This document shows, piece by piece, positions 1-64,000 of a DNA stretch of 64,000 nucleotides (the first letter of the stretch is position 1; each line of letters begins with the position of its first letter). Source of the stretch: Candidatus Rokuibacteriota bacterium (lineage in GTDB: Bacteria > Methylomirabilota > Methylomirabilia > Rokubacteriales > CSP1-6); NCBI GenBank assembly GCA_003220225.1, contig QHRU01000041.1:62001-126000 (forward strand), written 5' to 3'. A program made the translations under genes and the position numbers. The notes under the pieces were generated by a model. It did not search any database, was not told the DNA's origin, and saw only the letters and a list, made by a program, of their open reading frames with translations.

Positions 1-35
1 GGTTGAGGCTCGCGGTGGGCGAAGAGCCTGTCGGA

Positions 36-155
36 GTATCGAGGGGTGCCCCGGCTTGGCCGGGGCGCCCCGAGCGTTGGAGGTCGAGGCGCGCCACGGC
101 TTCGCCGGGGCGCGACGAGCGTTGGGGGGTTTGGGGGGCCATTTCGGGGCCCCCC
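36..155. repeat. Intergenic repeat, copy 1
   Basis: This non-coding stretch holds two imperfect copies of a unit that begins TCGAGGNGTGCC, continues CGGCTTNGCCGGGGCG and ends GAGCGTTGG. It finishes in a GC-rich hairpin. A closely similar unit plus the same hairpin lies at 24187-24299, also right after a 3' gene end. It is therefore a dispersed intergenic element rather than chance. Its function is unknown; it could be a REP-like or terminator-associated repeat. Confidence 0.7.
133..155 (-). terminator. Hairpin terminator of the mlaC operon
   Basis: A perfect 8-bp stem GGGGGGCC/GGCCCCCC with a 7-base loop lies 7 bases past the mlaC-like stop codon. There is no clear U-tract, as is common for high-GC hairpins. 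The same hairpin with one loop change recurs at 24275-24297. Confidence 0.5.
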
Positions 156-161
156 ATGTCC

Positions 162-782
162 CTAGTCGCCAGGCTTCACGCGCGCGGAAAGCTCGGCGGT
201 CTTCGCCCGCAAGTGCGCCACGAGCGTCGCGTACGAGCCGCGCCGCATGATACGGTCGAACTGCGCGCGGTAATTGCCGACGACGCTGATTCCGTCCAGC
301 ACGACGTCCCAGACGAGCCAGCGCGCGTCGCGGCGGACCAAGCGGACCTCGACGGGGATGTTGACGTCGCGCCGGGTGAGGATGAGCAGGCCGACGCGCG
401 CGCGGTCGCCGTCGATCGTCTCGTCGAGATAGCGCAGGCGCAGGGTGCCGGGCTTGTTGACCTGGGTCAGATACGTGACCTCGAGCAGGTCGGCGAACAG
501 GTCGACGAACTCGTCCCGCTCCGTCGGCGTGCGGGCCTCCCAGTGCGTGCCCAGCGCCTCGCGCGCGACCTCGGACACGCCGAACATCCGGATCGCGGTC
601 TTGCGCAGCGCGGCTTGCAGCCGCTCGGGCGTGTCGATCTCGTGCAGCGACGTGTCGCGGAGCATCGCGAGCACTTTTTCCGTGTAGGTGTGGATCGCCT
701 CCTTCGGTGACTGCGCGACGGCCGGCGAGGCGAGCCCGAGGAGCGCGACGAGTGCGCCCCCGGCGACGCGCGCGGCGATCAC
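162..782 (-). CDS. MlaC/Ttg2D-like phospholipid-binding ABC auxiliary protein
   Basis: This 206-residue exported protein starts with a signal peptide that ends near AVAQS. The rest matches the MlaC (toluene tolerance Ttg2D) family: helical, with the conserved region around RDTSLHEID, FVDLFADLLEVTYL and the C-terminal VVLDGISVVGNYRAQF. MlaC proteins carry phospholipid between outer and inner membrane complexes in the periplasm. The start codon is GTG at 782, which overlaps the upstream caspase gene's TGA by four bases (GTGA), so the two are probably translationally coupled. No mlaD, E or F genes are nearby, so its partners must be encoded elsewhere. The family call is firm; the exact role is inferred. 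Confidence 0.85.
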   Translation of the reverse strand: MIAARVAGGALVALLGLASPAVAQSPKEAIHTYTEKVLAMLRDTSLHEIDTPERLQAALRKTAIRMFGVSEVAREALGTHWEARTPTERDEFVDLFADLLEVTYLTQVNKPGTLRLRYLDETIDGDRARVGLLILTRRDVNIPVEVRLVRRDARWLVWDVVLDGISVVGNYRAQFDRIMRRGSYATLVAHLRAKTAELSARVKPGD

Positions 783-2845
783 CGGCGGATCTCGGTGAGA
801 GGCAGCACGCCCTCGAGCTCGCCCTTCATCACAGGGTGCTGGTTGCCGCCCACCGCGCGCGACTTGCGGGTGACCTCTCGCGCGACGTACTCGTACAGCT
901 CCTGCAGCGACACGATGCCGTCCCGGTTGAGGTCAGCGTCGCCGGCGAGGCCGCGCGTGAGGTAGTAGGTGAAGATGCCGTGCCCCAGCTCCGCCAGCTC
1001 CAACGACACTTCGGACGGGCGTGAGGCTGTGATGATCGCGCGGCCCTTGGCGCGGCCGAGGCGATCGAGGAAGAGTTCGTCGACGGCGCCCGCCCGGACG
1101 CCCTTGGCGGCGAACGTCCGCCCGCCGGCGGCGCCGCTGTAGCACGTGTCGAGGAACACGACGACGCGCTCGGCCTCGATGCGCTCGAAGATCGTCCGGA
1201 TCTCCTCCATCGGCAGCGCCGTCGCATAGAGATCGTCGGGGTCGGCGTCGACGGGCACCAGGTACTTCGCGAGGCCGTCGCGCTCGGCACCGCGCGGGTC
1301 GACTTCCGGCGCGCCGTGTCCGGCGAAGAAGATCACGACGGTGTCCTCTTTCTTCGGTGCGCGGGCCAGGAACGTGCCGAGGACCTGGCGCAGGTTGCGC
1401 AGCGTCGGCTTCCGCTCCGTTCGCTCGGTCATGAGGATGACGTTCTCGCGCTTGAAGCCGGCGACCTCGACGAGCGTCTTGTACATCGCCTCCGCGTCGG
1501 CGGCGGCGAAGCGCAGCGGCGGGATCGCGCGGTTGTCGTAGCGGCCGGCGCCAACGATCACCGCCCAGCGCTCTCGCGTGACCGGCGCCGGGGGCGGCGC
1601 CGGCGGCACGGCGACGGCGGCCGCAGCCCGCGCGTACGTGATCGTCGCGATCTCCTGCCGCACCCCGCCGTCGACGTCGCGTGCGGTGACGACGACCGTG
1701 TTTGCGCCCTCGCGGAGCGTGATCGGCACCGTGACCGCCGTCGAGCGCGGCGCCTCGCGGTCGGCGTGCCGATGCACTTCCTGGCCGTTCAGGCTCACGG
1801 CGACGTCGGCGATGCCGCTCGCCGCCGTCACCGCGGCCGCGACCACGGTGGCGGAATCGTCCACGCGCGACCGATCGGCCGGCGAGCGCAGCACGATCAC
1901 CGGCCCCGTCTTCTGGGGCTTCGAGCGCCGCAACTCGATGCGCCGGTCGCGGCTCTCGAACGGCAGCCGGAACTGGCCGCGCAGGCTGTCGTCGGCGTGC
2001 AGGCGCAGCACGACGCGCGAGGCGAGCGTCGTCACGAAGCGCAGGTCGACGCGGTCGTCGGTGAGATCGAGCGTGACCACCACCGGGTCGAGGTCCGCGT
2101 CGGCGACGCCGAAGCGCGCCTGGACGTGCCACGCGCCGGCCTCCATGCGCACGGAGTCGACCACCAGGAGCCGCGCGGAGATGGTGAAGTCGAGCGAGCC
2201 CTCCCAGCGGCCGACGAGCAGCGGGGGCAGCGCGGTGGCCAAGGCACCGACTTTCGACGCCACGACGACCGGCGCGGCGTCGGCGGCCGGCGGCGTCTCG
2301 GCCGTGGCGGGACCAGCGCGCTCCTGCGTCTCGAGCGTGCGACCCACGCGCTCCACCGCCGTCGACGGCCGGGCCTGGGGAATCCCCCGGGTCGAGGCCC
2401 GACGGCGCAGCGTCAGCGCGCGCGGCGTGGCGTCCGTGGCGAGCGTCAACGTTCCGCGGAGATCGTCGTCGGCTTCGAGGCGCAGCCTTACGGTGCCGAG
2501 ATCGGTCCGGAACGTGACGACGATGTCGGCCCCGCTCAACTCCAGCGTCGCCGGCACGGCGCTCAGGAAGAGGTTCGTCGTCCCGTAGGCCGCGTCGACC
2601 GCCCACACCCCGCGCTCGAGCCGGACGCCGTCGATCATCAGCGTCGCGTCGGAGAACGTGAGGTCGACGCGACCGTCCCAGCGACCGACCAATCGCTGGC
2701 GCAGCTGCGCTTCGAGCGGCGCGCCCGGCGGCAAGCTCGCCGGCGGCGGGGGCGCAAGCGCCGGCGCAAGCGTCTCGAGCGTCGCGCAGCCGGCGAGCAT
2801 CGCCGCGAGCATGCCGAGCACGATGACCTTCGCGGTGCCGTCCAT
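779..2845 (-). CDS. Caspase-domain (C14) lipoprotein with EF-hand
   Basis: This 688-residue protein has a lipoprotein signal with lipobox Cys20. Two similar beta-rich domains follow (about 51-148 and 210-307, both beginning LVGRW(D/E)G), then an Ig-like region (about 317-405). A caspase/metacaspase domain spans about 426-610, with catalytic His510 in FFAGHG and Cys568 in DTCYSG. A canonical EF-hand loop (638-649, pattern DxNxDGxxxxxE) follows and could bind calcium. The protein is likely a cell-surface or periplasmic cysteine peptidase. It lies between an SDR gene (4-base gap) and the mlaC-like gene (GTGA overlap). The partner and substrate are unknown. Confidence 0.85.
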   Translation of the reverse strand: MDGTAKVIVLGMLAAMLAGCATLETLAPALAPPPPASLPPGAPLEAQLRQRLVGRWDGRVDLTFSDATLMIDGVRLERGVWAVDAAYGTTNLFLSAVPATLELSGADIVVTFRTDLGTVRLRLEADDDLRGTLTLATDATPRALTLRRRASTRGIPQARPSTAVERVGRTLETQERAGPATAETPPAADAAPVVVASKVGALATALPPLLVGRWEGSLDFTISARLLVVDSVRMEAGAWHVQARFGVADADLDPVVVTLDLTDDRVDLRFVTTLASRVVLRLHADDSLRGQFRLPFESRDRRIELRRSKPQKTGPVIVLRSPADRSRVDDSATVVAAAVTAASGIADVAVSLNGQEVHRHADREAPRSTAVTVPITLREGANTVVVTARDVDGGVRQEIATITYARAAAAVAVPPAPPPAPVTRERWAVIVGAGRYDNRAIPPLRFAAADAEAMYKTLVEVAGFKRENVILMTERTERKPTLRNLRQVLGTFLARAPKKEDTVVIFFAGHGAPEVDPRGAERDGLAKYLVPVDADPDDLYATALPMEEIRTIFERIEAERVVVFLDTCYSGAAGGRTFAAKGVRAGAVDELFLDRLGRAKGRAIITASRPSEVSLELAELGHGIFTYYLTRGLAGDADLNRDGIVSLQELYEYVAREVTRKSRAVGGNQHPVMKGELEGVLPLTEIRR

Positions 2846-2849
2846 ACGC

Positions 2850-3635
2850 TCAGGCCGCCGTCACGCCGCCGTCGACTGGCAGCGCGACGCCGGTGACGAA
2901 GGATGCCTCGTCGGAGAGCAGAAACAGCGCCGCGTTGGCGATCTCCTCGGGCCGGCCCGTGCGCCCCATCGGCACCGCGCCGTGGGCGCGCTTGCGCACG
3001 AGATCCTCCGGATCCATGCCGGCCGTCGACTTTTGATCGGGCCGGGCCACAAACACGCGCAGCATCGGCGTGTCGATGGGCCCGGGACAGACCGCGTTCA
3101 CCCGGATCTTCTCGGGAGCCAGCCGCACCGCCAGGCTCTTGACGAAGCCCACCACGCCAAACTTGCACATCGAGTAGACCGGGCTGTACGCGGATCCCTG
3201 CAGGCCCGAGGTGGAGGCGGTGAAGAGGAGGCTGCCGCCGCCCCGGGCGCGGATCTCCGGAATGGCCGCCTCGGTCGTGACGAGCACCGTACGCAGATTC
3301 AGATCGAGGGCCAGATCGAACGCGCTCATGTCGATGCCCTCGACGGCCGCCGGACCCGGGTGCCCGACGTGGTTCCAGACGAAGTCCAGCCCCTTGAAGC
3401 GGCTCACCGTGTCCCACACGATTCGACGCGAGTCCTCGTCCTTCGTCAGGTCCGCCGCGATCCCGAGCGCGGTGCCGCCGGCCGCGGTGATCTCGCTCAC
3501 CACGCGCTGCACGCCGCCGGCGTCCACGTCCACCACGGCGACCTGCGCGCCCTCGCGCGCGAAGCGCAGGGCGCCGGCCCGTCCCATGCCGGAGGCGGCG
3601 GCGGTCACGATCCCGATCTTCCCAGACAGGCGCAT
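2850..3635 (-). CDS. SDR family NAD(P)-dependent oxidoreductase
   Basis: This 261-residue Rossmann-fold short-chain dehydrogenase has the cofactor motif TAAASGMG near the N-terminus and the catalytic YxxxK as YSMCK. A PGPIDTPM segment and a C-terminal VDGG are typical of classical SDRs. The usual NNAG is replaced by NHVG. The ATG at 3635 was chosen because GGGAGGACG sits just upstream and homology begins there; the open frame upstream has no domain. It is the first gene of the SDR, caspase, mlaC operon. The substrate is unknown. Confidence 0.85.
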   Translation of the reverse strand: MRLSGKIGIVTAAASGMGRAGALRFAREGAQVAVVDVDAGGVQRVVSEITAAGGTALGIAADLTKDEDSRRIVWDTVSRFKGLDFVWNHVGHPGPAAVEGIDMSAFDLALDLNLRTVLVTTEAAIPEIRARGGGSLLFTASTSGLQGSAYSPVYSMCKFGVVGFVKSLAVRLAPEKIRVNAVCPGPIDTPMLRVFVARPDQKSTAGMDPEDLVRKRAHGAVPMGRTGRPEEIANAALFLLSDEASFVTGVALPVDGGVTAA

Positions 3636-3934
3636 CGATCGTCCTCCCGGCAGCGCGTGGGCCCGGCAGCGTGTGAGCGCCGATTCTATCCCGTTCCCGC
3701 AACCAGAGCAGCGCCCGCCGGAGCTGGTGGGCGGACGTGAGATCGCGGGCAGCGGCGAGGCGGACGAAGAGCAGCGAGCCGAGCGCGGTGGCCGCCGCGA
3801 GCATGAAGACGACGACCATCGGGCAGGGTCCCCCACATCTTGGGATGCCGCGCGACGCGCCGTGGTTCCACCCCGATGGCCCTGCACCGCCGTCGCGCCG
3901 GGCGTCGTCACAAGAACTCAGGAGGACGGACAAC
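3636..3934. other. Intergenic region, no gene recognised
   Basis: Open frames cross this divergent gap but none resembles a known family. A minus-strand ATG at 3820 begins a hydrophobic stretch (MVVVFMLAAATALGSLLFV) that could be a small membrane peptide. It runs on without a convincing end into the SDR gene. The promoters for the two divergent genes should lie here. Confidence 0.4.
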
Positions 3935-4351
3935 ATGCGAGCGCTGATGACGGCCATCGTGGTGGCGGCACTGCTGGGCGGCTGCGCGACCACCGAACCG
4001 CACTCGACGTACGAGGCGGCGAGCGTGCCGGCCTCTCCGGCGGGCGAGTGGCGCGGTACCGCGTCGGAATTCCAGGCCCCGTACATCGGGACGGCCGCGG
4101 CCAGGGTGACGCTGAATCTCAACGCGGACGGGACGTGGAGCGAGACCTGGACGGAGGGCGCCCGCACGTCGTCCGACTCGGGCCGCTGGAGCGTCCGCGG
4201 CAACACGGTCGTGCTCGAGTCGAGCGGACGGATGCACACGCGGATGATGCTGCGCCGCGGAAGTGACGCGCTCTACACGGTCGCCGTCGAGTCGCTGCTC
4301 AGTGGTCGGACGACGACCATGACCATCGACCTCCATCCGGTCGGACACTGA
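3935..4351 (+). CDS. Small hypothetical lipoprotein
   Basis: This 138-residue protein has a lipoprotein signal (MRALMTAIVVAALLGGC, Cys17). The mature part is a short beta-rich domain, GEWRGTASEFQAP to TTTMTIDLHPVGH. Its W-S-V-R-G-N and G-T-W-S-E patterns resemble lipocalin-like or META-type lipoprotein domains. The ATG at 3935 is preceded by AGGAGG at good spacing; the longer open frame upstream is not supported. The gene stands alone and the function is unknown. Confidence 0.7.
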   Translation: MRALMTAIVVAALLGGCATTEPHSTYEAASVPASPAGEWRGTASEFQAPYIGTAAARVTLNLNADGTWSETWTEGARTSSDSGRWSVRGNTVVLESSGRMHTRMMLRRGSDALYTVAVESLLSGRTTTMTIDLHPVGH

Positions 4352-4375
4352 CGACGAACGGCTCCGGACGCGGAA

Positions 4376-4633
4376 TCAGGGCGTCGTGTCGAGGTCGAGG
4401 CCGAGCTGGCGAAGCACGGCGCAGGCGTTGCCGCGCCGATCGCCGCCGACGAGCGAGTTCGTCGCCCGCGTGACCTCCCTGAGCCGATAGGCACAGGCGG
4501 TCTGCTGCCACGTGCGCGCCTGTTGGCGCTGCTCGTAGCCCCAGCGGACGGGAACGACGATCGCGCCGACGAGCACGAGGACGGCGGCCACCCGCAGCGC
4601 TCGCTCGAGCTCCGGCCGGAAGAACCCGGTCAT
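4376..4633 (-). CDS. Hypothetical small single-pass membrane protein
   Basis: This 85-residue protein has one predicted membrane segment (about 13-30, ALRVAAVLVLVGAIVV). A soluble tail with two cysteines follows (CAYRLREVTRATNSLVGG and NACAVLRQLG). It is the last gene of a three-gene minus-strand set whose members overlap by ATGA (4630-4633 and 4827-4830), which supports real translation. No family is recognised. Confidence 0.55.
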   Translation of the reverse strand: MTGFFRPELERALRVAAVLVLVGAIVVPVRWGYEQRQQARTWQQTACAYRLREVTRATNSLVGGDRRGNACAVLRQLGLDLDTTP

Positions 4634-4830
4634 GCGGAGTCCCGCGTCCGGCGGGCACGCGCCAGCATCGGCGCCGTGCGGACCAGGGGTGTCGGACGGA
4701 ATTCCTGCGCCGGCACGACCCGCAGGACGCGACCCTCGGCGTCGAGGATCGTCACCGGAGCGATGGTGTTGTCGTGGTCAGGAAGTCGGACGTCGTGGAG
4801 CGGTCGTCGAGTCATAGCGGTTGCCCTCAT
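4630..4830 (-). CDS. Hypothetical 66-residue protein
   Basis: This short, basic, probably cytoplasmic protein contains the phrase VTILDAEGRVLRVVPAQEFRPT. The ATG at 4830 overlaps the upstream stop (ATGA); a later ATG at 4815 is possible. Its own end overlaps the next gene by ATGA. The double coupling is the main evidence that it is a gene. No family is recognised. Confidence 0.5.
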   Translation of the reverse strand: MRATAMTRRPLHDVRLPDHDNTIAPVTILDAEGRVLRVVPAQEFRPTPLVRTAPMLARARRTRDSA

Positions 4831-5141
4831 GGCCGGAACAGTGGTGTTTCGACGGAAAGCCGATCGATGGTCTTTTCGCCATCGCTGTCGGCGACCAGCA
4901 GCAGGATGTAGACGCGGTCACCGACCACCCGTGCGCTCTGCACCATCAGCACGGTCGGTGCGAACGCGATGGCGTGCTGGAGCACGTCGTCGATGGCGGT
5001 CCCGAGCGCCTGCTGGAGCTGCGCGTCGTCGTCGAGACTCGCCGCCGGGATCGACGTGGCGACCTGGGCGACGAACGCCGTCGCGGGGCTCGCGAATGCC
5101 GCGATGGCAAGCCCGATGAGCGCCGCCAGCAGTGTCTTCAT
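4827..5141 (-). CDS. Hypothetical exported protein
   Basis: This 104-residue protein has a clear Sec signal peptide (MKTLLAALIGLAIAAFASPATA). A short mature domain follows, with a beta pattern VLMVQSARVVGDRVYILLLVADSDG. The start at 5141 was chosen because the signal peptide begins there; the longer frame upstream is featureless. It heads the small operon with the two downstream hypothetical genes. Function unknown. Confidence 0.65.
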   Translation of the reverse strand: MKTLLAALIGLAIAAFASPATAFVAQVATSIPAASLDDDAQLQQALGTAIDDVLQHAIAFAPTVLMVQSARVVGDRVYILLLVADSDGEKTIDRLSVETPLFRP

Positions 5142-5232
5142 CGCCGTTAGGACGCGTCGAGCCTCGCGATCGTTGCTGCTCAGTTTCCGCACACGTCGCC
5201 TGTGATCAGGCGAGACTGACAGCAGGCGACGC

Positions 5233-5261
5233 TTGACAGTCGCATCGCCCCGACCTACGGT
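5233..5261 (+). promoter_or_regulatory. Putative sigma70 promoter of the first sugar-type ABC operon
   Basis: TTGACA (5233-5238) is a perfect -35 match. After 17 bases comes TACGGT (5256-5261) as a weak -10. It lies about 70 bases before the first permease start. A very similar block, TTGACA followed by C-T-C-G-C-G-T-C-G-C-C-C, precedes the second sugar-type ABC operon at 20129. Confidence 0.45.
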
Positions 5262-5331
5262 GTAGGGCCTATCGGCGCAAGGACCTCGACGAGACGGCTC
5301 ATCGGCTCCGTATCGTCCATGGGAGCGCGGC

Positions 5332-6285
5332 ATGCAGCTCAAGACGGTCGAAGGCGATGTGGCCAAGCTCGCCGCGCGCGGCGAAGCCCCCACCGCGGGG
5401 CTGTCCGATTTCCTCGTCCGCGACACCCCGGTGGCGTACGCCTTCATCGGGCCGGCGTTCTTCCTCCTGCTGTTCCTGGTCGCCTATCCCTTCGTCCTCT
5501 CCCTCTGGTTCAGCCTCAGCGACGCGCGCGTCGGCGAGACCGGCAGCTTCGTCGGCCTCGACAACTTCGCCCGGCTCCTCCGGAGCGGGATCTTTCTGCA
5601 GACGCTGCAGAACTCCATCGTGTTCACCGCCGCCGCCCTGACGCTCAAGACCGTGCTCGGGATGATCCTGGCGCTGCTGCTCTTCCGGCTCGTCCGCTTC
5701 AAGCGCCTCATCCGTGGCGCGGTGCTGCTCCCGTTCATCGTGCCCACCGCGCTGAGCACCCTGGTGTGGTGGTGGATGTTCGAGCCGCTCTACAGCGTCG
5801 TGAACTGGACGCTCAAGAGCCTGCACATCGTGAACTATGACATCCCCTGGCTGCCCGATCCGTACCTCGCGATGTTCACGGTCATCCTCGTCAATACGTG
5901 GAGGGGCCTGCCGTTCTTCGCGATCACGCTGCTGGCGGGGCTCGTCGCCATCCCGCGCGAGCTGTACGAGGCCGCGGAATCGGACGGCGCGGGGCCGATC
6001 GGTCGGTTCTGGCACGTGACGGTCCCGCTGCTGAAGCCCGTGCTCGCGGTCGTGATCCTCTTCTCGGCGATCTTCACGCTGGCCGACTTCAACATCGTGT
6101 ACGTCCTGACCAAGGGCGGCCCGTTCAACATGACGCACCTGTTCGCCACCTACTCGTTCGTGCTGGGGCTGCAGAGCGGCCAGATCGGCCAGGGCGCCGC
6201 CGTCTCCCTGTTCCTCTTCCCCATCCTGCTGGCCGTCGTCTTCGTCCAGCTCCGAATGGTCCGCAAGGCCGCGATGTATGACTAG
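5332..6285 (+). CDS. ABC transporter permease, MalF/UgpA type
   Basis: This 317-residue inner-membrane protein has six predicted segments after a cytoplasmic N-terminus. The permease EAA loop is ELYEAAESDGAGPIGRFWHVTVPLL, the motif that docks the ATPase. It resembles CUT1 sugar or glycerol-phosphate permeases. The ATG at 5332 follows GGGAGCG. It overlaps the next permease gene by eight bases. No ATPase gene is in the cluster, so a shared MsiK/UgpC-type ATPase encoded elsewhere is implied. Substrate unknown. Confidence 0.9.
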   Translation: MQLKTVEGDVAKLAARGEAPTAGLSDFLVRDTPVAYAFIGPAFFLLLFLVAYPFVLSLWFSLSDARVGETGSFVGLDNFARLLRSGIFLQTLQNSIVFTAAALTLKTVLGMILALLLFRLVRFKRLIRGAVLLPFIVPTALSTLVWWWMFEPLYSVVNWTLKSLHIVNYDIPWLPDPYLAMFTVILVNTWRGLPFFAITLLAGLVAIPRELYEAAESDGAGPIGRFWHVTVPLLKPVLAVVILFSAIFTLADFNIVYVLTKGGPFNMTHLFATYSFVLGLQSGQIGQGAAVSLFLFPILLAVVFVQLRMVRKAAMYD

Positions 6286-7123
6286 CCCGGGGCGCCGGAT
6301 CCGCCCGCTGTTCACGCTCTACCTGCCCGTCATGCCGTTCGTCCTCTTCGCGCTGTTCCCGCTCTACTTCATGCTCATCACGTCGCTGAAGAAAAACTCC
6401 GAGCTGTACGACGTCACCACGGTGCCGTTCCTGATCAAGCGCGGCGTGACCCTCGGCCACTACCAGCTGCTCTCGCAGGACACGCTGTTCTGGAGCTGGT
6501 TCGTGAACAGCCTGATCGTCAGCGTGGCGGCGACGGTGGTCTCCGTCGTGATCGGGATCCTCGCGGCCTACCCGCTCGCGCGCCTGCGGTTCCCCGGCGG
6601 CGACTCCTTCGGGGTGGCGATCTTCGTCACCTACCTGGTGCCGCCGTCGCTGCTCTTCCTGCCGCTCAGCACGGTGGTGAACCGGCTGGGACTCTCGGAC
6701 AGCCTGTGGGCGCTCGTCGTGACCTATCCGACGTTCCTCGTCCCCTTCTGCACGTGGCTCCTGCTGGGTTATTTCCGCACGGTGCCGAAGGAGATCGAGG
6801 AATGCGCCATGCTCGACGGCTGCAACCGGCTCCAGACGCTGGTGAGGATCCTCCTGCCGGTGGCGGTGCCGGGAGTGATCTGCGCCGCCCTGTTCGCCTT
6901 CACGCTGTCCTGGAACGAGTTCCTGTACGCGCTCGTCTTCGTCTCACCCGCCGAGCTCAAGACCATGACCGTCGGCGTGATCTCCGAGCTGATCCGGGGT
7001 GACATCTACTACTGGGGCGGCCTGATGGCGGGCGCCTGCGTCGGCTCGCTCCCGATCGTGATCGCCTACGTCTTCTTCCTCGACTACTACGTGTCCGGAC
7101 TGACGGCGGGCGCCGTCAAGTAG
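6278..7123 (+). CDS. ABC transporter permease, MalG/UgpE type
   Basis: This 281-residue permease has six predicted membrane segments. Its EAA loop (EIEECAMLDGCNRLQTLVRILLP, the A and G positions shifted to C and G) is followed by SWNEFLYALVF, typical of MalG-like subunits. It pairs with the upstream MalF-like protein to form the inner-membrane channel of a CUT1-type importer. The gene overlaps the previous one by eight bases and is followed ten bases later by the binding-protein gene. Confidence 0.9.
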   Translation: MTSPGRRIRPLFTLYLPVMPFVLFALFPLYFMLITSLKKNSELYDVTTVPFLIKRGVTLGHYQLLSQDTLFWSWFVNSLIVSVAATVVSVVIGILAAYPLARLRFPGGDSFGVAIFVTYLVPPSLLFLPLSTVVNRLGLSDSLWALVVTYPTFLVPFCTWLLLGYFRTVPKEIEECAMLDGCNRLQTLVRILLPVAVPGVICAALFAFTLSWNEFLYALVFVSPAELKTMTVGVISELIRGDIYYWGGLMAGACVGSLPIVIAYVFFLDYYVSGLTAGAVK

Positions 7124-7133
7124 GAGGACCACC

Positions 7134-8444
7134 ATGGCCAGAGTCAGTCGACGTCAATTTCTGCGCGTGACCGCGGGCGGCGCCGCCGGGGCCCTCGCGC
7201 TCGGGCGGGCGCCGGCGGTCGCCCAGACCCGCGAGCTGACGTTCCTGAGCATCGCGAGCTTCGTCCCCGAGACGGACAAGGAGCTGAAGCGCCAGTTCGA
7301 GGAGTGGGGCGCGAAGAACAAGGTGAAGGTGCGGCTCGACATCATCGCCCACCTGCAGCTTCAGACCAAGAAGGCCGCCGAAGTCCAGGCGCGCTCGGGT
7401 CACGATCTGACCGCGCTCGGCCCTGGCCTCGGCGACGCCGACCTGTACTTCGACTACCTGGCCGACCTGAACGACGTTGCGACCGACGTCGCGCCCAAGA
7501 ACGGCGGCTGGCTGAGCCAGAGCGACTACCTCATCCGGGGCAAGTGGAAGCTCCTCCCGTGGTGGCAGCCGCCCTTCCCGATGGCGGTGCGCACCGATCT
7601 GCTCGAGAAGCTCGGCGAGAAGAGCCCCGACACCTGGGAGGACTGGCTGCGTGTCGGCAAGAAGGGCAAGGCCATGGGCCATCCGTTCGGAACCGCGATG
7701 GGCCACAGCGGCGACGCCAACGTCACGCTGCTCTCGATCTTATGGAGCTACGGCGGCTCCTACGTGGGCAAGGACGGCAAGACGATCACGATCAACTCGA
7801 AGGAGACGCGGCAGGCGATGGACTTCGTCAAGCGTCTCTACACCGAGGCCATGGACCCGGAGGTGCTGGCGTGGGACGACGCCAGCAACAACCGCTGTCT
7901 GAACGCCGGCAAGTGCATCGCGATCCACAACCCGATCAGCGCCTACGAGTCGGCCAAGAAGGACAAGGTCGTGGTGCCGGGCACGCAGAAGGAGATCGCG
8001 GAGGTCATCGATCACATCCACACGCCGCGCGGCCCGGCCGACCGCAAGGCGACCACCGGGTTCTGGTGCGTCGGGATCTGGAACTTCTCGAAGAACGTCG
8101 ACCTCGCCAAGGACTTCCTGCGCTATCACTTCCAGCCCGAGAACCTCAACAAGTGGGTGGAGGCGGGTCACGGGTTCAACATGCCGTTCCTGACCAATCT
8201 GACCAGGCACCCCGTGTACAAGAGCGACAAGCAGTATCGCTTCATTCCGGAGGTCGCGAAGGTCACCGTCCCGCCGTCGTGGCCCGGTCCCAACACCGCG
8301 GCGTCCCAGCAGGTGTGGGATCTCTACATCATCCCCGACATGTTCGCCCAGCACGCGACGGGCAAGATGACGGCCGATCAGGCGATCGCCTGGGCCGAGA
8401 AGGAGATGCAGGAGATCTACGCCGGGCGCAAGCGCAAGCCCTGA
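7134..8444 (+). CDS. Extracellular solute-binding protein, family 1 (CUT1 type)
   Basis: This 436-residue protein has a twin-arginine signal peptide (SRRQFLRVTAGGAAGALALG, cleavage near AVAQ). The mature part is a family-1 sugar-type binding fold, with DADLYFDYLADLN and FWCVGIWNFSKNVDLAKDFLRY. It should capture the solute in the periplasm and deliver it to the two permeases just upstream. GGAGGACC precedes the start. A strong hairpin follows eight bases after the stop. The ligand cannot be read from the sequence. Confidence 0.88.
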   Translation: MARVSRRQFLRVTAGGAAGALALGRAPAVAQTRELTFLSIASFVPETDKELKRQFEEWGAKNKVKVRLDIIAHLQLQTKKAAEVQARSGHDLTALGPGLGDADLYFDYLADLNDVATDVAPKNGGWLSQSDYLIRGKWKLLPWWQPPFPMAVRTDLLEKLGEKSPDTWEDWLRVGKKGKAMGHPFGTAMGHSGDANVTLLSILWSYGGSYVGKDGKTITINSKETRQAMDFVKRLYTEAMDPEVLAWDDASNNRCLNAGKCIAIHNPISAYESAKKDKVVVPGTQKEIAEVIDHIHTPRGPADRKATTGFWCVGIWNFSKNVDLAKDFLRYHFQPENLNKWVEAGHGFNMPFLTNLTRHPVYKSDKQYRFIPEVAKVTVPPSWPGPNTAASQQVWDLYIIPDMFAQHATGKMTADQAIAWAEKEMQEIYAGRKRKP

Positions 8445-8451
8445 CCGAACT

Positions 8452-8482
8452 CCGGCCGCCCCGGCGTCTCCGGGGCGGCCGG
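8452..8482 (+). terminator. Strong GC-rich hairpin after the first sugar ABC operon
   Basis: A perfect 13-bp inverted repeat, CCGGCCGCCCCGG with its complement, has a five-base loop and starts eight bases past the binding-protein stop. There is no T-tract. It sits between convergent operons (+ ending 8444, - ending 8528) and could serve both. Confidence 0.65.
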
Positions 8483-8527
8483 CTCCGGCGCTCCGCGGGC
8501 CGGCCGCGCGCGACGCGGCCGGGCGCG

Positions 8528-9352
8528 TCACAGTCCACGCTCCAGGCGCGGATCCAGCACGTCGCGCAGCCAATCGCCCACCAGGTTGATCCCCAGCACG
8601 AGCACGAGGATGGCCAGACCGGGGAAGAGCGCGAGCCACCAGCCCGTCGTGATGTAGTTCCGCCCCTCGTCGAGCATCGCGCCCCAGCTCGGCTCGGGCG
8701 CCGGAATGCCCAGGCCGAGGAAGCTCAGCGACGCCTCGGCGATGATCGTCCGCGCGACGGAGAAGGTCGCCACCACCGTGATCGGCGGCAGCACGTTCGG
8801 AAGCAGGTGACGGCGCAGGATCCACGCGTCGTCCGCGCCGAGCGCCCGCGCCGCCGCCACGAAGTCGCGCTCGCGCAGCGTCAGGACCTCGCCCCGGACG
8901 ATCCGCGCGTACGTGATCCATCCCGTCACGCCCAGCACGAGGATCAGGTTCATCACGCTCGCGCCGAGCACCGCGAGCACCGCCACCGCGAGGACGAGCA
9001 CGGGGAACGCGAGCTGCACGTCGCCCAGACGCATCAGCAGGTCGTCCAGCCAGCCGCGGTACCAGCCGCTCACGAGCCCGAGCCCGACGCCGACGACGCC
9101 GGCGAGCACCACGGCCGAGAAACCCACGACGAGCGACACGCGCGCGCCGTGCAGGAGACGGCTCGCCACGTCGCGACCGAGGGTGTCGGTGCCCAGCGGA
9201 TGCTCGCGGCCCCACGTGGGCGGCGTGAGCCGGTCGAGGAGGGAGTTCTTGATCGGGTCGCCGGGCGCCAGCGCGGGCGCGGCGGCGGCCAGCACCACGG
9301 CCGCGAGGACGACGAGCGCGCCCGCGACGGCCAGCGAGTCGATCCGCCTCAC
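8528..9352 (-). CDS. ABC transporter permease, DppC/OppC type
   Basis: This 274-residue permease of the peptide/nickel family begins with one membrane segment and a periplasmic loop. That loop carries the DppC-family phrase HPLGTDTLGRDVASRLLHGARVSL. The EAA-like loop is RERDFVAAARALGADDAWILRRHLLPN. The start is GTG at 9352, giving a GTGA overlap with the DppB-like gene; the longer open frame is a shadow. It is the last gene of an operon whose binding protein and dipeptidase lie upstream. No DppD/F ATPase gene is present. Confidence 0.9.
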   Translation of the reverse strand: MRRIDSLAVAGALVVLAAVVLAAAAPALAPGDPIKNSLLDRLTPPTWGREHPLGTDTLGRDVASRLLHGARVSLVVGFSAVVLAGVVGVGLGLVSGWYRGWLDDLLMRLGDVQLAFPVLVLAVAVLAVLGASVMNLILVLGVTGWITYARIVRGEVLTLRERDFVAAARALGADDAWILRRHLLPNVLPPITVVATFSVARTIIAEASLSFLGLGIPAPEPSWGAMLDEGRNYITTGWWLALFPGLAILVLVLGINLVGDWLRDVLDPRLERGL

Positions 9353-10272
9353 GTCAGCCGCACGCGGGGATCGGCGACGGTGTAGAGCACATCGACGATC
9401 AGGTTGATCGCGACGAACACCAGCGCGAAGACGAACACGCCGGCCTGGATCACCGGGAAGTCGCGCCCGGGCACCGCCTGCACGATCAGGCGTCCCATGC
9501 CCGGCCACGCGAAGACCGTCTCGATGATGAGGGCGCCGCTCAGCATGAACCCGAGCGACAGACCGGCCACGGTGATGACGGGCAGGGCGGCGTTGCGGAG
9601 CGCGTGGCGATAGACCACGCCGGGCTCGGCCAGGCCTTTCGCGCGCGCCGTGCGCACGTAGTCCTGGCCCAGCACTTCCAGCATCCCCGCGCGGACGAGG
9701 CGCACGTTCTGCGCGAGCGGCGCCGCCGCCAGCGCGACGGCCGGCAGCACGAGGTGGCGCCACGTCCCCGTGCCGTACGCGGGCAGCAGGCCGCCCAGCA
9801 CCACCGCGAACATCATGATCAGCATGATCCCGAGCCAGAAGCTCGGCATCGATTGCAGGAACAGCGACGCGATCCGGCTCGCGTGGTCGGCGGCGCGCCC
9901 GCGATGCGTGGCCGAGATCACGCCGAGCGGCACCGCGAGCACCGTGGAGAGCAGCAGCGCCGCCGCGGCCAGCTCCACCGTGGCCGGCCAGAAGTGCTCG
10001 AGCACCATGCGCATGGCCGGCCGCTTCTCGCGGATGGAGGCGCCGAAGTCGCCCCGCACGGCGGAGGCGACAAACTCGACGTACTGCACGGCGAGCGGGC
10101 GGTCGAGGCCGAGCAGCGCGCGCGTGTGCGCGATCTCCTCCTGGGTGGCGCTCTGGTCGACGAGGAAGAGGGTCGGATCGCCGGTGAGACGGACGAGGAA
10201 GAAGACGACGGTGACGACGCCCCAGGTCACGAACACCGCGTGCAGCAGGCGCCGGAGGAGGAAAGCCGGCAT
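9349..10272 (-). CDS. ABC transporter permease, DppB/OppB type
   Basis: This 307-residue permease has the DppB N-terminus (LLRRLLHAVFVTWGVVTVVFFLVRLTGDP). The segment VLGQDYVRTARAKGLAEPGVVYRHALRN is the ATPase-docking loop. The closing AINLIVDVLYTVADPRVRLT is diagnostic for the family. It forms the channel with the DppC-like partner that follows by a GTGA overlap. An M19 dipeptidase gene lies 16 bases upstream, which fits peptide or amino-acid amide uptake. That substrate is inferred. Confidence 0.92.
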   Translation of the reverse strand: MPAFLLRRLLHAVFVTWGVVTVVFFLVRLTGDPTLFLVDQSATQEEIAHTRALLGLDRPLAVQYVEFVASAVRGDFGASIREKRPAMRMVLEHFWPATVELAAAALLLSTVLAVPLGVISATHRGRAADHASRIASLFLQSMPSFWLGIMLIMMFAVVLGGLLPAYGTGTWRHLVLPAVALAAAPLAQNVRLVRAGMLEVLGQDYVRTARAKGLAEPGVVYRHALRNAALPVITVAGLSLGFMLSGALIIETVFAWPGMGRLIVQAVPGRDFPVIQAGVFVFALVFVAINLIVDVLYTVADPRVRLT

Positions 10273-10288
10273 GGGCGGACGGACACGC

Positions 10289-11401
10289 CTAGCCGGTGGC
10301 GGCGGCGAAGATTCTCAGATAGTTGCCGCCGACGACTTTGGCGGCGTCGGCGGGAGTGAAGCCGCCGCGCAGCATCGCGTCGACGAGGCGAGGGAAATGG
10401 TCGTACTCGGAAAAGAGTCCCGGCGTCGAGGCCGTGTCGGTGCCGATACTGACGTGGTCGACGCCCACGACGTCGGCCATCTCCTTGAGGCCGTCCACGT
10501 AGCGCTCGAGGCTCGGGAAGAAGTGCCAGATGCCGATGGAGCCGCCGGCCTCGGCGAGGGCGCGCGCGTGGTCCGGCGTGATCTGGCGCTCCGTGAGCGG
10601 CGTCGGACCCTGGGCCCGCGAGCCCCGGAGCGCGGTGTGTGAGAGCAGCAGCGGTGTCGTGGACACCCGGAGGGCCTGCGTCACGGTGTCCGCGGTGGCG
10701 TGCGCGACGTCGACGACCACGCCGAGACGATCGCATGCGCGGATGACGTCGGCGCCGAACGGTGACAGCCCGTGGTGGACGACCGGGCCCGTCTGGAAGT
10801 CCCCGATGTCGTTCGGCGTGTAGTGCACGAGCTGCATGGTGCGCACGCCTCGGCGGTACGACTCTTCCAGACGCTCGAGCTTCTTCTCGAGGAAATCGAG
10901 GCCCTCGATGTCGACGATGATGGCGGGCTGTCCCGCCGCGTGCGCGGCCTTCAGATCGGCCACGGTCAGCGCGCGGCGGATTCCGTGCTTCGCCACGAGC
11001 TCGTCCACCCACGCGAGGCGGTCGAGATGATAGCCGTAGAGGAATCCCGGCTCTGGCGTGCGCAGGGCGACGAGAACATTCCGGGCGTTGCGGCCGAGGA
11101 TGGGACCGTCGGGCACGTCGGCGAGGCAGAGGACGGCGATGCGGCCGGCGCGCATCTGGCGCGCGAGGTCGTCGCTCGGCCGGGCGGTGCGGGACGTGAT
11201 CCCGTTCGCGCCCGCGTGGGTGTGGACGTCGATCGAGATGTTGTCGCGCAACAGGGCCGTCGCGTCGGCGAGGGGAGCCTCCGACGCCGCCGGGGCCTCC
11301 GCGCGGGTGCCGGCGCAGCCGGCGAGCATGGCCCCGGCCGAGCTCAGCGTGGTGGCCCACATCCAATCGCGACGGGTGAGCGCATGGCCGCAGCACGTCA
11401 T
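10289..11401 (-). CDS. Exported dipeptidase, peptidase family M19
   Basis: This 370-residue membrane-dipeptidase-like zinc enzyme has metal-binding positions matching the family: DVHTH, the bridging Glu in IVDIEG, VDVAHA and LLSHTALRG, and the Asp in SIGTDT. The N-terminus has TRRDWMW followed by a hydrophobic run and AGC, suggesting a Tat-type lipoprotein. The start at 11401 was chosen for AGGAGGG upstream and for avoiding overlap with the binding-protein gene. It sits inside a dipeptide-type ABC operon and may trim imported dipeptides. Confidence 0.88.
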   Translation of the reverse strand: MTCCGHALTRRDWMWATTLSSAGAMLAGCAGTRAEAPAASEAPLADATALLRDNISIDVHTHAGANGITSRTARPSDDLARQMRAGRIAVLCLADVPDGPILGRNARNVLVALRTPEPGFLYGYHLDRLAWVDELVAKHGIRRALTVADLKAAHAAGQPAIIVDIEGLDFLEKKLERLEESYRRGVRTMQLVHYTPNDIGDFQTGPVVHHGLSPFGADVIRACDRLGVVVDVAHATADTVTQALRVSTTPLLLSHTALRGSRAQGPTPLTERQITPDHARALAEAGGSIGIWHFFPSLERYVDGLKEMADVVGVDHVSIGTDTASTPGLFSEYDHFPRLVDAMLRGGFTPADAAKVVGGNYLRIFAAATG

Positions 11402-11423
11402 GGGTGTGTCCCTCCTGGCCCGG

Positions 11424-13034
11424 TCACTTTCGTATCGCGACACCGCGGAAGTCCATGTGCAGCTCGGTGAGCGGCGTGAAGCCCACCACGCGCGCGAGGT
11501 GCGCGTACACCTTCACCTCCTGGTAGAGCGGCACCACCGGCGCCCAGTCGCGCACCTGGCGCTGCAGGTCGGCGAGCAGGCGCAGGCGTTTGGCCGGATC
11601 CAGCTCCCGCCGCTGGCTCGTGTACGCGGCCATCAGCTCCGGCGGGTACGGCGCCCAGTTGATGAGCGTGAAGGCGGTCCAGTCGCGCAGGAAGTCGTCG
11701 GCGTCGAGATTGTTGCTCGTGCGGCACGCGGTGAAGCCGCCGTTGTACGGCAGGGTGCCCTTCTGCGTGATCTGGAGCATCGTGCCGAAGTCGATGGGCT
11801 TGAGCGTCACCTGCACGCCGACGTCCTTCAGCATCTCGGTCACCGCCGCCGTCGTCTCGTCGAAGGCCTGGCCGTAGTGCTTGGCGGCGAAGTGGAGATT
11901 GAGGATCAGGGGCTCGCCGTTGCGCTCCCAGCCCTTGCCCGTGTCCTTCCATCCCGCCTCGGCGAGCAGCGCCTTCGCCCGCTTCGGGTCGTACGGGTAC
12001 GGCTCCTGTGCGACGTAGCCGTACGACACGGTGGCGACCGGCGAGGCATTCGCGATCGCGAAGCCTTGGAAGATCTTCTTGATGATCGCGTCACGGTTCA
12101 CGGCGTAGGCGAGCGCGAGGCGCGTCCGCGTGTCGGCGTAGAGCCCGTCCTTGCCGCCCGAGTCGAACTTGTCGTGGGGCCGGCCGTTGAGGTAGAGGCG
12201 GCAGTTGAGCTTCTGCGGACCGGAGACGACCTTGAGCTTCGGGTCCTGCGCGAGCACGCCGGCGTCGAGCGGCGGCACCGCGTCCACGAGCGAGACCTGG
12301 CCGGCGCGCAGCGCGGCCAGGCGGGCGGCCGCCTCCGGGATCACCTGCAGGCGCAGCCGCTTCACGAGCGGCGGCGTGCCCCAGTAGCCCTCGTTGCGCT
12401 CGAGAATCATGTGCGTCTTGCGCTTCCACTCGACGAGCTTCCAGGCGCCCGTGCCGACGGGCTTCTCGTTGAGCGCATCGACGCCGTGCTTGATCGTCCA
12501 CGCCTTCGGCACGAGCGGCTCGCGGCCGAGCGCGTCCCACAGCGTGGGCGCGGGCTCGCTCGTGTGCACGCGTACCGTGGAATCGTCGACCTTCTCCCAC
12601 CGGCTCACGTGCGGCAGGGTCTTGTCGAACTGCGTGCCGGCGGCCACGTCCTTGATCCCGTGCTTGTCGAGGTTGCGTCGGAACATGCGATCGAGGTTGA
12701 AGAGCACGGTGTCGGCGTTGAACGCCTCGCCGTCGTGGAACTTCACGCCCTTGCGCAGGCTGAACTCCCACGCGGTGTCGCCCACGGCCTTCCAGGCCAG
12801 CGCGAGCCCGGGCACGGGCTTGCCCTGCGCGTCGACGTCGACCAGGCTCTCGAACACCTGGCGGACGTAGGTCGAGCGGATGGATCCCATGCCGATGCGG
12901 GGGTCCATGTTGGTGGTGTCGTCGGGCATCGCGACGACGAGCTCGGCCTCGGGATCGGTGGCCGCCTGGCCGAGGGCGGCGGCGGTGACGGTGAGGACGA
13001 CGAAGATCGTGAACACGGCGGCGAGTGGCCTCAT
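11424..13034 (-). CDS. ABC transporter substrate-binding protein, family 5 (DppA-like)
   Basis: This 536-residue periplasmic protein has a Sec signal (MRPLAAVFTIFVVLTVTAAALG). The SBP_bac_5 fold is clear in NMDPRIGMGSIRSTYVRQVFESLVDVDAQGKPVPGLA, FSLRKGVKFHDGEAFNADTVLFNLDRM and RLALAYAVNRDAIIKKIF. The family binds peptides, nickel or other oligo-solutes. The start at 13034 begins the signal peptide; the open frame upstream is not supported. The gene lies between the small monooxygenase gene (10-base gap) and the dipeptidase gene. Confidence 0.92.
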   Translation of the reverse strand: MRPLAAVFTIFVVLTVTAAALGQAATDPEAELVVAMPDDTTNMDPRIGMGSIRSTYVRQVFESLVDVDAQGKPVPGLALAWKAVGDTAWEFSLRKGVKFHDGEAFNADTVLFNLDRMFRRNLDKHGIKDVAAGTQFDKTLPHVSRWEKVDDSTVRVHTSEPAPTLWDALGREPLVPKAWTIKHGVDALNEKPVGTGAWKLVEWKRKTHMILERNEGYWGTPPLVKRLRLQVIPEAAARLAALRAGQVSLVDAVPPLDAGVLAQDPKLKVVSGPQKLNCRLYLNGRPHDKFDSGGKDGLYADTRTRLALAYAVNRDAIIKKIFQGFAIANASPVATVSYGYVAQEPYPYDPKRAKALLAEAGWKDTGKGWERNGEPLILNLHFAAKHYGQAFDETTAAVTEMLKDVGVQVTLKPIDFGTMLQITQKGTLPYNGGFTACRTSNNLDADDFLRDWTAFTLINWAPYPPELMAAYTSQRRELDPAKRLRLLADLQRQVRDWAPVVPLYQEVKVYAHLARVVGFTPLTELHMDFRGVAIRK

Positions 13035-13044
13035 CGAGCGCTCC

Positions 13045-13383
13045 CTACCCGATTGCCTGTCGCAGCGCCGGCTCCTCGAACAGCTCGACGGTGCCACGCG
13101 CGTTGTCGGTCAGGGCGAACACCTCGTAGAACTCGATCTGCGGCTGCATGCCATAGCGCTCGACGATCCCGTCGCGCCAGGGTCCGCTGTAGAAGGCCCT
13201 GGCGTCGTCGAGCGTCTCCCACTGGTAGACGCCGCCGGCCCAGCCGCTTTCGCTCCAGATGAAGTGTTTGCTGATCAGACCCTTCGCCTCCCGGAACCCG
13301 GGCGCGATCGTGTGGAAGTGCGCCCGGCACGCGGCGACGTCGATGTGTCGCGGCAGCTTGTAGCGGACGGTGGCGGTGATCAT
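13045..13383 (-). CDS. YdhR-like small monooxygenase
   Basis: This 112-residue single-domain protein has the dimeric alpha/beta-barrel (ABM) fold. The core is GLISKHFIWSESGWAGGVYQWETLDDARAFYSG followed by IEFYEVFALTDN. YdhR-type proteins are cofactor-independent monooxygenase relatives, often of unproved function. The start is ATG at 13383 and only the C-terminal quarter of the long open frame is real. It is the first gene of the dipeptide-type transport operon and may be co-regulated with it. Confidence 0.8.
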   Translation of the reverse strand: MITATVRYKLPRHIDVAACRAHFHTIAPGFREAKGLISKHFIWSESGWAGGVYQWETLDDARAFYSGPWRDGIVERYGMQPQIEFYEVFALTDNARGTVELFEEPALRQAIG

Positions 13384-13500
13384 GGGGCCTCCCAACCGGT
13401 TGGTTTCGGCGGAAAGGCTAGCATGGAACGCCGACCCGATCTCTTGACTAACCCGCCCGGCTCGCGCACGATCCGAGCGCGACCCCGAGGAGGCAAGGCC
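13384..13500. promoter_or_regulatory. Divergent promoter region
   Basis: This 117-base gap separates the minus-strand peptide-transport operon from the plus-strand amidohydrolase gene. TTGACT near 13445 is a -35-like hexamer for the plus gene, without a good -10. CAACCGGTTGG at 13391-13401 is a near-palindrome beside the minus start and could be an operator. Both assignments are tentative. Confidence 0.3.
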
Positions 13501-14952
13501 ATGGCCTACGTCAAAGGCTCCAAGTCCGCGAAGGTCCGACGGCAGCTCGACCACCCCGTCATCGACGGCGACGGCCACTGGCTCGAACCCATGCCAATCT
13601 TCCTCGACTACCTGAAGCAGGTCGGCGGCCCCTCGCTCGTCGAGCACTTCAAGAGCAAGGACGTCGAGCGCGGGTGGTACGCGATGACCCGCGAGGAGCG
13701 GCTGGACAAGCGGCCGTTCCGGCCCACCTGGTGGGGCGAGCCGGCCAACACGCTCGACCGGGCCACCGCCATGGTGCCGAAGCTCTTCTACGAGCGGCTC
13801 GACGACTTCGGCGTCGACTTCTGCCTGCTCTACACCTCGCTCGGGCTGTTCCACATCAACAACGCCGACGAGCAGATCCGCCGGGGCGTTTCCCGTGCCG
13901 TCAATCTGATGAACGCGGAGATGTTCGCGCCGTACAAGCACCGCATCGCGCCGGCGGCCGTGGTGCCCGTCTATACGCCCGAGGAAGCGATCGCGGAAGC
14001 CACCTACGCGGTGAAGGAGCTCGGCTTCAAGGTCATCATGATCTCCAACCACGTGAAGCGGCCCATCCCCGCGCTCGCGCGTGAGGTGAAGGACCCGACG
14101 ACCGTGCGCTATGCCATCGACTCGCTCGGGTACGAGAGCCCGTACGACTACGACACGTTCTGGCGGGCGTGTGTCGATCTGAAAGTGGCCGTGACGGCGC
14201 ACTCCGGCAGCATGGGCTGGCACGGGCGCGAGTCGATCAACAACTTCAGCTTCAACCACATCGGCCACTTCGCCGCGGCCAGCCACGCCTTCGCGCGGGC
14301 GCTCGTCTTCGGCGGCGTCGTCAAGCGCTTCCCCGGGCTGCGCTTCGGCCTGCTCGAGGGCGGCGTGGGCTGGGCGTGCAACCTCTTCACCGATCTCATC
14401 GCGCACTGGGAGAAGCGCAGCGCCGAGCCCATGGAGCGGCACCTCCGTCCCACCAACCTCGACAAGAATCTGCTGAAGGATCTCTTCACGCGCTTCGGCG
14501 GGCGGGCCTACGAAGACAAGATGGACGAGCTGCTCGCGAGCACGAGCATCGTGCCGCCGTTCAAGACCAACGAGGAGCTGACGGAGCGCGAGTATCTGCT
14601 GCAGCAGCTCGACGACTTCGCGGCGGCCGGCGTGTCATCGGCCGCGGAGCTGAAGCGGCAGTTCGTCGACCATTTCTACTTCGGCGCCGAGGCCGACGAT
14701 CCCATGACGGCGTGGGCCTTCCGTGATCCGCACAAGCTGCATCCGTTGTTCAGCTCGGACGTGAGCCACTTCGACGTCACCGACATGACGGAAGTCCTGG
14801 AAGAAGCCTGGGAGCTGGTCGAGCACGGGATGATCACCCGGGCCGACTTCCGCGAGTTCACCTTCGAGAACGCGGCGCGCCTGCACACCGCGCTCAACCC
14901 CGACTTCTTCAAGGGCACCGTCGTCGAGGGCGCCGTCGCGAAATTGGGATAG
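13501..14952 (+). CDS. Amidohydrolase family protein (Amidohydro_2)
   Basis: This 483-residue TIM-barrel hydrolase or decarboxylase of the ACMSD/amidohydrolase-2 family shows VIDGDGHWLEP at the N-terminus (HxH reduced to DGH). VAVTAHSGSMGWHGRE and SSDVSHFDVTDM carry the expected His and Asp ligands. The C-terminal FREFTFENAARLH is typical. The ATG at 13501 follows GAGGAGGC; the long frame before it is a shadow. It is monocistronic or co-transcribed with the next lipoprotein. The substrate is unknown. Confidence 0.85.
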   Translation: MAYVKGSKSAKVRRQLDHPVIDGDGHWLEPMPIFLDYLKQVGGPSLVEHFKSKDVERGWYAMTREERLDKRPFRPTWWGEPANTLDRATAMVPKLFYERLDDFGVDFCLLYTSLGLFHINNADEQIRRGVSRAVNLMNAEMFAPYKHRIAPAAVVPVYTPEEAIAEATYAVKELGFKVIMISNHVKRPIPALAREVKDPTTVRYAIDSLGYESPYDYDTFWRACVDLKVAVTAHSGSMGWHGRESINNFSFNHIGHFAAASHAFARALVFGGVVKRFPGLRFGLLEGGVGWACNLFTDLIAHWEKRSAEPMERHLRPTNLDKNLLKDLFTRFGGRAYEDKMDELLASTSIVPPFKTNEELTEREYLLQQLDDFAAAGVSSAAELKRQFVDHFYFGAEADDPMTAWAFRDPHKLHPLFSSDVSHFDVTDMTEVLEEAWELVEHGMITRADFREFTFENAARLHTALNPDFFKGTVVEGAVAKLG

Positions 14953-14984
14953 ATCAGGCGGCCTCCGCTGCTAGAGTGCTCTCG

Positions 14985-15587
14985 ATGCGAGTGGCGGTCA
15001 GCCTGGCCCTGCTGCTCCTCGCGGCGTGCGATTTCGCCGGCCAGGGACGATCGACGCCTTCCACGCCCAGTGGCACGGTGTTGTTCGTCCCGCTCGGTGA
15101 GGTTCCTCCAGACCTCCTGCAGGATCTCGTCGCGTACTACAAGGGCAAGCACGGCCTCGTCGTCGGGATCGCTCCGGCGGTCGCGGTCGAGGAGGGGGCG
15201 GTCGATCGCCGGTTGAACCAGGTCGTCGCCGAGGAGCTCGTCGGACTCATCGAGCGCGATATCCCGCACCAGGCAAGAGCCGTCAACAACGTCCTGATCG
15301 GCATCACCGCATACGACATGCGCATCCGCGCCATCCCGTCGTGGCGGTTCGCGTTCGCGTATCGTCAGGGTCGTCGCGCCGTGGTGTCGATGGCGCGGAT
15401 GGATCCGGTCAACCTCGGCGAGGCCGAGGACGATGCGCTGCTGCGCACACGTCTTCGGAAGATGGTCTCGAAGCAGATCGGGCTCCTGTACTTCGGGATG
15501 CGCGAGAGCAGCGATCGACGGAGTGTGCTCTACTCACCGATCCTCGGCGTCGACGACCTCGACAGCATCGGCGAGGAATTCCAGTAA
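14985..15587 (+). CDS. Archaemetzincin-like lipoprotein with degenerate zinc site
   Basis: This 200-residue lipoprotein (lipobox LLAAC, Cys15) has a body resembling archaemetzincins (M54). It has the region VNNVLIGITAYDMRI, then RAVVSMARMD, and a helix at 158-170. Where M54 enzymes have HELGH this protein has KQIGL (163-167). The following VLYSPILGVDDLDSIGEEF matches the M54 tail CVMxxSxxxxDLDxxxxxFC without the cysteines. All zinc ligands are lost, so it is probably non-enzymatic. A GTG at 14976 is an alternative start. Confidence 0.65.
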   Translation: MRVAVSLALLLLAACDFAGQGRSTPSTPSGTVLFVPLGEVPPDLLQDLVAYYKGKHGLVVGIAPAVAVEEGAVDRRLNQVVAEELVGLIERDIPHQARAVNNVLIGITAYDMRIRAIPSWRFAFAYRQGRRAVVSMARMDPVNLGEAEDDALLRTRLRKMVSKQIGLLYFGMRESSDRRSVLYSPILGVDDLDSIGEEFQ

Positions 15588-15603
15588 GCCGTTGTTGTCG
15601 CGC

Positions 15604-15638
15604 GTGGCGGGACGGCGGCGACGCCGCCGTCCCGCCAC
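15604..15638. terminator. Bidirectional hairpin terminator
   Basis: A perfect 15-bp inverted repeat (GTGGCGGGACGGCGG and its complement) with a five-base loop CGACG lies between two convergent genes. It is 17 bases after the plus-strand stop and 8 bases after the minus-strand stop. It has no T-tract. Confidence 0.75.
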
Positions 15639-15645
15639 CCACCGG

Positions 15646-16251
15646 CTACAACTTGTTCTGGAAGAAGTCGAATGTCCCCGTCGTGTTCGTGACGAGATCC
15701 GTCAGCGTGATCTTGCCGAACGACAGCGTGACGATCTCCTGGACGGCCGTCGGAGTGCCGGTGTTCAACTCCGCCGCCGTCGAGTCCTGGATGTTGCGAA
15801 GGTCCTCCGTCCCCGCCTTCGCCACGGTCGTGTTCTCGATCGCCGTGATGAAGACGTCGGTGAGCGTGATCTTGAAGAACGCCTGCTCCTTGCCGGCCTT
15901 CGTCGGGTGCGTGAACAGGATCGTCACCGTCTGCAGGTGCCTGCCGGTGACGACGTCGAGGAAGACCTGGGGCGAGCACGTATCGAGGTCTTTCAGGACC
16001 TGGATGGGCGACGCCTGCGCCTTGCCCGCCCCGGCGCCACCGCCGGGCGACGACGCGATGACATTGGCGAACTTCGACGTGAAACCCTCCAGACGGATCA
16101 GGCCAGTGAGACCACCGGCCGCCACCGGCCCGTCACAGTCCGGGAGCTTGAGATACGTATTGAGCGCTGCCCACGACGCCGTCGGAAGCACGACGACGAG
16201 TGAGAGCGCGAGGACGACGGGAAGCGACTTCCGGGAGGCAGCGAGCGCCAT
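15646..16251 (-). CDS. Hcp-like protein with Sec signal peptide
   Basis: This 201-residue protein matches the Hcp tube protein family of type VI secretion: NTYLKLPDCDGPV at the mature start, SPQVFLDVVTGRHLQTVTILF, FFKITLTDVFITAIEN, and VQEIVTLSFGKITLTDLV at the end. Unusually for Hcp it carries a strong Sec signal peptide (cleavage after TASWA). No other type VI genes are in the window. It is more likely a stand-alone secreted ring protein than a T6SS tube. AGGAGG precedes the ATG. Confidence 0.8.
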   Translation of the reverse strand: MALAASRKSLPVVLALSLVVVLPTASWAALNTYLKLPDCDGPVAAGGLTGLIRLEGFTSKFANVIASSPGGGAGAGKAQASPIQVLKDLDTCSPQVFLDVVTGRHLQTVTILFTHPTKAGKEQAFFKITLTDVFITAIENTTVAKAGTEDLRNIQDSTAAELNTGTPTAVQEIVTLSFGKITLTDLVTNTTGTFDFFQNKL

Positions 16252-16371
16252 AGCGGGTTCCTCCTGGCCGGGGCCGGGTGGGCACGACGCCGCGTGGATG
16301 TCACGCGTCCCGTGACCCTATCCCAGAACGGCGACGGCGACAATCGGCTCGCGACGCCCGGCGGCCCTCCG

Positions 16372-18150
16372 TCACTTCACGGTCACGCTCTTGGCGAGGT
16401 TGCGCGGCTTGTCGGGATCGTGGCCGCGCAGCAGTGCCAGATAGTAGCCGAGCAGCTGGGCCGGTGGCGCGTTGAGGATGGCCGTCGCGGGCCCGAGGTC
16501 GGCCACGGGGATGTGGTAGTCGAACGCCTCGTGGGGCTCCGGTGACACGCCGATCAGCATCGCGCCGCGCGCCTTCACCTGCATGGCGCCCGCCATGATG
16601 TCGTCGTACGTCTCGTCCCGCGGCGCCAGCACGAGACAGGGCGTGCCCGGCTCGATGAGCGCGATCACCCCGTGCTTGAGGTCCCCGCCCGCGAAGCCCT
16701 CGGCGTGGATGTAACTGACCTCCTTCACCTTCAGCGCCGCCTCGAGCGCGAGCGGATAGCTCGGCCCACGGCCGATGACGAAGAGGTGCTCGCGCGTGTG
16801 GATGGCCTCGGCGACGTGGCGGATCAGATCGCGCCGGTCGTCGGCCAGCAGCCGCTCGATCTCGTCCGCTGCACGCTCGATCAGCGTAGCCGCGGCGGCG
16901 GCCTCGTCCGCGAGCTCGTAGGCGGTGAGCAACAGGATCGCCAGCTTCGCGGTGAAGCTCTTGGTGGCCAGCACGCAGCGCTCGGGACCGGCGCCCAGCG
17001 GCACCGTGAGGTCCGCCAGCCGCCAGAGCGTCGAGCCCTCGACGTTCACCATGGCCGCGATGCGGGCGCCGCGCTGCCGGGCCGCGCGTACCGCGTCGAT
17101 GACGTCGATGGTCTCACCGCTCTGGGACAGCGCGACCACCAGCGCGCCCTCGCCGACGAAGTCGCCCAGGTAGGGAAACTCCGAGGCGCTGGCGACGGTG
17201 ACGCGGCGGCCGGCGATCCGCGCGAGCAGATACTGGGCGGCCAGCGCGGCGTGGCTCGCCGTGCCGCAGCCGATGACGAAGACGTCGCCGGCGTCCCGGA
17301 TCATGGCGGCCAGGCGCCGCGCGTGCTCGCCGCCGGCCTCGGCGAGGCGCCGCAGCACCGCGGGCTGCTCGTGGATCTCCTTGGTCATGTAGTCGGGATA
17401 CCCGGACAGCTCGGTGGCAGCCGCCTCCCACTCGACCTCCGTGATCGCGGGCGTCAGCTCGCGGCCCGTGTCGGCGTCGAAGACGCGACAGCGCTCGCGC
17501 GACAACAGCACGGCTTGCCGGTCCTCGACGAAGGTCACGCGCCGCGTGTGCTCGAGCAGCGCGCTGAAGTCCGAGGCGAGCAGGTGGCCGTGATCGCTCC
17601 ACCCGAGCACGAGCGGCGAGCCGCTCTTGGCCGCGGCGATCTGGCGCGTGCGGACGTCGGCAACGGCGATGGCGTTGAGCCCGCGGAGCCGGCGGAAGGC
17701 GGTCATCGTGGCGGTCACGAGCTGCTCGGGGCCGGCCGGCGTCGCGGCCAGGCACTCCTCGATGAGGTGGGCCACCACCTCGGTGTCCGTCTCGGAGCGG
17801 AACCGATGCCCGGACCGCACGAGCGGCTCGCGGAGCTCGCGATAATTGGAGACGATGCCGTTGTGGATGAGCGCGAGCCGCCCCGCGCAATCCAGGTGCG
17901 GATGGGCGTTGTGCTCGGTCACGCCGCCATGCGTGGCCCAGCGGGTATGGCCGATACCGATCGCGCTCGCAGGCAGATCCGGCACCGCGTCGCCGATCTT
18001 GCCGGTCCGCTTCTCGAGGACCACCTGGTCGCGGTGGCCAACGGCCACGCCCCAGGAGTCGTAGCCCCGATACTCGAGCTTCTTGAGCCCTCGGAGCACC
18101 AGGTCCGCCGCGTTCCGATCGTGGCCGACGTAACCGAAGATTCCGCACAT
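16372..18150 (-). CDS. glmS: Glutamine--fructose-6-phosphate aminotransferase (isomerizing)
   Basis: This 592-residue cytoplasmic enzyme makes glucosamine-6-phosphate, the entry step to peptidoglycan and amino-sugar synthesis. The N-terminal glutaminase domain starts MCGIFGYVG with nucleophile Cys2, then EYRGYDSWG and HTRWATHG. Two SIS domains carry FVIGCGTASHAALAAQ and FVIGRGPSYPLALEAALKVKE. The C-terminus DKPRNLAKSVTVK is the family hallmark. Length is normal. The 300-base leader contains a glmS ribozyme core, so expression is likely to be repressed by the enzyme's own product. Confidence 0.97.
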   Translation of the reverse strand: MCGIFGYVGHDRNAADLVLRGLKKLEYRGYDSWGVAVGHRDQVVLEKRTGKIGDAVPDLPASAIGIGHTRWATHGGVTEHNAHPHLDCAGRLALIHNGIVSNYRELREPLVRSGHRFRSETDTEVVAHLIEECLAATPAGPEQLVTATMTAFRRLRGLNAIAVADVRTRQIAAAKSGSPLVLGWSDHGHLLASDFSALLEHTRRVTFVEDRQAVLLSRERCRVFDADTGRELTPAITEVEWEAAATELSGYPDYMTKEIHEQPAVLRRLAEAGGEHARRLAAMIRDAGDVFVIGCGTASHAALAAQYLLARIAGRRVTVASASEFPYLGDFVGEGALVVALSQSGETIDVIDAVRAARQRGARIAAMVNVEGSTLWRLADLTVPLGAGPERCVLATKSFTAKLAILLLTAYELADEAAAAATLIERAADEIERLLADDRRDLIRHVAEAIHTREHLFVIGRGPSYPLALEAALKVKEVSYIHAEGFAGGDLKHGVIALIEPGTPCLVLAPRDETYDDIMAGAMQVKARGAMLIGVSPEPHEAFDYHIPVADLGPATAILNAPPAQLLGYYLALLRGHDPDKPRNLAKSVTVK

Positions 18151-18207
18151 GGCTGTCCCCCTGTCCGGGGACGGAATGCGCGAAGAGCAAGGAGGGAGTC
18201 GAGAGAC

Positions 18208-18221
18208 GGGTCAGCTGACCC
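18208..18221. repeat. Perfect 14-bp palindrome in the glmS leader
   Basis: GGGTCAGCTGACCC lies between the ribozyme core and the glmS start, about 58 bases before the ATG. It could be an extra stem of the mRNA or a protein-binding site. Its role is not evident. Confidence 0.4.
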
Positions 18222-18229
18222 GCCGGCAC

Positions 18230-18370
18230 CCTGGGCGGCCTTTGTCGGCACGTTACCGCGCCGGTTTGCTCCACCCATCACGACCGTGCCCGCCGAGGGA
18301 CCATCCGCCGAGTGGTTCGATCGGTCCCTGCCTCGTCATCCGCCCGAAGGCGGACCTGGCGCTCGTCGCA
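18230..18370 (-). ncRNA. glmS self-cleaving ribozyme
   Basis: Read on the minus strand, the leader contains the signature elements of the glmS ribozyme in order. A|GCGCC marks the cleavage site between 18363 (A-1) and 18362 (G+1). A tetraloop hairpin GTCCGCC-TTCG-GGCGGAT follows, then GACGAGG (18337-18331), TCGAACC (18320-18314) and TCGGCGGATGG (18311-18301). TCCCTCGGC, GCAAACC and finally GACAAAGG (18247-18239) complete the core. These match the conserved P2/P2.1 and P4-region segments known from Bacillus. Spacing is as expected and it lies directly upstream of glmS. Glucosamine-6-phosphate should trigger cleavage and mRNA decay. Confidence 0.92.
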
Positions 18371-18413
18371 CGCGACCCCGCTCAGCTCGTTCCCGCGCCT
18401 CCTCCCTCTTCCG

Positions 18414-18447
18414 GGTGAATGACTCGCGTACGGTGAATGGCTCGCGT
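18414..18447. repeat. Two 16-bp direct repeats near the glmS transcription start
   Basis: GGTGAATGACTCGCGT (18414-18429) and GGTGAATGGCTCGCGT (18432-18447) differ by one base with an 18-base period. They lie just downstream of the likely -10 element, overlapping the expected start of transcription. They could be binding sites for a regulator acting in addition to the ribozyme. Confidence 0.5.
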
Positions 18448-18449
18448 CA

Positions 18450-18458
18450 TTTATACCA
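18450..18458 (-). promoter_or_regulatory. Extended -10 promoter of glmS
   Basis: On the minus strand TGGTATAAA gives an extended -10 (TGN followed by TATAAA at 18455-18450). No clear -35 is seen, which extended -10 promoters can lack. The predicted start of transcription is around 18443, leaving an untranslated leader of about 290 bases that includes the ribozyme. Confidence 0.5.
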
Positions 18459-18494
18459 GATCCCGCAACGGGCGTGATGTGCGTCGCGGTGGGG

Positions 18495-19190
18495 CTATCG
18501 GCCGGATGAGAACGCGCTGGAGCGTCCGAACGGGATGTTGGTGTACATGATCGTGCCGTCGGGCTCGACGATCCGGTGAATGCCGGCCCCCGGCGAGCGC
18601 CCCCAGTCGATCGGCGCGTTGTAGTAGCGCAGCACGCGGATCACGTAGTCCTGGGTCTCCGGAAACGGCGGGACTCCGCGGAACGTCAGCACGGCCTTCT
18701 CGCCGGCGTTGTAGGCCGCCAGAGAGAGTCGCACGTCGTAGCGGAAGCGTTCCATCAGGGCACGCAGATGACGGGTGCCAGCATGGATGTTCTCTCGCGC
18801 GTCGAAGGCGTCCTGGACGCCGAGCAGTGCGGCGGTTTCGGGCATCAGCTGCATGAGCCCGCGGGCGCCCTTCGGGGAGACGGCTCGATAGTCGAAGCTG
18901 GATTCCACTCGGATGACGGCCCAGATGAGGCGCTCCGGCACCGCGTATCGTTCGGAGGCCTCGGCGATCTCCCGCGAATAGACCCCGTGCGGCAATGTCT
19001 CATGGGCCCTGCGCGGCGTCGACGACGTGAAGACCACTCGTTGGTACGAAGGCCCCGGCCGGGCGCTCGTGAGGTACGTCGCTCCGTCCTGGGCCGCCTT
19101 CTTGCGCGCGTCGGCGCCGGCCGGCGTCGCCGCCGCAACAGCGGCGGTGACCGCGAAGAGGATCAGCCAGCGCGGGCCGAAGCCTTCCAT
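18495..19190 (-). CDS. Lytic transglycosylase (SLT domain)
   Basis: This 231-residue exported murein hydrolase has an N-terminal signal (LILFAVTAAVAAATPAGA). The goose-type lysozyme-like SLT domain follows: WAVIRVESSFDYRAVSPKGARGLMQLMP holds the catalytic Glu in VESS, then LSLAAYNAGE. It cleaves peptidoglycan glycan strands, giving 1,6-anhydro ends. A C-terminal strand motif (HRIVEPDGTIMYTNIP) resembles the short domain often appended to such enzymes. The next operon upstream is separated by an inverted repeat. Confidence 0.9.
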   Translation of the reverse strand: MEGFGPRWLILFAVTAAVAAATPAGADARKKAAQDGATYLTSARPGPSYQRVVFTSSTPRRAHETLPHGVYSREIAEASERYAVPERLIWAVIRVESSFDYRAVSPKGARGLMQLMPETAALLGVQDAFDARENIHAGTRHLRALMERFRYDVRLSLAAYNAGEKAVLTFRGVPPFPETQDYVIRVLRYYNAPIDWGRSPGAGIHRIVEPDGTIMYTNIPFGRSSAFSSGR

Positions 19191-19258
19191 GGCAGACCTT
19201 CATCGCAAATCCGATACCGGACCAGAACACCGGATATATCAAAGCCTTAGGGGACTCT

Positions 19259-19289
19259 GGTCAGAAATCACCTTGGTGGGTCTCTGACC
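19259..19289. terminator. Inverted repeat after the SDR gene
   Basis: GGTCAGA and TCTGACC enclose the palindrome CACCTTGGTG (19269-19278), forming a two-part hairpin. It lies between the SDR stop (19322) and the transglycosylase start. It may end SDR transcription, or act as an operator for the transglycosylase promoter near TTGATATATCC. Confidence 0.4.
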
Positions 19290-19321
19290 GGAGGGATCAT
19301 TCTCAACCAGTCCCGCGAGGG

Positions 19322-20089
19322 CTAGCCGATGACCCGCCCGCCCATCACCCGAATCGTGTCCCCCGTCACGTAGGACGACGCGTCGGACGCGAGGAACACG
19401 CACGCGTCCGCGATGTCCTCCGGGCGGCCGAGCCGCCGGAGCGGAATCTCCTTCACCTGCGCGGGATCGCCGGGCGGCGTCTGCTTGAATTCCGGATACC
19501 AGTCGGCGTAGCGCCGCTCGGTGTCGATGAAGCCGGGCACCACCATGTTGGCGCGGATGCCGAAGGGGCCCAGCTCCGCCGCCAGCGCGCGGACGAGGCC
19601 GAGCAATCCCGACTTGGCCGCGGTCACCGCCGCCGTGTTCGGCCGGCCCGTGATGGCGGACTGCCCGCCGAGCGCGATGATGCTCCCGCGCTTGCGCTCT
19701 TTCATGCCGGGCACGACGGCGCGCGCCAGATAGAACGCCGAGTGCAGATCCACCGCCATCACGCGGTGCCAGTCCTCGAGCGAGGTCTCGGTGATGGCCT
19801 TGTGCGGCCGGATGGCCGCGTTGCAGACCAGGACGTCGATGGCGCCGAGCTCGGCGAGTCCCTGCCGGACCATCGCCTCCACCGCGGCCGCGTCGGCGAT
19901 GTCGGCGAGCGCCCCGACGACGCGGACCCCCGCCTTCCGACACTCGGCGGCCACGGCCTCCAGCTCTTCGCCGTTGACGCGCGTGTTGAGCACGAGATCC
20001 GCGCCCTCGGCGGCGAAGGCCAGCGCGACGGCGCGGCCGATGTTCCGGCTGGCGCCGGTGATCAGCGCGGTCTTGCCCTTGAGACTCAC
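19322..20089 (-). CDS. SDR-fold protein lacking the catalytic tyrosine
   Basis: This 255-residue short-chain dehydrogenase relative has an intact cofactor motif TGASRNIG and CNAAIRP in place of NNAG. The active-site tetrad is altered: the expected YxxxK reads VTAAK, so Lys is kept but Tyr is Val. The C-terminus DTIRVMGGRVIG is normal for the fold. The GTG at 20089 begins the conserved domain. It is divergent from the second sugar-type ABC operon and may act on the same solute, if it is active at all. Confidence 0.8.
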   Translation of the reverse strand: MSLKGKTALITGASRNIGRAVALAFAAEGADLVLNTRVNGEELEAVAAECRKAGVRVVGALADIADAAAVEAMVRQGLAELGAIDVLVCNAAIRPHKAITETSLEDWHRVMAVDLHSAFYLARAVVPGMKERKRGSIIALGGQSAITGRPNTAAVTAAKSGLLGLVRALAAELGPFGIRANMVVPGFIDTERRYADWYPEFKQTPPGDPAQVKEIPLRRLGRPEDIADACVFLASDASSYVTGDTIRVMGGRVIG

Positions 20090-20128
20090 CCGGCAAGAAT
20101 ACTGCGAAAGCTCCTGACGCGAGCGGTC

Positions 20129-20158
20129 TTGACACTCGCGTCGCCCACGGGCTAGCGT
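20129..20158 (+). promoter_or_regulatory. Putative promoter of the second sugar-type ABC operon
   Basis: TTGACA (20129-20134), an 18-base spacer and TAGCGT (20153-20158) lie 26 bases before the binding-protein ATG. The -35 and the following bases resemble the block at 5233-5261 before the first sugar-type ABC operon. Confidence 0.45.
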
Positions 20159-20183
20159 CCCGCCGTCCAGAACCGGAGGGACC

Positions 20184-21539
20184 ATGACGAACGCAAGCAG
20201 CGGACCCGGGGTGAGCCGGCGCCAGGCTCTCACGCGGATCGGCGCCCTTGGCGCCGGCGCGACGGCGGTCGCCGCCACCCGCACGCGGGGATTCGCGCAG
20301 CCAAAGGCCCCCATCACGCTCTCCTTCTGGACGTTCGACAATCCTCAGCAGCGCCCGTGGCTCCACAAGCGCGTCAACCAGTACATGGAGAAGAACCCCA
20401 GCGTGAAGGTGGACTTCCAGTGGTTCACCTTCGCCGATCTCGGCAAGAAGGTCTCGGTCGGCTACGCGACGGGCACGGCGCCGGACGGGTTCGTCACCGG
20501 CGACTGGCTCATGCCGACGTGGCTCGCGCGCAACCTGATCGCGCCGCTCGACGTGAAGCTGCTGGGCTACCCGGCCCTCGACGCGTTCCGCAAGGATCAC
20601 GCCGACGCCTTCGTGGCGGGCGCGATCAAGGACGGCCAGGCGTACGGCTATCCGCTGTGGTTCTACGGCTTCTGCAACTACCTCAACACGAAGCAGTTCA
20701 AGGAGGTCGGCCTCGATCCCGTGAAGGATCAGCCGAGGACGTGGACGGAGCTGGGCGAGGTGGCCAAGCGGCTGACCATCAAGCAGGGGAACAAGTTCAC
20801 CCGCCAGGGGTTCAAGTTCGCGATGCACGCCGCGCAGTGGACGATGATCCAGCTCAACCCGATCGTCTCCCAGGTGGGCGGCCAGTGGTTCGACGCGAGC
20901 GGCAAGTGCACCATCAACAACGAGGCCGGGGTGAAGGCGATGACCATCCGCGCCTCGATCGCCCGCCAGTACGGCGCCGAGGATCCCGCCGACTCGATCG
21001 CGACCTTCCCGTTGCCCCAGATGGACTGGCTCAAGGAGCGCTGCTCGATGTTCAGCTGCCACCCCATTCCGCCCGTGGCCATCAAGTCCCAGAATCCCGT
21101 GATGGAATCCGAGGGCTACTTCCTGCCCGTGCAGATGGCGGGCGTGACGGCCGACAAGCGCTACACGACGTGCTACGGCTTCAACTTCGTGGTCAACGCG
21201 CGCGCGCCGAAGGACAAGCAGGAGGCGTTGCACGACATGTACCGGTTCATCATGTCGGACCTCGTCGACTGCTGGCAGGCCACCGCGCCGTTCACGCTCG
21301 CCCGGAAGACCGGCTGGACGGACGACCCGCGGGTGAAGAGCTTCCCGCACGTCGGCGAGATCATCAAAGCCAAGGACAACGGCGTCTTCTTCCCGCGCAC
21401 CCCGATCTGGACGGAGCTGGCGGACGCGATGCATCGCGCCGTGCAGAAGGTCATGCTCAACAACGCCGACATCAAGGCCGCCCTCGACGAGGCGGCGGCG
21501 GAAGTCGACCGGGCGACCGCGGAGTTCAAGAAGGCCTGA
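20184..21539 (+). CDS. Extracellular solute-binding protein, family 1 (Tat-exported)
   Basis: This 451-residue protein has a twin-arginine signal (SRRQALTRIGALGAGATAVAA, cleavage near GFAQP). The mature domain has the family-1 binding-protein start ITLSFWTFDNPQQRPW, then WYGFCN-type hinge residues in YPLWFYGFCNYLNTKQF. It would bind a carbohydrate-like solute for the two permeases that follow. GGAGGG precedes the ATG. Only modest similarity to the 7134-8444 protein is visible, so the ligands may differ. Confidence 0.88.
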   Translation: MTNASSGPGVSRRQALTRIGALGAGATAVAATRTRGFAQPKAPITLSFWTFDNPQQRPWLHKRVNQYMEKNPSVKVDFQWFTFADLGKKVSVGYATGTAPDGFVTGDWLMPTWLARNLIAPLDVKLLGYPALDAFRKDHADAFVAGAIKDGQAYGYPLWFYGFCNYLNTKQFKEVGLDPVKDQPRTWTELGEVAKRLTIKQGNKFTRQGFKFAMHAAQWTMIQLNPIVSQVGGQWFDASGKCTINNEAGVKAMTIRASIARQYGAEDPADSIATFPLPQMDWLKERCSMFSCHPIPPVAIKSQNPVMESEGYFLPVQMAGVTADKRYTTCYGFNFVVNARAPKDKQEALHDMYRFIMSDLVDCWQATAPFTLARKTGWTDDPRVKSFPHVGEIIKAKDNGVFFPRTPIWTELADAMHRAVQKVMLNNADIKAALDEAAAEVDRATAEFKKA

Positions 21540-22411
21540 GCTACCGCTGGCGGATCCGGCTCTGGGGCATGGCCTTCGTCATGCCCACCATCCTCTTCTT
21601 CCTGGTGTTCAAGTACGGCCCCATGCTGTGGGCGATGGGGCTCAGCTTCACCACCTACGACATGATGAAGCCGCCGCGGTGGGTCGGCCTGGAGAACTAC
21701 GAGAGCATCCTCCGCGATCCGATCTTCCGCGAGGCGCTCGCCAACACCCTCGTCTACATCGCGGGCTCGACGATCTTCATCACGCTCGTGGGGCTGGGGC
21801 TCGCGCTGGCCATCAATACGCGGGGTCCCGGCCGGCGCGCCTGCATGAGCGCGATGTTCCTCACCAACATCATGCCGATCCTCGCCGTGTGCCTCGTGTG
21901 GCGCTTCCTCTTCCACCCGCACGGCCTCCTGAACCAGTTCCTCGGCCCCCTCGGGTTCGGGCGGCTCGACTGGCTGACGGACTCGGCGCTGGCCATGCCC
22001 GCCATCATCCTGGTCACCGTCTGGCGCTTCGCGCCCTACTTCATGGTGGTGTTCCTGGCCGGGCTGTTGACCATCCCGCCCGAGTACTACGAGGCGGCCG
22101 AGATCGACGGGGCCAACGCCGTGCGCCGCTTCCGGTACCTCACGCTGCCGCTGCTCATGCCGGTGACGTTCTTCGTGGTCGTGGTGGCCGCGCTCCTCTC
22201 CGCGCGGATCTTTCTCATGCCCTTCATCATCACGGGCGGGGGGCCGGGCAACGCGACCCGCGTGCTGTCCATGCTGATCTACGAGACCGGGTTCTCGTAC
22301 ATGAAGATGGGCCGGGCGGCGGCCATCTCCGTGGTGCTCTTCGCGATCGTCATGGTGCTCACGCTCGCCCAGATGCGGCTCTTCATGCGGAGCGAGGAGG
22401 AGTACTCGTGA
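21536..22411 (+). CDS. ABC transporter permease, MalF/UgpA type
   Basis: This 291-residue CUT1-type permease has six predicted membrane segments and the EAA loop EYYEAAEIDGANAVRRFRYLTLPLL. Homology to the family begins before any ATG. The frame opens with CTG at 21536, whose last two bases and next base form the upstream stop (CTGA). CTG is therefore a candidate start with the usual four-base overlap. The first ATG is at 21569 and would remove the short cytoplasmic tail. It ends in a GTGA overlap with the next permease. Confidence 0.85.
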   Translation: MSYRWRIRLWGMAFVMPTILFFLVFKYGPMLWAMGLSFTTYDMMKPPRWVGLENYESILRDPIFREALANTLVYIAGSTIFITLVGLGLALAINTRGPGRRACMSAMFLTNIMPILAVCLVWRFLFHPHGLLNQFLGPLGFGRLDWLTDSALAMPAIILVTVWRFAPYFMVVFLAGLLTIPPEYYEAAEIDGANAVRRFRYLTLPLLMPVTFFVVVVAALLSARIFLMPFIITGGGPGNATRVLSMLIYETGFSYMKMGRAAAISVVLFAIVMVLTLAQMRLFMRSEEEYS

Positions 22412-23244
22412 GACGGCGCGCGATGCTGCACGCGCTCAGCCGATGGAGCGGGCTGGCTCCGCTGGCGGCCCTGGCCTTCCTCTTCGTCCTTCCCATCGTC
22501 TGGATGACGACCACGTCGTTCCAGGCCGGGGAGAAGATGTTTCAACTCACCACGGAGTGGATTCCCTCCGTCTGGCACCCCGAGAACTACGGCAACGCGC
22601 TCTCGCGATCGGCCTTCCCGCGGTTCTTCCTCAACAGCGCCATCGTCTCCGCGTCGGTGATGCTCGGCAACGTCGTCTTCTGCACGCTCGCCGGCTACGG
22701 GCTCGCCAAGTTTCGCTTTCCCGGCGACCGGCTCCTGCTCCTGGTGATCCTGAGCACGCTGATGCTGCCGCTGGAGGTGACCCTGGTCCCGACCTTCCTG
22801 GTGATCCACAAGCTGGGCTGGGTCAACAGCTACCAGGGCATCGCGGGCCCGCTGCTCATCGACGCGTTCGGCGTGTTTCTCATGCGCCAGTTCATCCTCA
22901 AGATCCCGTCGGACTACCTCGAGGCGGCCCGGATCGACGGGGCCGGCGAGCTGCGCATCTTGAGATCGATCATCCTTCCCCAGTGCAAGGCCGCCCTCGC
23001 CGTGCTCGCCCTGTTCTCGTTCCGCGACAGCTGGGACCAGTTCCTCTGGCCGCTCGTGGTCGTGTCGCGGGACGAGTTCCGCACGTATCCGCTGGGGCTG
23101 GTGCGCTTCGGCGACGACTACGGCAACCCTCCGACCGAGCAGATGGCGATCGCCGTTCTCGCCACCCTGCCGGTCTTCCTCCTCTTCCTCGTGCTCCAGC
23201 GCGCGCTGCGCAAGGGCTTCGACCTGTCGGCGTTCAAGGGGTGA
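22408..23244 (+). CDS. ABC transporter permease, MalG/UgpE type
   Basis: This 278-residue inner-membrane permease has the docking loop DYLEAARIDGAGELRILRSIILP and SFRDSWDQFLWPLVV, characteristic of MalG-type subunits. It starts with GTG at 22408, overlapping the upstream stop by four bases and preceded by GAGGAGGAG. It completes a two-permease importer. As in the first sugar cluster, no ATPase gene is present. Confidence 0.9.
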   Translation: MRRRAMLHALSRWSGLAPLAALAFLFVLPIVWMTTTSFQAGEKMFQLTTEWIPSVWHPENYGNALSRSAFPRFFLNSAIVSASVMLGNVVFCTLAGYGLAKFRFPGDRLLLLVILSTLMLPLEVTLVPTFLVIHKLGWVNSYQGIAGPLLIDAFGVFLMRQFILKIPSDYLEAARIDGAGELRILRSIILPQCKAALAVLALFSFRDSWDQFLWPLVVVSRDEFRTYPLGLVRFGDDYGNPPTEQMAIAVLATLPVFLLFLVLQRALRKGFDLSAFKG

Positions 23245-23248
23245 CACC

Positions 23249-24181
23249 ATGGAGAAGATTCGTATCGCGTGCGGCAATCGCGGCGTCGGGACCTCGCCCC
23301 TCTTCGCGGCCGTCGAGGGCGGCTCCATGAAGGACAACGGGCTCGATCCCGAGCTGAAGTTCTACGAGGGCCACCCGAAGGCGCTGCCTGCCCTCGTGGC
23401 CGGCGAGGCGGAGTTCACCAACACCGTCTCGCCCGACGTCATCACCGTCGACGTGCGCGACGGCGCCGACGTGGTCATCGTCGCCTCGGCGGTAAGCCGC
23501 ACCGCCACGTACGTCACCGCGCGACCCGGGCTCACGACGCGCGAGGAGCTGCGCGGCAAGCGCTGGGGCGTGCTCGGCCGCGGCGACGCCGACCACTGCA
23601 CGATCGCGCTGGCGTTCGAGCGCTGGGGCTGGGACCTCGACAAGGACGCCACGATCGTCGCAGTGGGGACGGGCGGGCCCAAGCTCTAACGGCTCCTCGA
23701 TCCCACGATGGTCGACGTCGTCATCATGCACTCGCCCGAGCCGTTCCAGGCGGCGAAGCGGGGCTGGAATCTCGTCGAGGATCTCCGGCGGCTCGACGTG
23801 GCGTTCCAGAACAGCTGCGCCGCGACGACCCGTCGCTACGCGAAGGCTCACCCCGACGTCGTCCTGCGCTACGTCCGCGCGTACGCCCAGGGCGTCTACC
23901 GATTCCGCGCCGACGGGGCGTTCGGCGTCGAGGTGATCCGGAAGTACAGCGGCGAAACGGACCGTGAGGTCCTCGAGGCCTCCTACCTCTACTTCTCCCA
24001 GCTCATGGGGGGCACGATGTACCCGACGCCGGAGGGCGTGCGCACCGCCGCGCTCATGCTCCATCGCCTCGAGGTCATTCCGCGCCTCCCGGCGCCCGAC
24101 CAGTTCATCGACCAGGAGCCGGTGGCGCGCCTGCACCGCGAGGGATTCTTCCGGCGGCTGACCGGGCTCGAGCCCTCCTGA
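23249..24181 (+). pseudogene. NMT1/THI5-like solute-binding protein gene broken by TAA
   Basis: One reading frame of about 310 codons encodes an NMT1/SsuA-like bilobed protein from MEKIRIACGNRGVG to the C-terminal PAPDQFIDQEPVARLHREG. A TAA at 23687-23689 interrupts it after GTGGPKL, and the same frame resumes at once with RLLDPTMVDVVIMHS. Both halves look like parts of one domain. There is no signal peptide, so the protein would be cytoplasmic, like dihydroxyphthalate decarboxylase-type relatives. The stop may be a true nonsense mutation or an assembly error. It follows the second sugar permease by four bases. Confidence 0.7.
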
Positions 24182-24186
24182 GCAGT

Positions 24187-24299
24187 GTCGAGGGGTGCCA
24201 CGGCTCCGCCGGGGCGCCCCGAGCGTTGGCCGGGGGAGTCCGAGGGGAGCGTAGCCCCCTTCGCTTGAAAAGCTGGGGGGCCATCTCGGGGCCCCCCGT
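24187..24299. repeat. Intergenic repeat, copy 2
   Basis: The unit TCGAGGGGTGCC plus CGGCTCCGCCGGGGCGCCCC and GAGCGTTGG (24188-24229) matches the element at 36-120. It is followed by a spacer and the same terminal GC hairpin. Like copy 1 it sits immediately beyond gene 3' ends. Confidence 0.7.
24275..24297. terminator. GC hairpin between convergent genes
   Basis: GGGGGGCC, loop ATCTCGG, GGCCCCCC is an 8-bp stem nearly identical to the one at 133-155. It lies right at the 3' end of the minus-strand TPP-enzyme gene and after the plus-strand binding-protein gene, so it may act in both directions. Confidence 0.55.
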
Positions 24300-26024
24300 C
24301 TAAACAGTCCGCTGGCAGAGCACGTTGAGGATCGCGGGCCGGCCCTCGCGGACGGCGGCCAGGCCGCGCTTGAGCGCGGCCGGCAGCTCGCCGGGACTCT
24401 CCACACGCTCACCGTAGCCGTCCACGGTCTTCGCCATCTCCTCGAAGCGCGGCGAAGGGGTGAGCTCGCTCAGCGGGAAGCGGCCGCGCGTCTTGGCGAC
24501 GCCGTCGGCGTGGACGGCCAGCGCCCCGAACTTCACGGCCTCCCACTGCTGGTTGTTGAAGATGACGGTGAGGATCGGCAGCGCGTGGGCGCGCTGCACG
24601 AACAGGCAGGATAGCGGCTCGCCGAAGAAGTAGGCGCCGTCCCCCACGGTGGCGATGACCGTCGCGTCCGGGCGCGCGAGCTTCACGCCCAAGGCGGCGC
24701 CGAGCCCGAAGCCGAGGCCGCTCGAGTGCGGCGACCCGAAGTAGCTGCCCGGCCGCGTGAACGCGGCGAACCGCCGGTCCAGCGGGTACTCGTTCACGAC
24801 CACCGTGCTCTCGTCGACGAGCTCGCCGATGCACCGCGACGCCCACGCGAAGCCGATCGTCGGCGCGCTCGCCTGCCTCAGCGCCGTCTCGTCCCACGCC
24901 GCCTGACGCTTGCGATGCTCGGCGACGATGCGCTCGCGACGGCGGCCCACCGCCTGCCGATCGGCGTGACGCCGCACGGCCTCCGCGAGCAGCGGCAGCG
25001 CCGCCCCCGGCGTGGCAACGATCGGCACGTCGCACGGATAGCTGCGCATCGGGTAGCGCGAGAAGAAGGGATCGACGCCGAGGTGGATGATGGGCGCGCC
25101 CGGCGCCGGCTTCTTGAGGTGTGGATACCAGGGCACGTCGGCCTCGACGACCAGGACGGCGTCGGCCTCGCCGAGCGAGGGATTCGTGGTGCCGGACTGG
25201 TTGTAGCCGAGATGCAGGTCGTGTCGATGCGAGACATTCATGTAGATCGGATCGGCCTCCACGACACCGATCCCGCCCGCCTCCGCCACCTCGACGAGGC
25301 CGGCGACGGCGCGCGCATCGATCCCCGCCGCCGAGGTGAGGATGATCGCGTGCTCGGCGCGCGCGAGGATGCGGGCGGCCTCGTCGATCCGTGCGGGATC
25401 CGGGAAGCGCTCGCTGCGGGACTGACGCCGCGGCGGCGAGGTGATCGTCATCGCCCCGGGACGGGCGGCCAGCACTTCACGCGGCAGCGTGAGGTACACC
25501 GGCCCCCGAGGCTCGGCGAGCATGAGCTCGAAGGCGCGGTCCACCACCGACTCGATCTGCACGGGCGTTCGCAGCTCGTAGTCCCATTTGACGTACTCGC
25601 GCAGCATGGCGGCCTGGTCGAAGCTCTCCTGCGCCCAGTGGATGTGCAGGTCGCGCGCGCCGGGCAGCCCTTCCTCCGTGATCGGCGTCCGCCCGGCGCT
25701 CATGAGAATGGGGACGTTCGCGCGGGACGCGGTGATGATGGCCGTCGACGCATTGCCGGTGCCGACGTTGACGTGGACCATGACGGCGGCGGGTCGGCCG
25801 CCCGCGGCGTAATATCCGTGAGCCATCGACACGGCGACGAACTCGTGCGGCACCACCATCGGGCGCGGCGCGCGGCCGCCCCCGGCCTCGAAGCGCGCGA
25901 ACGCCTCCACGAGCGACGCGAAGTCCGTGCCGGCATTGCCGAGGAAGACGTCGATGCCGCGGTCCTTGAGCAGCTCGAGGTACGCCTCCGCCGTCGTCTC
26001 GGGATGCAGTGTCCGGGAACTCAT
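24300..26024 (-). CDS. Thiamine pyrophosphate-dependent enzyme (acetolactate synthase-like)
   Basis: This 574-residue three-domain enzyme includes the TPP-activating Glu61 in VPHEFVAVSMAHGYYAAGG. A central domain follows, and the pyrophosphate motif GDGAYFFGEPLS ends in NN about 28 residues on (VIFNNQQW). It belongs to the decarboxylase/carboligase family that includes acetolactate synthase and benzoylformate decarboxylase. The true substrate cannot be assigned. It lies 18 bases downstream of an SsuABC-like importer, so it probably acts on the imported compound. Confidence 0.85.
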   Translation of the reverse strand: MSSRTLHPETTAEAYLELLKDRGIDVFLGNAGTDFASLVEAFARFEAGGGRAPRPMVVPHEFVAVSMAHGYYAAGGRPAAVMVHVNVGTGNASTAIITASRANVPILMSAGRTPITEEGLPGARDLHIHWAQESFDQAAMLREYVKWDYELRTPVQIESVVDRAFELMLAEPRGPVYLTLPREVLAARPGAMTITSPPRRQSRSERFPDPARIDEAARILARAEHAIILTSAAGIDARAVAGLVEVAEAGGIGVVEADPIYMNVSHRHDLHLGYNQSGTTNPSLGEADAVLVVEADVPWYPHLKKPAPGAPIIHLGVDPFFSRYPMRSYPCDVPIVATPGAALPLLAEAVRRHADRQAVGRRRERIVAEHRKRQAAWDETALRQASAPTIGFAWASRCIGELVDESTVVVNEYPLDRRFAAFTRPGSYFGSPHSSGLGFGLGAALGVKLARPDATVIATVGDGAYFFGEPLSCLFVQRAHALPILTVIFNNQQWEAVKFGALAVHADGVAKTRGRFPLSELTPSPRFEEMAKTVDGYGERVESPGELPAALKRGLAAVREGRPAILNVLCQRTV

Positions 26025-26041
26025 GGACGAATCTCCTCTCC

Positions 26042-27058
26042 CTAGCGCCCCAGCGCCTTCAGCACGTACCGGTTGTCGAAGAGGCTCTCGGGGTCGATCT
26101 TCGTGCCGGCCGGAACGACGTCGAAGACCCGCATGGTCTCGATGACCCGGGCCACGCCCTCGCGGCTGACGAGCGAGTCGGCCGGGAACGCCTCGCGGGC
26201 GTGCTCGAACGACTCGGCGTAGAGCTTCGGGTCGCCGCTCAGCTCCCGGGGCAGCGCCTTCGCCAGCTCCTCCCCTGAGGATCCCACGATGAGCTTGTTG
26301 GCCCGGACCAGCGCGTTCACCATCTTCTGCACCGTGGCCGGCCGCCTGGCGATGACGTCCGGGCGCGTGAGGAGCGTCGTCCCCTGCACCTCGCCGCCCA
26401 TGGCCTCGACGGTGCCCTTCGTCGTGAACATGTCGACGAGGGCGTAGCCCTTGCCCTGCTTGAGGAACACCGTGAAGAACGGATCGACCATCATGCCGGC
26501 GTGGACCGAGTCCTTCTCGAGCGCGAGCGGCATGGTGTTGCCGCCCGCGCCGACGATCTTCACCTCGTCGGCTTTCACCCCGCTCTTCACCAGCAGATAG
26601 CCCAGCACCATGTGGGTCTGCGATCCCGGCGAGGTGACGCCCAGCGGGCGGCCCTTCAGGTCGGCGATCGACTTGATCTCGCCCTTGTACTTGTTGGCCA
26701 CCACCAGGCCCATCACCGGCAGCCGGACGTGCGAGTGCACGGCGATGAGGTCCTTGCCCCGCGTCCTGGCCTTGATGGCGTGATCGATGGCGTTGGCGCT
26801 GAAGTCGACCGAGCCGCCGATGAGCGCCGAGGCGGCCTGCGAGCCGCCGCCCTTGATGTCCAGGATCTCGACGTCGAGCCCCTCCTCGGCGAAGTAGCCC
26901 TTGGCCTTGGCCAGCGCAGTCGGCAGATACACCATGAGGGCGACTCCGCCGACTCCGACGGTGACCTTCTCGGCCGCCCGGCTTGCCGGCGCGCCCCCGG
27001 AGACGAGGACCGCGAGCAGGACCGCCACGGCGACGATGCGACGCAGGAGCGTTGTCAT
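26042..27058 (-). CDS. ABC transporter substrate-binding protein, NMT1/SsuA type
   Basis: This 338-residue protein has a Sec signal (RRIVAVAVLLAVLVSGGAPASRA). The bilobed NMT1/SsuA/TauA fold shows VYLPTALAKAKGYFAEEGLDVEI, LIGGSVDFSANAI and DLKGRPLGVTSPGSQTHM. Such proteins bind sulfonates, nitrate, pyrimidines or aromatic acids. The ATG at 27058 begins the signal. The gene order ATPase, permease, binding protein, TPP enzyme defines one minus-strand operon. Confidence 0.9.
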   Translation of the reverse strand: MTTLLRRIVAVAVLLAVLVSGGAPASRAAEKVTVGVGGVALMVYLPTALAKAKGYFAEEGLDVEILDIKGGGSQAASALIGGSVDFSANAIDHAIKARTRGKDLIAVHSHVRLPVMGLVVANKYKGEIKSIADLKGRPLGVTSPGSQTHMVLGYLLVKSGVKADEVKIVGAGGNTMPLALEKDSVHAGMMVDPFFTVFLKQGKGYALVDMFTTKGTVEAMGGEVQGTTLLTRPDVIARRPATVQKMVNALVRANKLIVGSSGEELAKALPRELSGDPKLYAESFEHAREAFPADSLVSREGVARVIETMRVFDVVPAGTKIDPESLFDNRYVLKALGR

Positions 27059-27084
27059 GACGTCCTTCCCCTCGCGCGAGCGCC

Positions 27085-27873
27085 TCATTTCGGAACCGGC
27101 TTCCAGTACGAGAACCGCGCGTCGAGGCGCTGCAGGCCGATGTCGATGGCGATGACGGCCGCCATCAGGACGAGGAGCCCGGCCAGCACGCCGGTGGCGT
27201 TGAACATCGACTCCGCATAGGAGATGACGTAGCCCATCCCTTCGTGCGAGCCGAGGTATTCCCCGACCACGGCGCCGATCAGGGCGAAGCCGACGCTGGT
27301 GCGAAGGCTCGCGAAGATCCACGTGAGGGCCGAGGGGAGCAGGACGTGGCGGATCATGTGGCGCGGACTCGCCCCGAGGATCCGGGCGTTGTTGACCAGG
27401 TCACGATCCACCTCGCGGATGCCGGTGTAGGTGCTGAAGAAGACGACGAAGAAGACGAGAGAGACGACCATCACCACCTTGGAGAGCAGGCCGAGGCCGA
27501 ACCAGAGGATGAACAGCGGCGCCAGCACGACGCGGGGCATGGCATTGAGCGCCACCATCAGCGGATCGAAGATCCGGGCCAGCTTCTCCCAGTGGGCGAA
27601 GAGGAAGCCGACAGCCACCCCGAGCAGCGTCCCCAGCAGGAAGCCGATGATCGTCTCCTGCATGGTCACCACCAGGTGACGGAAGATGAACCCGGTCCGG
27701 ATCCAGTCGGCGATCTGCATCGCCAGCACCGTGGGCTGGCTGACGAAGAACGGGTCGACCCAACCCCGGCGCGTCGCGGCCTCCCAGAGGATCAGGAACG
27801 CCCCCAGGAGAACGACTCGCCAGAGGTAGACCTCAGCCCGCGAGACCTTGTCGACTCCGCTCGTAGCCAACAC
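27085..27873 (-). CDS. ABC transporter permease, SsuC/TauC type
   Basis: This 262-residue permease of the nitrate/sulfonate/taurine class has a single N-terminal segment (VVLLGAFLILWEAATRRGWV). The core ends in the docking loop NNARILGASPRHMIRHVLLPSALTWIFASLRTSVG. The GTG at 27873 overlaps the ATPase gene by 41 bases and has AAGGACGAGG just upstream. It pairs with the ATPase at 27833-28615 and the binding protein at 26042-27058. Confidence 0.9.
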   Translation of the reverse strand: MLATSGVDKVSRAEVYLWRVVLLGAFLILWEAATRRGWVDPFFVSQPTVLAMQIADWIRTGFIFRHLVVTMQETIIGFLLGTLLGVAVGFLFAHWEKLARIFDPLMVALNAMPRVVLAPLFILWFGLGLLSKVVMVVSLVFFVVFFSTYTGIREVDRDLVNNARILGASPRHMIRHVLLPSALTWIFASLRTSVGFALIGAVVGEYLGSHEGMGYVISYAESMFNATGVLAGLLVLMAAVIAIDIGLQRLDARFSYWKPVPK

Positions 27874-28615
27874 GCACCTCGTCCTTCAGGTCCTTCCAGA
27901 TCGTCTCGTACAGACGGCCGAAATCGGGATGGAAGCGGATCTCGGTGACCGAGCGCGGGCGCGGCAGGCTGATCGTGTAGACGGCCTTGACGCGCCCGGG
28001 CGAGGCGGTCATCACCACGATGCGGTCCGACAGCGCGATGGCCTCCTCGAGGTCGTGGGTCACGAACACGACCGTGCGACGGGACTGAGCCCAGATCTCC
28101 AGGAGGTCGTTCTCCATGAGATTCCGTGTCTGCACGTCCAGCGCCCCGAACGGCTCGTCCATCAGCACGATCTGAGGCTCGTAGACCATCGTCATGGCCA
28201 GCGCCACCCGTTTGCGCATGCCGCCCGACAGCTGGTGAGGATGATAGCGCTCGAAGCCGGTGAGACCGATCCGGGCGATCCAGTCGGCCACGCGCGGGCG
28301 CGCCGAAGCCGCGTCGACCCCACGGAACAGGAGCGGCAGACCGACATTCTGGGCGACGGTCTTCCAGGGAAAGAGGGCGTCGCGCTGGAAGACGAAGCCC
28401 AGGCGCGCGTTGACCCCGTCGACGGGCTGCCCGTCCAGGCTGATGTGGCCCGCGCTGATCGGCACGAGCCCCGCGATGAGGCCGAGGAGCGTGGATTTGC
28501 CGCAGCCGGAGGGTCCCACGATCGACACGAACTCGCCGCCGCCGATGTCGAACGAGACGTCCTGGACGGCGGTGAATTCCCGGTCCTCGCGCGGCAGCGC
28601 GAAACGTTGGGTCAC
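27833..28615 (-). CDS. ABC transporter ATPase, SsuB/TauB type
   Basis: This 260-residue nucleotide-binding subunit has all motifs: Walker A GPSGCGKST, Q-loop VFQRDALFPW, signature LSGGMRKR, Walker B IVLMDEP and the switch His in FVTHD. It powers the adjacent SsuC-like permease. The GTG at 28615 is the first usable start. Conserved residues (RIVLEQ) continue upstream in frame without an ATG, so the real start could be a rarer codon. It is the only ABC ATPase gene in the window. Confidence 0.92.
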   Translation of the reverse strand: MTQRFALPREDREFTAVQDVSFDIGGGEFVSIVGPSGCGKSTLLGLIAGLVPISAGHISLDGQPVDGVNARLGFVFQRDALFPWKTVAQNVGLPLLFRGVDAASARPRVADWIARIGLTGFERYHPHQLSGGMRKRVALAMTMVYEPQIVLMDEPFGALDVQTRNLMENDLLEIWAQSRRTVVFVTHDLEEAIALSDRIVVMTASPGRVKAVYTISLPRPRSVTEIRFHPDFGRLYETIWKDLKDEVRVGYERSRQGLAG

Positions 28616-28670
28616 CTGCTCGAGGACGATGCGGCCCGTGCGATCGCTGGCTGGTGCAGACGTAGGCGCG

Positions 28671-28676
28671 ATTATA
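28671..28676 (-). promoter_or_regulatory. -10 element of the SsuABC-like operon
   Basis: A perfect TATAAT on the minus strand stands about 55 bases before the ATPase start. It overlaps the 3' end of the upstream hypothetical gene. No good -35 is visible at the usual distance. Confidence 0.45.
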
Positions 28677-29082
28677 GCGCGGGGGCTGGAGGGTCGCTGG
28701 CACTCCGGAGCACCCGACTGACGTCGGCGTGGGCCATCACGATGTCCGGAGAGTCCTGCAGCGCGGCGTGGTATCGATCCCGGAACTCGCCCGGCTCCCC
28801 GGACTTGAGCAATCGGTGCGCCTCTCGGAACGCGCTCCGCATGGTCTCCGGGGCGATGGCTTCGTCCGCATCCACGACTTCGTCGATCTGAGCGATCAGC
28901 ATCGAGAGCGATCGCAGCCAGGCGAACTGCTCGTCGTTGAGCACGAGACCGAACAGCTCGCGGGAGGGGATGGCGCCGTGGCGATCCTCGTACAGACCCC
29001 GCTCGCGATCGAGGAGAAGCCGGTGAAGCCGCACCAGGCGCGTGCTCAGGTCACGCAGTCGCTCGCGGTCGTGGCTCCCCAT
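28672..29082 (-). CDS. Hypothetical helical protein
   Basis: This 136-residue, mostly helical, probably cytoplasmic protein has charged stretches (DLSTRLVRLHRLLLDRERGLYEDRHG) and a core FAWLRSLSMLIAQIDEVVD. The ATG at 29082 is used; a GTG at 29094 is also possible. It follows the TctA gene by 17 bases and is the last gene of the eight-gene operon. No family is recognised with confidence. Confidence 0.6.
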   Translation of the reverse strand: MGSHDRERLRDLSTRLVRLHRLLLDRERGLYEDRHGAIPSRELFGLVLNDEQFAWLRSLSMLIAQIDEVVDADEAIAPETMRSAFREAHRLLKSGEPGEFRDRYHAALQDSPDIVMAHADVSRVLRSASDPPAPAL

Positions 29083-29099
29083 TCCGTGCGCCACGCCAC

Positions 29100-30611
29100 T
29101 CACGCGGTGTCGTCGGGCGGCACCGTGCGGAGCAGCCGCCGCACGGGCGACACGATCACCGGCAGCGCGACCACGATCAGGGCGGCGGCGATGAGCACGG
29201 TGGCGATGGGCCGCGTCATCAGAATCGAGAACCGGCCGTTCGACATGAGCAGCGACTGGCGGATCGATTCCTCCGCCATGCGCCCGAGCACGAAGGCCAG
29301 CACGAGCGGCGCGGCCTCGAACCCGAAGCGCTTCATGAGCAGACCGATCACGCCGAAGGCCAGCATCACCACGATGTCCCAGACGTTGGCCGACTCGCTG
29401 TAGACGCCGATCACGCAGAACAGCAAGATCAGCGGGAACAGGATCCCGTACGGCACCCGCAGCAGCTGCACCCAGAGCCCGATGAGCGGCAGGTTGAGCA
29501 CGAGCAGCATGAGGTTCCCGACGTACATGCTCGTGATGACGCCCCAGAAGATCTCGGGGTGCTCCTTGATGAGGAGCGGACCCGGCTGCACGCCGTGGAT
29601 CAGAAAGGCGCCGAGGAGCACGGCCATGACCACGTTCGGCGCGAAGCCGAGGGTGAGGAGCGGGATCATCGAGCCGCCCGTGGCGGCGTTGTTCGCGGCT
29701 TCGGGACCCGCGACGCCCTCGATGGCGCCCTTGCCGAAGCGCTCGGGCTGACGGGCGATGCGCTTCTCGAGCGCGTACGAGACGAACGTCGGGATGATGG
29801 CGCCGATGCCGGGCAGGATGCCGAGCAGGAAGCCGAGCACGCTGCCGCGGGCGATCGGCCCCGCCGAGCGCCTCCAGTCCTCGCGGCTCGGCATGAGCCC
29901 CTTGATCCGCGTATCGAAGACCTCCTGCTTCACGCCCTGGCCGATGTTGAGGAGCACCTCGCTGATCCCGAAGAGCCCCATGATGATCGGCACCAGCCCC
30001 AGCCCGTCGCCGAGGGTCACGCTGCCGTAGGTGAACCGCGGCGAGGCGGCGATCGGATCGAGCCCGACGGTGCCGAGGAGCATTCCCAGGAGCGCCATGG
30101 CGACCGCCTTCAGCTTGCTGCCCGCCGTGAGGTAGGTCACCATCGTGAACCCGAGGAGCAGCAGACCGAAGATCTCGGGCGGGCCGAACCGCAGCGCGAC
30201 CGAGGTGAGCGGCGGCGCCAGCAGCATGATGCCCAGCACGCTGAACGTCCCTGCGATGAACGAGCCCAGGGCCGAGATCCCCAGCGCCGGGCCGGCGCGG
30301 CCCTGCCGGGCCATCTGGTAGCCGTCGATGCACGTCACCACCGAGGCCGCCTCCCCGGGGATGTTCACGAGAATCGACGTGGTGGACCCGCCGTACATCG
30401 CGCCGTAGTAGATGCCCGCCATCATGATGATGGACGCGGTGGGCGACATCGCGAAGGTGATGGGCAGGAGCAGCGACATGGTCGCCACCGGACCGATGCC
30501 GGGCAGCACGCCGATGAGCGTGCCCACGAAGACGCCGACGAAGCACGCCGTCAGATTCGGAGGCTGCAGGCTGACCGAGAGCCCGTATGCGAGGCCGTGA
30601 AGCAGGTCCAC
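29100..30611 (-). CDS. tctA: Tripartite tricarboxylate transporter permease TctA
   Basis: This 503-residue large membrane subunit has about twelve predicted segments. The TctA signatures include GVLPGIGPVATMSLLLP, MMAGIYYGAMYGGSTTSILVNIPGE, GSVLGFLLGILPGIGAIIPTF and AANNAATGGSMIPLLTLG. Together with TctB and TctC it drives proton- or sodium-coupled uptake of carboxylates. The GTG at 30611 is used. A CTG nine bases upstream overlaps the tctB stop (CTGA) and is an alternative. Confidence 0.93.
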   Translation of the reverse strand: MDLLHGLAYGLSVSLQPPNLTACFVGVFVGTLIGVLPGIGPVATMSLLLPITFAMSPTASIIMMAGIYYGAMYGGSTTSILVNIPGEAASVVTCIDGYQMARQGRAGPALGISALGSFIAGTFSVLGIMLLAPPLTSVALRFGPPEIFGLLLLGFTMVTYLTAGSKLKAVAMALLGMLLGTVGLDPIAASPRFTYGSVTLGDGLGLVPIIMGLFGISEVLLNIGQGVKQEVFDTRIKGLMPSREDWRRSAGPIARGSVLGFLLGILPGIGAIIPTFVSYALEKRIARQPERFGKGAIEGVAGPEAANNAATGGSMIPLLTLGFAPNVVMAVLLGAFLIHGVQPGPLLIKEHPEIFWGVITSMYVGNLMLLVLNLPLIGLWVQLLRVPYGILFPLILLFCVIGVYSESANVWDIVVMLAFGVIGLLMKRFGFEAAPLVLAFVLGRMAEESIRQSLLMSNGRFSILMTRPIATVLIAAALIVVALPVIVSPVRRLLRTVPPDDTA

Positions 30612-30616
30612 GACCG

Positions 30617-31066
30617 TCAGCCGCCCCAGGGACCGGCGGGGAGCTGCACGTTGAGCCATACCTTGAACACGAGGTAGGTCACCAGCGCGGTGACGAGCGA
30701 GCTGGCGACGGCCACGAGCCACCGCTGCCGCTCCAGCGCCCTGAAGAAGAACACCAGCAAGGCGAAGGTCGCGGCCACGAACCCCGCCGACTCCAGCACG
30801 AGGGTATAGACGAACAGCGCCGCCATCGTGGCGCCGATCTTCGGCCATCCCAGACGCGCGGCGGACACCGCGTCCGCCCCACGCGCACGCGCGGCGATGA
30901 CGAGAAGACCCGTGCACACCAGCGAGAACCCGGCGGCGAGGACGACGGGAAAGAAGCCGGGGCCGGGCCGTGCGAGCGATCCGAAGCGGAGCCGGCCGGC
31001 TTCCTCGAGGGCGATGAGGCCGAACACGAGCAGGACGGCGGCCGCGCCGCGATCGCGTCCCGTCAC
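30617..31066 (-). CDS. tctB: Tripartite tricarboxylate transporter small subunit TctB
   Basis: This 149-residue protein has four predicted membrane segments in the typical TctB pattern: GAAAVLLVFGLIALEEA, LARPGPGFFPVVLAAG, ALFVYTLVLESAGFVAATFALL and LVTYLVFKVWLNVQLPAG. It associates with TctA in the membrane. The start is GTG at 31066, sharing one base with the tctC stop. Confidence 0.9.
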   Translation of the reverse strand: MTGRDRGAAAVLLVFGLIALEEAGRLRFGSLARPGPGFFPVVLAAGFSLVCTGLLVIAARARGADAVSAARLGWPKIGATMAALFVYTLVLESAGFVAATFALLVFFFRALERQRWLVAVASSLVTALVTYLVFKVWLNVQLPAGPWGG

Positions 31067-32043
31067 TAACGACCCAGATTCAGCTTCCTGGCCAGGCGCG
31101 TCACCACCGCGTTCTCGCGCTCGACGAGCGTCAGCGTCGCGGCGGGGTCGCGGTACTCGACGGTGAGCCCGGCCTTGTCGATGGCGGCGATCACGTCCGG
31201 GTCTCTCATCGTTTTCTCCAGAGCGGCGGAGAGACGATCGACGATCGGCTTCGGCGTCTTCGCGGGCGCGTACAGCTCCATCCACGTGCTCAGCGAGGCG
31301 TCGGGTTGGCCCTTCTCGGTCATCGTCGGCGCGCTGGCGATCACGGGCAGGCGCTTGCTCGCGCTGGTGGCGAGGACCACGAGGTCGCCCGAGCGCACCA
31401 CGGAGAGCACGGCGCTCAGGGCGGCGGCGCCGATGGGGACGTGGCCGCCGAGGAGCGCGTTCTTCACGGGGCCGGAGCCGCTGAACGGCACGTGGGACAG
31501 CGTGAGGCCGTAGGCCTGCTGCAACAGCTCCATGTTGAAGTAGCTGTTGGTCCCCAGGCCCGCCGACCCGTAGGTCACCGACCCCGGATTCTTCCTCGCG
31601 TGGTCGACGAACTCTTCCAGCGTCTTCCACGGCGCGCCCGCCTTGACGAGGATCACCCCCGAGTCGATTGCGTAGCTGCCGATGACGGCGAAGTCCGAGA
31701 TCTTGTACGTCACGTCCGGCTGCGTGGCCGGCAGGATGGTCAGCGTGGAGCGCACGGTGGCCGCGAGCGTGTAGCCGTCCGGCCTGGCCTTGGCCACGCC
31801 GTCCATGCCGACCGCGCCGCCGCCGCCCGGCTTGTTGACGAGCACGACGGGCACGCCGAGGCTCGCGGCGAGCTGCGGCTGGATGACGCGGATGGCCGTG
31901 TCGGTGGGGCCGCCCGTCGCGAACGGAACGATGAACTGGATCGGCCGCGCTGGATACGGCTGCGCCCACGCGCGCGGAACGACGGCGGGCGGGGCCACGG
32001 CCAGCGTGAGCAGCGCGGCGGCGACCAGGAGCGAGCGGCGCAT
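31066..32043 (-). CDS. tctC: Tripartite tricarboxylate transporter binding protein TctC
   Basis: This 325-residue protein has a Sec signal (LLVAAALLTLAVAPPAVVPRAWAQ). The Bug/TctC fold shows YPARPIQFIVPFATGGPTDTAIRV, VVLVNKPGGGGAVGMDGVAKARPDGYTL and YGSAGLGTNSYFNMELL. These receptors bind carboxylates or related small acids. The adjacent amidohydrolase gene, sharing one base with this one, may process the solute. Ligand unknown. Confidence 0.92.
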   Translation of the reverse strand: MRRSLLVAAALLTLAVAPPAVVPRAWAQPYPARPIQFIVPFATGGPTDTAIRVIQPQLAASLGVPVVLVNKPGGGGAVGMDGVAKARPDGYTLAATVRSTLTILPATQPDVTYKISDFAVIGSYAIDSGVILVKAGAPWKTLEEFVDHARKNPGSVTYGSAGLGTNSYFNMELLQQAYGLTLSHVPFSGSGPVKNALLGGHVPIGAAALSAVLSVVRSGDLVVLATSASKRLPVIASAPTMTEKGQPDASLSTWMELYAPAKTPKPIVDRLSAALEKTMRDPDVIAAIDKAGLTVEYRDPAATLTLVERENAVVTRLARKLNLGR

Positions 32044-33536
32044 CAGTCCTCCTTCGTGAGCGGAAACGACCACGGGTTGATCTGCTCCGCGGTGCGGCCG
32101 AGCGGATCCCACTCCTGCACGCGCCGCCACACCGTCTCGCCCGCCTCCTGCGCCTGGCGCCGCACGGCCGCGAGATCGACGCCGGGAATCACGCGATCCC
32201 GCATGCGGACGGCGCCATCCACGATCACGGTGACCACGTCGTCGCCGATGCCGCACTCCACCAGCGCCTTGATCGGATCGCGCACGGGCCCGAAGCGCAG
32301 CGTGTCGCGCGTCGCGAGGTCGATCACCACGAGGTCGGCCTTGGCCCCGGGCGCCAGCCGGCCGAGGTCGTCGCGGCCGAGGGCCCTGGCGCCGCCCAGC
32401 GTGGCCGCCTCGAACACCTCGGCCGCGGAGGCCGCGAAGAGGTTGTGGCTCACCACCTTGCCGAAGTAGGACGCGATGCGCATCTGCATGATGAGGTCGC
32501 GCGGATAGGTGTCGCTCCCGAGGGCGAGGTTGACGCCGGCCGCGCGATACTTCGGCCAGGAGTCGAGGTAGCGCGCGCGCCGCGCGATGTTCACCGGACA
32601 GTGCGAGACGGTCACGCGGTGGCGGCCCATCAGCTCCAGCTCGCGGCCGCCGGAGTAGTTCAGCAGCGCGTTGTCCGCGATGAGGTTGCCGTGCCCGATG
32701 GTGAGGTCGGGGCCGAGCAGCCCGACGCTCTCCAACAGCTCCACCGGGGTCATGCGGTGCTCGCGCAGGATCTCGTAGAACTCGAGGACGTTGTACGCGG
32801 CGTGGGTCACGATCGGCAGTCGCAGCTCGTCGGCCGCCTTGCGGGTCGCCTGCAGCAGGTCGAGCGTGCAGGTCTCGACCTCGCGGGGGGCGAGCAGGCC
32901 GCGCACCCGGCCGTGCACGGTGCCGTCGACGCGGCGGATGAACGCCATCGCGCGCTCGAACTCCTGGCGGCCCGCCGCCTCGTCGATCACGCGCTTGAGC
33001 CGGCCCTTCTCGTCGCCCACCCAGCGCCCGGAGTCGTAGCCCGCCCCGAGATAGGCGCGGAGCCCGAGCCGCTCGACCTCGCCCAGCAGCGCTTCCTGCA
33101 CGCCGAGCTGGCTGCCGAACTCCATGAATGTCGTGATGCCGTTGCGCAGCATCTCCGCGACGGTGAACGTCGCGAGCAGACGGTTGCCGGCCTCCGCGTC
33201 GGCATCCGTCGGGCGCGCGTAGCGCGGGTCGCCGCCCACGCGGGTGCCCTCGCGCGGCACGCTGATCTCCAGGAAGGGCTGGCCGTAGAACTCCGGCCGC
33301 CCGGTGTCGGTGATGAGTCGGTGCGAGGCGCGGTGGCCGGAGTGCACGTGGGTGTCGATGAACCCCGGGCAGACCAGCATGCCGCGCGCGTCGATCTCCG
33401 CGTCGGCGCGCCCGTCGAAGCGGCGGCCCACGTGCACGATGCGGTCGTCCTCGCACACCACCACGCCGTCGGGAACGAGGGTGTGGCCGCCTCTCGCGAA
33501 GCCGACCACCCAGCCGCCGCGCACGAGGGTCCGCAT
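32043..33536 (-). CDS. Amidohydrolase (cytosine deaminase/ATZ-TRZ-like)
   Basis: This 497-residue metal-dependent hydrolase has the composite fold. N-terminal strands lead into CPGFIDTHVHSGHRAS with the HxH pair. VTHAAYNVLEF, GHGNLIADNALL and ALGSDTYPRD supply the further His and the catalytic Asp. KADLVVIDLATRD marks the end of the barrel. The family removes amino or chloro groups from heterocycles or cleaves cyclic amides. Its place between tctC (one-base overlap) and a PhnD-like gene suggests it handles the imported compound. The ATG at 33536 begins homology. Confidence 0.87.
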   Translation of the reverse strand: MRTLVRGGWVVGFARGGHTLVPDGVVVCEDDRIVHVGRRFDGRADAEIDARGMLVCPGFIDTHVHSGHRASHRLITDTGRPEFYGQPFLEISVPREGTRVGGDPRYARPTDADAEAGNRLLATFTVAEMLRNGITTFMEFGSQLGVQEALLGEVERLGLRAYLGAGYDSGRWVGDEKGRLKRVIDEAAGRQEFERAMAFIRRVDGTVHGRVRGLLAPREVETCTLDLLQATRKAADELRLPIVTHAAYNVLEFYEILREHRMTPVELLESVGLLGPDLTIGHGNLIADNALLNYSGGRELELMGRHRVTVSHCPVNIARRARYLDSWPKYRAAGVNLALGSDTYPRDLIMQMRIASYFGKVVSHNLFAASAAEVFEAATLGGARALGRDDLGRLAPGAKADLVVIDLATRDTLRFGPVRDPIKALVECGIGDDVVTVIVDGAVRMRDRVIPGVDLAAVRRQAQEAGETVWRRVQEWDPLGRTAEQINPWSFPLTKED

Positions 33537-33538
33537 CA

Positions 33539-34345
33539 CTACGCGAGCTTCGGGTACCCGGCGTCCTTCGCCGCCTGCTCGCGCTGCAGGAACACCTCGA
33601 AGGCGGCGGGCGTCACGCGGTCGAAGCGCGTGAGGAGCACGTCGTCGAGGAGCGGACGCGCCTCGGCGGCGTGGTGCGCCGTGACCAGTGCCTGCGTGAG
33701 CCGCTCCCGCGTGCCCGCGTCGACGCCGCTGGAGGCGACGAGCGGCGGGCTCGGCGCCGGCACGGTCGTCTCCACCACCCGCACCCGCGCGGCGACGGTC
33801 GGGTCGTGGCGGCGGAGCAGGTCGAGCGCGTACCCGTCGACGGCCGCCACGTCGGCCTCGCCCTTGACGACCAGGTCGAACAGGGGCCGCTGGCGCACGT
33901 AGGGACCGAGCACGGCGCGATAGAGGGCAGGACGCGCGGGCGAGACGTGCTTCAGCAGATGGTGCCGGGGCGCGTTGTAGCCGGAGTGCGAGTGCTCGGT
34001 GGAATACGCGATGACGCCGCCGAAGGTGTCCTCGAGGGTCCGGTGCGGTCCGGCCGCGCTCACGATGAAGTCGGTCACGTACGCGGCCCGATCGCCGTAG
34101 CGAAGCGGTGACGGCACGGGCGCCGCGAGCAGCGCGGGTCGGTCGCGCCGCAGGGCCCAGGGATAGCCGCACATGAAGACGCAGCCCATGTCCTGCCGCG
34201 CCCAGAGCTCGTCGAGGTTCGTGGGCGTCGACTGGTCGATCACCGCGAGCTCGACCCCCGCCGCCCGCGCGATCCACTCCAGCAGGCGCTGCCAGGCGGC
34301 CGCCAGCGACGGCGACCACGCATACATCCGGGCCGACGCGATCAC
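33539..34345 (-). CDS. PhnD-like binding protein without signal peptide
   Basis: This 268-residue protein resembles phosphate/phosphonate (PhnD) binding proteins. A first lobe contains GVELAVIDQSTPTNLDELWARQDMGCVFMCGYP. A second has GGVIAYSTEHSHSGYNAPRHHLL and GEADVAAVDGYALDLL. It lacks any signal peptide, so it probably acts in the cytoplasm as a sensor or enzyme rather than in transport. The start is GTG at 34345, overlapping the TPR gene stop (GTGA). The downstream gap to the amidohydrolase is two bases. Confidence 0.75.
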   Translation of the reverse strand: MIASARMYAWSPSLAAAWQRLLEWIARAAGVELAVIDQSTPTNLDELWARQDMGCVFMCGYPWALRRDRPALLAAPVPSPLRYGDRAAYVTDFIVSAAGPHRTLEDTFGGVIAYSTEHSHSGYNAPRHHLLKHVSPARPALYRAVLGPYVRQRPLFDLVVKGEADVAAVDGYALDLLRRHDPTVAARVRVVETTVPAPSPPLVASSGVDAGTRERLTQALVTAHHAAEARPLLDDVLLTRFDRVTPAAFEVFLQREQAAKDAGYPKLA

Positions 34346-35922
34346 CGGAACGCTTTCGCTTCCACGAGCTCGGGGCGCTGGCTGTCGGCGGACGCGGCGG
34401 TGGCGAGCAGCCTGCCGTAGTACGTCCTGGCCTTTTCGCGATCGCCCGCGCGCTCCGCGGCCTTGGCCACGCCGTACAGCGCCTTGAATCGGTTGGGCGC
34501 CACGCGCAGCGACGCCTCGTAGGCCTGGCCGGCCGGGCCGGGCTGGCCCGCCTCCATCAGCATGTCGCCGAGCAGCTCGCGGGCGGTGACGATCGGTCCC
34601 GGCGTGATGTTGTGCTTCTCCGTCGACGCCTCGAGCTCGACGGCCGAGCCCATGAGGGCGGAGGCCTCGTCCCCCTTGCCCTCCGCGCGCGCCGTCCACG
34701 CCGCCGCCGCGCGCCGCTGGATCTCGATCTGCTCGGCCCAGTACGCATCCTTCATGAGGTCCTTCAACGCCGCCAGCCTGTCGACGTCGCCGCGGGCACG
34801 CGCGGCGTCGCCGCTCCGCGCGGCCCCGATGGCGCGCGCAAAGTAAATGATCGATTCCGTGTGCGGGAACCGATTGGGGCGCGGATCGATGGCCGCGGCC
34901 TCCGTCCACTTGCCACGCTCCATCGCCCAGCGCGCCTCGATCGCCGCCATGGCGAAGTGGGCGGTGGGACGCCCGGAGTCGTACGCGCGCGCCGCGAGAT
35001 CGGCCATGATGGCGCGCGCCTCGTCCACCACCTTCTTCGCCTGCGCGTCCTGGGCCTGCTGCAGGTAGCCGTACACGAGGTAGTCCAGCGCGTGCATGTG
35101 GTCGTCGGGGTTGCCGCGGCTCTTCTCGGCGGCGGCGGCCGCGATGTTGCTCTTGACGGTGTCGGGCCACATGCCGAGCAGCACGTAGATGTGCGAGGGC
35201 ATGTGCAGCGCGTGCGGCACCGAGGGCGCGAACTGCGCGTAGCGGCGCGCGGCCGGCAGCCCCTGTTGGGCGAGCGCCGGATAGTCGTAGCCGTGGATCA
35301 TGTAGTGCGCGGCGCCGGGATGGTCGGGCTCGGCCGCGAAGATCTTCTCGGCGATCTGCGCCGAGCGCTTCTGGTTCGCGTACGTCTTGTCCCTGGGATC
35401 CGCGGTGGCCTGCAGCGACAGCGCGTAGAAGGCCATCACCTCGCGATCATCCGGATAGCGCTGAGCCATCTGCTCCATCGCGCGGCCGTAGGCGAGGGCG
35501 CGCGTGCGGTGGTCGGCCTTGTCGGCGTCCTTGAAGAACGCCTCCGCGGCGGCGACGAAGTCGCCCTCGCGCGGCGGCAGCGTGCGGCGCACGCCCTTGG
35601 CCTTCTCGACGGCCTCCGCGCCGCGCTTGAGCGCCGCGGGCGGCGGGGGCGACCAGATCTGCGTCCAGCTGGTCATGGCCAGACCCCAGTACGCCATCGC
35701 GCAATCGGGATCGGCCTGGGCGATCTGCGTAAAGGCCTTCGCCGCCTCGAGGTACCAGAACGAGTGCAGCAGCGCCACCGCTCGCTCGAACGGCTGCTGC
35801 ACCGCCGGGCTGCAGGACACGGGGAAGCGCACCTGCCCGATCTTCTCCGCCTGGTCGGCGACCACGACCGTCGCGACGACGAGCGCCATCACGATGCTGA
35901 GCACCGACGCGTTCCGCTTCAT
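34342..35922 (-). CDS. Exported TPR-repeat protein
   Basis: This 526-residue protein has a signal peptide or anchor (LSIVMALVVATVVVA). Several tetratricopeptide-like helical pairs follow, for example LEAAKAFTQIAQADPDCAMAYWGLAM and the C-terminal AGQAYEASLRVAPNRFKALYGVAKAAERAGDREKARTYY. His-rich segments (AAHYMIHGYDYP, PHALHMPSHIYVLLGMW) recur in this family and could bind metal, but that is speculative. The ATG overlaps the end of the extended DedA-rhodanese frame by ATGA (35919-35922). Confidence 0.8.
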   Translation of the reverse strand: MKRNASVLSIVMALVVATVVVADQAEKIGQVRFPVSCSPAVQQPFERAVALLHSFWYLEAAKAFTQIAQADPDCAMAYWGLAMTSWTQIWSPPPPAALKRGAEAVEKAKGVRRTLPPREGDFVAAAEAFFKDADKADHRTRALAYGRAMEQMAQRYPDDREVMAFYALSLQATADPRDKTYANQKRSAQIAEKIFAAEPDHPGAAHYMIHGYDYPALAQQGLPAARRYAQFAPSVPHALHMPSHIYVLLGMWPDTVKSNIAAAAAEKSRGNPDDHMHALDYLVYGYLQQAQDAQAKKVVDEARAIMADLAARAYDSGRPTAHFAMAAIEARWAMERGKWTEAAAIDPRPNRFPHTESIIYFARAIGAARSGDAARARGDVDRLAALKDLMKDAYWAEQIEIQRRAAAAWTARAEGKGDEASALMGSAVELEASTEKHNITPGPIVTARELLGDMLMEAGQPGPAGQAYEASLRVAPNRFKALYGVAKAAERAGDREKARTYYGRLLATAASADSQRPELVEAKAFR

Positions 35923-36935
35923 GCTGGGCCTCCTCGATTCGGGGACCCCGAGTCTACCGTAATCGATGCGGACGCAGGCCCCGACGTCACGGTCGTCGCG
36001 CGCTCGAGGCTGCTCATCGCGTATCCACGCTCGCGCCAGGCGTGGAGGCCCCCTGCCAACGGACGCACGCGCTCGATACCGCGCCCTCTGAGCATGAGCG
36101 CCGCACGGGCGCTGGAGGCCTCGTTGGGTCACGTGCAATAGAGCACGATGTCGCGGTCGCGCGGAATCTCCTGATGACGGGCCTCCAGCTCCTCGGTCAT
36201 GAGGTGGAGCGCGCCGGGGATGATCGACGGCTCGGCGTCGAAATCGATCCGGGCGCGCAGGTCGACGATCATCACATCGTCGCCGGCGTCCAGCCGGGTC
36301 TTGAGCTCCTCGGGCGTGATCCGCGCGATCCTGATCGCCCTTAGAAATCGCTGGCGGGCGACGAATTTCCAGGCGATGTAGCCGCCGAGACCGGCCACCG
36401 CGAGGGCGACCGCCCCGCTGCCGAGGCGAGCGACGTAGGCGGCCGCCACCTCGAGTTGACGGCTGAACAGCCAGCCGACACCGGCGAATACGCCCGCCCA
36501 GATCAGGCCGCCGAGCCCGGTGAACACGACGAAGCGGAGCAGCGGCATTCGGATGATGCCGGCGAGCGGCGGCGCCGCGGTGCTGAAGCCCGGCACGAAC
36601 TTGGCGACCAGCAGCGAGCGCGCGCCGTGAACGCTGAAGACGCTTTGAGTGCGCCGCACGCACGAGTCGGGCTCGAGCGCGATGCGACACAGCCAGCCGA
36701 GGACGCGGCCGCCTCGGGTGCGGCCGATCCAGTACCAGATGGTGTCGCTGCCGAGCGACGCGAGCGCAGCCAGAACCAGGACGAACGCGAGGCTCAATCG
36801 ACCCGTGCCGGCGAGCGCTCCCGCGGCAAGAAGGACGGGCGCGGCGGGAATCGGCAACCCGATCTGCTCGGCGAAGACCCAGCCGAAGACGACCACGTAA
36901 CCGTACCGGACGAGAACGTCGATCGCCCCGTCCAT
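35919..36935 (-). CDS. DedA-rhodanese fusion, probable selenoprotein (UGA = Sec269)
   Basis: An N-terminal DedA membrane domain (about 1-205) carries EQIGLPIPAAPVLLAAGALAG and VAKFVPGFSTAAPPLAG. A cytoplasmic rhodanese domain follows (ITPEELKTRL to the end). After IVLYCT the frame meets TGA at 36131-36129, then continues PNEASSARAALMLRGRGIERVRPLAGGLHAWRERGY, exactly the expected rhodanese C-terminus. Relatives have Cys at the TGA, and it aligns with the catalytic persulfide Cys. A 6-bp stem hairpin lies 15 bases downstream, and the extended frame ends in an ATGA overlap with the TPR gene. Read as Sec the protein has 338 residues. If it is not recoded, the gene is truncated at 36129. Confidence 0.8.
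36097..36131 (-). promoter_or_regulatory. Candidate bacterial SECIS element
   Basis: Downstream of the in-frame UGA (36131-36129), after 15 bases, AGCGCC (36113-36108) and GGCGCT (36102-36097) form a perfect stem around the loop CGUGC. The second loop base is G. Position and loop fit the bacterial SECIS rule, a small hairpin roughly 15-40 bases after the UGA with an early G in the loop. Confidence 0.6.
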
Positions 36936-36945
36936 CGCGGGCGGC

Positions 36946-36951
36946 ACTATA
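36946..36951 (-). promoter_or_regulatory. -10 element of the DedA-rhodanese/TTT operon
   Basis: TATAGT on the minus strand lies ten bases before the ATG at 36935. The transcript would therefore be leaderless or nearly so. The divergent flavoprotein gene starts at 37015, also close to a -10-like TACCAT (37003-37008). Confidence 0.4.
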
Positions 36952-37014
36952 GCACGCACGGCCGGGCGTCGCGCCACACGCGCTCCCCGAGCGGAACGCC
37001 TGTACCATCTCGCC

Positions 37015-38667
37015 ATGTCGACGCTCGAGACCCGGCGCGAGCAGATGTTCCCGAAGCTCAGCCCGGAGGAGATCGAGCGGCTCCGCCGCTTCGGCACCGT
37101 GCGGCGCTACCGGGCCGGCGAAGCGCTGTACAGGACGGGCGAGATCAGTCCGGGGATGTTCGTCATCATCTCGGGGTCCGTCTCCGTCACGCGGCGCGAG
37201 GGCCTGGGACGCGTGCTCCCGATTCTCGAGGAAGGGCCGGGTGACTTCCTCGCCGAGGTGGGCCAGCTCTCCGGCCGTCCCTCCTTCGTCGACGCTCACG
37301 CGATCACGGACGTGGAGACGCTGCTCGTTCCCACCGATCGACTGCGGGCCCTGCTGATCGCCGAAGCCGAGCTCGGCGAGCGGATCATACGCGCGCTGAT
37401 CCTGCGCCGGGTCGCCCTGGTCGAAGCCGGCGCCGGCGGCCCCATCCTGATCGGTCCGCCCGGCAGCCTCGACGTCGTGCGCCTGCAAGGCTTTCTCGCC
37501 CGCAACGCCTGGCCCCATCAGGGGCTAGATCCCACCGAGGATCGCGATGCGGCGGCGCTCCTCGAGCGGTACGCGCCGCGCCCCTCGGACCTGCCGCTGG
37601 TCGTGTGCACCGACGGATCGGTCCTCAAGAACCCCCGCGAGGGCGAGCTGGCCGACTGCCTGGGCATGGTACGCATCGATCATCCCGACCGAACCTACGA
37701 CGTCGCCGTCGTGGGGGCAGGCCCTGCCGGTCTCGCCACGGCGGTGTATGCGGCCTCCGAGGGCCTGTCGGTGATCGTCTTCGACGCGGCGGCGTTCGGC
37801 GGCCAGGCGGCGGCGAGCGCGCGCATCGAGAACTATCTCGGATTCCCCGCGGGGATCTCCGGGCAGGACCTCATGGGCCGCGCGTACGTGCAGGCCCAGA
37901 AGTTCGGGGCCGAGATGGTGATCCCGAGCCAGGTCGTGCGTCTGGACTGCACCGGCACTCCCCTCGCTCTCGAGGTGGAGGACGGCCGCCGCGTGACGGC
38001 GCGCGCGGTCGTCCTGGCCAGCGGCGCGCGCTATCGGCGGCCCGCCATCCCGAAGCTCGAGGCGTTCGAGGGCCGGGGCGTCTGGTACTGGGTCTCACCC
38101 ATCGAAGCTCGCCTGTGCCGGCAGCAACACGTCGCGCTCGTCGGCGGCGGTAACTCGGCCGGCCAGGCCGCCGTGTTCCTCTCCCGCCACGCCGCGAAGG
38201 TGTCCATGCTCGTTCGCGGCGACGGTCTCGCCGCGACCATGTCGCGCTACCTCATCGACCGGATCGAGGCCACGCCGAACATCGAGGTGCTGACCCGGAC
38301 GGAAGTCGTGGCGCTGATCGGCGCGCCCGGCTCGCACCTGGAGCGCGTGCGCTGGCGGCGCACCACGACGGGCGAGGAGACCGAGCTGCCGATCCGCAAC
38401 CTCTTCCTGTTCGTGGGCGCCGATCCCGCGACGCAGTGGCTGCAGGGCTGCGGCGTCGCGCTGGACGCCAAAGGCTTCGTTCGCACGGGATCGGGCGATG
38501 GCCAGTCCCGGCCGTTGCCGCTGGAATCGAACGTCCGCGGCGTGTTCGCGGTGGGCGACGTCCGCTCGGAATCCGTCAAGCGGGTGGGCGCGGCGATCGG
38601 CGAGGGGGCGGCGGTGGTGGCGCAACTCCACACGGTGCTCGCGGAGACGGCGACGGCCGCGCGCTGA
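37015..38667 (+). CDS. Cyclic-nucleotide-binding domain fused to thioredoxin-reductase-like flavoprotein
   Basis: This 550-residue protein has three parts. A CRP/cNMP-like sensor (about 15-140) contains YRTGEISPGMFVIISGSVSV. A glutaredoxin-like linker (about 140-215) contains ILIGPPGSLDVVRLQGFLARNAWPH. A two-dinucleotide-fold reductase follows with FAD motif GAGPAGLATAVYAASEG, NAD motif GGGNSAGQAAVFLS and FAD-closing VFAVGDVRSESVKRV. The redox CxxC of true thioredoxin reductases is absent; the site reads YWVSPIEA. It is probably a ligand-controlled NAD(P)H oxidoreductase. It is divergent from the DedA-rhodanese operon. Confidence 0.85.
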   Translation: MSTLETRREQMFPKLSPEEIERLRRFGTVRRYRAGEALYRTGEISPGMFVIISGSVSVTRREGLGRVLPILEEGPGDFLAEVGQLSGRPSFVDAHAITDVETLLVPTDRLRALLIAEAELGERIIRALILRRVALVEAGAGGPILIGPPGSLDVVRLQGFLARNAWPHQGLDPTEDRDAAALLERYAPRPSDLPLVVCTDGSVLKNPREGELADCLGMVRIDHPDRTYDVAVVGAGPAGLATAVYAASEGLSVIVFDAAAFGGQAAASARIENYLGFPAGISGQDLMGRAYVQAQKFGAEMVIPSQVVRLDCTGTPLALEVEDGRRVTARAVVLASGARYRRPAIPKLEAFEGRGVWYWVSPIEARLCRQQHVALVGGGNSAGQAAVFLSRHAAKVSMLVRGDGLAATMSRYLIDRIEATPNIEVLTRTEVVALIGAPGSHLERVRWRRTTTGEETELPIRNLFLFVGADPATQWLQGCGVALDAKGFVRTGSGDGQSRPLPLESNVRGVFAVGDVRSESVKRVGAAIGEGAAVVAQLHTVLAETATAAR

Positions 38668-38686
38668 GGGCGCGCGGCGCGTCCAC

Positions 38687-39904
38687 TCAGTGGGCGAGGC
38701 TCGGACTCGGCAGCGCGGCGGCGAGCTGGCGGGGCGGGCGGAAGCTGAAGGCGATGGCCACGGCCCCGAGGCCGATCCCGAACGAGCCGATGTAGAGCCA
38801 GAAGTAGCTGCCGAACGCGTCGTACAGCCAGCCGCCGGCCCACGGCCCGAGGGCCATGCCCAGGGTGGACACGAAGGCGACCGCGCCGAAGACGGTCCCC
38901 ATGATCCGCTCGCCGAAGTACTCGCGCACGAGGATCGCGTAGAGCGGCATCACGCCGCCATAGGCGAAGCCGAACATCAGCGCGAGCGCATAGAAGCTCG
39001 CGGTGTCGCGCGTGAAGAGGTAGAGGCTCACGGCGACCGCCTGCAGCGCGAGCCCGCCGACCAGCACGCGCTTGGCGCCGACCCGGTCGGCCACGAGGCC
39101 GCAGAGGATCTTGCCGCCCAGCGAGGCCACGCCGGCCGCGCTGAGCACGGTGGCGGCCGCCATCGCCGGCACGCCGTGGTCGATCGCGTGGGTGACCATG
39201 TGAAAGATCGGTCCCGAGTGCGCCGCGCAACACGCGAAGAACGTCAGCGCGATGGCGGCGAACTGCGGCGTGCGCAGCGCCTGCGCCACCGTGAGCCCCG
39301 GGCCCTCGGCGCTCGCCGCGACAACGGCGGCCGTCGGCAGCGCCGGCGGCTCGCGCACGAGCAACGCGGCGGGAATGATGACGAGCCACGCGAGGTCACC
39401 GATCACCAGCATGGCGAAGCGCCAGTCGTAGCTCGTGATGAGCCAGCGCGCGAGGGGCGCCGCCGTCGACGACCCGAGGCTGAGCCCGGCCGAGACGAGC
39501 GCGACGGCGAGACTGCGATGCTGGGTGAACCAGCGGGTGGTCGTCGCCGTCAGTGGCGTGTAGAGGCTGCCCGCCGCGAAGCCGACGATGACACCGAAGA
39601 GGACCTGGAACTGGCCGAGGGTCGCCGCCTGGCTCGCCGTCACCAGGCCGAGGCCGAGCAGGACGCCTCCGCAGAGCACGACCGCGCGCGTGCCGAACCG
39701 ATCGGACAGCGCGCCCCAGGCGAACGATCCGACCCCCATGCTGAGGAAATTGAGGAGCGCGGCCATCGAGATGCCCGTGCGGGACCAGCCCATCGCTGCC
39801 GACATGGGCGCCAGGAAGACGCTGAGCGAGAGCATCGCCCCGAGCCCGACACAGGTCACCACGATCCCGACGCCGACGATGATCCAGCCGTAGAAGAGCC
39901 TCAT
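38687..39904 (-). CDS. MFS transporter, OFA/monocarboxylate-like
   Basis: This 405-residue carrier has twelve predicted membrane segments. The N-terminal FYGWIIVGVGIVVTCVG and the loop-2/3 motif GALSDRFGTRAVVL are typical of oxalate-formate/monocarboxylate-type MFS proteins, as is the matching GLVADRVGAKRVL in the second half. The upstream sequence carries a TGTCGA-N16-TCGAC motif nearly identical to that next to the ECF42 sigma factor gene. Solute unknown. It converges with the flavoprotein gene, 19 bases apart. Confidence 0.88.
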   Translation of the reverse strand: MRLFYGWIIVGVGIVVTCVGLGAMLSLSVFLAPMSAAMGWSRTGISMAALLNFLSMGVGSFAWGALSDRFGTRAVVLCGGVLLGLGLVTASQAATLGQFQVLFGVIVGFAAGSLYTPLTATTTRWFTQHRSLAVALVSAGLSLGSSTAAPLARWLITSYDWRFAMLVIGDLAWLVIIPAALLVREPPALPTAAVVAASAEGPGLTVAQALRTPQFAAIALTFFACCAAHSGPIFHMVTHAIDHGVPAMAAATVLSAAGVASLGGKILCGLVADRVGAKRVLVGGLALQAVAVSLYLFTRDTASFYALALMFGFAYGGVMPLYAILVREYFGERIMGTVFGAVAFVSTLGMALGPWAGGWLYDAFGSYFWLYIGSFGIGLGAVAIAFSFRPPRQLAAALPSPSLAH

Positions 39905-39951
39905 ATTCCCCCTGTGCCGCCCTCGGCGGCCTCCATCAGCGGCCTCTATCA

Positions 39952-39982
39952 GTAGGTCGAACGGCGTGTGCCCGGGTCGACA
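39952..39982 (-). promoter_or_regulatory. ECF42-type promoter-like motif before the MFS gene
   Basis: On the minus strand TGTCGA (39982-39977), 16 bases, then TCGAC (39960-39956) within GTTCGACCTAC. The 11-mer is identical at the 58318 site, and the bases upstream (AATTTCCGGCAGG) also resemble it. It ends 47 bases before the MFS start. The motif resembles what is reported for ECF42 promoters. Confidence 0.6.
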
Positions 39983-40184
39983 CCTGCCGGAAATTGTCAG
40001 CCGGCCGCGGGACGCCCATCAAGAGAGCCCCTATCCGGGGGGTCCGAACCTCCCCAGTGGGGTGGACAAAATTCCTCTCTCTGCGGGTAGGCGCCGCCGT
40101 CGGCGCCGAGTAGCGTGGAGTGCAGTCGCGCGCCTGCACCCGGAACGCGCCACGGGCCAGGACGCCGCACGGAGGTGTCCCTGT
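39983..40184. other. Intergenic region before the biosynthetic cluster
   Basis: No gene is seen here. There are two short hairpins: CCTCCCCAGTGGGGTGG around 40049-40065 and GGCGCCGCCGTCGGCGCC around 40090-40107. TGGACA (40063-40068) followed by TAGGCG is a weak promoter candidate for the cluster. Confidence 0.35.
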
Positions 40185-40874
40185 ATGTCGGCCCACAAGG
40201 GCTCGCTCACCGTCCCGATCCAGGCGTCCATCGACCGGACCATCGACGACCTCATGGTCTCACTTCCGGACCCCGACCGACTCCTTCCGGACGAACGCCG
40301 CGGGCTCATCGCGCGCTACGCCGCCGTGCTCGAGGGGAACTTCATCTACTGGATGACCGCCGCGCGGCTCGCCGTCGCCTCGGACGAAGCCAAGGCGATC
40401 ATCGAGGACAACCTCCGCGAAGAAGTCCGTGACAATCATCCAGGAATGCTGCGGCGGTTCGCCCTCGCGGCCCACGCCGCCCCGACGGATTCCGATGCCC
40501 TGGCCGTCTATCGCAATCTCGAGAACGTCCGCCTCTTCGTCGCTCGGCTCTCGGCGGTGAAGATCGTGCTGATGATGGCCTTCTTCGAGGGCTTCATCAC
40601 CCGGTTCATGCCGTATCTGGCGGACCTCGCCGCGCGCCAGGGCTCGGCAGAGCGGGAGTATACCGACGTGCACGGCGTCGTCGACATCGTGCACACCGAA
40701 GGGCTCTTCCGGGCGCTCGAGGCGGAGATGATGCTGCTGAGGCCCGACGTCCCCGAGCCGACGACGAGCTTGTTCACGGGCGTGGAGACCCTCCAGGCCC
40801 TGATCCAGAACGTCATTCATCCGCACGGTGCGCTCGTCGCCGACGGCGCTGAATCAACGGCGGCAGCCGCCTGA
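40185..40874 (+). CDS. Heme-oxygenase-like diiron oxidase (HDO) candidate
   Basis: This 229-residue all-helical protein has a ligand pattern that fits HDO-type diiron enzymes. Glu50 lies in VLEGNFIYWM, an acidic/His pair in IIEDNLREEVRDNHPG ends at His85, and Glu135 is in MAFFEGF. The final helix has HxxxDxxH as His163, Asp167, His170. HDOs oxidise amines, fatty acids or amino acids in natural-product pathways. GGAGG precedes the ATG at 40185; longer frames upstream lack homology. It is the first gene of an eight-gene plus-strand cluster with adenylate-forming and PLP enzymes. Iron binding is inferred. Confidence 0.7.
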   Translation: MSAHKGSLTVPIQASIDRTIDDLMVSLPDPDRLLPDERRGLIARYAAVLEGNFIYWMTAARLAVASDEAKAIIEDNLREEVRDNHPGMLRRFALAAHAAPTDSDALAVYRNLENVRLFVARLSAVKIVLMMAFFEGFITRFMPYLADLAARQGSAEREYTDVHGVVDIVHTEGLFRALEAEMMLLRPDVPEPTTSLFTGVETLQALIQNVIHPHGALVADGAESTAAAA

Positions 40875-40905
40875 GCGGCGCATCAATCCGCCGGAGGTCG
40901 GGATC

Positions 40906-42321
40906 ATGTCCGTGACAGGCAGCGTCATCGCCCCTGCCCGGACCTCGCTGTGGAGCGCGTTGAACGGCGCCGGCCCGCTGTCCGACCGCGCTCTGTGGGG
41001 AGCCGAGGCGAGCGTCTCGCTGGGCGATCTCGTCGACGGCGGCAGTCTCGGAGGGCGGCTCGACGAGCTCCGCGATCGCTCGGTCCTCGTCGCCACTCGG
41101 GATCAGCTCACGGCGGCCCTGGCGCTGATCGAGCTCGATGGCGTCGCGTCCCGGCTCGTCCTGTGCCCGCCCGATCTGCCGACCGAGCACGTGCCGTACG
41201 TCGTCGCGACGGCGGCGGTCGACGCGCTGGTGTCCGACCAGGCGACCCCGGACTTCGACGCGGCGGGCGTGGCGTTCGTCACCTGCAGTCCGAAGATCGC
41301 GCCGGGCGGAGGCGACCGAGCCGCACGACACACGACAGAATGGATCCTCCTGACGTCGGGGACGACCGGACGGCCGAAGCTGGTCGTGCACACGCTGCCG
41401 AGCCTGACCGGCGCGATCACGGGCGACGGAACGGCGGCCACGCCGGCCGTGTGGACAACCTTCTACGACATCCGACGGTATGGCGGCCTGCAGATTTTTT
41501 TGCGCGCGCTCCTCGGCGGGGGATCGATGGTGCTGTCCAGCGCCAGGGAATCGCCCGGAGACTTCCTGACCCGGGCGGGCGCGCACGGCGTGACCCACAT
41601 CTCGGGGACGCCGTCCCACTGGCGACGAGCCTTGATGAGCCCGTCGGCGCACCGGATCGCGCCTCGATACGTGCGCCTGTCGGGGGAGATCGCGGACCAG
41701 GCCATCCTCGACCATCTCCGCGCCTGTTACCCGGACGCCCGAATCGCCCACGCCTTCGCGTCGACGGAGGCCGGCGTGGCCTTCGACGTCGGCGATGGTC
41801 GGGCGGGCTTTCCGGCGAGCCTGATCGGGCCGCACGGTGGCGGCCTCGAGCTCAAGGTCGAGGACGGCTCGCTGCGCATCCGATCGACGCGCACCGCCGC
41901 CCGCTACCTCGGCGATCAGGCCGAGGCCCTCGTGGACGCCGACGGGTTCGTCGACACGGCAGACATGCTCGAGCGGCGGGGCGATCGCTACTACTTCGTC
42001 GGTCGTCGGGACGGCATCATCAACGTCGGCGGCCAGAAAGTCCATCCGGAGGAGGTCGAGGCGATCATCAACGGCCACCCACGCGTTCGGATGTCGCTCG
42101 TGCGAACGCGGAAGAGCCCGATCACGGGTGCGCTCGTGGTCGCCGACGTCGTGCTGAACGCCGAGACCGACGCCGCGAACGGGCGGGCGGTGGAGCTCGA
42201 GCAGGAGATCATGCGGCGCTGCCGGGAGCTCCTGCCGCGGCACAAGGTCCCGGCGGCGATCAACTTCGTCCCCGGCTTGATCGTGAACGCAACCGGCAAG
42301 CTGGTGCGCCGCGATGCGTGA
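40906..42321 (+). CDS. AMP-binding (ANL) ligase, short
   Basis: This 471-residue adenylate-forming enzyme has a shortened N-terminal region. The phosphate loop is LLTSGTTGRPK, the A5-like motif HAFASTEAG, the A7 region DGFVDTADM and the hinge VGRRDGIINVGGQKVHPEEVE. The A10 lysine lies in VNATGKLVRRD. All catalytic motifs appear intact. It likely activates a small carboxylic acid as an adenylate or CoA ester. CGGAGG precedes the ATG at 40906. It follows the diiron oxidase by 31 bases and precedes a second ligase. Confidence 0.85.
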   Translation: MSVTGSVIAPARTSLWSALNGAGPLSDRALWGAEASVSLGDLVDGGSLGGRLDELRDRSVLVATRDQLTAALALIELDGVASRLVLCPPDLPTEHVPYVVATAAVDALVSDQATPDFDAAGVAFVTCSPKIAPGGGDRAARHTTEWILLTSGTTGRPKLVVHTLPSLTGAITGDGTAATPAVWTTFYDIRRYGGLQIFLRALLGGGSMVLSSARESPGDFLTRAGAHGVTHISGTPSHWRRALMSPSAHRIAPRYVRLSGEIADQAILDHLRACYPDARIAHAFASTEAGVAFDVGDGRAGFPASLIGPHGGGLELKVEDGSLRIRSTRTAARYLGDQAEALVDADGFVDTADMLERRGDRYYFVGRRDGIINVGGQKVHPEEVEAIINGHPRVRMSLVRTRKSPITGALVVADVVLNAETDAANGRAVELEQEIMRRCRELLPRHKVPAAINFVPGLIVNATGKLVRRDA

Positions 42322-42342
42322 CGTCGACGCCGGCGACACGGC

Positions 42343-44178
42343 ATGATCCCGGGTCGGCCGGTGGTTCAGGCACCGACGCTGCGCGAGAGCGACGCGGCCG
42401 CGCGGCCGGCCGGCAGCCACCGGGTGTGGCTGCGGGCGCTCGAGCTGACGGCGCCGATCACGAAGACGCCTGATCGCGTCTTGCCGACCGTGATCGACGA
42501 GCTCGCCGCGCACCTCGACGAGGCGCCGGCGCTCCTCTCCGACCGCGAGTCGCTGACCTATCGCGCGCTCACCGAGCGCGCGAACCGCTACGGCGGCTGG
42601 GCGCTCGAGCACGGCATTGGCACCGGGGACGCCGTGGCCCTGTTCATGCCGAACCGGCCCGAATACCTCGCCATCTGGCTCGGCGTCACGCGCGTCGGCG
42701 GTGTGGTGGCGCTCCTCAACACCAACCTGGCCGGCTCCGCGCTCGCCCACTGCATCGATCTCGTGGCGCCCCGGCACGTCATCGTGGCCGCCGAGCTGAT
42801 CGCTCCCTTCATGACGGCGCTGCCGCACCTGGCCGGAGCGGCCACGATCTGGGTCCACGGCACCGGTCACGACGACTTTCCGCGCGTCGATCTCGACGTC
42901 GACCGCCGCGCGGGCGAGCCGCTGGGCAGGGCCGACCGCCGGCCCCCGACCATCGAGGATCGGGCGCTCTACATCTATACCTCGGGCACGACCGGGCTGC
43001 CCAAAGCAGCCAGCGTCAGCCACTTCCGGTTGATGCAGTGGAGTCACTGGTTCGCCGGGTTGATGGACGTTCGCGGCGGCGATCGGATGTACGACTGCCT
43101 GCCGATGTATCACAGCGTCGGCGGCGTGGTGGCGCCGGGCGCGGCGCTCGTCGGCGGCGCGTCGGTGGCGCTCCGCGAAAAATTCTCGGCCCGCGACTTC
43201 TGGCGCGACGTCGTCCGCTGGGACTGCACGCTGTTCCAGTACATCGGCGAGCTGTGCCGCTACCTCCTGCACGCCGAGCCGACGGCGTGCGAGGCGGAGC
43301 ACCGGATCAGGCTGTGCTGTGGCAACGGGCTGCGGCCCGATGTCTGGGAAGACTTCAAGCGCCGGTTCGGCATTCCTCGGATCCTGGAGTTCTACGCCGC
43401 GACCGAGGGCAACGTCTCGATGTTCAACGTCGAGGGCAAGCCCGGCGCCATCGGTCGCATCCCCCCTTTTCTGGCGCATCGTTTCCCGGCGGCGCTGGTG
43501 CGATTCGACGTCGCCCGCGAGGCGCCGGCGCGGGACGCGCAGGGACGGTGCATCCGCTGTGCGACGAACGAAGTGGGAGAAGCGATCGGCAAGATCGTCG
43601 AGGACCCGTCGAACCCCGGCCGGCGCTTCGAGGCGTACACGAGCGAGGAGGCGACCGAGCAGAAGATCCTGCGCGACGTGTTCGAGCCGGGGGACGCCTG
43701 GTTTCGCACCGGCGACCTCATGCGGCGAGACGAGGACGACTACTACTACTTCATCGACCGTGTCGGCGACACCTTCCGCTGGAAAGGGGAGAACGTCGCC
43801 ACCCTGGAGGTCGCCGAGGCGATCTGCGCGTTTCCGGGGATCAGGGAGGCCAGCGTCTACGGCGTGGCCGTGCCGGGCGCCGACGGCCGTGCCGGCATGG
43901 CCGCCGTCGTGCTCGACGCCGAGCCGGATCTCGCGGCGTTGCGGGCTCACCTGATCGACCGGCTGCCCGGATACGCGCGCCCGCTGTTTCTGCGCATCCG
44001 GAGCGAGCTGGACGTGACGACCACGTTCAAGCACGCCAAGCACGAGCTGGTCCGCCAGGGCTACGACCCGGCGGCCAGCGCCGACGTCGTCTACTTCGAC
44101 GATCCGGAGCGCCGCGCCTTCGTCGGGCTCGACCAGGCGCTCTACGAGCGCATCCAGCGCGGCCGGATCCGTCTGTGA
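42343..44178 (+). CDS. FATP/FadD6-like acyl-CoA synthetase
   Basis: This 611-residue AMP-binding enzyme is close in layout to bacterial FATP-type very-long-chain acyl-CoA synthetases. It has YIYTSGTTGLPKAA, the family phrase CCGNGLRPDVWEDFKRRFGI, EFYAATEGNVSMFN, and DRVGDTFRWKGENVATLEVAEA. The C-terminus ends FKHAKHELVRQGYDP. It would activate a fatty or aryl acid with ATP and CoA. A first hydrophobic FATP segment is missing. It probably works with the shorter ligase upstream in the same pathway. Confidence 0.85.
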   Translation: MIPGRPVVQAPTLRESDAAARPAGSHRVWLRALELTAPITKTPDRVLPTVIDELAAHLDEAPALLSDRESLTYRALTERANRYGGWALEHGIGTGDAVALFMPNRPEYLAIWLGVTRVGGVVALLNTNLAGSALAHCIDLVAPRHVIVAAELIAPFMTALPHLAGAATIWVHGTGHDDFPRVDLDVDRRAGEPLGRADRRPPTIEDRALYIYTSGTTGLPKAASVSHFRLMQWSHWFAGLMDVRGGDRMYDCLPMYHSVGGVVAPGAALVGGASVALREKFSARDFWRDVVRWDCTLFQYIGELCRYLLHAEPTACEAEHRIRLCCGNGLRPDVWEDFKRRFGIPRILEFYAATEGNVSMFNVEGKPGAIGRIPPFLAHRFPAALVRFDVAREAPARDAQGRCIRCATNEVGEAIGKIVEDPSNPGRRFEAYTSEEATEQKILRDVFEPGDAWFRTGDLMRRDEDDYYYFIDRVGDTFRWKGENVATLEVAEAICAFPGIREASVYGVAVPGADGRAGMAAVVLDAEPDLAALRAHLIDRLPGYARPLFLRIRSELDVTTTFKHAKHELVRQGYDPAASADVVYFDDPERRAFVGLDQALYERIQRGRIRL

Positions 44179-44217
44179 CTCTCCGGGGCGGGCACGGGCT
44201 CACCGTGAGGTGAACAC

Positions 44218-45522
44218 ATGAGAGACGCGACGATCGCCATTCACACCGGGTACGACGTCGATCCGACGACGAAGTCGGTGGCCGTCCCGATCTATCAGAC
44301 CGTCGCCTATGCGTTCGACAGCGCCGACCACGGCGCCGCCCTGTTCAACCTCGAAGTCGACGGTTTTCGGTACAGCCGCATCAGCAACCCCACGACGGCG
44401 GTGCTGGAGCGGCGCGTGACCGCGCTGGAGGGCGGCGTGGACTCGCTGTGCGTGAGCAGCGGGCAGGCGGCGCTCAACTATGCCGCGCTCAACGTCAGCG
44501 AGCTTGGTTGCAACATCGTCTCCGTCCCCCAGCTGTACGGCACCACCTACACGCTCTTCGCGCACCTGCTTCCGAGCCAGGGAATCACCGTCCGCTTCGC
44601 CGAGTCCGATCGACCCGACGCCATCGAGCCGTTGATCGACGAGCGGACGCGCGCGGTCTTTTGCGAGAGCGTCGGCAATCCGGCGGGGAACATCTGCGAC
44701 ATCGCGGCGCTGGCCGAGGTCGCGCACCGGCACGGCGTGCCGCTCATCGTCGACAACACGGTGGCCACGCCGATCCTCTTGAAGCCGATCGACCATGGCG
44801 CCGACGTCGTGGTGCATTCCTTGACGAAGTTCATGGGCGGCCACGGCACCACCCTCGGCGGCATCATCGTCGACAGCGGGCGCTTCCCCTGGCGGGACCA
44901 CGCCCGCCGGTTCCCGATGTTCAACCAGCCGGACGCCTCCTATCACGGCCTCGTCTACGTCGACCATTTCGGGGCGGCCGCCTACATCGCGCGCTGCCGC
45001 AGCGTCTATCAACGGACGACCGGCGCCGTGCTGTCGCCCCTGAGCGCATTCTTGTTGCTGCAGGGCATCGAGACGGTGGCTCTGCGGGTCGAGCGCCACG
45101 TGGAGAACGCCCGGCGCGTCGCCGAATTCCTGCGCGGCGATGCGCGGGTGGCGTGGGTCAACTATGCCGGATTCCCCGAGAGCCCCTATCACGAGCTCGC
45201 GCAGCGATATCTCGGGGGCCGGGCGTGCTCGCTCTTCACCTTCGGGATCAAAGGCGGGTTCGAAGCCGGCAAGAAATTCTACGACGCGCTGGGGCTCGTC
45301 AAGCGGCTCGTCAACATGGGCGACGCCAAGTCGCTGGCCTGCCACCCGGCTTCGACCACGCACCGCCAGATGTCGGAGGACGAGCAGCGCAAGGCCGGCG
45401 TCCGGCCCGAGATGATCCGGCTCAGCATCGGCATCGAGCACGTCGACGACATCATCGCCGACCTCGATCAGGCACTCCAGGCGACGGGATCCGATTACGG
45501 GGGATTGCTGGCGGCGACGTAG
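44218..45522 (+). CDS. O-acyl-homoserine sulfhydrylase-like PLP enzyme (MetY/MetZ type)
   Basis: This 434-residue Cys/Met-metabolism PLP enzyme binds PLP through the Lys in VVHSLTKFMGGHG. YSRISNPTTAVLE, SSGQAAL and the C-terminal MIRLSIGIEHVDDI are family marks. MetY-type enzymes replace the acyl group of O-acyl-homoserine with sulfide, giving homocysteine; relatives do other gamma-replacements. A MetA-like acyltransferase gene follows 29 bases later, so the pair could make an activated homoserine and then substitute it. The extra genes around it argue for a specialised product. Confidence 0.9.
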   Translation: MRDATIAIHTGYDVDPTTKSVAVPIYQTVAYAFDSADHGAALFNLEVDGFRYSRISNPTTAVLERRVTALEGGVDSLCVSSGQAALNYAALNVSELGCNIVSVPQLYGTTYTLFAHLLPSQGITVRFAESDRPDAIEPLIDERTRAVFCESVGNPAGNICDIAALAEVAHRHGVPLIVDNTVATPILLKPIDHGADVVVHSLTKFMGGHGTTLGGIIVDSGRFPWRDHARRFPMFNQPDASYHGLVYVDHFGAAAYIARCRSVYQRTTGAVLSPLSAFLLLQGIETVALRVERHVENARRVAEFLRGDARVAWVNYAGFPESPYHELAQRYLGGRACSLFTFGIKGGFEAGKKFYDALGLVKRLVNMGDAKSLACHPASTTHRQMSEDEQRKAGVRPEMIRLSIGIEHVDDIIADLDQALQATGSDYGGLLAAT

Positions 45523-45551
45523 CACATCGGTCGTCTCCTGGAGGAACTCTC

Positions 45552-46511
45552 ATGGCCGTTCAATTACAGCGCGGGTCGCGTGAATCGGACGGGAGCGGTC
45601 TCACGATCGGTCTCGTCAACAACATGCCTGACGCGGCGCTTCAGGCGACCGAGCGACAGTTCGTCGCGCTGCTCGGGGCGGCGGCGGACGGCCTCACCGT
45701 GCGACTGGCACGCTATGCGTTGCCGGGCATCCCGCGAACGGACTGGGGGCGGGACTACGTGACCCGCTTCTATTCGCCGATCGAGGACCTCTGGGACAGC
45801 CACCTCGAAGGTCTCATCGTGACCGGGACCGAGCCGCGGTCGCCGAACCTCAAGGACGAGCCGTACTGGGCGAGCCTGATCAGCGTCCTGGAGTGGGCCG
45901 AGCACCACACGCACTCGGCGGTCTGGTCCTGCCTGGCCACCCACGCCGCGCTCCTGCACCTCGACGGCATCGCCCGCCGTCCGCTCGACGAGAAGCGGTT
46001 CGGGATCTTCGAGTGCGAGCGCGTCGCCGATCATCCGCTGACGGCCGACGCCCCGGCCCGGCTCCGGATGCCGCATTCCCGATGGAACGAGATCCCCGAG
46101 GACGCGTTGAGGTCGTGCGGCTACCGGGTGCTCACGCGGTCGGACGCGGCGGGCGTCGACGCGTTCGTGAAGCAGCGAAAGAGCCTGTTCGTGTTCTTCC
46201 AGGGCCACCCGGAATACGAAGCGCACACGTTGATGCTCGAGTATCGCCGGGACATCAAGAGGTTTCTCCTGCGGGAGCGTGACACCTACCCGACCATGCC
46301 GCAGGGCTATTTCGACGACGCCACCGTCGAGGCCTTGACCGTTCTGCGAGAGCGCGCGCTGGTGAACCGCCGCGAGGAGGTGCTCGCGGATTTCCCGACC
46401 GCGCTCGCGGCGGGGACGGTCACGAACACGTGGCGGACCACGGCGACGCGCGTCTATCGCAACTGGCTCGTGTACCTGTCCGCGCGCAAAGGGGCCAGGG
46501 CGGCGGCGTGA
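45552..46511 (+). CDS. Homoserine O-acyltransferase, MetA/HTS family
   Basis: This 319-residue glutamine-amidotransferase-like enzyme has catalytic Cys127 in VWSCLATHAALLHL and the His219/Glu221 pair in FFQGHPEYEAHTL. The segment MPHSRWNEIPEDAL is the family substrate site. It transfers an acetyl or succinyl group from CoA to homoserine; which acyl donor cannot be told by eye. GGAGGAACTC precedes the ATG. It overlaps the decarboxylase gene by GTGA, tying it to the cluster. Confidence 0.9.
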   Translation: MAVQLQRGSRESDGSGLTIGLVNNMPDAALQATERQFVALLGAAADGLTVRLARYALPGIPRTDWGRDYVTRFYSPIEDLWDSHLEGLIVTGTEPRSPNLKDEPYWASLISVLEWAEHHTHSAVWSCLATHAALLHLDGIARRPLDEKRFGIFECERVADHPLTADAPARLRMPHSRWNEIPEDALRSCGYRVLTRSDAAGVDAFVKQRKSLFVFFQGHPEYEAHTLMLEYRRDIKRFLLRERDTYPTMPQGYFDDATVEALTVLRERALVNRREEVLADFPTALAAGTVTNTWRTTATRVYRNWLVYLSARKGARAAA

Positions 46512-47872
46512 GCATGGCATTCGACGAGGTCCGGAGCCTGGCCGTGAAGCTCGAGTCCGACATCGCGAATGGGCCCATCGTCCCGACGGTGACGCCGCAC
46601 GAGATTCGCCGCCACCTCGCGGCGCGCTACGATTTCACGAACCCGATCGACCTCGATGAGGTCGTCGCCGACGTCGAGACGATGCTGCGGACGTGGCAGG
46701 TGCACGTCACCCACCCGCGTTACTTCGGCCTCTTCAATCCGAGCGTGACGGTGGCCTCGATCGTCGCGGATGCGCTGGTCGCGATGTACAACCCGCAGCT
46801 GGCGACCTGGCGGACGTCGCCGGCGGCGAACGAGATCGAGCGACACACCCTCGCATGGCTGCAGGACAAGTTCGGCTTGCCGCCCACGGCGATCGCGAGC
46901 TTCACGAGCGGCGGAGCGGAGGCCAATCTCTCGGCCGTCATCGTCGCCCTGACGCGGGCGTTCCCGGACTACGGGCAGCAGGGGCTGCGCGGGCTCCCCG
47001 TGTCGCCGACGATCTACCTGACCGGCGAGGCCCACCACTCGTTCCGCAAGATCGCCCACATGACCGGGCTCGGGCGCGCAGCGGTCCGGACGGTCGCCAC
47101 GGACCACCGTCTGACGATGGACCTCGGCGATCTCGCCCGACGCGTGGCCGCGGATCGACGAGACGGATGCGCGCCGTTCATGGTGGTCGGGACCGCGGGT
47201 ACGACGGGCGCCGGCGCGATCGACCCCTTGCCCGAGCTGGCGCGGTTCTGCCGCTCGGAGGACCTCTGGTTTCACGTCGATGCGGCGTGGGGCGGCGCCG
47301 CCATCGTCTCGCCGCGTCTCAAGCGCCACCTGGCCGGCATCGAGGCCGCCCACTCGATCACGTGCGACGCCCACAAGTGGTTCTCCGTGCCAATGGGCGC
47401 CGGGATGTTTTTTTGCCGGCATCGCGAGGCCGTCGACGAGGCGTTTCGTGCGGAGACCTCGTACATGCCGGGGAAGACGGCGGGACCGACTCACGATCCG
47501 TACACGACATCGGTCCAGTGGTCTCGACGGTTCATCGGGCTCAAGCTCTTCCTGGCCCTCGCGGAGCACGGCGAATCCGGGTACGTCGAGATGATCGAGC
47601 ACCAGACGCGCATGGGCGACGTGCTACGCGGCGCGCTGCAGCGCGCCGGGTGGCGCGTCGTCAACGCGACGCCGCTGCCGCTGGTGTGCTTTACGCGGGA
47701 CGGTCTCGACACCGCCCGGTTCCTGGCCGCCCTCTATCAGCGTCAGATCGCATGGATGTCCGAGGTCCGGCTCGCGGGTGGCGAACCGGTCCTCCGAGCG
47801 TGTGTCACAAGCTACCGCACGACCGAATCCGACGTCGAGTGGGTCGTGCGTGAAATGGGAAAGCTGGTATGA
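46508..47872 (+). CDS. PLP-dependent group II decarboxylase-like protein
   Basis: This 454-residue protein of the aromatic-amino-acid/glutamate decarboxylase fold has YFGLFNPSVTVASIVADALVAMYNPQLATW, SFTSGGAEANLSAV and the PLP lysine in SITCDAHKWFSVPMG. It probably decarboxylates an amino acid, or performs the related amine-oxidation or transamination some members catalyse. The GTG at 46508 overlaps the MetA-like stop (GTGA); an ATG six bases on is also possible. It is coupled to the copper-oxidase gene by ATGA. Confidence 0.88.
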   Translation: MSMAFDEVRSLAVKLESDIANGPIVPTVTPHEIRRHLAARYDFTNPIDLDEVVADVETMLRTWQVHVTHPRYFGLFNPSVTVASIVADALVAMYNPQLATWRTSPAANEIERHTLAWLQDKFGLPPTAIASFTSGGAEANLSAVIVALTRAFPDYGQQGLRGLPVSPTIYLTGEAHHSFRKIAHMTGLGRAAVRTVATDHRLTMDLGDLARRVAADRRDGCAPFMVVGTAGTTGAGAIDPLPELARFCRSEDLWFHVDAAWGGAAIVSPRLKRHLAGIEAAHSITCDAHKWFSVPMGAGMFFCRHREAVDEAFRAETSYMPGKTAGPTHDPYTTSVQWSRRFIGLKLFLALAEHGESGYVEMIEHQTRMGDVLRGALQRAGWRVVNATPLPLVCFTRDGLDTARFLAALYQRQIAWMSEVRLAGGEPVLRACVTSYRTTESDVEWVVREMGKLV

Positions 47873-49665
47873 AACGACGGGGTAAGCGACGAACAACGCT
47901 GGCCACGCTTCTGTTGACCCTACTCTTGTCCGCCGGTCTGTGGTCCTTCGCCGCGGAAGAGGCGACGGCGCAGGGCCAATGGACGACGCTGCCGTACCTG
48001 ATGCCGATCAATCCCATCCACATGGCGCTCATGCACAACGGCAAGGTGCTGATCGTCGCGGGATCGGGATACGACGCCTCGAACACCAGCTTCGAAGCCG
48101 GCGTGTGGGACCCGCAGACCGGGACGATCACCCGGCAACTGGTGGGATGGGACATGTTCTGCAACTCGATGGTGGTCCTGCCCGACGGCCGAGTCTTCGT
48201 CAACGGTGGGAATCTGAAATACAACCCCTTCCTCGGGGAGCCGCGGAACTCGGTGTTCGATCCCGCGACCGGTCAGTTCACGGACGTGGAAAACATGGCG
48301 CACGGACGCTGGTATCCGACGGCGACGACGCTCGGCGATGGCAGCGTGATGACGTTTTCGGGGTTGTCGGAGATCGGCTTGACGAATACGACGGTCGAGA
48401 TCTACCGCGTCGGTGCAGGGTGGAGTCCGGAATACGCGTCGGGCTGGGTTCCTCCCCTGTACCCGCGCATGCACCTCTTGCCCAATGGGAACGTCGTCGC
48501 GTCCGGTCCCACTCCCCAGACGATGATCTTCGACACGAGCACGAAGACCTGGTCCGCGGTGGCGTCGACCAATTACAGCGGAACGCGCCGGTATGGTTCT
48601 TCGGTGCTCCTGCCCCTCGGCCCTGCGGACGGATACACGCCGCGTGTGATGATCTTCGGCGGCGGGGATCCGGCCACCGCCACCACGGAGATCATCGACC
48701 TGTCGGCCCCCACGCCCCAGTGGCGGTACGGACCGCCGATGTCGCAGCCGCGGATCGAGATGAATGCGACCCTGCTGCCGAACGGGCGCGTGCTGGTCCT
48801 CGGCGGCTCCGCCCGCGACGAGGACGCGACGACGGCGAGCCTCAACGCGGACCTGTATGACCCCGAGACGAACACCTTCAGCTCGGCCGGGACGAATACC
48901 ATTCCGCGTCTGTACCACTCCAACGCATTGCTTCTTCCGGATGGGACCGTCGCGCTCCTCGGCAGTAACCCGAGGCAGGGGATCTACGAGCCGCACATCG
49001 AGATCTACTCCCCCGCGTACCTGTTCAACGTGGACGGCAGCCCCGCCACACGTCCGACCGTGACGGGTGTGCCGGGAGCGGTCACCTATGGCGCGACGTT
49101 CCAGGTGCAAACGCCGGATGCGGCCGCCATCTCCTCTGTGGTGCTGATGCGCCCCGGCTCGCCGACGCACGCGTTCGACCAGGATCAGCGGCTCGTGAGA
49201 GCGTCGTATACGGTCGGAGGCGGTGTGCTGAACGTGACCGCGCCTCCGAACGGTAACATCGCGCCGCCGGGCTACTACCTGCTCTTCATCGTGAACTCGG
49301 CAGGGGTGCCTTCGGTGGCGAGCTTTGTCCGGGTCACCGCGAACTTTTCTCTCTCGGCCGCGCCCGCCTCGAGCACCGTGTTGCCGGGAGAGAGCACGAG
49401 TTACACCGCCACCGTGGCGGGGACAGGCGCGACGGGAACCGTCACCTTCAGCGTGAGCGGCCTCCCCTCGGGTACCACCGCGACGTTCGATCCCACGTCG
49501 GTGAACGGCTCCGGCTCCACCATCATGAACGTCACGACCGGCCTCACGACGCCCCTGGGCACCTACCAGCTCACCATCACCGCCGACAACGGGGGAATCG
49601 TCGACCGCGCCACCGTCACCCTGGTCGTGGGACCACACGTGATGCCGGTGCCCGGTCTGAAGTGA
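47869..49665 (+). CDS. Secreted copper-radical oxidase (galactose/glyoxal oxidase-like)
   Basis: This 598-residue protein has a signal peptide (LATLLLTLLLSAGLWSFAAEEATAQ) and a kelch propeller. All five copper-radical positions are visible: Cys98 in DMFCNSM, Tyr149 in GRWYPTAT, Tyr349-His350 in PRLYHSNALLLPDG and His434 in SPTHAFDQDQR. A DUF1929-type domain follows, then a C-terminal Ig-like domain (about 497-590). Such enzymes oxidise alcohols or aldehydes with release of peroxide. Its ATGA overlap with the decarboxylase gene shows it belongs to the cluster. Secretion of a late-step enzyme is inferred. Confidence 0.88.
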   Translation: MKRRGKRRTTLATLLLTLLLSAGLWSFAAEEATAQGQWTTLPYLMPINPIHMALMHNGKVLIVAGSGYDASNTSFEAGVWDPQTGTITRQLVGWDMFCNSMVVLPDGRVFVNGGNLKYNPFLGEPRNSVFDPATGQFTDVENMAHGRWYPTATTLGDGSVMTFSGLSEIGLTNTTVEIYRVGAGWSPEYASGWVPPLYPRMHLLPNGNVVASGPTPQTMIFDTSTKTWSAVASTNYSGTRRYGSSVLLPLGPADGYTPRVMIFGGGDPATATTEIIDLSAPTPQWRYGPPMSQPRIEMNATLLPNGRVLVLGGSARDEDATTASLNADLYDPETNTFSSAGTNTIPRLYHSNALLLPDGTVALLGSNPRQGIYEPHIEIYSPAYLFNVDGSPATRPTVTGVPGAVTYGATFQVQTPDAAAISSVVLMRPGSPTHAFDQDQRLVRASYTVGGGVLNVTAPPNGNIAPPGYYLLFIVNSAGVPSVASFVRVTANFSLSAAPASSTVLPGESTSYTATVAGTGATGTVTFSVSGLPSGTTATFDPTSVNGSGSTIMNVTTGLTTPLGTYQLTITADNGGIVDRATVTLVVGPHVMPVPGLK

Positions 49666-49680
49666 GCGACTGAGGCGCCT

Positions 49681-50820
49681 ATGCGCATCTCCCGGAGACA
49701 CCTCCTCCGCCGACTCGCTGCGGGCGCCGTCGTCACCACGGCGATGCCCTTCATCGACGAGGCGTCGTGCGCCGCGGCGCCACGGTCCTCGAGCGCCCAT
49801 CGGCACGGTGGCCCGATTCGCCTGAACCTGAACGAGAACGCCTACGGTCCATCGGAACGAGCGGTCGCGACGCTGCGAGACAGCCTCGGCCTCGTGCACC
49901 GCTACCCGGACTCGGCCGACGCCCTGGTCGGCGAGATTGCGGCCCTCCATGGCGTCACGCGTGAGCGGGTCGTCCTGGGCTGCGGCTCCACGGAAATTCT
50001 GCGCATGGCCGCCGCGACATTTCTCGGGCCGCGGAAGAAGGTCGTCCTGGCGTCGCCGACGTTCGATCTGATCGCCGAGTACGCGCGAAGCGAGGGCGCC
50101 GAGGTGGCGACGGTTCCGCTCGACAAGCGGTACGCGCACGATCTCGACGCCATGCTGGCTCAGGCCGATGCCCCGGGGAGCCTCGTCTACATCTGCAACC
50201 CGAACAATCCCACCGGGAGCCTGACGCCGCGAACGGACCTGGAAGACTTCCTTCGCAAGCTTCCTTCGACGACCCGCGTGCTGATCGACGAGGCGTATCA
50301 CCACTACGCCGGCGCCTCAGCCGCGTATGCATCCTTCATCGATCGGCCGGTGGACGACCGCCGCGTCGTCGTGACGCGCACGCTCTCGAAGGTGTATGGC
50401 CTCGCCGGGTTGCGTGTAGGCTATGCGATTGCCGCCGTGGAGGTCGCGCGCGAGCTCGCTTCGCATCGGGTGCCGATGGACGTCAGTGTCCTCGCGTTGA
50501 GGGCGGGGGCGGCCGCCCTCTCCGATCTCGACCACGTCCGTCTCAGCGTGACGCGCAACGCGAATGACCGGCAGGAGTTCTACAACCAGGCCAATGCGCG
50601 CATGCTCCGGGTCATCGATTCGCACACGAACTTCTTCATGCTGAAGACCGGCGGGCACGCGAACGGGGCCATCGACCACTTGAAGAAGCACAACATCCTC
50701 GTGGCGCCGCCGATCCCTTCCATGGCGAAGTACATCAGGGTGTCCTTGAGCACGCCGCACGACATGGTCGAGTTCTGGCGGGTCTGGGACCTCATGCCGG
50801 CGCACCACATGGAGATGTAG
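49681..50820 (+). CDS. Exported histidinol-phosphate aminotransferase-like PLP enzyme
   Basis: This 379-residue fold-type I aminotransferase has IRLNLNENAYGPSE, YICNPNNPTGSL, DEAYHHYAG and the PLP lysine in TRTLSKVYGLAGLRVGYA. It begins with RISRRHLLRRLAAGAVVTTAMP, a twin-arginine signal, so it is probably exported in folded form with its cofactor. That is unusual for an aminotransferase. It follows the secreted copper oxidase gene by 15 bases and ends the cluster at a strong terminator, suggesting that both act outside the cytoplasm. Confidence 0.88.
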   Translation: MRISRRHLLRRLAAGAVVTTAMPFIDEASCAAAPRSSSAHRHGGPIRLNLNENAYGPSERAVATLRDSLGLVHRYPDSADALVGEIAALHGVTRERVVLGCGSTEILRMAAATFLGPRKKVVLASPTFDLIAEYARSEGAEVATVPLDKRYAHDLDAMLAQADAPGSLVYICNPNNPTGSLTPRTDLEDFLRKLPSTTRVLIDEAYHHYAGASAAYASFIDRPVDDRRVVVTRTLSKVYGLAGLRVGYAIAAVEVARELASHRVPMDVSVLALRAGAAALSDLDHVRLSVTRNANDRQEFYNQANARMLRVIDSHTNFFMLKTGGHANGAIDHLKKHNILVAPPIPSMAKYIRVSLSTPHDMVEFWRVWDLMPAHHMEM

Positions 50821-50832
50821 TCGTGCGAGAGC

Positions 50833-50862
50833 GGAAGGGGCCCTCGGTCGAGGGCCCCTTCC
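50833..50862. terminator. Strong bidirectional hairpin terminator
   Basis: A perfect 14-bp stem (GGAAGGGGCCCTCG and its complement) closes over GT. It lies 12 bases past the aminotransferase stop and just beyond the 3' end of the convergent BON-protein gene. It cleanly marks the end of the biosynthetic cluster. Confidence 0.8.
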
Positions 50863-50869
50863 GACCAGC

Positions 50870-51427
50870 CTAGCTCTTCAGCTGCAGCTCGTTCCTGACC
50901 GCACGCACGCCTTGGATCTTGCGCGCCATCTCGACCGCCCGGTCCTTGGCCTTCGCGTTCGGCACCGTGCCCATCAGGGTGACCATGCCGTTGTCCGCGC
51001 GCACCCGGATGCTGGCCCCTTTGAGCTGCTCGTCCGCGTCGAGGCGATCGCGGACCGCCTTGGTGACGACATCGTCCTTCTCGTCCAGCGCCTTGCGCTT
51101 CGGTTCGGGAACGATCTCGAGCGTGTTGCGAACCGACCTGACGCCGTCGATGCGTTTCGTGATCTCTTCCGCGGCGTTCCGCTCCTCGCCCGAGCCGACC
51201 TTGCCCCGCAGCGTCACCACACCCCTCTGCGTCTCCACCTTGATCCGACGGGCCTTGACCCGGCCGTCCGTCACGAGCGCCGTCTTGGTCTTGGAGGTGA
51301 TCCAGGAGTCCTTGATCTCCTGCCCGGCGCCGCCCTTCGACTCCGCCGGCGCCGACGTCTGGGCAGGGCTCACGGCAGGCCAGGCGATCAGCACTGTCAA
51401 CACCAGAAAAGTAAGAGCGATTTTCAT
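50870..51427 (-). CDS. Periplasmic protein with two BON domains (OsmY-like)
   Basis: This 185-residue exported protein has a signal peptide (IALTFLVLTVLIAWPAVSPAQ). Two BON repeats follow: IKDSWITSKTKTALVTDGRVKARRIKVETQRGVVTLRGKV... and VVTKAVRDRLDADEQLKGASIRVRADNGMVTLMGTV, each ending GVR(S/A)VRN. BON domains bind phospholipid or protect the envelope under osmotic stress. The ATG at 51427 begins the signal and is preceded by a GGGGG run. Confidence 0.88.
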   Translation of the reverse strand: MKIALTFLVLTVLIAWPAVSPAQTSAPAESKGGAGQEIKDSWITSKTKTALVTDGRVKARRIKVETQRGVVTLRGKVGSGEERNAAEEITKRIDGVRSVRNTLEIVPEPKRKALDEKDDVVTKAVRDRLDADEQLKGASIRVRADNGMVTLMGTVPNAKAKDRAVEMARKIQGVRAVRNELQLKS

Positions 51428-51620
51428 GGAGGCCCCCTTTCCTGACGGGCTGGTGTCCAAAGGGTGTGCCAAGTCGGGGGCCTCTAGCGGTTTCGTTTAT
51501 TTATCGGGGAGTTCCGCAGCGCGGGGTGCCCGCCCGATGAGGTGGACGCACGCTCGTCGTGTCAGCTGCCTGTCACGTCCTCCCAGCCCACGACGCTTTT
51601 GGCACCCGCAAGATGCTTCG
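51428..51620. other. Intergenic gap
   Basis: No gene, hairpin or strong promoter is recognised in this 190-base gap between two minus-strand units. The slightly AT-richer run CGTTTATTTATCGG (51493-51506) may hold the promoter of the BON-protein gene. Confidence 0.35.
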
Positions 51621-51920
51621 CTAGCCGCCGGCCATGGCCCCGACGACCAGGAAAGGCTCGGCGCCCGTCGCGACGGCGTCGGGCAGCGGGGCGTCCGGCG
51701 GCTCGTGGGAGAGATCCTGCTCGCAGGCGAAGAACCGCACGAACGCCCGGCGCTGCTGCGTGACGTGGTCGCGGATCGTCCCGCGGAGCATCGGATAGCA
51801 GGCCTCGAGCGCGTCGAGGACCGCGCGCGACGTGGCGACACCCTCGACGTCGAGCTTCACCTCACCGTCGACGTGCGCGAGCGTCCGCAGATGCGCCGGG
51901 AGCACGACCCGGATGATCAT
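51621..51920 (-). CDS. MoaD/ThiS-like ubiquitin-fold protein
   Basis: This 99-residue protein begins [24 protein letters not shown] and ends [10 protein letters not shown]. It matches MoaD/ThiS small sulfur carriers, whose C-terminal Gly-Gly is thiocarboxylated by an E1-like enzyme. There are no moa or thi genes nearby. Instead it overlaps (ATGA) a BNR-repeat gene, a pairing that suggests a specialised sulfur-carrier role. Residues around [20 protein letters not shown] are also typical of the family. Confidence 0.8.
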
Positions 51921-53032
51921 GGCAACGCGTGGACCTCGACGGACACCACGGACGGAAGGTCCCGGACGATGGGCGTCCAGCTATTCCCCGCGTCCGCCGA
52001 CACGTATACCTGTCCGCCGGTGGTGCCGAAGTACACGCCGCACGGATCGAGTGAGTCGACGGCCATCGCGTCGCGCAACACGTTGACGTAGCAGTCGCGT
52101 TGCGGCAGTCCCTTCGTGAGCGGCTCCCACTCGTGTCCGCCCGTCCGACTGCGGTACACGCGCAGCCTGGCGTCGGGCACGTAGTGCTCCGAGTCGCTCT
52201 TGATCGGAACGACGTAGATGGTGTCCGGCTCGTGCGCGTGCACGTCGATCGGAAATCCGAAATCGGTCGGCAAGTTGCCGCTGATCTCCCGCCACGACTC
52301 GCCGGCGTCGTCGCTTCGCATGACGTCCCAGTGCTTCTGCATGAACAGCACGCTCGGGCGCGACCGGTGCATGGCGATGCGGTGCACGCAGTGGCCGACC
52401 TCGGCATTCGGGTCGGGGATGCCGTCGGACTTCAGGCCGCGGTTCATCGGTCGCCACGTCTTGCCGGCGTCGTCGCTCCGGAACACGCCCGCCGCCGAGA
52501 TGGCGGTGAAGATCCGCTCGGGACGGCTCGGATCCAGAAGGATGGTGTGCAGGCACATCCCACCAGCGCCCGGCTGCCAGGAGCGCGCCGAGCCGTGGGT
52601 GCGCAACCCGGGGAGCTCCTGCCACGTGTGCCCGCCGTCAGTCGAGCGGAACAGCGCGGCGTCCTCGACCCCGGCGTAGACCGTGTCCGGATCGGTCAGC
52701 GACGGCTCGAGATGCCAGACCCGCTCGAACTCCCAGGGGTGCGGCGTGCCGTCGTACCAGAGGTGAGTGCCGGTGGGACCGTCGTACACGAACTTGTTGC
52801 CGACGGTCTCCCACGTCTTGCCCCCGTCGTTGGAGCGCTGGATCACCTGCCCGAACCAGCTGCTCGACTGCGACGCATACAGCCGATTCGGGTCGGCGGG
52901 AGAGCCCTTGAGGTGGTAGATCTCCCAGCCCGCGAAATGGGGCCCCGTGACGTCCCACCGTTCGCGCGTTCCGTCCGACGTCATGACGAACGCGCCCTTG
53001 CGCGTCCCCACCAGCAGCCGTACCCCGCTCAT
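51917..53032 (-). CDS. BNR/sortilin-like beta-propeller protein
   Basis: This 371-residue cytoplasmic propeller has at least four BNR (Asp-box) motifs: [27 protein letters not shown] and SDDAGESWR, plus SADAGNSWT near the end. Such folds bind glycans or proteins; enzymatic sialidase residues are not evident. No signal peptide is present. It is coupled by ATGA to both the DUF899 gene upstream and the MoaD-like gene downstream. Confidence 0.82.
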
Positions 53033-53763
53033 CCCCGACTCCTTTCCGAGCCCGCTCCGTCGCCGTACCGATCGTGGTGGCGGACCCACGCCATCGTGAA
53101 GGCCAGGGCGTCTTCGTCGCGGCCCTTCGGGACCAGGTCGAGGTAATTGTACGCGCCGACCAACAGGTCGAGTCCGCGCGCGTAACTGGAATACGTGTGG
53201 AAGACCTCGCCGTGCTCGTCCTTGTAGAAGACGCTCAGGCCGGGGGCCTCCTCGCTCGGGAATTCGCGCGGGGCGAAGTTGTAGTCCACGACGCCCTTCG
53301 CCGTCTCGTCCTTCCTGAACGACACGTGATAGTCGAAGTTGAAGTCGGTCCCGTGCGACGACACCCACGGGAAGCGCCAGCCCATGCGCTTCTTGAACGC
53401 TTCGATCTGCCGGAGAGGCGCTCGCGACACCGCCAGCAGCGTCACGTCGCGGTGCGCGAGGTGCACGACGGCGCCGTCGATATGGTCGGACAGGAAGGAG
53501 CAGCTCGGGCACCCTTCCTCCCACCCCGGGCCGAACATGAAGTGGTACACGATCAGCTGGCGCCGGCCGCCGAAGAGGTCAGCCAGCGTCGCCTTGCCCG
53601 CCGGGCCCTCGAACACATAGGGCTTGTCGACCCTCACCCACGGCAGCGCGCGGCGCTCGGCGCTCAGCCGATCGCGCAGCCGCGTGAACTCCTTTTCCTT
53701 CGCCAGATGCGTCTTGCGCGCCTCGAGCCATTCCTCTCTCGTTACGATCGTGTGGCTTGGCAT
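53029..53763 (-). CDS. DUF899 thioredoxin-like protein
   Basis: This 244-residue protein has the DUF899 layout: [51 protein letters not shown] with a CPSC pair at the thioredoxin active-site position, and [16 protein letters not shown]. The reaction is unproved; the fold suggests thiol redox activity. It follows a 61-residue protein gene commonly seen beside DUF899 genes, overlapping it by 22 bases, and is coupled to the BNR gene. Confidence 0.88.
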
Positions 53764-53927
53764 CGCTCATCCCCTTCGAAATCGAGTGGTCTCGTCTGGG
53801 TCGTCGAGTCCGTTTCCCCGGCGCCGGTCGTCCCGCGAAGCGTCTTGATGGCGAGCGCGGCCAGTCCGCCGCCCGAGGTCGCGCCGGCGACGATCAGCGC
53901 CGCGGTGGCGAGGCATGCAGGGCACAT
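53742..53927 (-). CDS. Small conserved cysteine-containing membrane protein
   Basis: This 61-residue protein opens MCPACLATAALIVAGATSGGGLAALAIKTLRG: a CxxC pair at the N-terminus directly followed by one hydrophobic helix. Very similar short proteins accompany DUF899 genes. It overlaps the DUF899 start by 22 bases. The region just upstream (53951-53977) has a TGTCGA-N16-TCGAC promoter-like motif. Function unknown, possibly a thiol partner of DUF899. Confidence 0.7.
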   Translation of the reverse strand: MCPACLATAALIVAGATSGGGLAALAIKTLRGTTGAGETDSTTQTRPLDFEGDERCQATRS

Positions 53928-53950
53928 GGGGCACCTCCTTCACCCTATAC

Positions 53951-53977
53951 GTCGATCGGGCGGGGCCCAGATCGACA
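53951..53977 (-). promoter_or_regulatory. ECF42-type promoter-like motif before the DUF899 operon
   Basis: On the minus strand TGTCGA (53977-53972), 16 bases, TCGAC (53955-53951) followed by GTATAG. It ends 23 bases before the start of the 61-residue gene. Spacing equals that of the motif before the MFS gene. Confidence 0.5.
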
Positions 53978-53987
53978 GGGTCGAGCC

Positions 53988-55199
53988 TCAATCGTCGATC
54001 GCCTGGTAGACCGACGTCCAGAAGTCGAGACAGACATCTGGAGGAATAGGAGAAGTCCAGGCGCGCTGGGTCATGAGGATCCCGACCATGTCCTCGCTGG
54101 GGTCCGAACGCCACGAGGTGCCCAGGCCGCCGTCCCAGCCGAAGGTTCCGACTGGCCCCGCCACGTCGTCGCGCCGGGTCACCACGGACACGCCGAACCC
54201 CCAACCGTGGCTGTCGAAGTAACCAGCGATCAAGCCGGACGCTCCCTTCTGCTCGGGAGTCAGCTGGTCGGTCGTCATGGTCTCGACCGACGGCCGGGAC
54301 AGGATGCGCTCGCCGCCGTGCTTGCCGTTGTTCAGCATCATCTGGCCGAAGGCCAGGTAGTCGTCGATGGTGCAGACGAGCCCCCCGCCGGCCGACGGGA
54401 ATGCGGGCGGCCGGCTCCACTCGCCGCCCTTGGCCGCGTCATAGAGCTCGAGCGCCCCGGTTTTCGGATCGACCTGGTAGCTCGTCGCCAGCCGGTCGAG
54501 CCTGGTCGCCGGCACGCTGAACCCGGCGTCCTTCATGCCGAGCGGCTCGAAGAGGCGCTCGCGGAGGAACGTCTCGAGCGGCTGGCCCGAGGCGCGCGCG
54601 ATCAGCACGCCCAGCACGTCGGACGCCGTGTGGTACATCCACTGCTCACCCGGCTGGTGCATGAGCGGCAGCGTCCCGAGCCGGCGGATCCACTCATCCG
54701 GCGCCGGCGGCGTCTGCGGCTTCGGCGGTCCCTGGCCGAGGAGGCGCTCGCTCATGGCCGTCTGGATCGGATACGTGCCCGGCGGCGCCATGACGATGCC
54801 ATAGCCCGCGCGGAAGGTGAGCAGATCGCGCACGGTGATCGGCCGGTTCGCCGGCACGGTGTCGTCGAGCGGCCCGTCGAGCCGCTTCAGGACCCTGCGG
54901 TTGGCCAGCTCGGGCAGCAGCCGATCCACCGGCTCGTCGAGCCGCAGCCCGCATTGCTCCACGAGGATCATCGTGGCCGCGGCCGCGATCGGCTTGGTCA
55001 ACGACGCGATGCGGAAGATCGTGTCGCGCCGGATCGGGTCGCTGCCGGCCACGGCCTTCGTGCCGATCGCATCGACATGCACCTCACCGCGCCGGCTGAC
55101 CAGCGTGACGATACCGGGCACGTCGCCGCGCTCGACGTAGCCGGCCATGACGTCGTGCAGGCGACCGAGCCGCGTTTTCGACAATCCTCCGATGCTCAT
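53988..55199 (-). CDS. Serine hydrolase, beta-lactamase/esterase fold (class C-like)
   Basis: This 403-residue protein has the active-site SxxK as SLTK in FRIASLTKPIAAAATM and a YxT motif in WMYHTASDVLG. A C-terminal GWDGGLGTSWR stands in place of KTG. The family includes esterases and D-aminopeptidases. No signal peptide is present, so antibiotic hydrolysis is unlikely. The ATG at 55199 shares one base with the upstream AHSA1 stop. It ends the DGPF/AHSA1 operon. Confidence 0.85.
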   Translation of the reverse strand: MSIGGLSKTRLGRLHDVMAGYVERGDVPGIVTLVSRRGEVHVDAIGTKAVAGSDPIRRDTIFRIASLTKPIAAAATMILVEQCGLRLDEPVDRLLPELANRRVLKRLDGPLDDTVPANRPITVRDLLTFRAGYGIVMAPPGTYPIQTAMSERLLGQGPPKPQTPPAPDEWIRRLGTLPLMHQPGEQWMYHTASDVLGVLIARASGQPLETFLRERLFEPLGMKDAGFSVPATRLDRLATSYQVDPKTGALELYDAAKGGEWSRPPAFPSAGGGLVCTIDDYLAFGQMMLNNGKHGGERILSRPSVETMTTDQLTPEQKGASGLIAGYFDSHGWGFGVSVVTRRDDVAGPVGTFGWDGGLGTSWRSDPSEDMVGILMTQRAWTSPIPPDVCLDFWTSVYQAIDD

Positions 55200-55696
55200 C
55201 ACCGGCTCCCTGGCCGCTCTCGGAGATACGCGTCGAGACGATCGAAGCTCTCGGACGCCCCTTCCTTCATCCCCGTCTCGAGGGCGGCGTCGCGAGCCTC
55301 CCTCGATGGGTAGAGCATCGTCTGCGTGATCGTCGTCCTGCCATCCTTCTCGGTGAGGACCAGCGTGTTGAGCGTTTCGGGCCAGTCGCCGCCCCACGAC
55401 TCGGTGGCGACGAGCCGCTCGGGTGGCGCGATCTCTCGATACACGCCGCGCATCCCCATCTCGGTGCCGTCGGAACGGCGCCAGACGAAGTGCCACGCTC
55501 CGCCCGGACGGAGGTCGATCTCGCAGACCGGCAGGGTCCAGCCACTCGGACCCAACATCCAGTGCGGCGGGTGCTCGGGCTTGGTCCACGCCTCGAAGAC
55601 GAGCCCGCGCGGCGCGTCCACGACGCGCGTCATGACGATCTCCCGATCCGACGGCGTCGTGAACGTCGTCGCGCGGGCTTTATGTGTCGTGCTCAT
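55199..55696 (-). CDS. SRPBCC/AHSA1-domain protein
   Basis: This 165-residue single AHSA1-like domain contains IVMTRVVDAPRGLVFEAWTKPEH, LRPGGAWHFVWRRSDGTEMGMRGVYREI and a C-terminal GASESFDRLDAYLRE. The fold encloses a hydrophobic ligand pocket. Genes of this type often sit next to ECF sigma factors and YCII proteins, as here. It is coupled by ATGA to the upstream SRPBCC gene. Confidence 0.88.
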   Translation of the reverse strand: MSTTHKARATTFTTPSDREIVMTRVVDAPRGLVFEAWTKPEHPPHWMLGPSGWTLPVCEIDLRPGGAWHFVWRRSDGTEMGMRGVYREIAPPERLVATESWGGDWPETLNTLVLTEKDGRTTITQTMLYPSREARDAALETGMKEGASESFDRLDAYLRERPGSR

Positions 55697-56238
55697 CGTG
55701 ACAGGCTCCTTTGGGCTTCCACCACCGACTTCATCTCCTTCAGCCCCTTCTCGAAATTGCCGCCGATCATCGTGTCCATGTCCACGAACAGGTGGATCAC
55801 CTTGGCCACGAAATTGACCTTGCCGGCCATACTCCACGTCACGGCGGTCCGATCGCCGTCCGGCTTGAACGTGAACTCCGCGGTGCTGGTGGCGGCGAAG
55901 GGCTTCAGGAACTCGAGGTTGATCCTGATCAGCTCGTGCGGACGGCTCTCCATCAGCGTCATGCGTCCTTCGCCCACCTCGTTCTTGCCGGTCCATGCGT
56001 AGACGGCGCCCGTTCCCGCCGGCGCGCCCTCGTACGTTTGCTTCATCGCCGGATCCATCTTCGCCCACGGGTTCCACGCGTCCCACTTGTGAAAGTCGTT
56101 CACCTGCGCAAAGACCGCCGGCGCGGGAGCGGAGATGGTGACCGTCCGCGCCACACGGTACTCGGATGGCCGCGTGGCCACGACGACGACGAACACGACG
56201 ACGATCACGGCGAGCGCGATGAGGATCTTCATGAGCAT
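55693..56238 (-). CDS. Membrane-anchored SRPBCC-family protein
   Basis: This 181-residue protein has an N-terminal membrane anchor (LIALAVIVVVFVVVVAT) and a polyketide-cyclase-like SRPBCC domain: VARTVTISAPAPAVFAQVNDFHKWDAWNPWAKMDP and FKPDGDRTAVTWSMAGK. The ATG at 56238 has GGGAG seven bases upstream; an ATG at 56232 would give an ATGA overlap instead. It lies between two AHSA1 genes in the operon. Confidence 0.85.
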   Translation of the reverse strand: MLMKILIALAVIVVVFVVVVATRPSEYRVARTVTISAPAPAVFAQVNDFHKWDAWNPWAKMDPAMKQTYEGAPAGTGAVYAWTGKNEVGEGRMTLMESRPHELIRINLEFLKPFAATSTAEFTFKPDGDRTAVTWSMAGKVNFVAKVIHLFVDMDTMIGGNFEKGLKEMKSVVEAQRSLSR

Positions 56239-57116
56239 CGTGACTCTCCCACGTACGCCTCGAGGCGATCGAGCGTCTGGCTCAACCCCTCGATGGCGCC
56301 GAATTTTTTAACGACCCGATCCCGTTCCCTCGACGACTCGAAGAGCATCCGCATGGCCAGGACGGTCTTTTCGCCGTACGAGGTGAAGGTCGCCGTCGCC
56401 TGAAACTGCGCGCCGCCGGTATGGGTGTAGACCAGGCGCTCGGGTCTGGCGATCTCGTCGTAGACGATCTTGTTCTTGTAGTCGGTGCCATCCGGGCCGT
56501 GCATGACGAACCGCCACACGCCACCCGGTCTCACGTCCATCTCATCGATGGTGCTCGTGAACCCCTTCGGCCCCCACCATCGCGCCACGTGTTGCCGATC
56601 GGTGAACATCTCGAACACGTGCTCCCGCGGCGCATCGACGACGCGCGTGGCCACGATTTCTCGATCGGCCGTACCCGCCAGGTGCACCCCGAGGCGTTCC
56701 AGGCTCTGGGTCCAGCCTGCTTCCATCCCCGCGAGATACGGGGCGGCTCCTGCCGTCGACTTGACGACGCGCGCCCGCACCGTGAGCTTCGTCGTGCCGT
56801 CGTGCTCGACGAAGGCCACGGTGTTCAGCACTTCGAAGAGCGGCTTGCCGCTTTCGTCGAGCGCAGCGCTGGTGAAGACGAGTCGCTCGGGCTCGACGAT
56901 CTCCTGATAGACGCCCGTCATGGGATAGACAGTGCCGTCGGGTCCGCGCATGTGGATACGGATGGCGCCGCCGGGCCGCACGTCCAGCTCGCACACGGGG
57001 TTCGTGAATCCGTTCGGCCCCCACCACTGCGCCACCTGCGTCGGCTCGGTCCACGCCGCGAAGACGGGGCCGCGCGGCGCCTTGAAGACGCGCGTGAGGA
57101 CGAGCTCAGGCTCCAT
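56229..57116 (-). CDS. Tandem AHSA1-domain protein
   Basis: This 295-residue protein is made of two AHSA1 domains. The first (about 1-147) starts LVLTRVFKAPRGPVFAAWTEPTQVAQWWGP. The second (about 151-292) starts IVATRVVDAPREHVFEMFTDRQHVARWWGP. Both keep LDVRPGG/MDVRPGG. It is an internal duplication or fusion, since most AHSA1 proteins have one domain. It is likely a ligand-binding protein of the DGPF/ECF42 cluster. It overlaps the YCII gene by 11 bases. Confidence 0.88.
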   Translation of the reverse strand: MEPELVLTRVFKAPRGPVFAAWTEPTQVAQWWGPNGFTNPVCELDVRPGGAIRIHMRGPDGTVYPMTGVYQEIVEPERLVFTSAALDESGKPLFEVLNTVAFVEHDGTTKLTVRARVVKSTAGAAPYLAGMEAGWTQSLERLGVHLAGTADREIVATRVVDAPREHVFEMFTDRQHVARWWGPKGFTSTIDEMDVRPGGVWRFVMHGPDGTDYKNKIVYDEIARPERLVYTHTGGAQFQATATFTSYGEKTVLAMRMLFESSRERDRVVKKFGAIEGLSQTLDRLEAYVGESRCS

Positions 57117-57531
57117 GCTTCCTCCGCAACTCCTCGCGCATCGACTGCTCGCGCGCGGCGTCCTCGGGAGGCAGGACCTCGGCCGGAAAGTCCGACGCCT
57201 CGGACACCTGACGAATCTCGACCACCTCGCCGTCCGCGAAGGGCACGCGCCTGGCCCATTCGACCGCCTCGCTCTTCGACTTCACCTGGATCATCCAGAA
57301 GCCGGAGACCAGCTCCTTGTCGGGGAACGGCCCGTCCGTCACGCTGCGCGTCGCTCGCGAGAACGTGATGCGCGCCCCCTTCGAGCTGGGTTGGAGCCCT
57401 TCGGCCGCGAGCAGCACGCCGGCCTTCATCATCTCCGCGTTGAAGCGCCCCATCGCGGCCACGAGCTCCTTGGTCGGGAGCGCGCCGGTCTCGATGTTCT
57501 TGTTGGCGCGGACGAACATCATGAATCGCAT
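57106..57531 (-). CDS. YCII/DGPF-domain protein
   Basis: This 141-residue protein begins MRFMMFVRANKNIETGALP and holds the DGPF signature in SVTDGPFPDKELVSGFWMIQVKS. DGPF proteins form a ferredoxin-like fold and accompany ECF41/ECF42 sigma factors. The C-terminal tail is longer than in the second DGPF protein at 57946. The reaction, if any, is unknown. Confidence 0.9.
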   Translation of the reverse strand: MRFMMFVRANKNIETGALPTKELVAAMGRFNAEMMKAGVLLAAEGLQPSSKGARITFSRATRSVTDGPFPDKELVSGFWMIQVKSKSEAVEWARRVPFADGEVVEIRQVSEASDFPAEVLPPEDAAREQSMREELRRKHGA

Positions 57532-57553
57532 GGTGTCTCCTTGTCGTTGTGGC

Positions 57554-57949
57554 TCAGCGGGCCGGCCGCAGTGACGGCTGAGAGGATCCGCGCAGCGGCG
57601 CCAGCCGCCAGCGGCCGTACGCGACGAACGCGGCGAGGACTCCCACCACCGCCGACATGACGGCCGCCGTCAGATCACCGACCATCAGCGTGATCACGGT
57701 CGCGCCGAGCATGATGATCATCAGGCCGCCGGCGGCCAGGGGGGTCAGGCCCGGACGAATCCGCAGGAGTCCGGGAAGGATCAGGCCGAGCGCGCCGAGC
57801 CCCTCGCACACGCCGATGAATCGTAGGAACAGGCCCGGCAGCGGCATCTGTTTCGTCATCTCCTCGATCGGCAGAACGAACTTCATGCCACCGGCGAACA
57901 GGAACAGGGCCGCGAGCAGCCCCTGAACGATCCACAGCGCATAGGTCAT
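57554..57949 (-). CDS. DoxX-family membrane protein
   Basis: This 131-residue protein has four predicted membrane helices: YALWIVQGLLAALFLFAGGMKF, FIGVCEGLGALGLILPGLL, LAAGGLMIIMLGATVI and AAVMSAVVGVLAAFVAYG. It matches DoxX/DoxD-like small membrane proteins, some of which act in redox or sulfur reactions. It starts by ATGA overlap with the DGPF gene upstream. Confidence 0.87.
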   Translation of the reverse strand: MTYALWIVQGLLAALFLFAGGMKFVLPIEEMTKQMPLPGLFLRFIGVCEGLGALGLILPGLLRIRPGLTPLAAGGLMIIMLGATVITLMVGDLTAAVMSAVVGVLAAFVAYGRWRLAPLRGSSQPSLRPAR

Positions 57950-58302
57950 GATGGCTGCCCTTCCCTCACCGGCCGGACTTCGACGGTGCTCGTGCGGGCC
58001 AGCGGAATTCGCGCGGCGATGGCGATGGCTTCGTCGAGATCCTTCACGTCGACGATCATGTAGCCGCCGAGCTGCTCGCGGGTCTCCGCGAACGGCCCGT
58101 CGGTCACCAGACGCTTGCCGTCGCGCACCCGGACGCTGGTCGCCGCCGACGACGGGTGTAGTGGGAAGCCGCCCAGGTACTGACCGCGCGCCGTGAGCTC
58201 TTCCGAGAGCTTCAGCATCTCTGCGTAGACCTGCTGCCGCTCGGTCACGCCGAGCTTGTCCCAGGCCGGCTCATCGCGGCAAATCAGGAGCATGTATTTC
58301 AC
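57946..58302 (-). CDS. YCII/DGPF-domain protein, first gene of the ECF42-linked operon
   Basis: This 118-residue protein begins VKYMLLICRDEPAW, a standard DGPF N-terminus, and has RLVTDGPFAETREQLGGYMIVDV. The GTG at 58302 is preferred because GGAGGG lies just upstream. An ATG at 58314 is in frame but lies closer to the promoter motif. It is divergent from the ECF42-type sigma gene, a known genomic pairing. Confidence 0.9.
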   Translation of the reverse strand: MKYMLLICRDEPAWDKLGVTERQQVYAEMLKLSEELTARGQYLGGFPLHPSSAATSVRVRDGKRLVTDGPFAETREQLGGYMIVDVKDLDEAIAIAARIPLARTSTVEVRPVREGQPS

Positions 58303-58317
58303 GGGTCCCTCCATCTG

Positions 58318-58348
58318 TAGGTCGAACGGCAGGGGGCCTGAATCGACA
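58318..58348 (-). promoter_or_regulatory. ECF42-type promoter-like motif between DGPF and sigma genes
   Basis: On the minus strand TGTCGA (58348-58343), 17 bases, TCGAC (58325-58321) within GTTCGACCTAC. The same arrangement appears at 39952-39982 and, less strictly, at 53951-53977. It ends 15 bases before the DGPF start, so the transcript would have a very short leader. Confidence 0.65.
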
Positions 58349-58376
58349 CCCGACGGAAAATTATCTAACGTGAAGT

Positions 58377-59621
58377 ATGCCCGTGGACGCAAACGCGGCC
58401 GTCGACGCGGTGTATCGCTCCGACTGGGGCCGGATCGTCGCCACCCTGATCCGGCTCGTCCGTGACTTCGACGTGGCCGAAGACGCCGCCCAGGAAGCTT
58501 TTACCGCCGCCGTGGACCAGTGGCGGGTCTCCGGCGTCCCCGAGTTCCCCCGCGCCTGGATCATCCAGACGGCTCGCCACAAGGCCATCGACCGCATCCG
58601 CCGCCAGACCCGGTTCGCGGACAAACTGGACGCCTACACCGCAGCCGGGGCGAGCCTGACCGTCGAGGCGCCCGAATTCGATCCGGGCGACATCCCCGAC
58701 GAGCGCCTTCGCCTGATCTTCACGTGCTGCCACCCGGCGCTGGCGCTCGAGGCCCAGGTGGCGCTCACGCTGCGCACGCTGGGCGGCCTGGAGACCGACG
58801 AGATCGCGCGCGCGTTCCTCGTGCCGGCTCCGACCATGGCGCAGCGGCTCGTGCGCGCGAAGGGCAAGATTCGCGACGCCGGCATTCCGTACACGGTCCC
58901 CGACACGAAGGAGATGCCCGCCCGACTCGATGCCGTGCTGACGGTGATCTACCTCGTGTTCACCGAAGGCTACGCGGCCACGCGAGGTGAGGCCCTCGTG
59001 AGGACCGATCTCTGCGTCGAGGCGATCCGGCTCGCGCGCCTCGTGAGGGCGCTGATGGCGCCGCCACCGCCGGAAGCGACGGCGCTCCTCGCCCTCATGC
59101 TGCTGCACGACGCACGGCGCGACGCCCGTCTCGACCCGGTCGGCGATCTCGTCCTTCTGGACGAGCAGGATCGTCGCCGCTGGAATCACGAGCAGATCGC
59201 CGAAGCGCTGCCGCTCGTCGAGGAGGCGCTTCGGGGCGGGGCCGGTCCGTTCGCGCTGCAGGCGGCGATCGCGGCCCTGCACTGCCAGGCGCCGCGGGCC
59301 GAGGACACGGACTGGCCCCAGATCGTCCGGCTGTACGACGTGCTCGAGCGCCTGCAGCCCTCTCCCATCGTCTCCCTGAATCGCGCGGCGGCGGTTGCCA
59401 TGGTGGAGGGCCCGCGGCCGGCCCTCGCCCTCATCGACGACCTCGCCGCCGCCGGCAACCTCGACCGCTATCACCTGCTGCATTCCGCGCGGGCCGACCT
59501 GCTGCGCCGGCTGGGATCCCCGGACGAGGCGGCGAAGAGCTACGCGCGAGCGCTCGCGCTGGTCACGAACGACGCCGAGCGCCGATTCCTCGAGCGGCGG
59601 CTGCGCGACGTTAAAACTTGA
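58377..59621 (+). CDS. ECF sigma factor, ECF42 type with C-terminal TPR-like extension
   Basis: This 414-residue protein has sigma region 2 at about 8-75 ([37 protein letters not shown]) and region 4 at about 110-165 ([41 protein letters not shown]). A 240-residue helical extension (DUF6596/TPR-like) follows, ending [21 protein letters not shown]42 factors lack an anti-sigma gene and control adjacent DGPF genes through TGTCGA-containing promoters. No anti-sigma gene is seen here. A terminator begins at its last base. Confidence 0.92.
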
Positions 59622-59637
59622 GTCCGTGCATCGGACT
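59621..59637 (+). terminator. Rho-independent terminator of the sigma gene
   Basis: AGTCCG, loop TGCAT, CGGACT is followed directly by TTGTTTCT. It has a compact stem and a T-rich tail, the best canonical terminator in the window. It lies right before the topoisomerase VI B start, separating the two units. Confidence 0.65.
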
Positions 59638-59645
59638 TTGTTTCT

Positions 59646-61580
59646 ATGGAGGGTATGAAGAGCCACCCTCCCGCTCCGACGCCGAAGCCGGCGGTCCCGC
59701 CGCCGAGAGCGACGGTCTCCGCCGTCGAGATGGGGGCGCGCCAGCGCGAGATCTCTGTCTCCGAGTTCTTCACCAAGAACCGGCATCTCCTCGGGTTTGA
59801 CAGTCCGCGAAAGGCGCTCCTCACCTGCGTCAAGGAGGCCGTCGACAACGCCCTCGATGCCTGCGAGGAAGCCGGGATCCTCCCTGACGTGGTCGTCAAG
59901 GTGGAGGCCGTCGCCAATGGGGAAGCGCCGCCCCCCGCGAGCCAGGCGAGCCGCTTCCGGATCACGGTGACCGACAACGGTCCCGGGATCGTCCGCCAGC
60001 AGATCCCGCCGATCTTCGCGAAGCTGCTGTACGGGTCCAAGTTCCATCGGCTGCGCATGAGCCGGGGCCAGCAGGGCATCGGCATCTCGGCGGCCGGCAT
60101 GTATGGCCAGCTCACGACCGGCAAGCCCGTCCAGATCACCTCCCGCACCAGCGCGAGGGCGCCCGCCCACTACTTCGAAGTCCAGATCGATACGAAGAAG
60201 AACGAGCCGCGCATCCTCGAGAAGAAGCAGATCGCCTGGGAATCGCCCCGCGGCACGCAGGTCACCATGGAGATCGAGGGCCGGTATCAGAAGGGGCGCG
60301 CCTCGGTCGACGAATACATCGAGCAGACGATCATCGCGAACTCGCACGTCAAGCTGACGTACGTCCCGCCGGAAGGCGAGACGAAGGAATACGCGAGGTC
60401 GTACGAGCAGCTGCCGCCGGCGCCACGCGAGATCAAGCCGCATCCGTACGGCATCGAGCTCGGGATGTTGCTCAAGATGCTGCAGGACACGCGGAGCCAT
60501 TCGCTCTCGGGATTCCTCGCGAGCGATTTCAGCCGCGTGTCGCCGAACGTGGCCGCCGAGATCTGCAAGGCCGCGCGGCTCTCGCCCAACGCGCGGCCCC
60601 GCGACGTGCACGGCCAGGCCGCCGAGAACCTCTACAAGGCGATTCAATCCACCAAGATCATGGCGCCGCCGACCAACTGCCTGTCGCCCATCGGCGAGCC
60701 GGCGATCCTCGCCGGCCTGTATCGCCAGATCAAGGGTGAGTTCTACACGGCGGTGACCCGGCCGCCGGCCGTCTACCGCGGCAACCCGTTCGTGATCGAG
60801 GCGGGGCTGGCCTTCGGGCGCGCGCCGGAGCAGGCCGCCCAGACTCCGGCGACGAAGGCGATCCCACTCGCCGAGGGCGAGGCGGAGAAGGACGACCACG
60901 AGGTCGCCCGCATCATCCGGTACGCGAACCGCGTGCCGCTCCTGTACCAGCCGGCCGCGTGCGAGATCACCAAGGCGGTGCTCGACACCACGTGGCGCAA
61001 CTACGGCGTGGCGCAATCTCGAGGCTCGCTCCCGGCCGGGCCGATGGTGATCTTCGTCCACATGGCCTCGGTGTGGGTCCCCTTCACCAGCGAATCGAAG
61101 GAAGCCATCGCCGAGTACGACGAGATCCACAAGGAGATCACCCTCGCGCTGCGCGAGTGCGGCCGGCGGCTGGGCGCGTTTCTCCGACGACGCGAGCGGG
61201 CGCACAGCGAGTTCCGACGGCGCAACATCTTCGAGCTCTACATCGAGGAGATCGTCCAGTCGTGCAACCGGCTCAAGGGCGGCCGCCTGGCCACCGCGAA
61301 GCTGAGAGACCAGCTCCTGAAGATGGCCACGAAGATCACCGGAGGCGGCAAGACCGACGAGCTGCTCGGGAAGAACGGCAGCGGCCCCGAGGGCCTGCCG
61401 CATTCGATCATCGTCACGCCGGAGGGTGTCGAAGGCGAGGTGCCGGTCGTGGCGCCGAACGGAGCGCCGGCGGCCGAAGAGCCGGTGGCGCCGCCGGCGG
61501 CGCCCGAAGCCAGGGCCCCGCGGAAGACGAAGGGCAAAGCCACACCGAAGCCGCGCGCCGGGCGCAAGAAGAAACGGTAG
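59646..61580 (+). CDS. top6B: DNA topoisomerase VI subunit B
   Basis: This 644-residue type IIB topoisomerase ATPase subunit has a GHKL fold: N-box EAVDNALDA (64-72), DNGPGI (110-115) and lid RGQQGIG (140-146). A helix-two-turn-helix region, transducer domain and a Lys/Arg-rich tail (about 615-644) follow. It works with subunit A as A2B2 to pass one duplex through another with ATP. Such enzymes are standard in archaea and plants but patchy in bacteria. The ATG at 59646 is used; a second ATG at 59655 is possible. Confidence 0.95.
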   Translation: MEGMKSHPPAPTPKPAVPPPRATVSAVEMGARQREISVSEFFTKNRHLLGFDSPRKALLTCVKEAVDNALDACEEAGILPDVVVKVEAVANGEAPPPASQASRFRITVTDNGPGIVRQQIPPIFAKLLYGSKFHRLRMSRGQQGIGISAAGMYGQLTTGKPVQITSRTSARAPAHYFEVQIDTKKNEPRILEKKQIAWESPRGTQVTMEIEGRYQKGRASVDEYIEQTIIANSHVKLTYVPPEGETKEYARSYEQLPPAPREIKPHPYGIELGMLLKMLQDTRSHSLSGFLASDFSRVSPNVAAEICKAARLSPNARPRDVHGQAAENLYKAIQSTKIMAPPTNCLSPIGEPAILAGLYRQIKGEFYTAVTRPPAVYRGNPFVIEAGLAFGRAPEQAAQTPATKAIPLAEGEAEKDDHEVARIIRYANRVPLLYQPAACEITKAVLDTTWRNYGVAQSRGSLPAGPMVIFVHMASVWVPFTSESKEAIAEYDEIHKEITLALRECGRRLGAFLRRRERAHSEFRRRNIFELYIEEIVQSCNRLKGGRLATAKLRDQLLKMATKITGGGKTDELLGKNGSGPEGLPHSIIVTPEGVEGEVPVVAPNGAPAAEEPVAPPAAPEARAPRKTKGKATPKPRAGRKKKR

Positions 61581-61589
61581 CGCGCCCTC

Positions 61590-62693
61590 ATGGCCAAGAA
61601 GCCCCGGAAGCCGACTGCGGTCGAGAAGAAGCTCGTCGGTGTGGCGGACCTCGTGATCGCCGCCGCCGAAAAGCGCAAGGATCCCACCATCGCGATCCCC
61701 GTCCGCTCGCTGTCGAACGTGAACTTCAACGAGCGCAAGGGCCTGATCGAGATGGGCAAGCGGAAACAGGCCCGGTCGTTCTTCAACGTGGCGATGGCCA
61801 AGAAGTTCATGCAGACCGTCCTCGTGGCCGACGCCCTCTCGGAGCTCCAGCGCGCGAACCTCACCACCTCGCTCCGAGAGATCTATTACCGGACCAAGCA
61901 CACCATCAAGGACTCGCACGAGAACACCCTCGATACGCAGGACGAGTCCGACCCGCTCATCGAGGATCTCGAGGTGACGCTGACGGCGCTGCGCGAGGAG
62001 CTGCACGTGCGGGCCGAAAACGCCGGGTCCATCGTCGGGCCCGTGGTGTTCGTGGACGACGGCGATCGCGTGGACTGCACGCGGCTGGGCAAGGGCGGAT
62101 ACTCCGTCCCCTCCATCGTCGAGCCCGAGTATCTGCAGATCGCCCGCTGCACCGCGGATTTCGTCCTCCTCGTCGAGAAGGGCACGCAGTGGAACCGGCT
62201 CTCCGAGGACAAGTTCTGGCGGCGGTACAACTGCGTTCTCCTGACGGGCAACGGGCAGCCGCCCCGCGGCGTCAGGCGCCTGGCGCGGCGGCTGCACGAG
62301 GAGAAGCAGCTCCCCGTCTATGTCCTGGTGGACAACGACCCGTGGGGCTACTACATCTACTCGGTCATCAAGCAGGGCTCGATCAATCTCGCCTTCGAGA
62401 GCCAGCGCATGGCCATCCCGAAGGCGAAGTTCATGGGGCTGTCGAGCGCGGATCCCGAAGCGTACGGGCTCCCGCGCAACGTGGGCATCAAGCTCAACGA
62501 CAAGGACGTCGCCCGTGCCCGCGAGCTGCTCGCCTACACGTGGTTCCAGAAGAAGAGCTGGCAGGAGGAAATCAAGCGGATGCTCTCGAGCGGGCTCAAA
62601 TACGAGCTGGACGCCCTCGCCAACAAGGACTTCCAGTACCTCACCAAGAAGTACCTTCCTCGCAAGCTCAAAGAGAAGGACTGGCTGGACTAG
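61590..62693 (+). CDS. top6A: DNA topoisomerase VI subunit A (Spo11-like)
   Basis: This 367-residue DNA-cleaving subunit has its catalytic Tyr in SLREIYYRTKH (Tyr99/Tyr100). A Toprim domain follows, with FVDDGD and the metal motif VLVDNDPWGYYIYS. It is homologous to the meiotic double-strand-break protein Spo11. It begins nine bases after the B subunit, the usual B-A order. The C-terminus FQYLTKKYLPRKLKEKDWLD is complete. Confidence 0.95.
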   Translation: MAKKPRKPTAVEKKLVGVADLVIAAAEKRKDPTIAIPVRSLSNVNFNERKGLIEMGKRKQARSFFNVAMAKKFMQTVLVADALSELQRANLTTSLREIYYRTKHTIKDSHENTLDTQDESDPLIEDLEVTLTALREELHVRAENAGSIVGPVVFVDDGDRVDCTRLGKGGYSVPSIVEPEYLQIARCTADFVLLVEKGTQWNRLSEDKFWRRYNCVLLTGNGQPPRGVRRLARRLHEEKQLPVYVLVDNDPWGYYIYSVIKQGSINLAFESQRMAIPKAKFMGLSSADPEAYGLPRNVGIKLNDKDVARARELLAYTWFQKKSWQEEIKRMLSSGLKYELDALANKDFQYLTKKYLPRKLKEKDWLD

Positions 62694-62760
62694 ACCACCC
62701 CGCAGTACTACGATCGGTCCCCGGCCTCCACGGCGCCCTCGAGGTGCAAGGGGACACAGC

Positions 62761-64000
62761 ATGGACGTCCGATTCTGGGGTACGCGCGGGTCCGTGGCCA
62801 AGCCGGGGCCAACCACGCTGCGCTACGGCGGCAACACGTCCTGCGTGGAGGTCCGGGGCGTCGATGGCACGCTGATCGTTCTCGACTGCGGGACCGGCGC
62901 GCACGGACTGGGACAGGCCCTGGTGTCCGCGGGCGGGCCGCGCTGCGACGGCCATCTGATGATCACCCACACCCACTGGGATCACATCCAGGGGTTCCCG
63001 TTTTTCGCGCCGCTCTTCATCCCGGGGAACACGTGGGACATCTATGCTCCGGGGGCGCTCGGACAGCAACTCGAACGGACTCTGGCCGGGCAAATGGAGT
63101 ACAACTACTTCCCCGTCACCCTCGCGCAGCTGGGGGCGAGCATTCGTTTTCACGATCTCGTCGAGGGGCGCTTCGCGGTCGGCGCCGTGCGCATCACCGC
63201 GCAGTATCTGAACCACCCGGCCCTCGCGCTCGGCTATCGCCTGCAGTCCGGCGGCAACGTGGTGGTCTACTCGGTGGATCACGAGCCGCACGCCCCGAAC
63301 CCCGCGGCCCGGCGCGATGGGGAGCCGCCCGGGCACGGCGAGGACCAGCGTCACGTCGAATTCCTCGCTGACGCAGACCTGGTCATTCACGATGCTCAGT
63401 ACACGGTCGAGGAGTATCCGCAGAAGACGGGCTGGGGTCATACGCCCGCCGAGTGGGCGGTCGACTACGCCCTCGCCGCCCGCGCCAAGCGCCTGGCCCT
63501 GTTTCACCACGACCCGCTCCGCGACGACGACGCGGTGGATCGCCTCGTGGAGGCCTGTCGCCGACGCGCCAGAGCCGCGGGCAGCGCGCTGCAGGTCTTC
63601 GCCGCGGCCGAGGGCCAAGAGCTCCGGCTCATCGAGCACGACGCCACGGTGCCAGGACCGACCAGCCCGCCGGCGCCCGCGATGAGCGTGGGGCCGCACA
63701 CCATCCTCGTCGCCGACGACGACCCGACGATCGTGCGGCTGTTGACCCTGGCCCTCGAGCAGGATGGTTTCCGCGTGGTGACGGCGAACGATGGCAAGAC
63801 CGCGCTTCACCTCGCCCGCGTCGAGCGCCCGGCGCTGATCCTGCTCGATTGGCAGATGCCGGGCGCGGACGGCATGGAGGTCACACGCGCCCTTCGCGGC
63901 GAGGCCGATCCCTTCCTGAGGAACGTCCCGCTGGTTCTGATCACAGCGCAGTCCGGGGCGGAGAATACGGCGGTGGGCTTTGCCGCCGGGGTGACCGACT
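62761..64000 (+). CDS. Metallo-beta-lactamase-fold/receiver-domain fusion (partial at window end)
   Basis: The gene runs off the window, with 413 residues visible. The N-terminal MBL-fold domain (about 1-285) opens MDVRFWGTRGSVAKPGPTTLRYGGNTSC and has metal ligands THTHWDH (70-75), His151 and Asp211. It resembles the PhnP/RNase Z-like or phosphodiesterase-type MBL enzymes. A linker rich in Pro leads to a response-regulator receiver domain starting at 314 (ILVADDDPTIVRLL). Phospho-acceptor Asp363 lies in LLDWQMPGADG. What follows the receiver is unknown. It is likely a phosphorelay-controlled hydrolase. Confidence 0.85.
   Translation, partial: MDVRFWGTRGSVAKPGPTTLRYGGNTSCVEVRGVDGTLIVLDCGTGAHGLGQALVSAGGPRCDGHLMITHTHWDHIQGFPFFAPLFIPGNTWDIYAPGALGQQLERTLAGQMEYNYFPVTLAQLGASIRFHDLVEGRFAVGAVRITAQYLNHPALALGYRLQSGGNVVVYSVDHEPHAPNPAARRDGEPPGHGEDQRHVEFLADADLVIHDAQYTVEEYPQKTGWGHTPAEWAVDYALAARAKRLALFHHDPLRDDDAVDRLVEACRRRARAAGSALQVFAAAEGQELRLIEHDATVPGPTSPPAPAMSVGPHTILVADDDPTIVRLLTLALEQDGFRVVTANDGKTALHLARVERPALILLDWQMPGADGMEVTRALRGEADPFLRNVPLVLITAQSGAENTAVGFAAGVTD

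Follow-up and report, generated by a model that had tools for sequence, protein, structure and literature searches.

A DedA-rhodanese gene in the genome of a soil bacterium, Candidatus Rokuibacteriota, raises two linked questions: does the in-frame UGA in its rhodanese active-site loop encode selenocysteine (Sec), and, if so, what might the resulting protein do? It is encoded on the minus strand of contig QHRU01000041.1, a detail absent from the original prediction, within a stretch of 64,000 nucleotides that was analyzed as a whole and is referred to here as the window. Comparative evidence indicates that the UGA almost certainly encodes Sec, and we consider it highly probable that the gene specifies a membrane DedA/CxU-rhodanese selenoprotein, with a thiol/selenol relay as the likeliest mechanism.

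Translation of the minus strand confirmed the frame on which the original prediction was based, in which IVLYCT is followed by TGA and then by PNEASSAR; read through the codon, it runs IVLYCT-U-PNEASSARAALMLRGRGIERVRPLAGGLHAWRERGY and stays open to the terminal stop. The codon falls within the active-site loop (LYC-T-TGA-PNEASSAR), and the sequence beyond it is indeed the remainder of the domain: the Pfam rhodanese match continues across it to residue 302, and the protein after the codon is strongly conserved in homologs. The gene's stop overlaps the ATG of the next gene as ATGA, which had been taken as a sign that the extended frame is functional. The overlap is present, but it carries little evidential weight because neither the last ca. 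20 residues nor the downstream gene is conserved among relatives. The features of the locus are collected in Table 1.

Table 1. Features of the DedA-rhodanese locus, in window coordinates.
Feature	Position	Strand	Remarks
DedA-rhodanese gene (predicted selenoprotein)	35919..36935	-	ATG at 36935, stop TGA at 35921-35919; 338 residues with UGA read as Sec
UGA codon for predicted Sec269	36129..36131	-	reads 36131-36129; TGA or TGC/TGT at this column in all homologs checked
Cys267 of CxU motif	36135..36137	-	invariant in 66 homologs
VTT/DedA membrane domain, residues 29-155	36471..36851	-	PF09335, 49.3 bits, cut-off 33.9
C83-RIALEPDS-C92 segment	36660..36689	-	both Cys invariant in rhodanese-fused DedAs
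Rhodanese domain, residues 207-302	36030..36317	-	PF00581, 50.9 bits, cut-off 22.2
SECIS-like hairpin AGCGCC-CGTGC-GGCGCT	36097..36113	-	reads 36113-36097; 6-bp stem, loop CGTGC, 15 nt after UGA
Next gene, 526 aa	34342..35922	-	no Pfam match; start at 35922 overlaps selenoprotein stop (ATGA)
Seven colinear genes: Pfam-less protein, substrate-binding-like, amidohydrolase-like, TctC/TctB/TctA-like, small protein	28672..35922	-	names from translations only
Divergent neighbor: cNMP-binding domain + thioredoxin-reductase-like FAD/NAD oxidoreductase	37015..38667	+	

The genome from which the window derives (6.03 Mb, 97% complete) contains all four components of the Sec machinery that had been named as a check on the prediction. 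The tRNA-Sec gene (C5:19682-19775, 69.7 bits) was also identified by ARAGORN as tRNA-Sec with anticodon tca, and it is adjoined by selA (C5:17007-18359) and selB (C5:15074-16951), all three being above their curated cut-offs. The fourth component, selD (C159:12780-13730), likewise scores above its curated cut-off; it has an in-frame TGA of its own in the motif CAGU, and SelD of this organism is thus probably a selenoprotein too.

The alignment of homologs proposed alongside the prediction gave Cys or in-frame UGA at a single column. When 95 genomes of the phylum were searched, 50 of 51 long DedA-rhodanese matches had an in-frame TGA, and a position check of 30 phylum homologs placed the TGA in the YC[TS]-U-P column in every case. 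The sole long match without an in-frame stop (G053:C534:3301-4203, 47% identity) probably has Cys; UGA forms occur in its genome as well. The window's own genome encodes a second DedA-rhodanese with a UGA (G000:C40:2730-3668, 51% identical), which sits downstream of a NodT-type efflux outer-membrane gene. In GTDB genomes, a scan recovered 80 loci, which belong to Methylomirabilota, Acidobacteriota, Nitrospirota, Myxococcota, and Pseudomonadota, with TGA at the Sec column in 46 and a Cys codon in 34; because the seeds included LCRI[SA]LEPD and YC[TS]CP, this ratio is not an estimate of frequency and the conservation of C83 in this set is partly selected. The tree of these loci requires at least six changes between Sec and Cys. 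The two forms also differ in their association with selA, which 22 of 24 genomes with the UGA form possess and 17 of 24 with the Cys form lack (Fisher 1.7e-5, a value that ignores shared ancestry). The two UGA-bearing metagenome-assembled genomes (MAGs) lacking a full selA, one with none (L073) and one with a fragment (L114), are probably incomplete. Because related genomes alternate between Cys and Sec at one position, they form a natural experiment on what leads bacteria to use selenium.

In bacteria, the SECIS element is a hairpin that directly follows the UGA and whose small apical loop includes a G (PMC1088965). The window has such a structure exactly where it was predicted, namely a perfect 6-bp stem with a 5-base loop beginning 15 nt past the UGA, and the loop consensus among relatives (CGKGY) is small and contains G. 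A perfect 6-bp stem occurs in 57 of 58 distinct UGA genes versus 10 of 34 Cys genes (Fisher 3.5e-13, again ignoring shared ancestry). Because the Fisher tests have this limit, we regard two other observations as stronger evidence. First, when codons were redrawn synonymously with the amino acids held constant, 3.2 perfect stems were expected among 46 genes and 45 were observed. Second, stem changes are compensated: one homolog (L105) has AGTGCC/GGCACT, two stand-alone rhodanese genes (L147 and L148) have AGTGCC/GGCAC, and a gene with two UGAs (L131) has a different stem, GCCGCC/GGCGGC, with the same placement after its second UGA. Codon choice follows the same pattern, with entropies of 0.25, 0.00, and 0.15 bits at codons 6, 7, and 10 after the UGA in UGA genes; other conserved codons have ca. 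1-2 bits, and codons 7 and 10 of Cys genes have 1.26-1.40 bits. The hairpin is supported by conservation of the stem across genes (45 of 46 versus 3.2 expected) but not by folding of the lone sequence: single-sequence folding gave a stability no better than chance in GC-rich DNA (z-score 0.27) and was dropped as evidence, and a search of Rfam found no matching model. During translation, SelB and Sec-tRNA would recognize the hairpin just past the UGA, leading to insertion of Sec.

The full machinery, the Sec/Cys alternation, the conserved hairpin, and the selA association thus all agree with the predicted reading of the codon as Sec. Standard gene callers would terminate the protein at the UGA, cutting the selenoprotein short at its active site, and it could be argued that the codon is a true stop, with the DedA part alone being made, or that UGA has been reassigned to another amino acid throughout the genome. 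Either is very improbable: the protein is strongly conserved beyond the codon, Cys is the sole alternative at this column, and the genome encodes a full Sec machinery; reassignment is further contradicted by the use of UGA as a normal stop elsewhere, including at the end of the DedA-rhodanese gene itself. Least credible of all is the idea that the TGA arose through faulty sequencing or assembly, or through a recent nonsense mutation in a gene that is being lost; although the window comes from a single MAG and TGA is one base away from TGC or TGT, the same codon recurs in dozens of independent assemblies from several phyla, with the downstream protein and hairpin conserved. Sequencing error, pseudogene, and genome-wide reassignment were rejected as explanations on the grounds of conservation. 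Scans beyond this gene family yielded little: viral-contig DNA contained no match to the UGA signature, and a GC3-based scan of the window for further in-frame UGAs returned only weak candidates and also missed the known gene, so that we draw no conclusion from it.

The original prediction placed the UGA at the catalytic cysteine. The protein has the fold of a rhodanese and, in its active-site loop, a nucleophilic Cys/Sec, as judged by Pfam and by an AlphaFold2 model (mean pLDDT 86) that superimposes on solved rhodaneses with an rmsd of 1.4-2.5 A for the top crystal structures, and Cys does occupy the column in 34 of 80 loci. The assignment of the nucleophile itself is divided. In a profile of 66 homologs, C267 fell in the column that holds the nucleophile of 3tp9, 6pfz, and 5ve3 (BpPRF), and the inactivating C314S mutant of BpPRF (5ve4) has its Ser at that column; in the same profile, residue 269 aligned with the nucleophile of 6mxv. 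Because the alignments split between C267 and residue 269, we prefer to describe the codon as a UGA in the CxU motif of the active-site loop. The loop that contains this motif, C267-T-Sec269-P, reads C-T-U-P-N-E-A-S-S-A-R and does not have the canonical CxxGxRS form; the selenium-dependent sulfur or selenium transferase activity of the original prediction is putative. In the model, a strand ends at residue 266 and a helix begins at residue 270, which makes for an unusual loop.

With Sec at position 269, the chalcogen residues of the protein number exactly four (C83, C92, C267, and Sec269), none of which varies. The set of 30 phylum homologs, which was searched without seeds, retains both C83 and C92 in every member (29 detected by pattern and one, with ICRISLEPDSC, by eye). 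The pair is shared with DedA-rhodaneses of Pseudomonas, Xanthomonas, and Comamonadaceae and is missing from E. coli YghB and from an unfused DedA encoded in the window's own genome. Lys and Arg are abundant in the C83/C92 segment and in the linker to the rhodanese domain, which suggests that both face the cytoplasm; by the positive-inside tendency, the rhodanese domain is probably cytoplasmic as well. We favor a model in which these residues form a relay: Sec269 and C267 would take up sulfane sulfur or an oxidizing equivalent as a persulfide or selenenyl-sulfide, and the C83/C92 pair at the membrane would receive the load. Judging from conservation, we give this mechanism roughly an even chance; the protein would then act in redox or reactive-sulfur defense and not in plain thiosulfate:cyanide transfer. 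The role of DedA-rhodanese (COG0586-PF00581) fusions has been called unclear (PMC10127716), and the invariant four-residue set offers a concrete, testable idea of what they do.

We favor the relay over two other accounts of a protein in which Sec is inserted. The first, which is unlikely but deserves serious consideration, is that the rhodanese is a conventional sulfurtransferase or selenotransferase that DedA merely tethers to the membrane, with Sec acting as a faster nucleophile. The Pfam match and the solved-rhodanese fold are consistent with this, as is the NCBI name of the Cys relatives, 'thiosulfate sulfurtransferase GlpE'; however, the loop departs from CxxGxRS, and a plain tether leaves the invariant C83 and C92 unexplained. 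The second, which we judge improbable, is a coupled uptake and assimilation device in which the DedA half acts as a carrier of selenium or sulfur oxyanions, or of thiols, across the membrane, and its rhodanese partner reduces or traps the cargo inside. Selenite entry and resistance in Ralstonia/Cupriavidus metallidurans have been tied to a DedA protein (Ledgham 2005, cited in PMC10127716; PMC11422209), and the re-entrant helices of the window protein still have their basic and acidic tips, in K112 and E23. Against this, Cys forms are common in organisms without selA, and selenium supply therefore cannot be the general role.

The gene was originally described as heading an eight-gene operon with a TTT transporter. 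The row of genes is real in the window, where seven further colinear genes follow in a compact arrangement, but relatives do not share it, and this includes the nearest one: no homolog of the immediately downstream gene was found near any of the 80 related loci or within 2.7 kb downstream of the DedA-rhodanese in the nearest relative. The operon and its transporter were accordingly set aside as a functional clue. The divergent oxidoreductase gene has a whole-protein homolog near 4 of the 80 loci, a fifth match being partial. Across lineages, the neighbors include genes for nitroreductase, YceI, MarR, SDR, pirin, cytochrome c peroxidase, and the cNMP-TrxR-like protein; they vary by lineage and lean towards redox and stress genes. 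PADLOC showed no defense link.

The prediction of a new selenoprotein seems to hold for the architecture but not for the CxU rhodanese module. Stand-alone CxU rhodanese selenoproteins are already curated (NF041203; PMC13188914), and the DedA-fused form appears to be a new architecture of this known type. We found no description of a DedA-rhodanese selenoprotein in the literature searched, of which most subscription journals were not part, and an earlier listing in a supplement is possible. PMC13188914 cites Deng et al. 2026, a study of groundwater MAGs, for a Methylomirabilota MAG with 63 selenoproteins. With the protein described here, the bacterial selenoproteins gain a DedA-fused membrane form that spans several phyla, including the common soil lineages Methylomirabilota and Acidobacteriota.

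Other arrangements of the module were also observed. An HtrA/DegP-like trypsin domain followed by a CxU rhodanese is encoded in the window's own genome (L141, G000:C121 near 15.4 kb, minus strand) and at four further loci (L143-L146); this form has the UGA and a near-identical hairpin, is ca. 490-530 aa long in L143, L145, and L146, and matched no named family that we could find. In another genome (L131, G037:C266), a single open frame with two UGAs joins DedA to two rhodaneses, the first CTU and the second CAU. We tentatively propose, as a possibility somewhat short of even, a new class of membrane selenoenzyme in which a DedA domain with its invariant Cys pair (C-x8-C) and a CxU rhodanese form an electron or sulfane-sulfur relay at the membrane, the CxU module and its SECIS having spread as a cassette onto DedA, an HtrA-like protease, and stand-alone forms.

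The protein was also compared with known systems. TsoB (NF045694), a rhodanese/DsbD fusion-like selenoprotein, also combines a rhodanese-type domain with Sec in the account given in PMC13188914; it differs in its UxxxxU motif and DsbD-like partner, and the window protein scores 12.8 bits against that model's cut-off of 805. The COG0586 undecaprenyl-phosphate flippases (YghB and UptA) share the VTT fold, and four residues, E39, D51, R130, and R136 in YghB, are reported to be essential in them (PMC10127716). The window protein has E23 for E39 and K112 at the place of R130, whereas D51 and R136 are replaced family-wide by A/V/I and S/N/G, respectively (A32 and S118 in the window protein). Because two of the four essential residues are replaced throughout, we do not assign the protein to the undecaprenyl-phosphate flippases; its NCBIfam UptA score is 47.5 bits against a cut-off of 250. 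The Cys DedA-rhodaneses, which are already known (COG0586-PF00581 in PMC10127716; PMC12893004) and annotated as 'DedA family protein/thiosulfate sulfurtransferase GlpE' (P. aeruginosa PA1209 type), have the same architecture and the same C83/C92 pair, but carry CxC in place of CxU and occur mostly in hosts without selA. On the selenium side stand the members of NF041203 (rhodanese_LYCAU, 'rhodanese-related (seleno)protein'), which corresponds to the rhodanese-like form 3, CxU, TKB26178.1 of PMC13188914. The window protein has the CxU motif (YC-T-U) and scores 80.5 bits against this model, below its cut-off of 115, which was exceeded in only 2 of 94 phylum genomes. Both have a rhodanese fold, C-x-U followed by P, a UGA codon, and a hairpin at the same position; the NF041203 proteins stand alone over ca. 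126 positions, whereas the window protein carries its rhodanese behind an N-terminal DedA domain.
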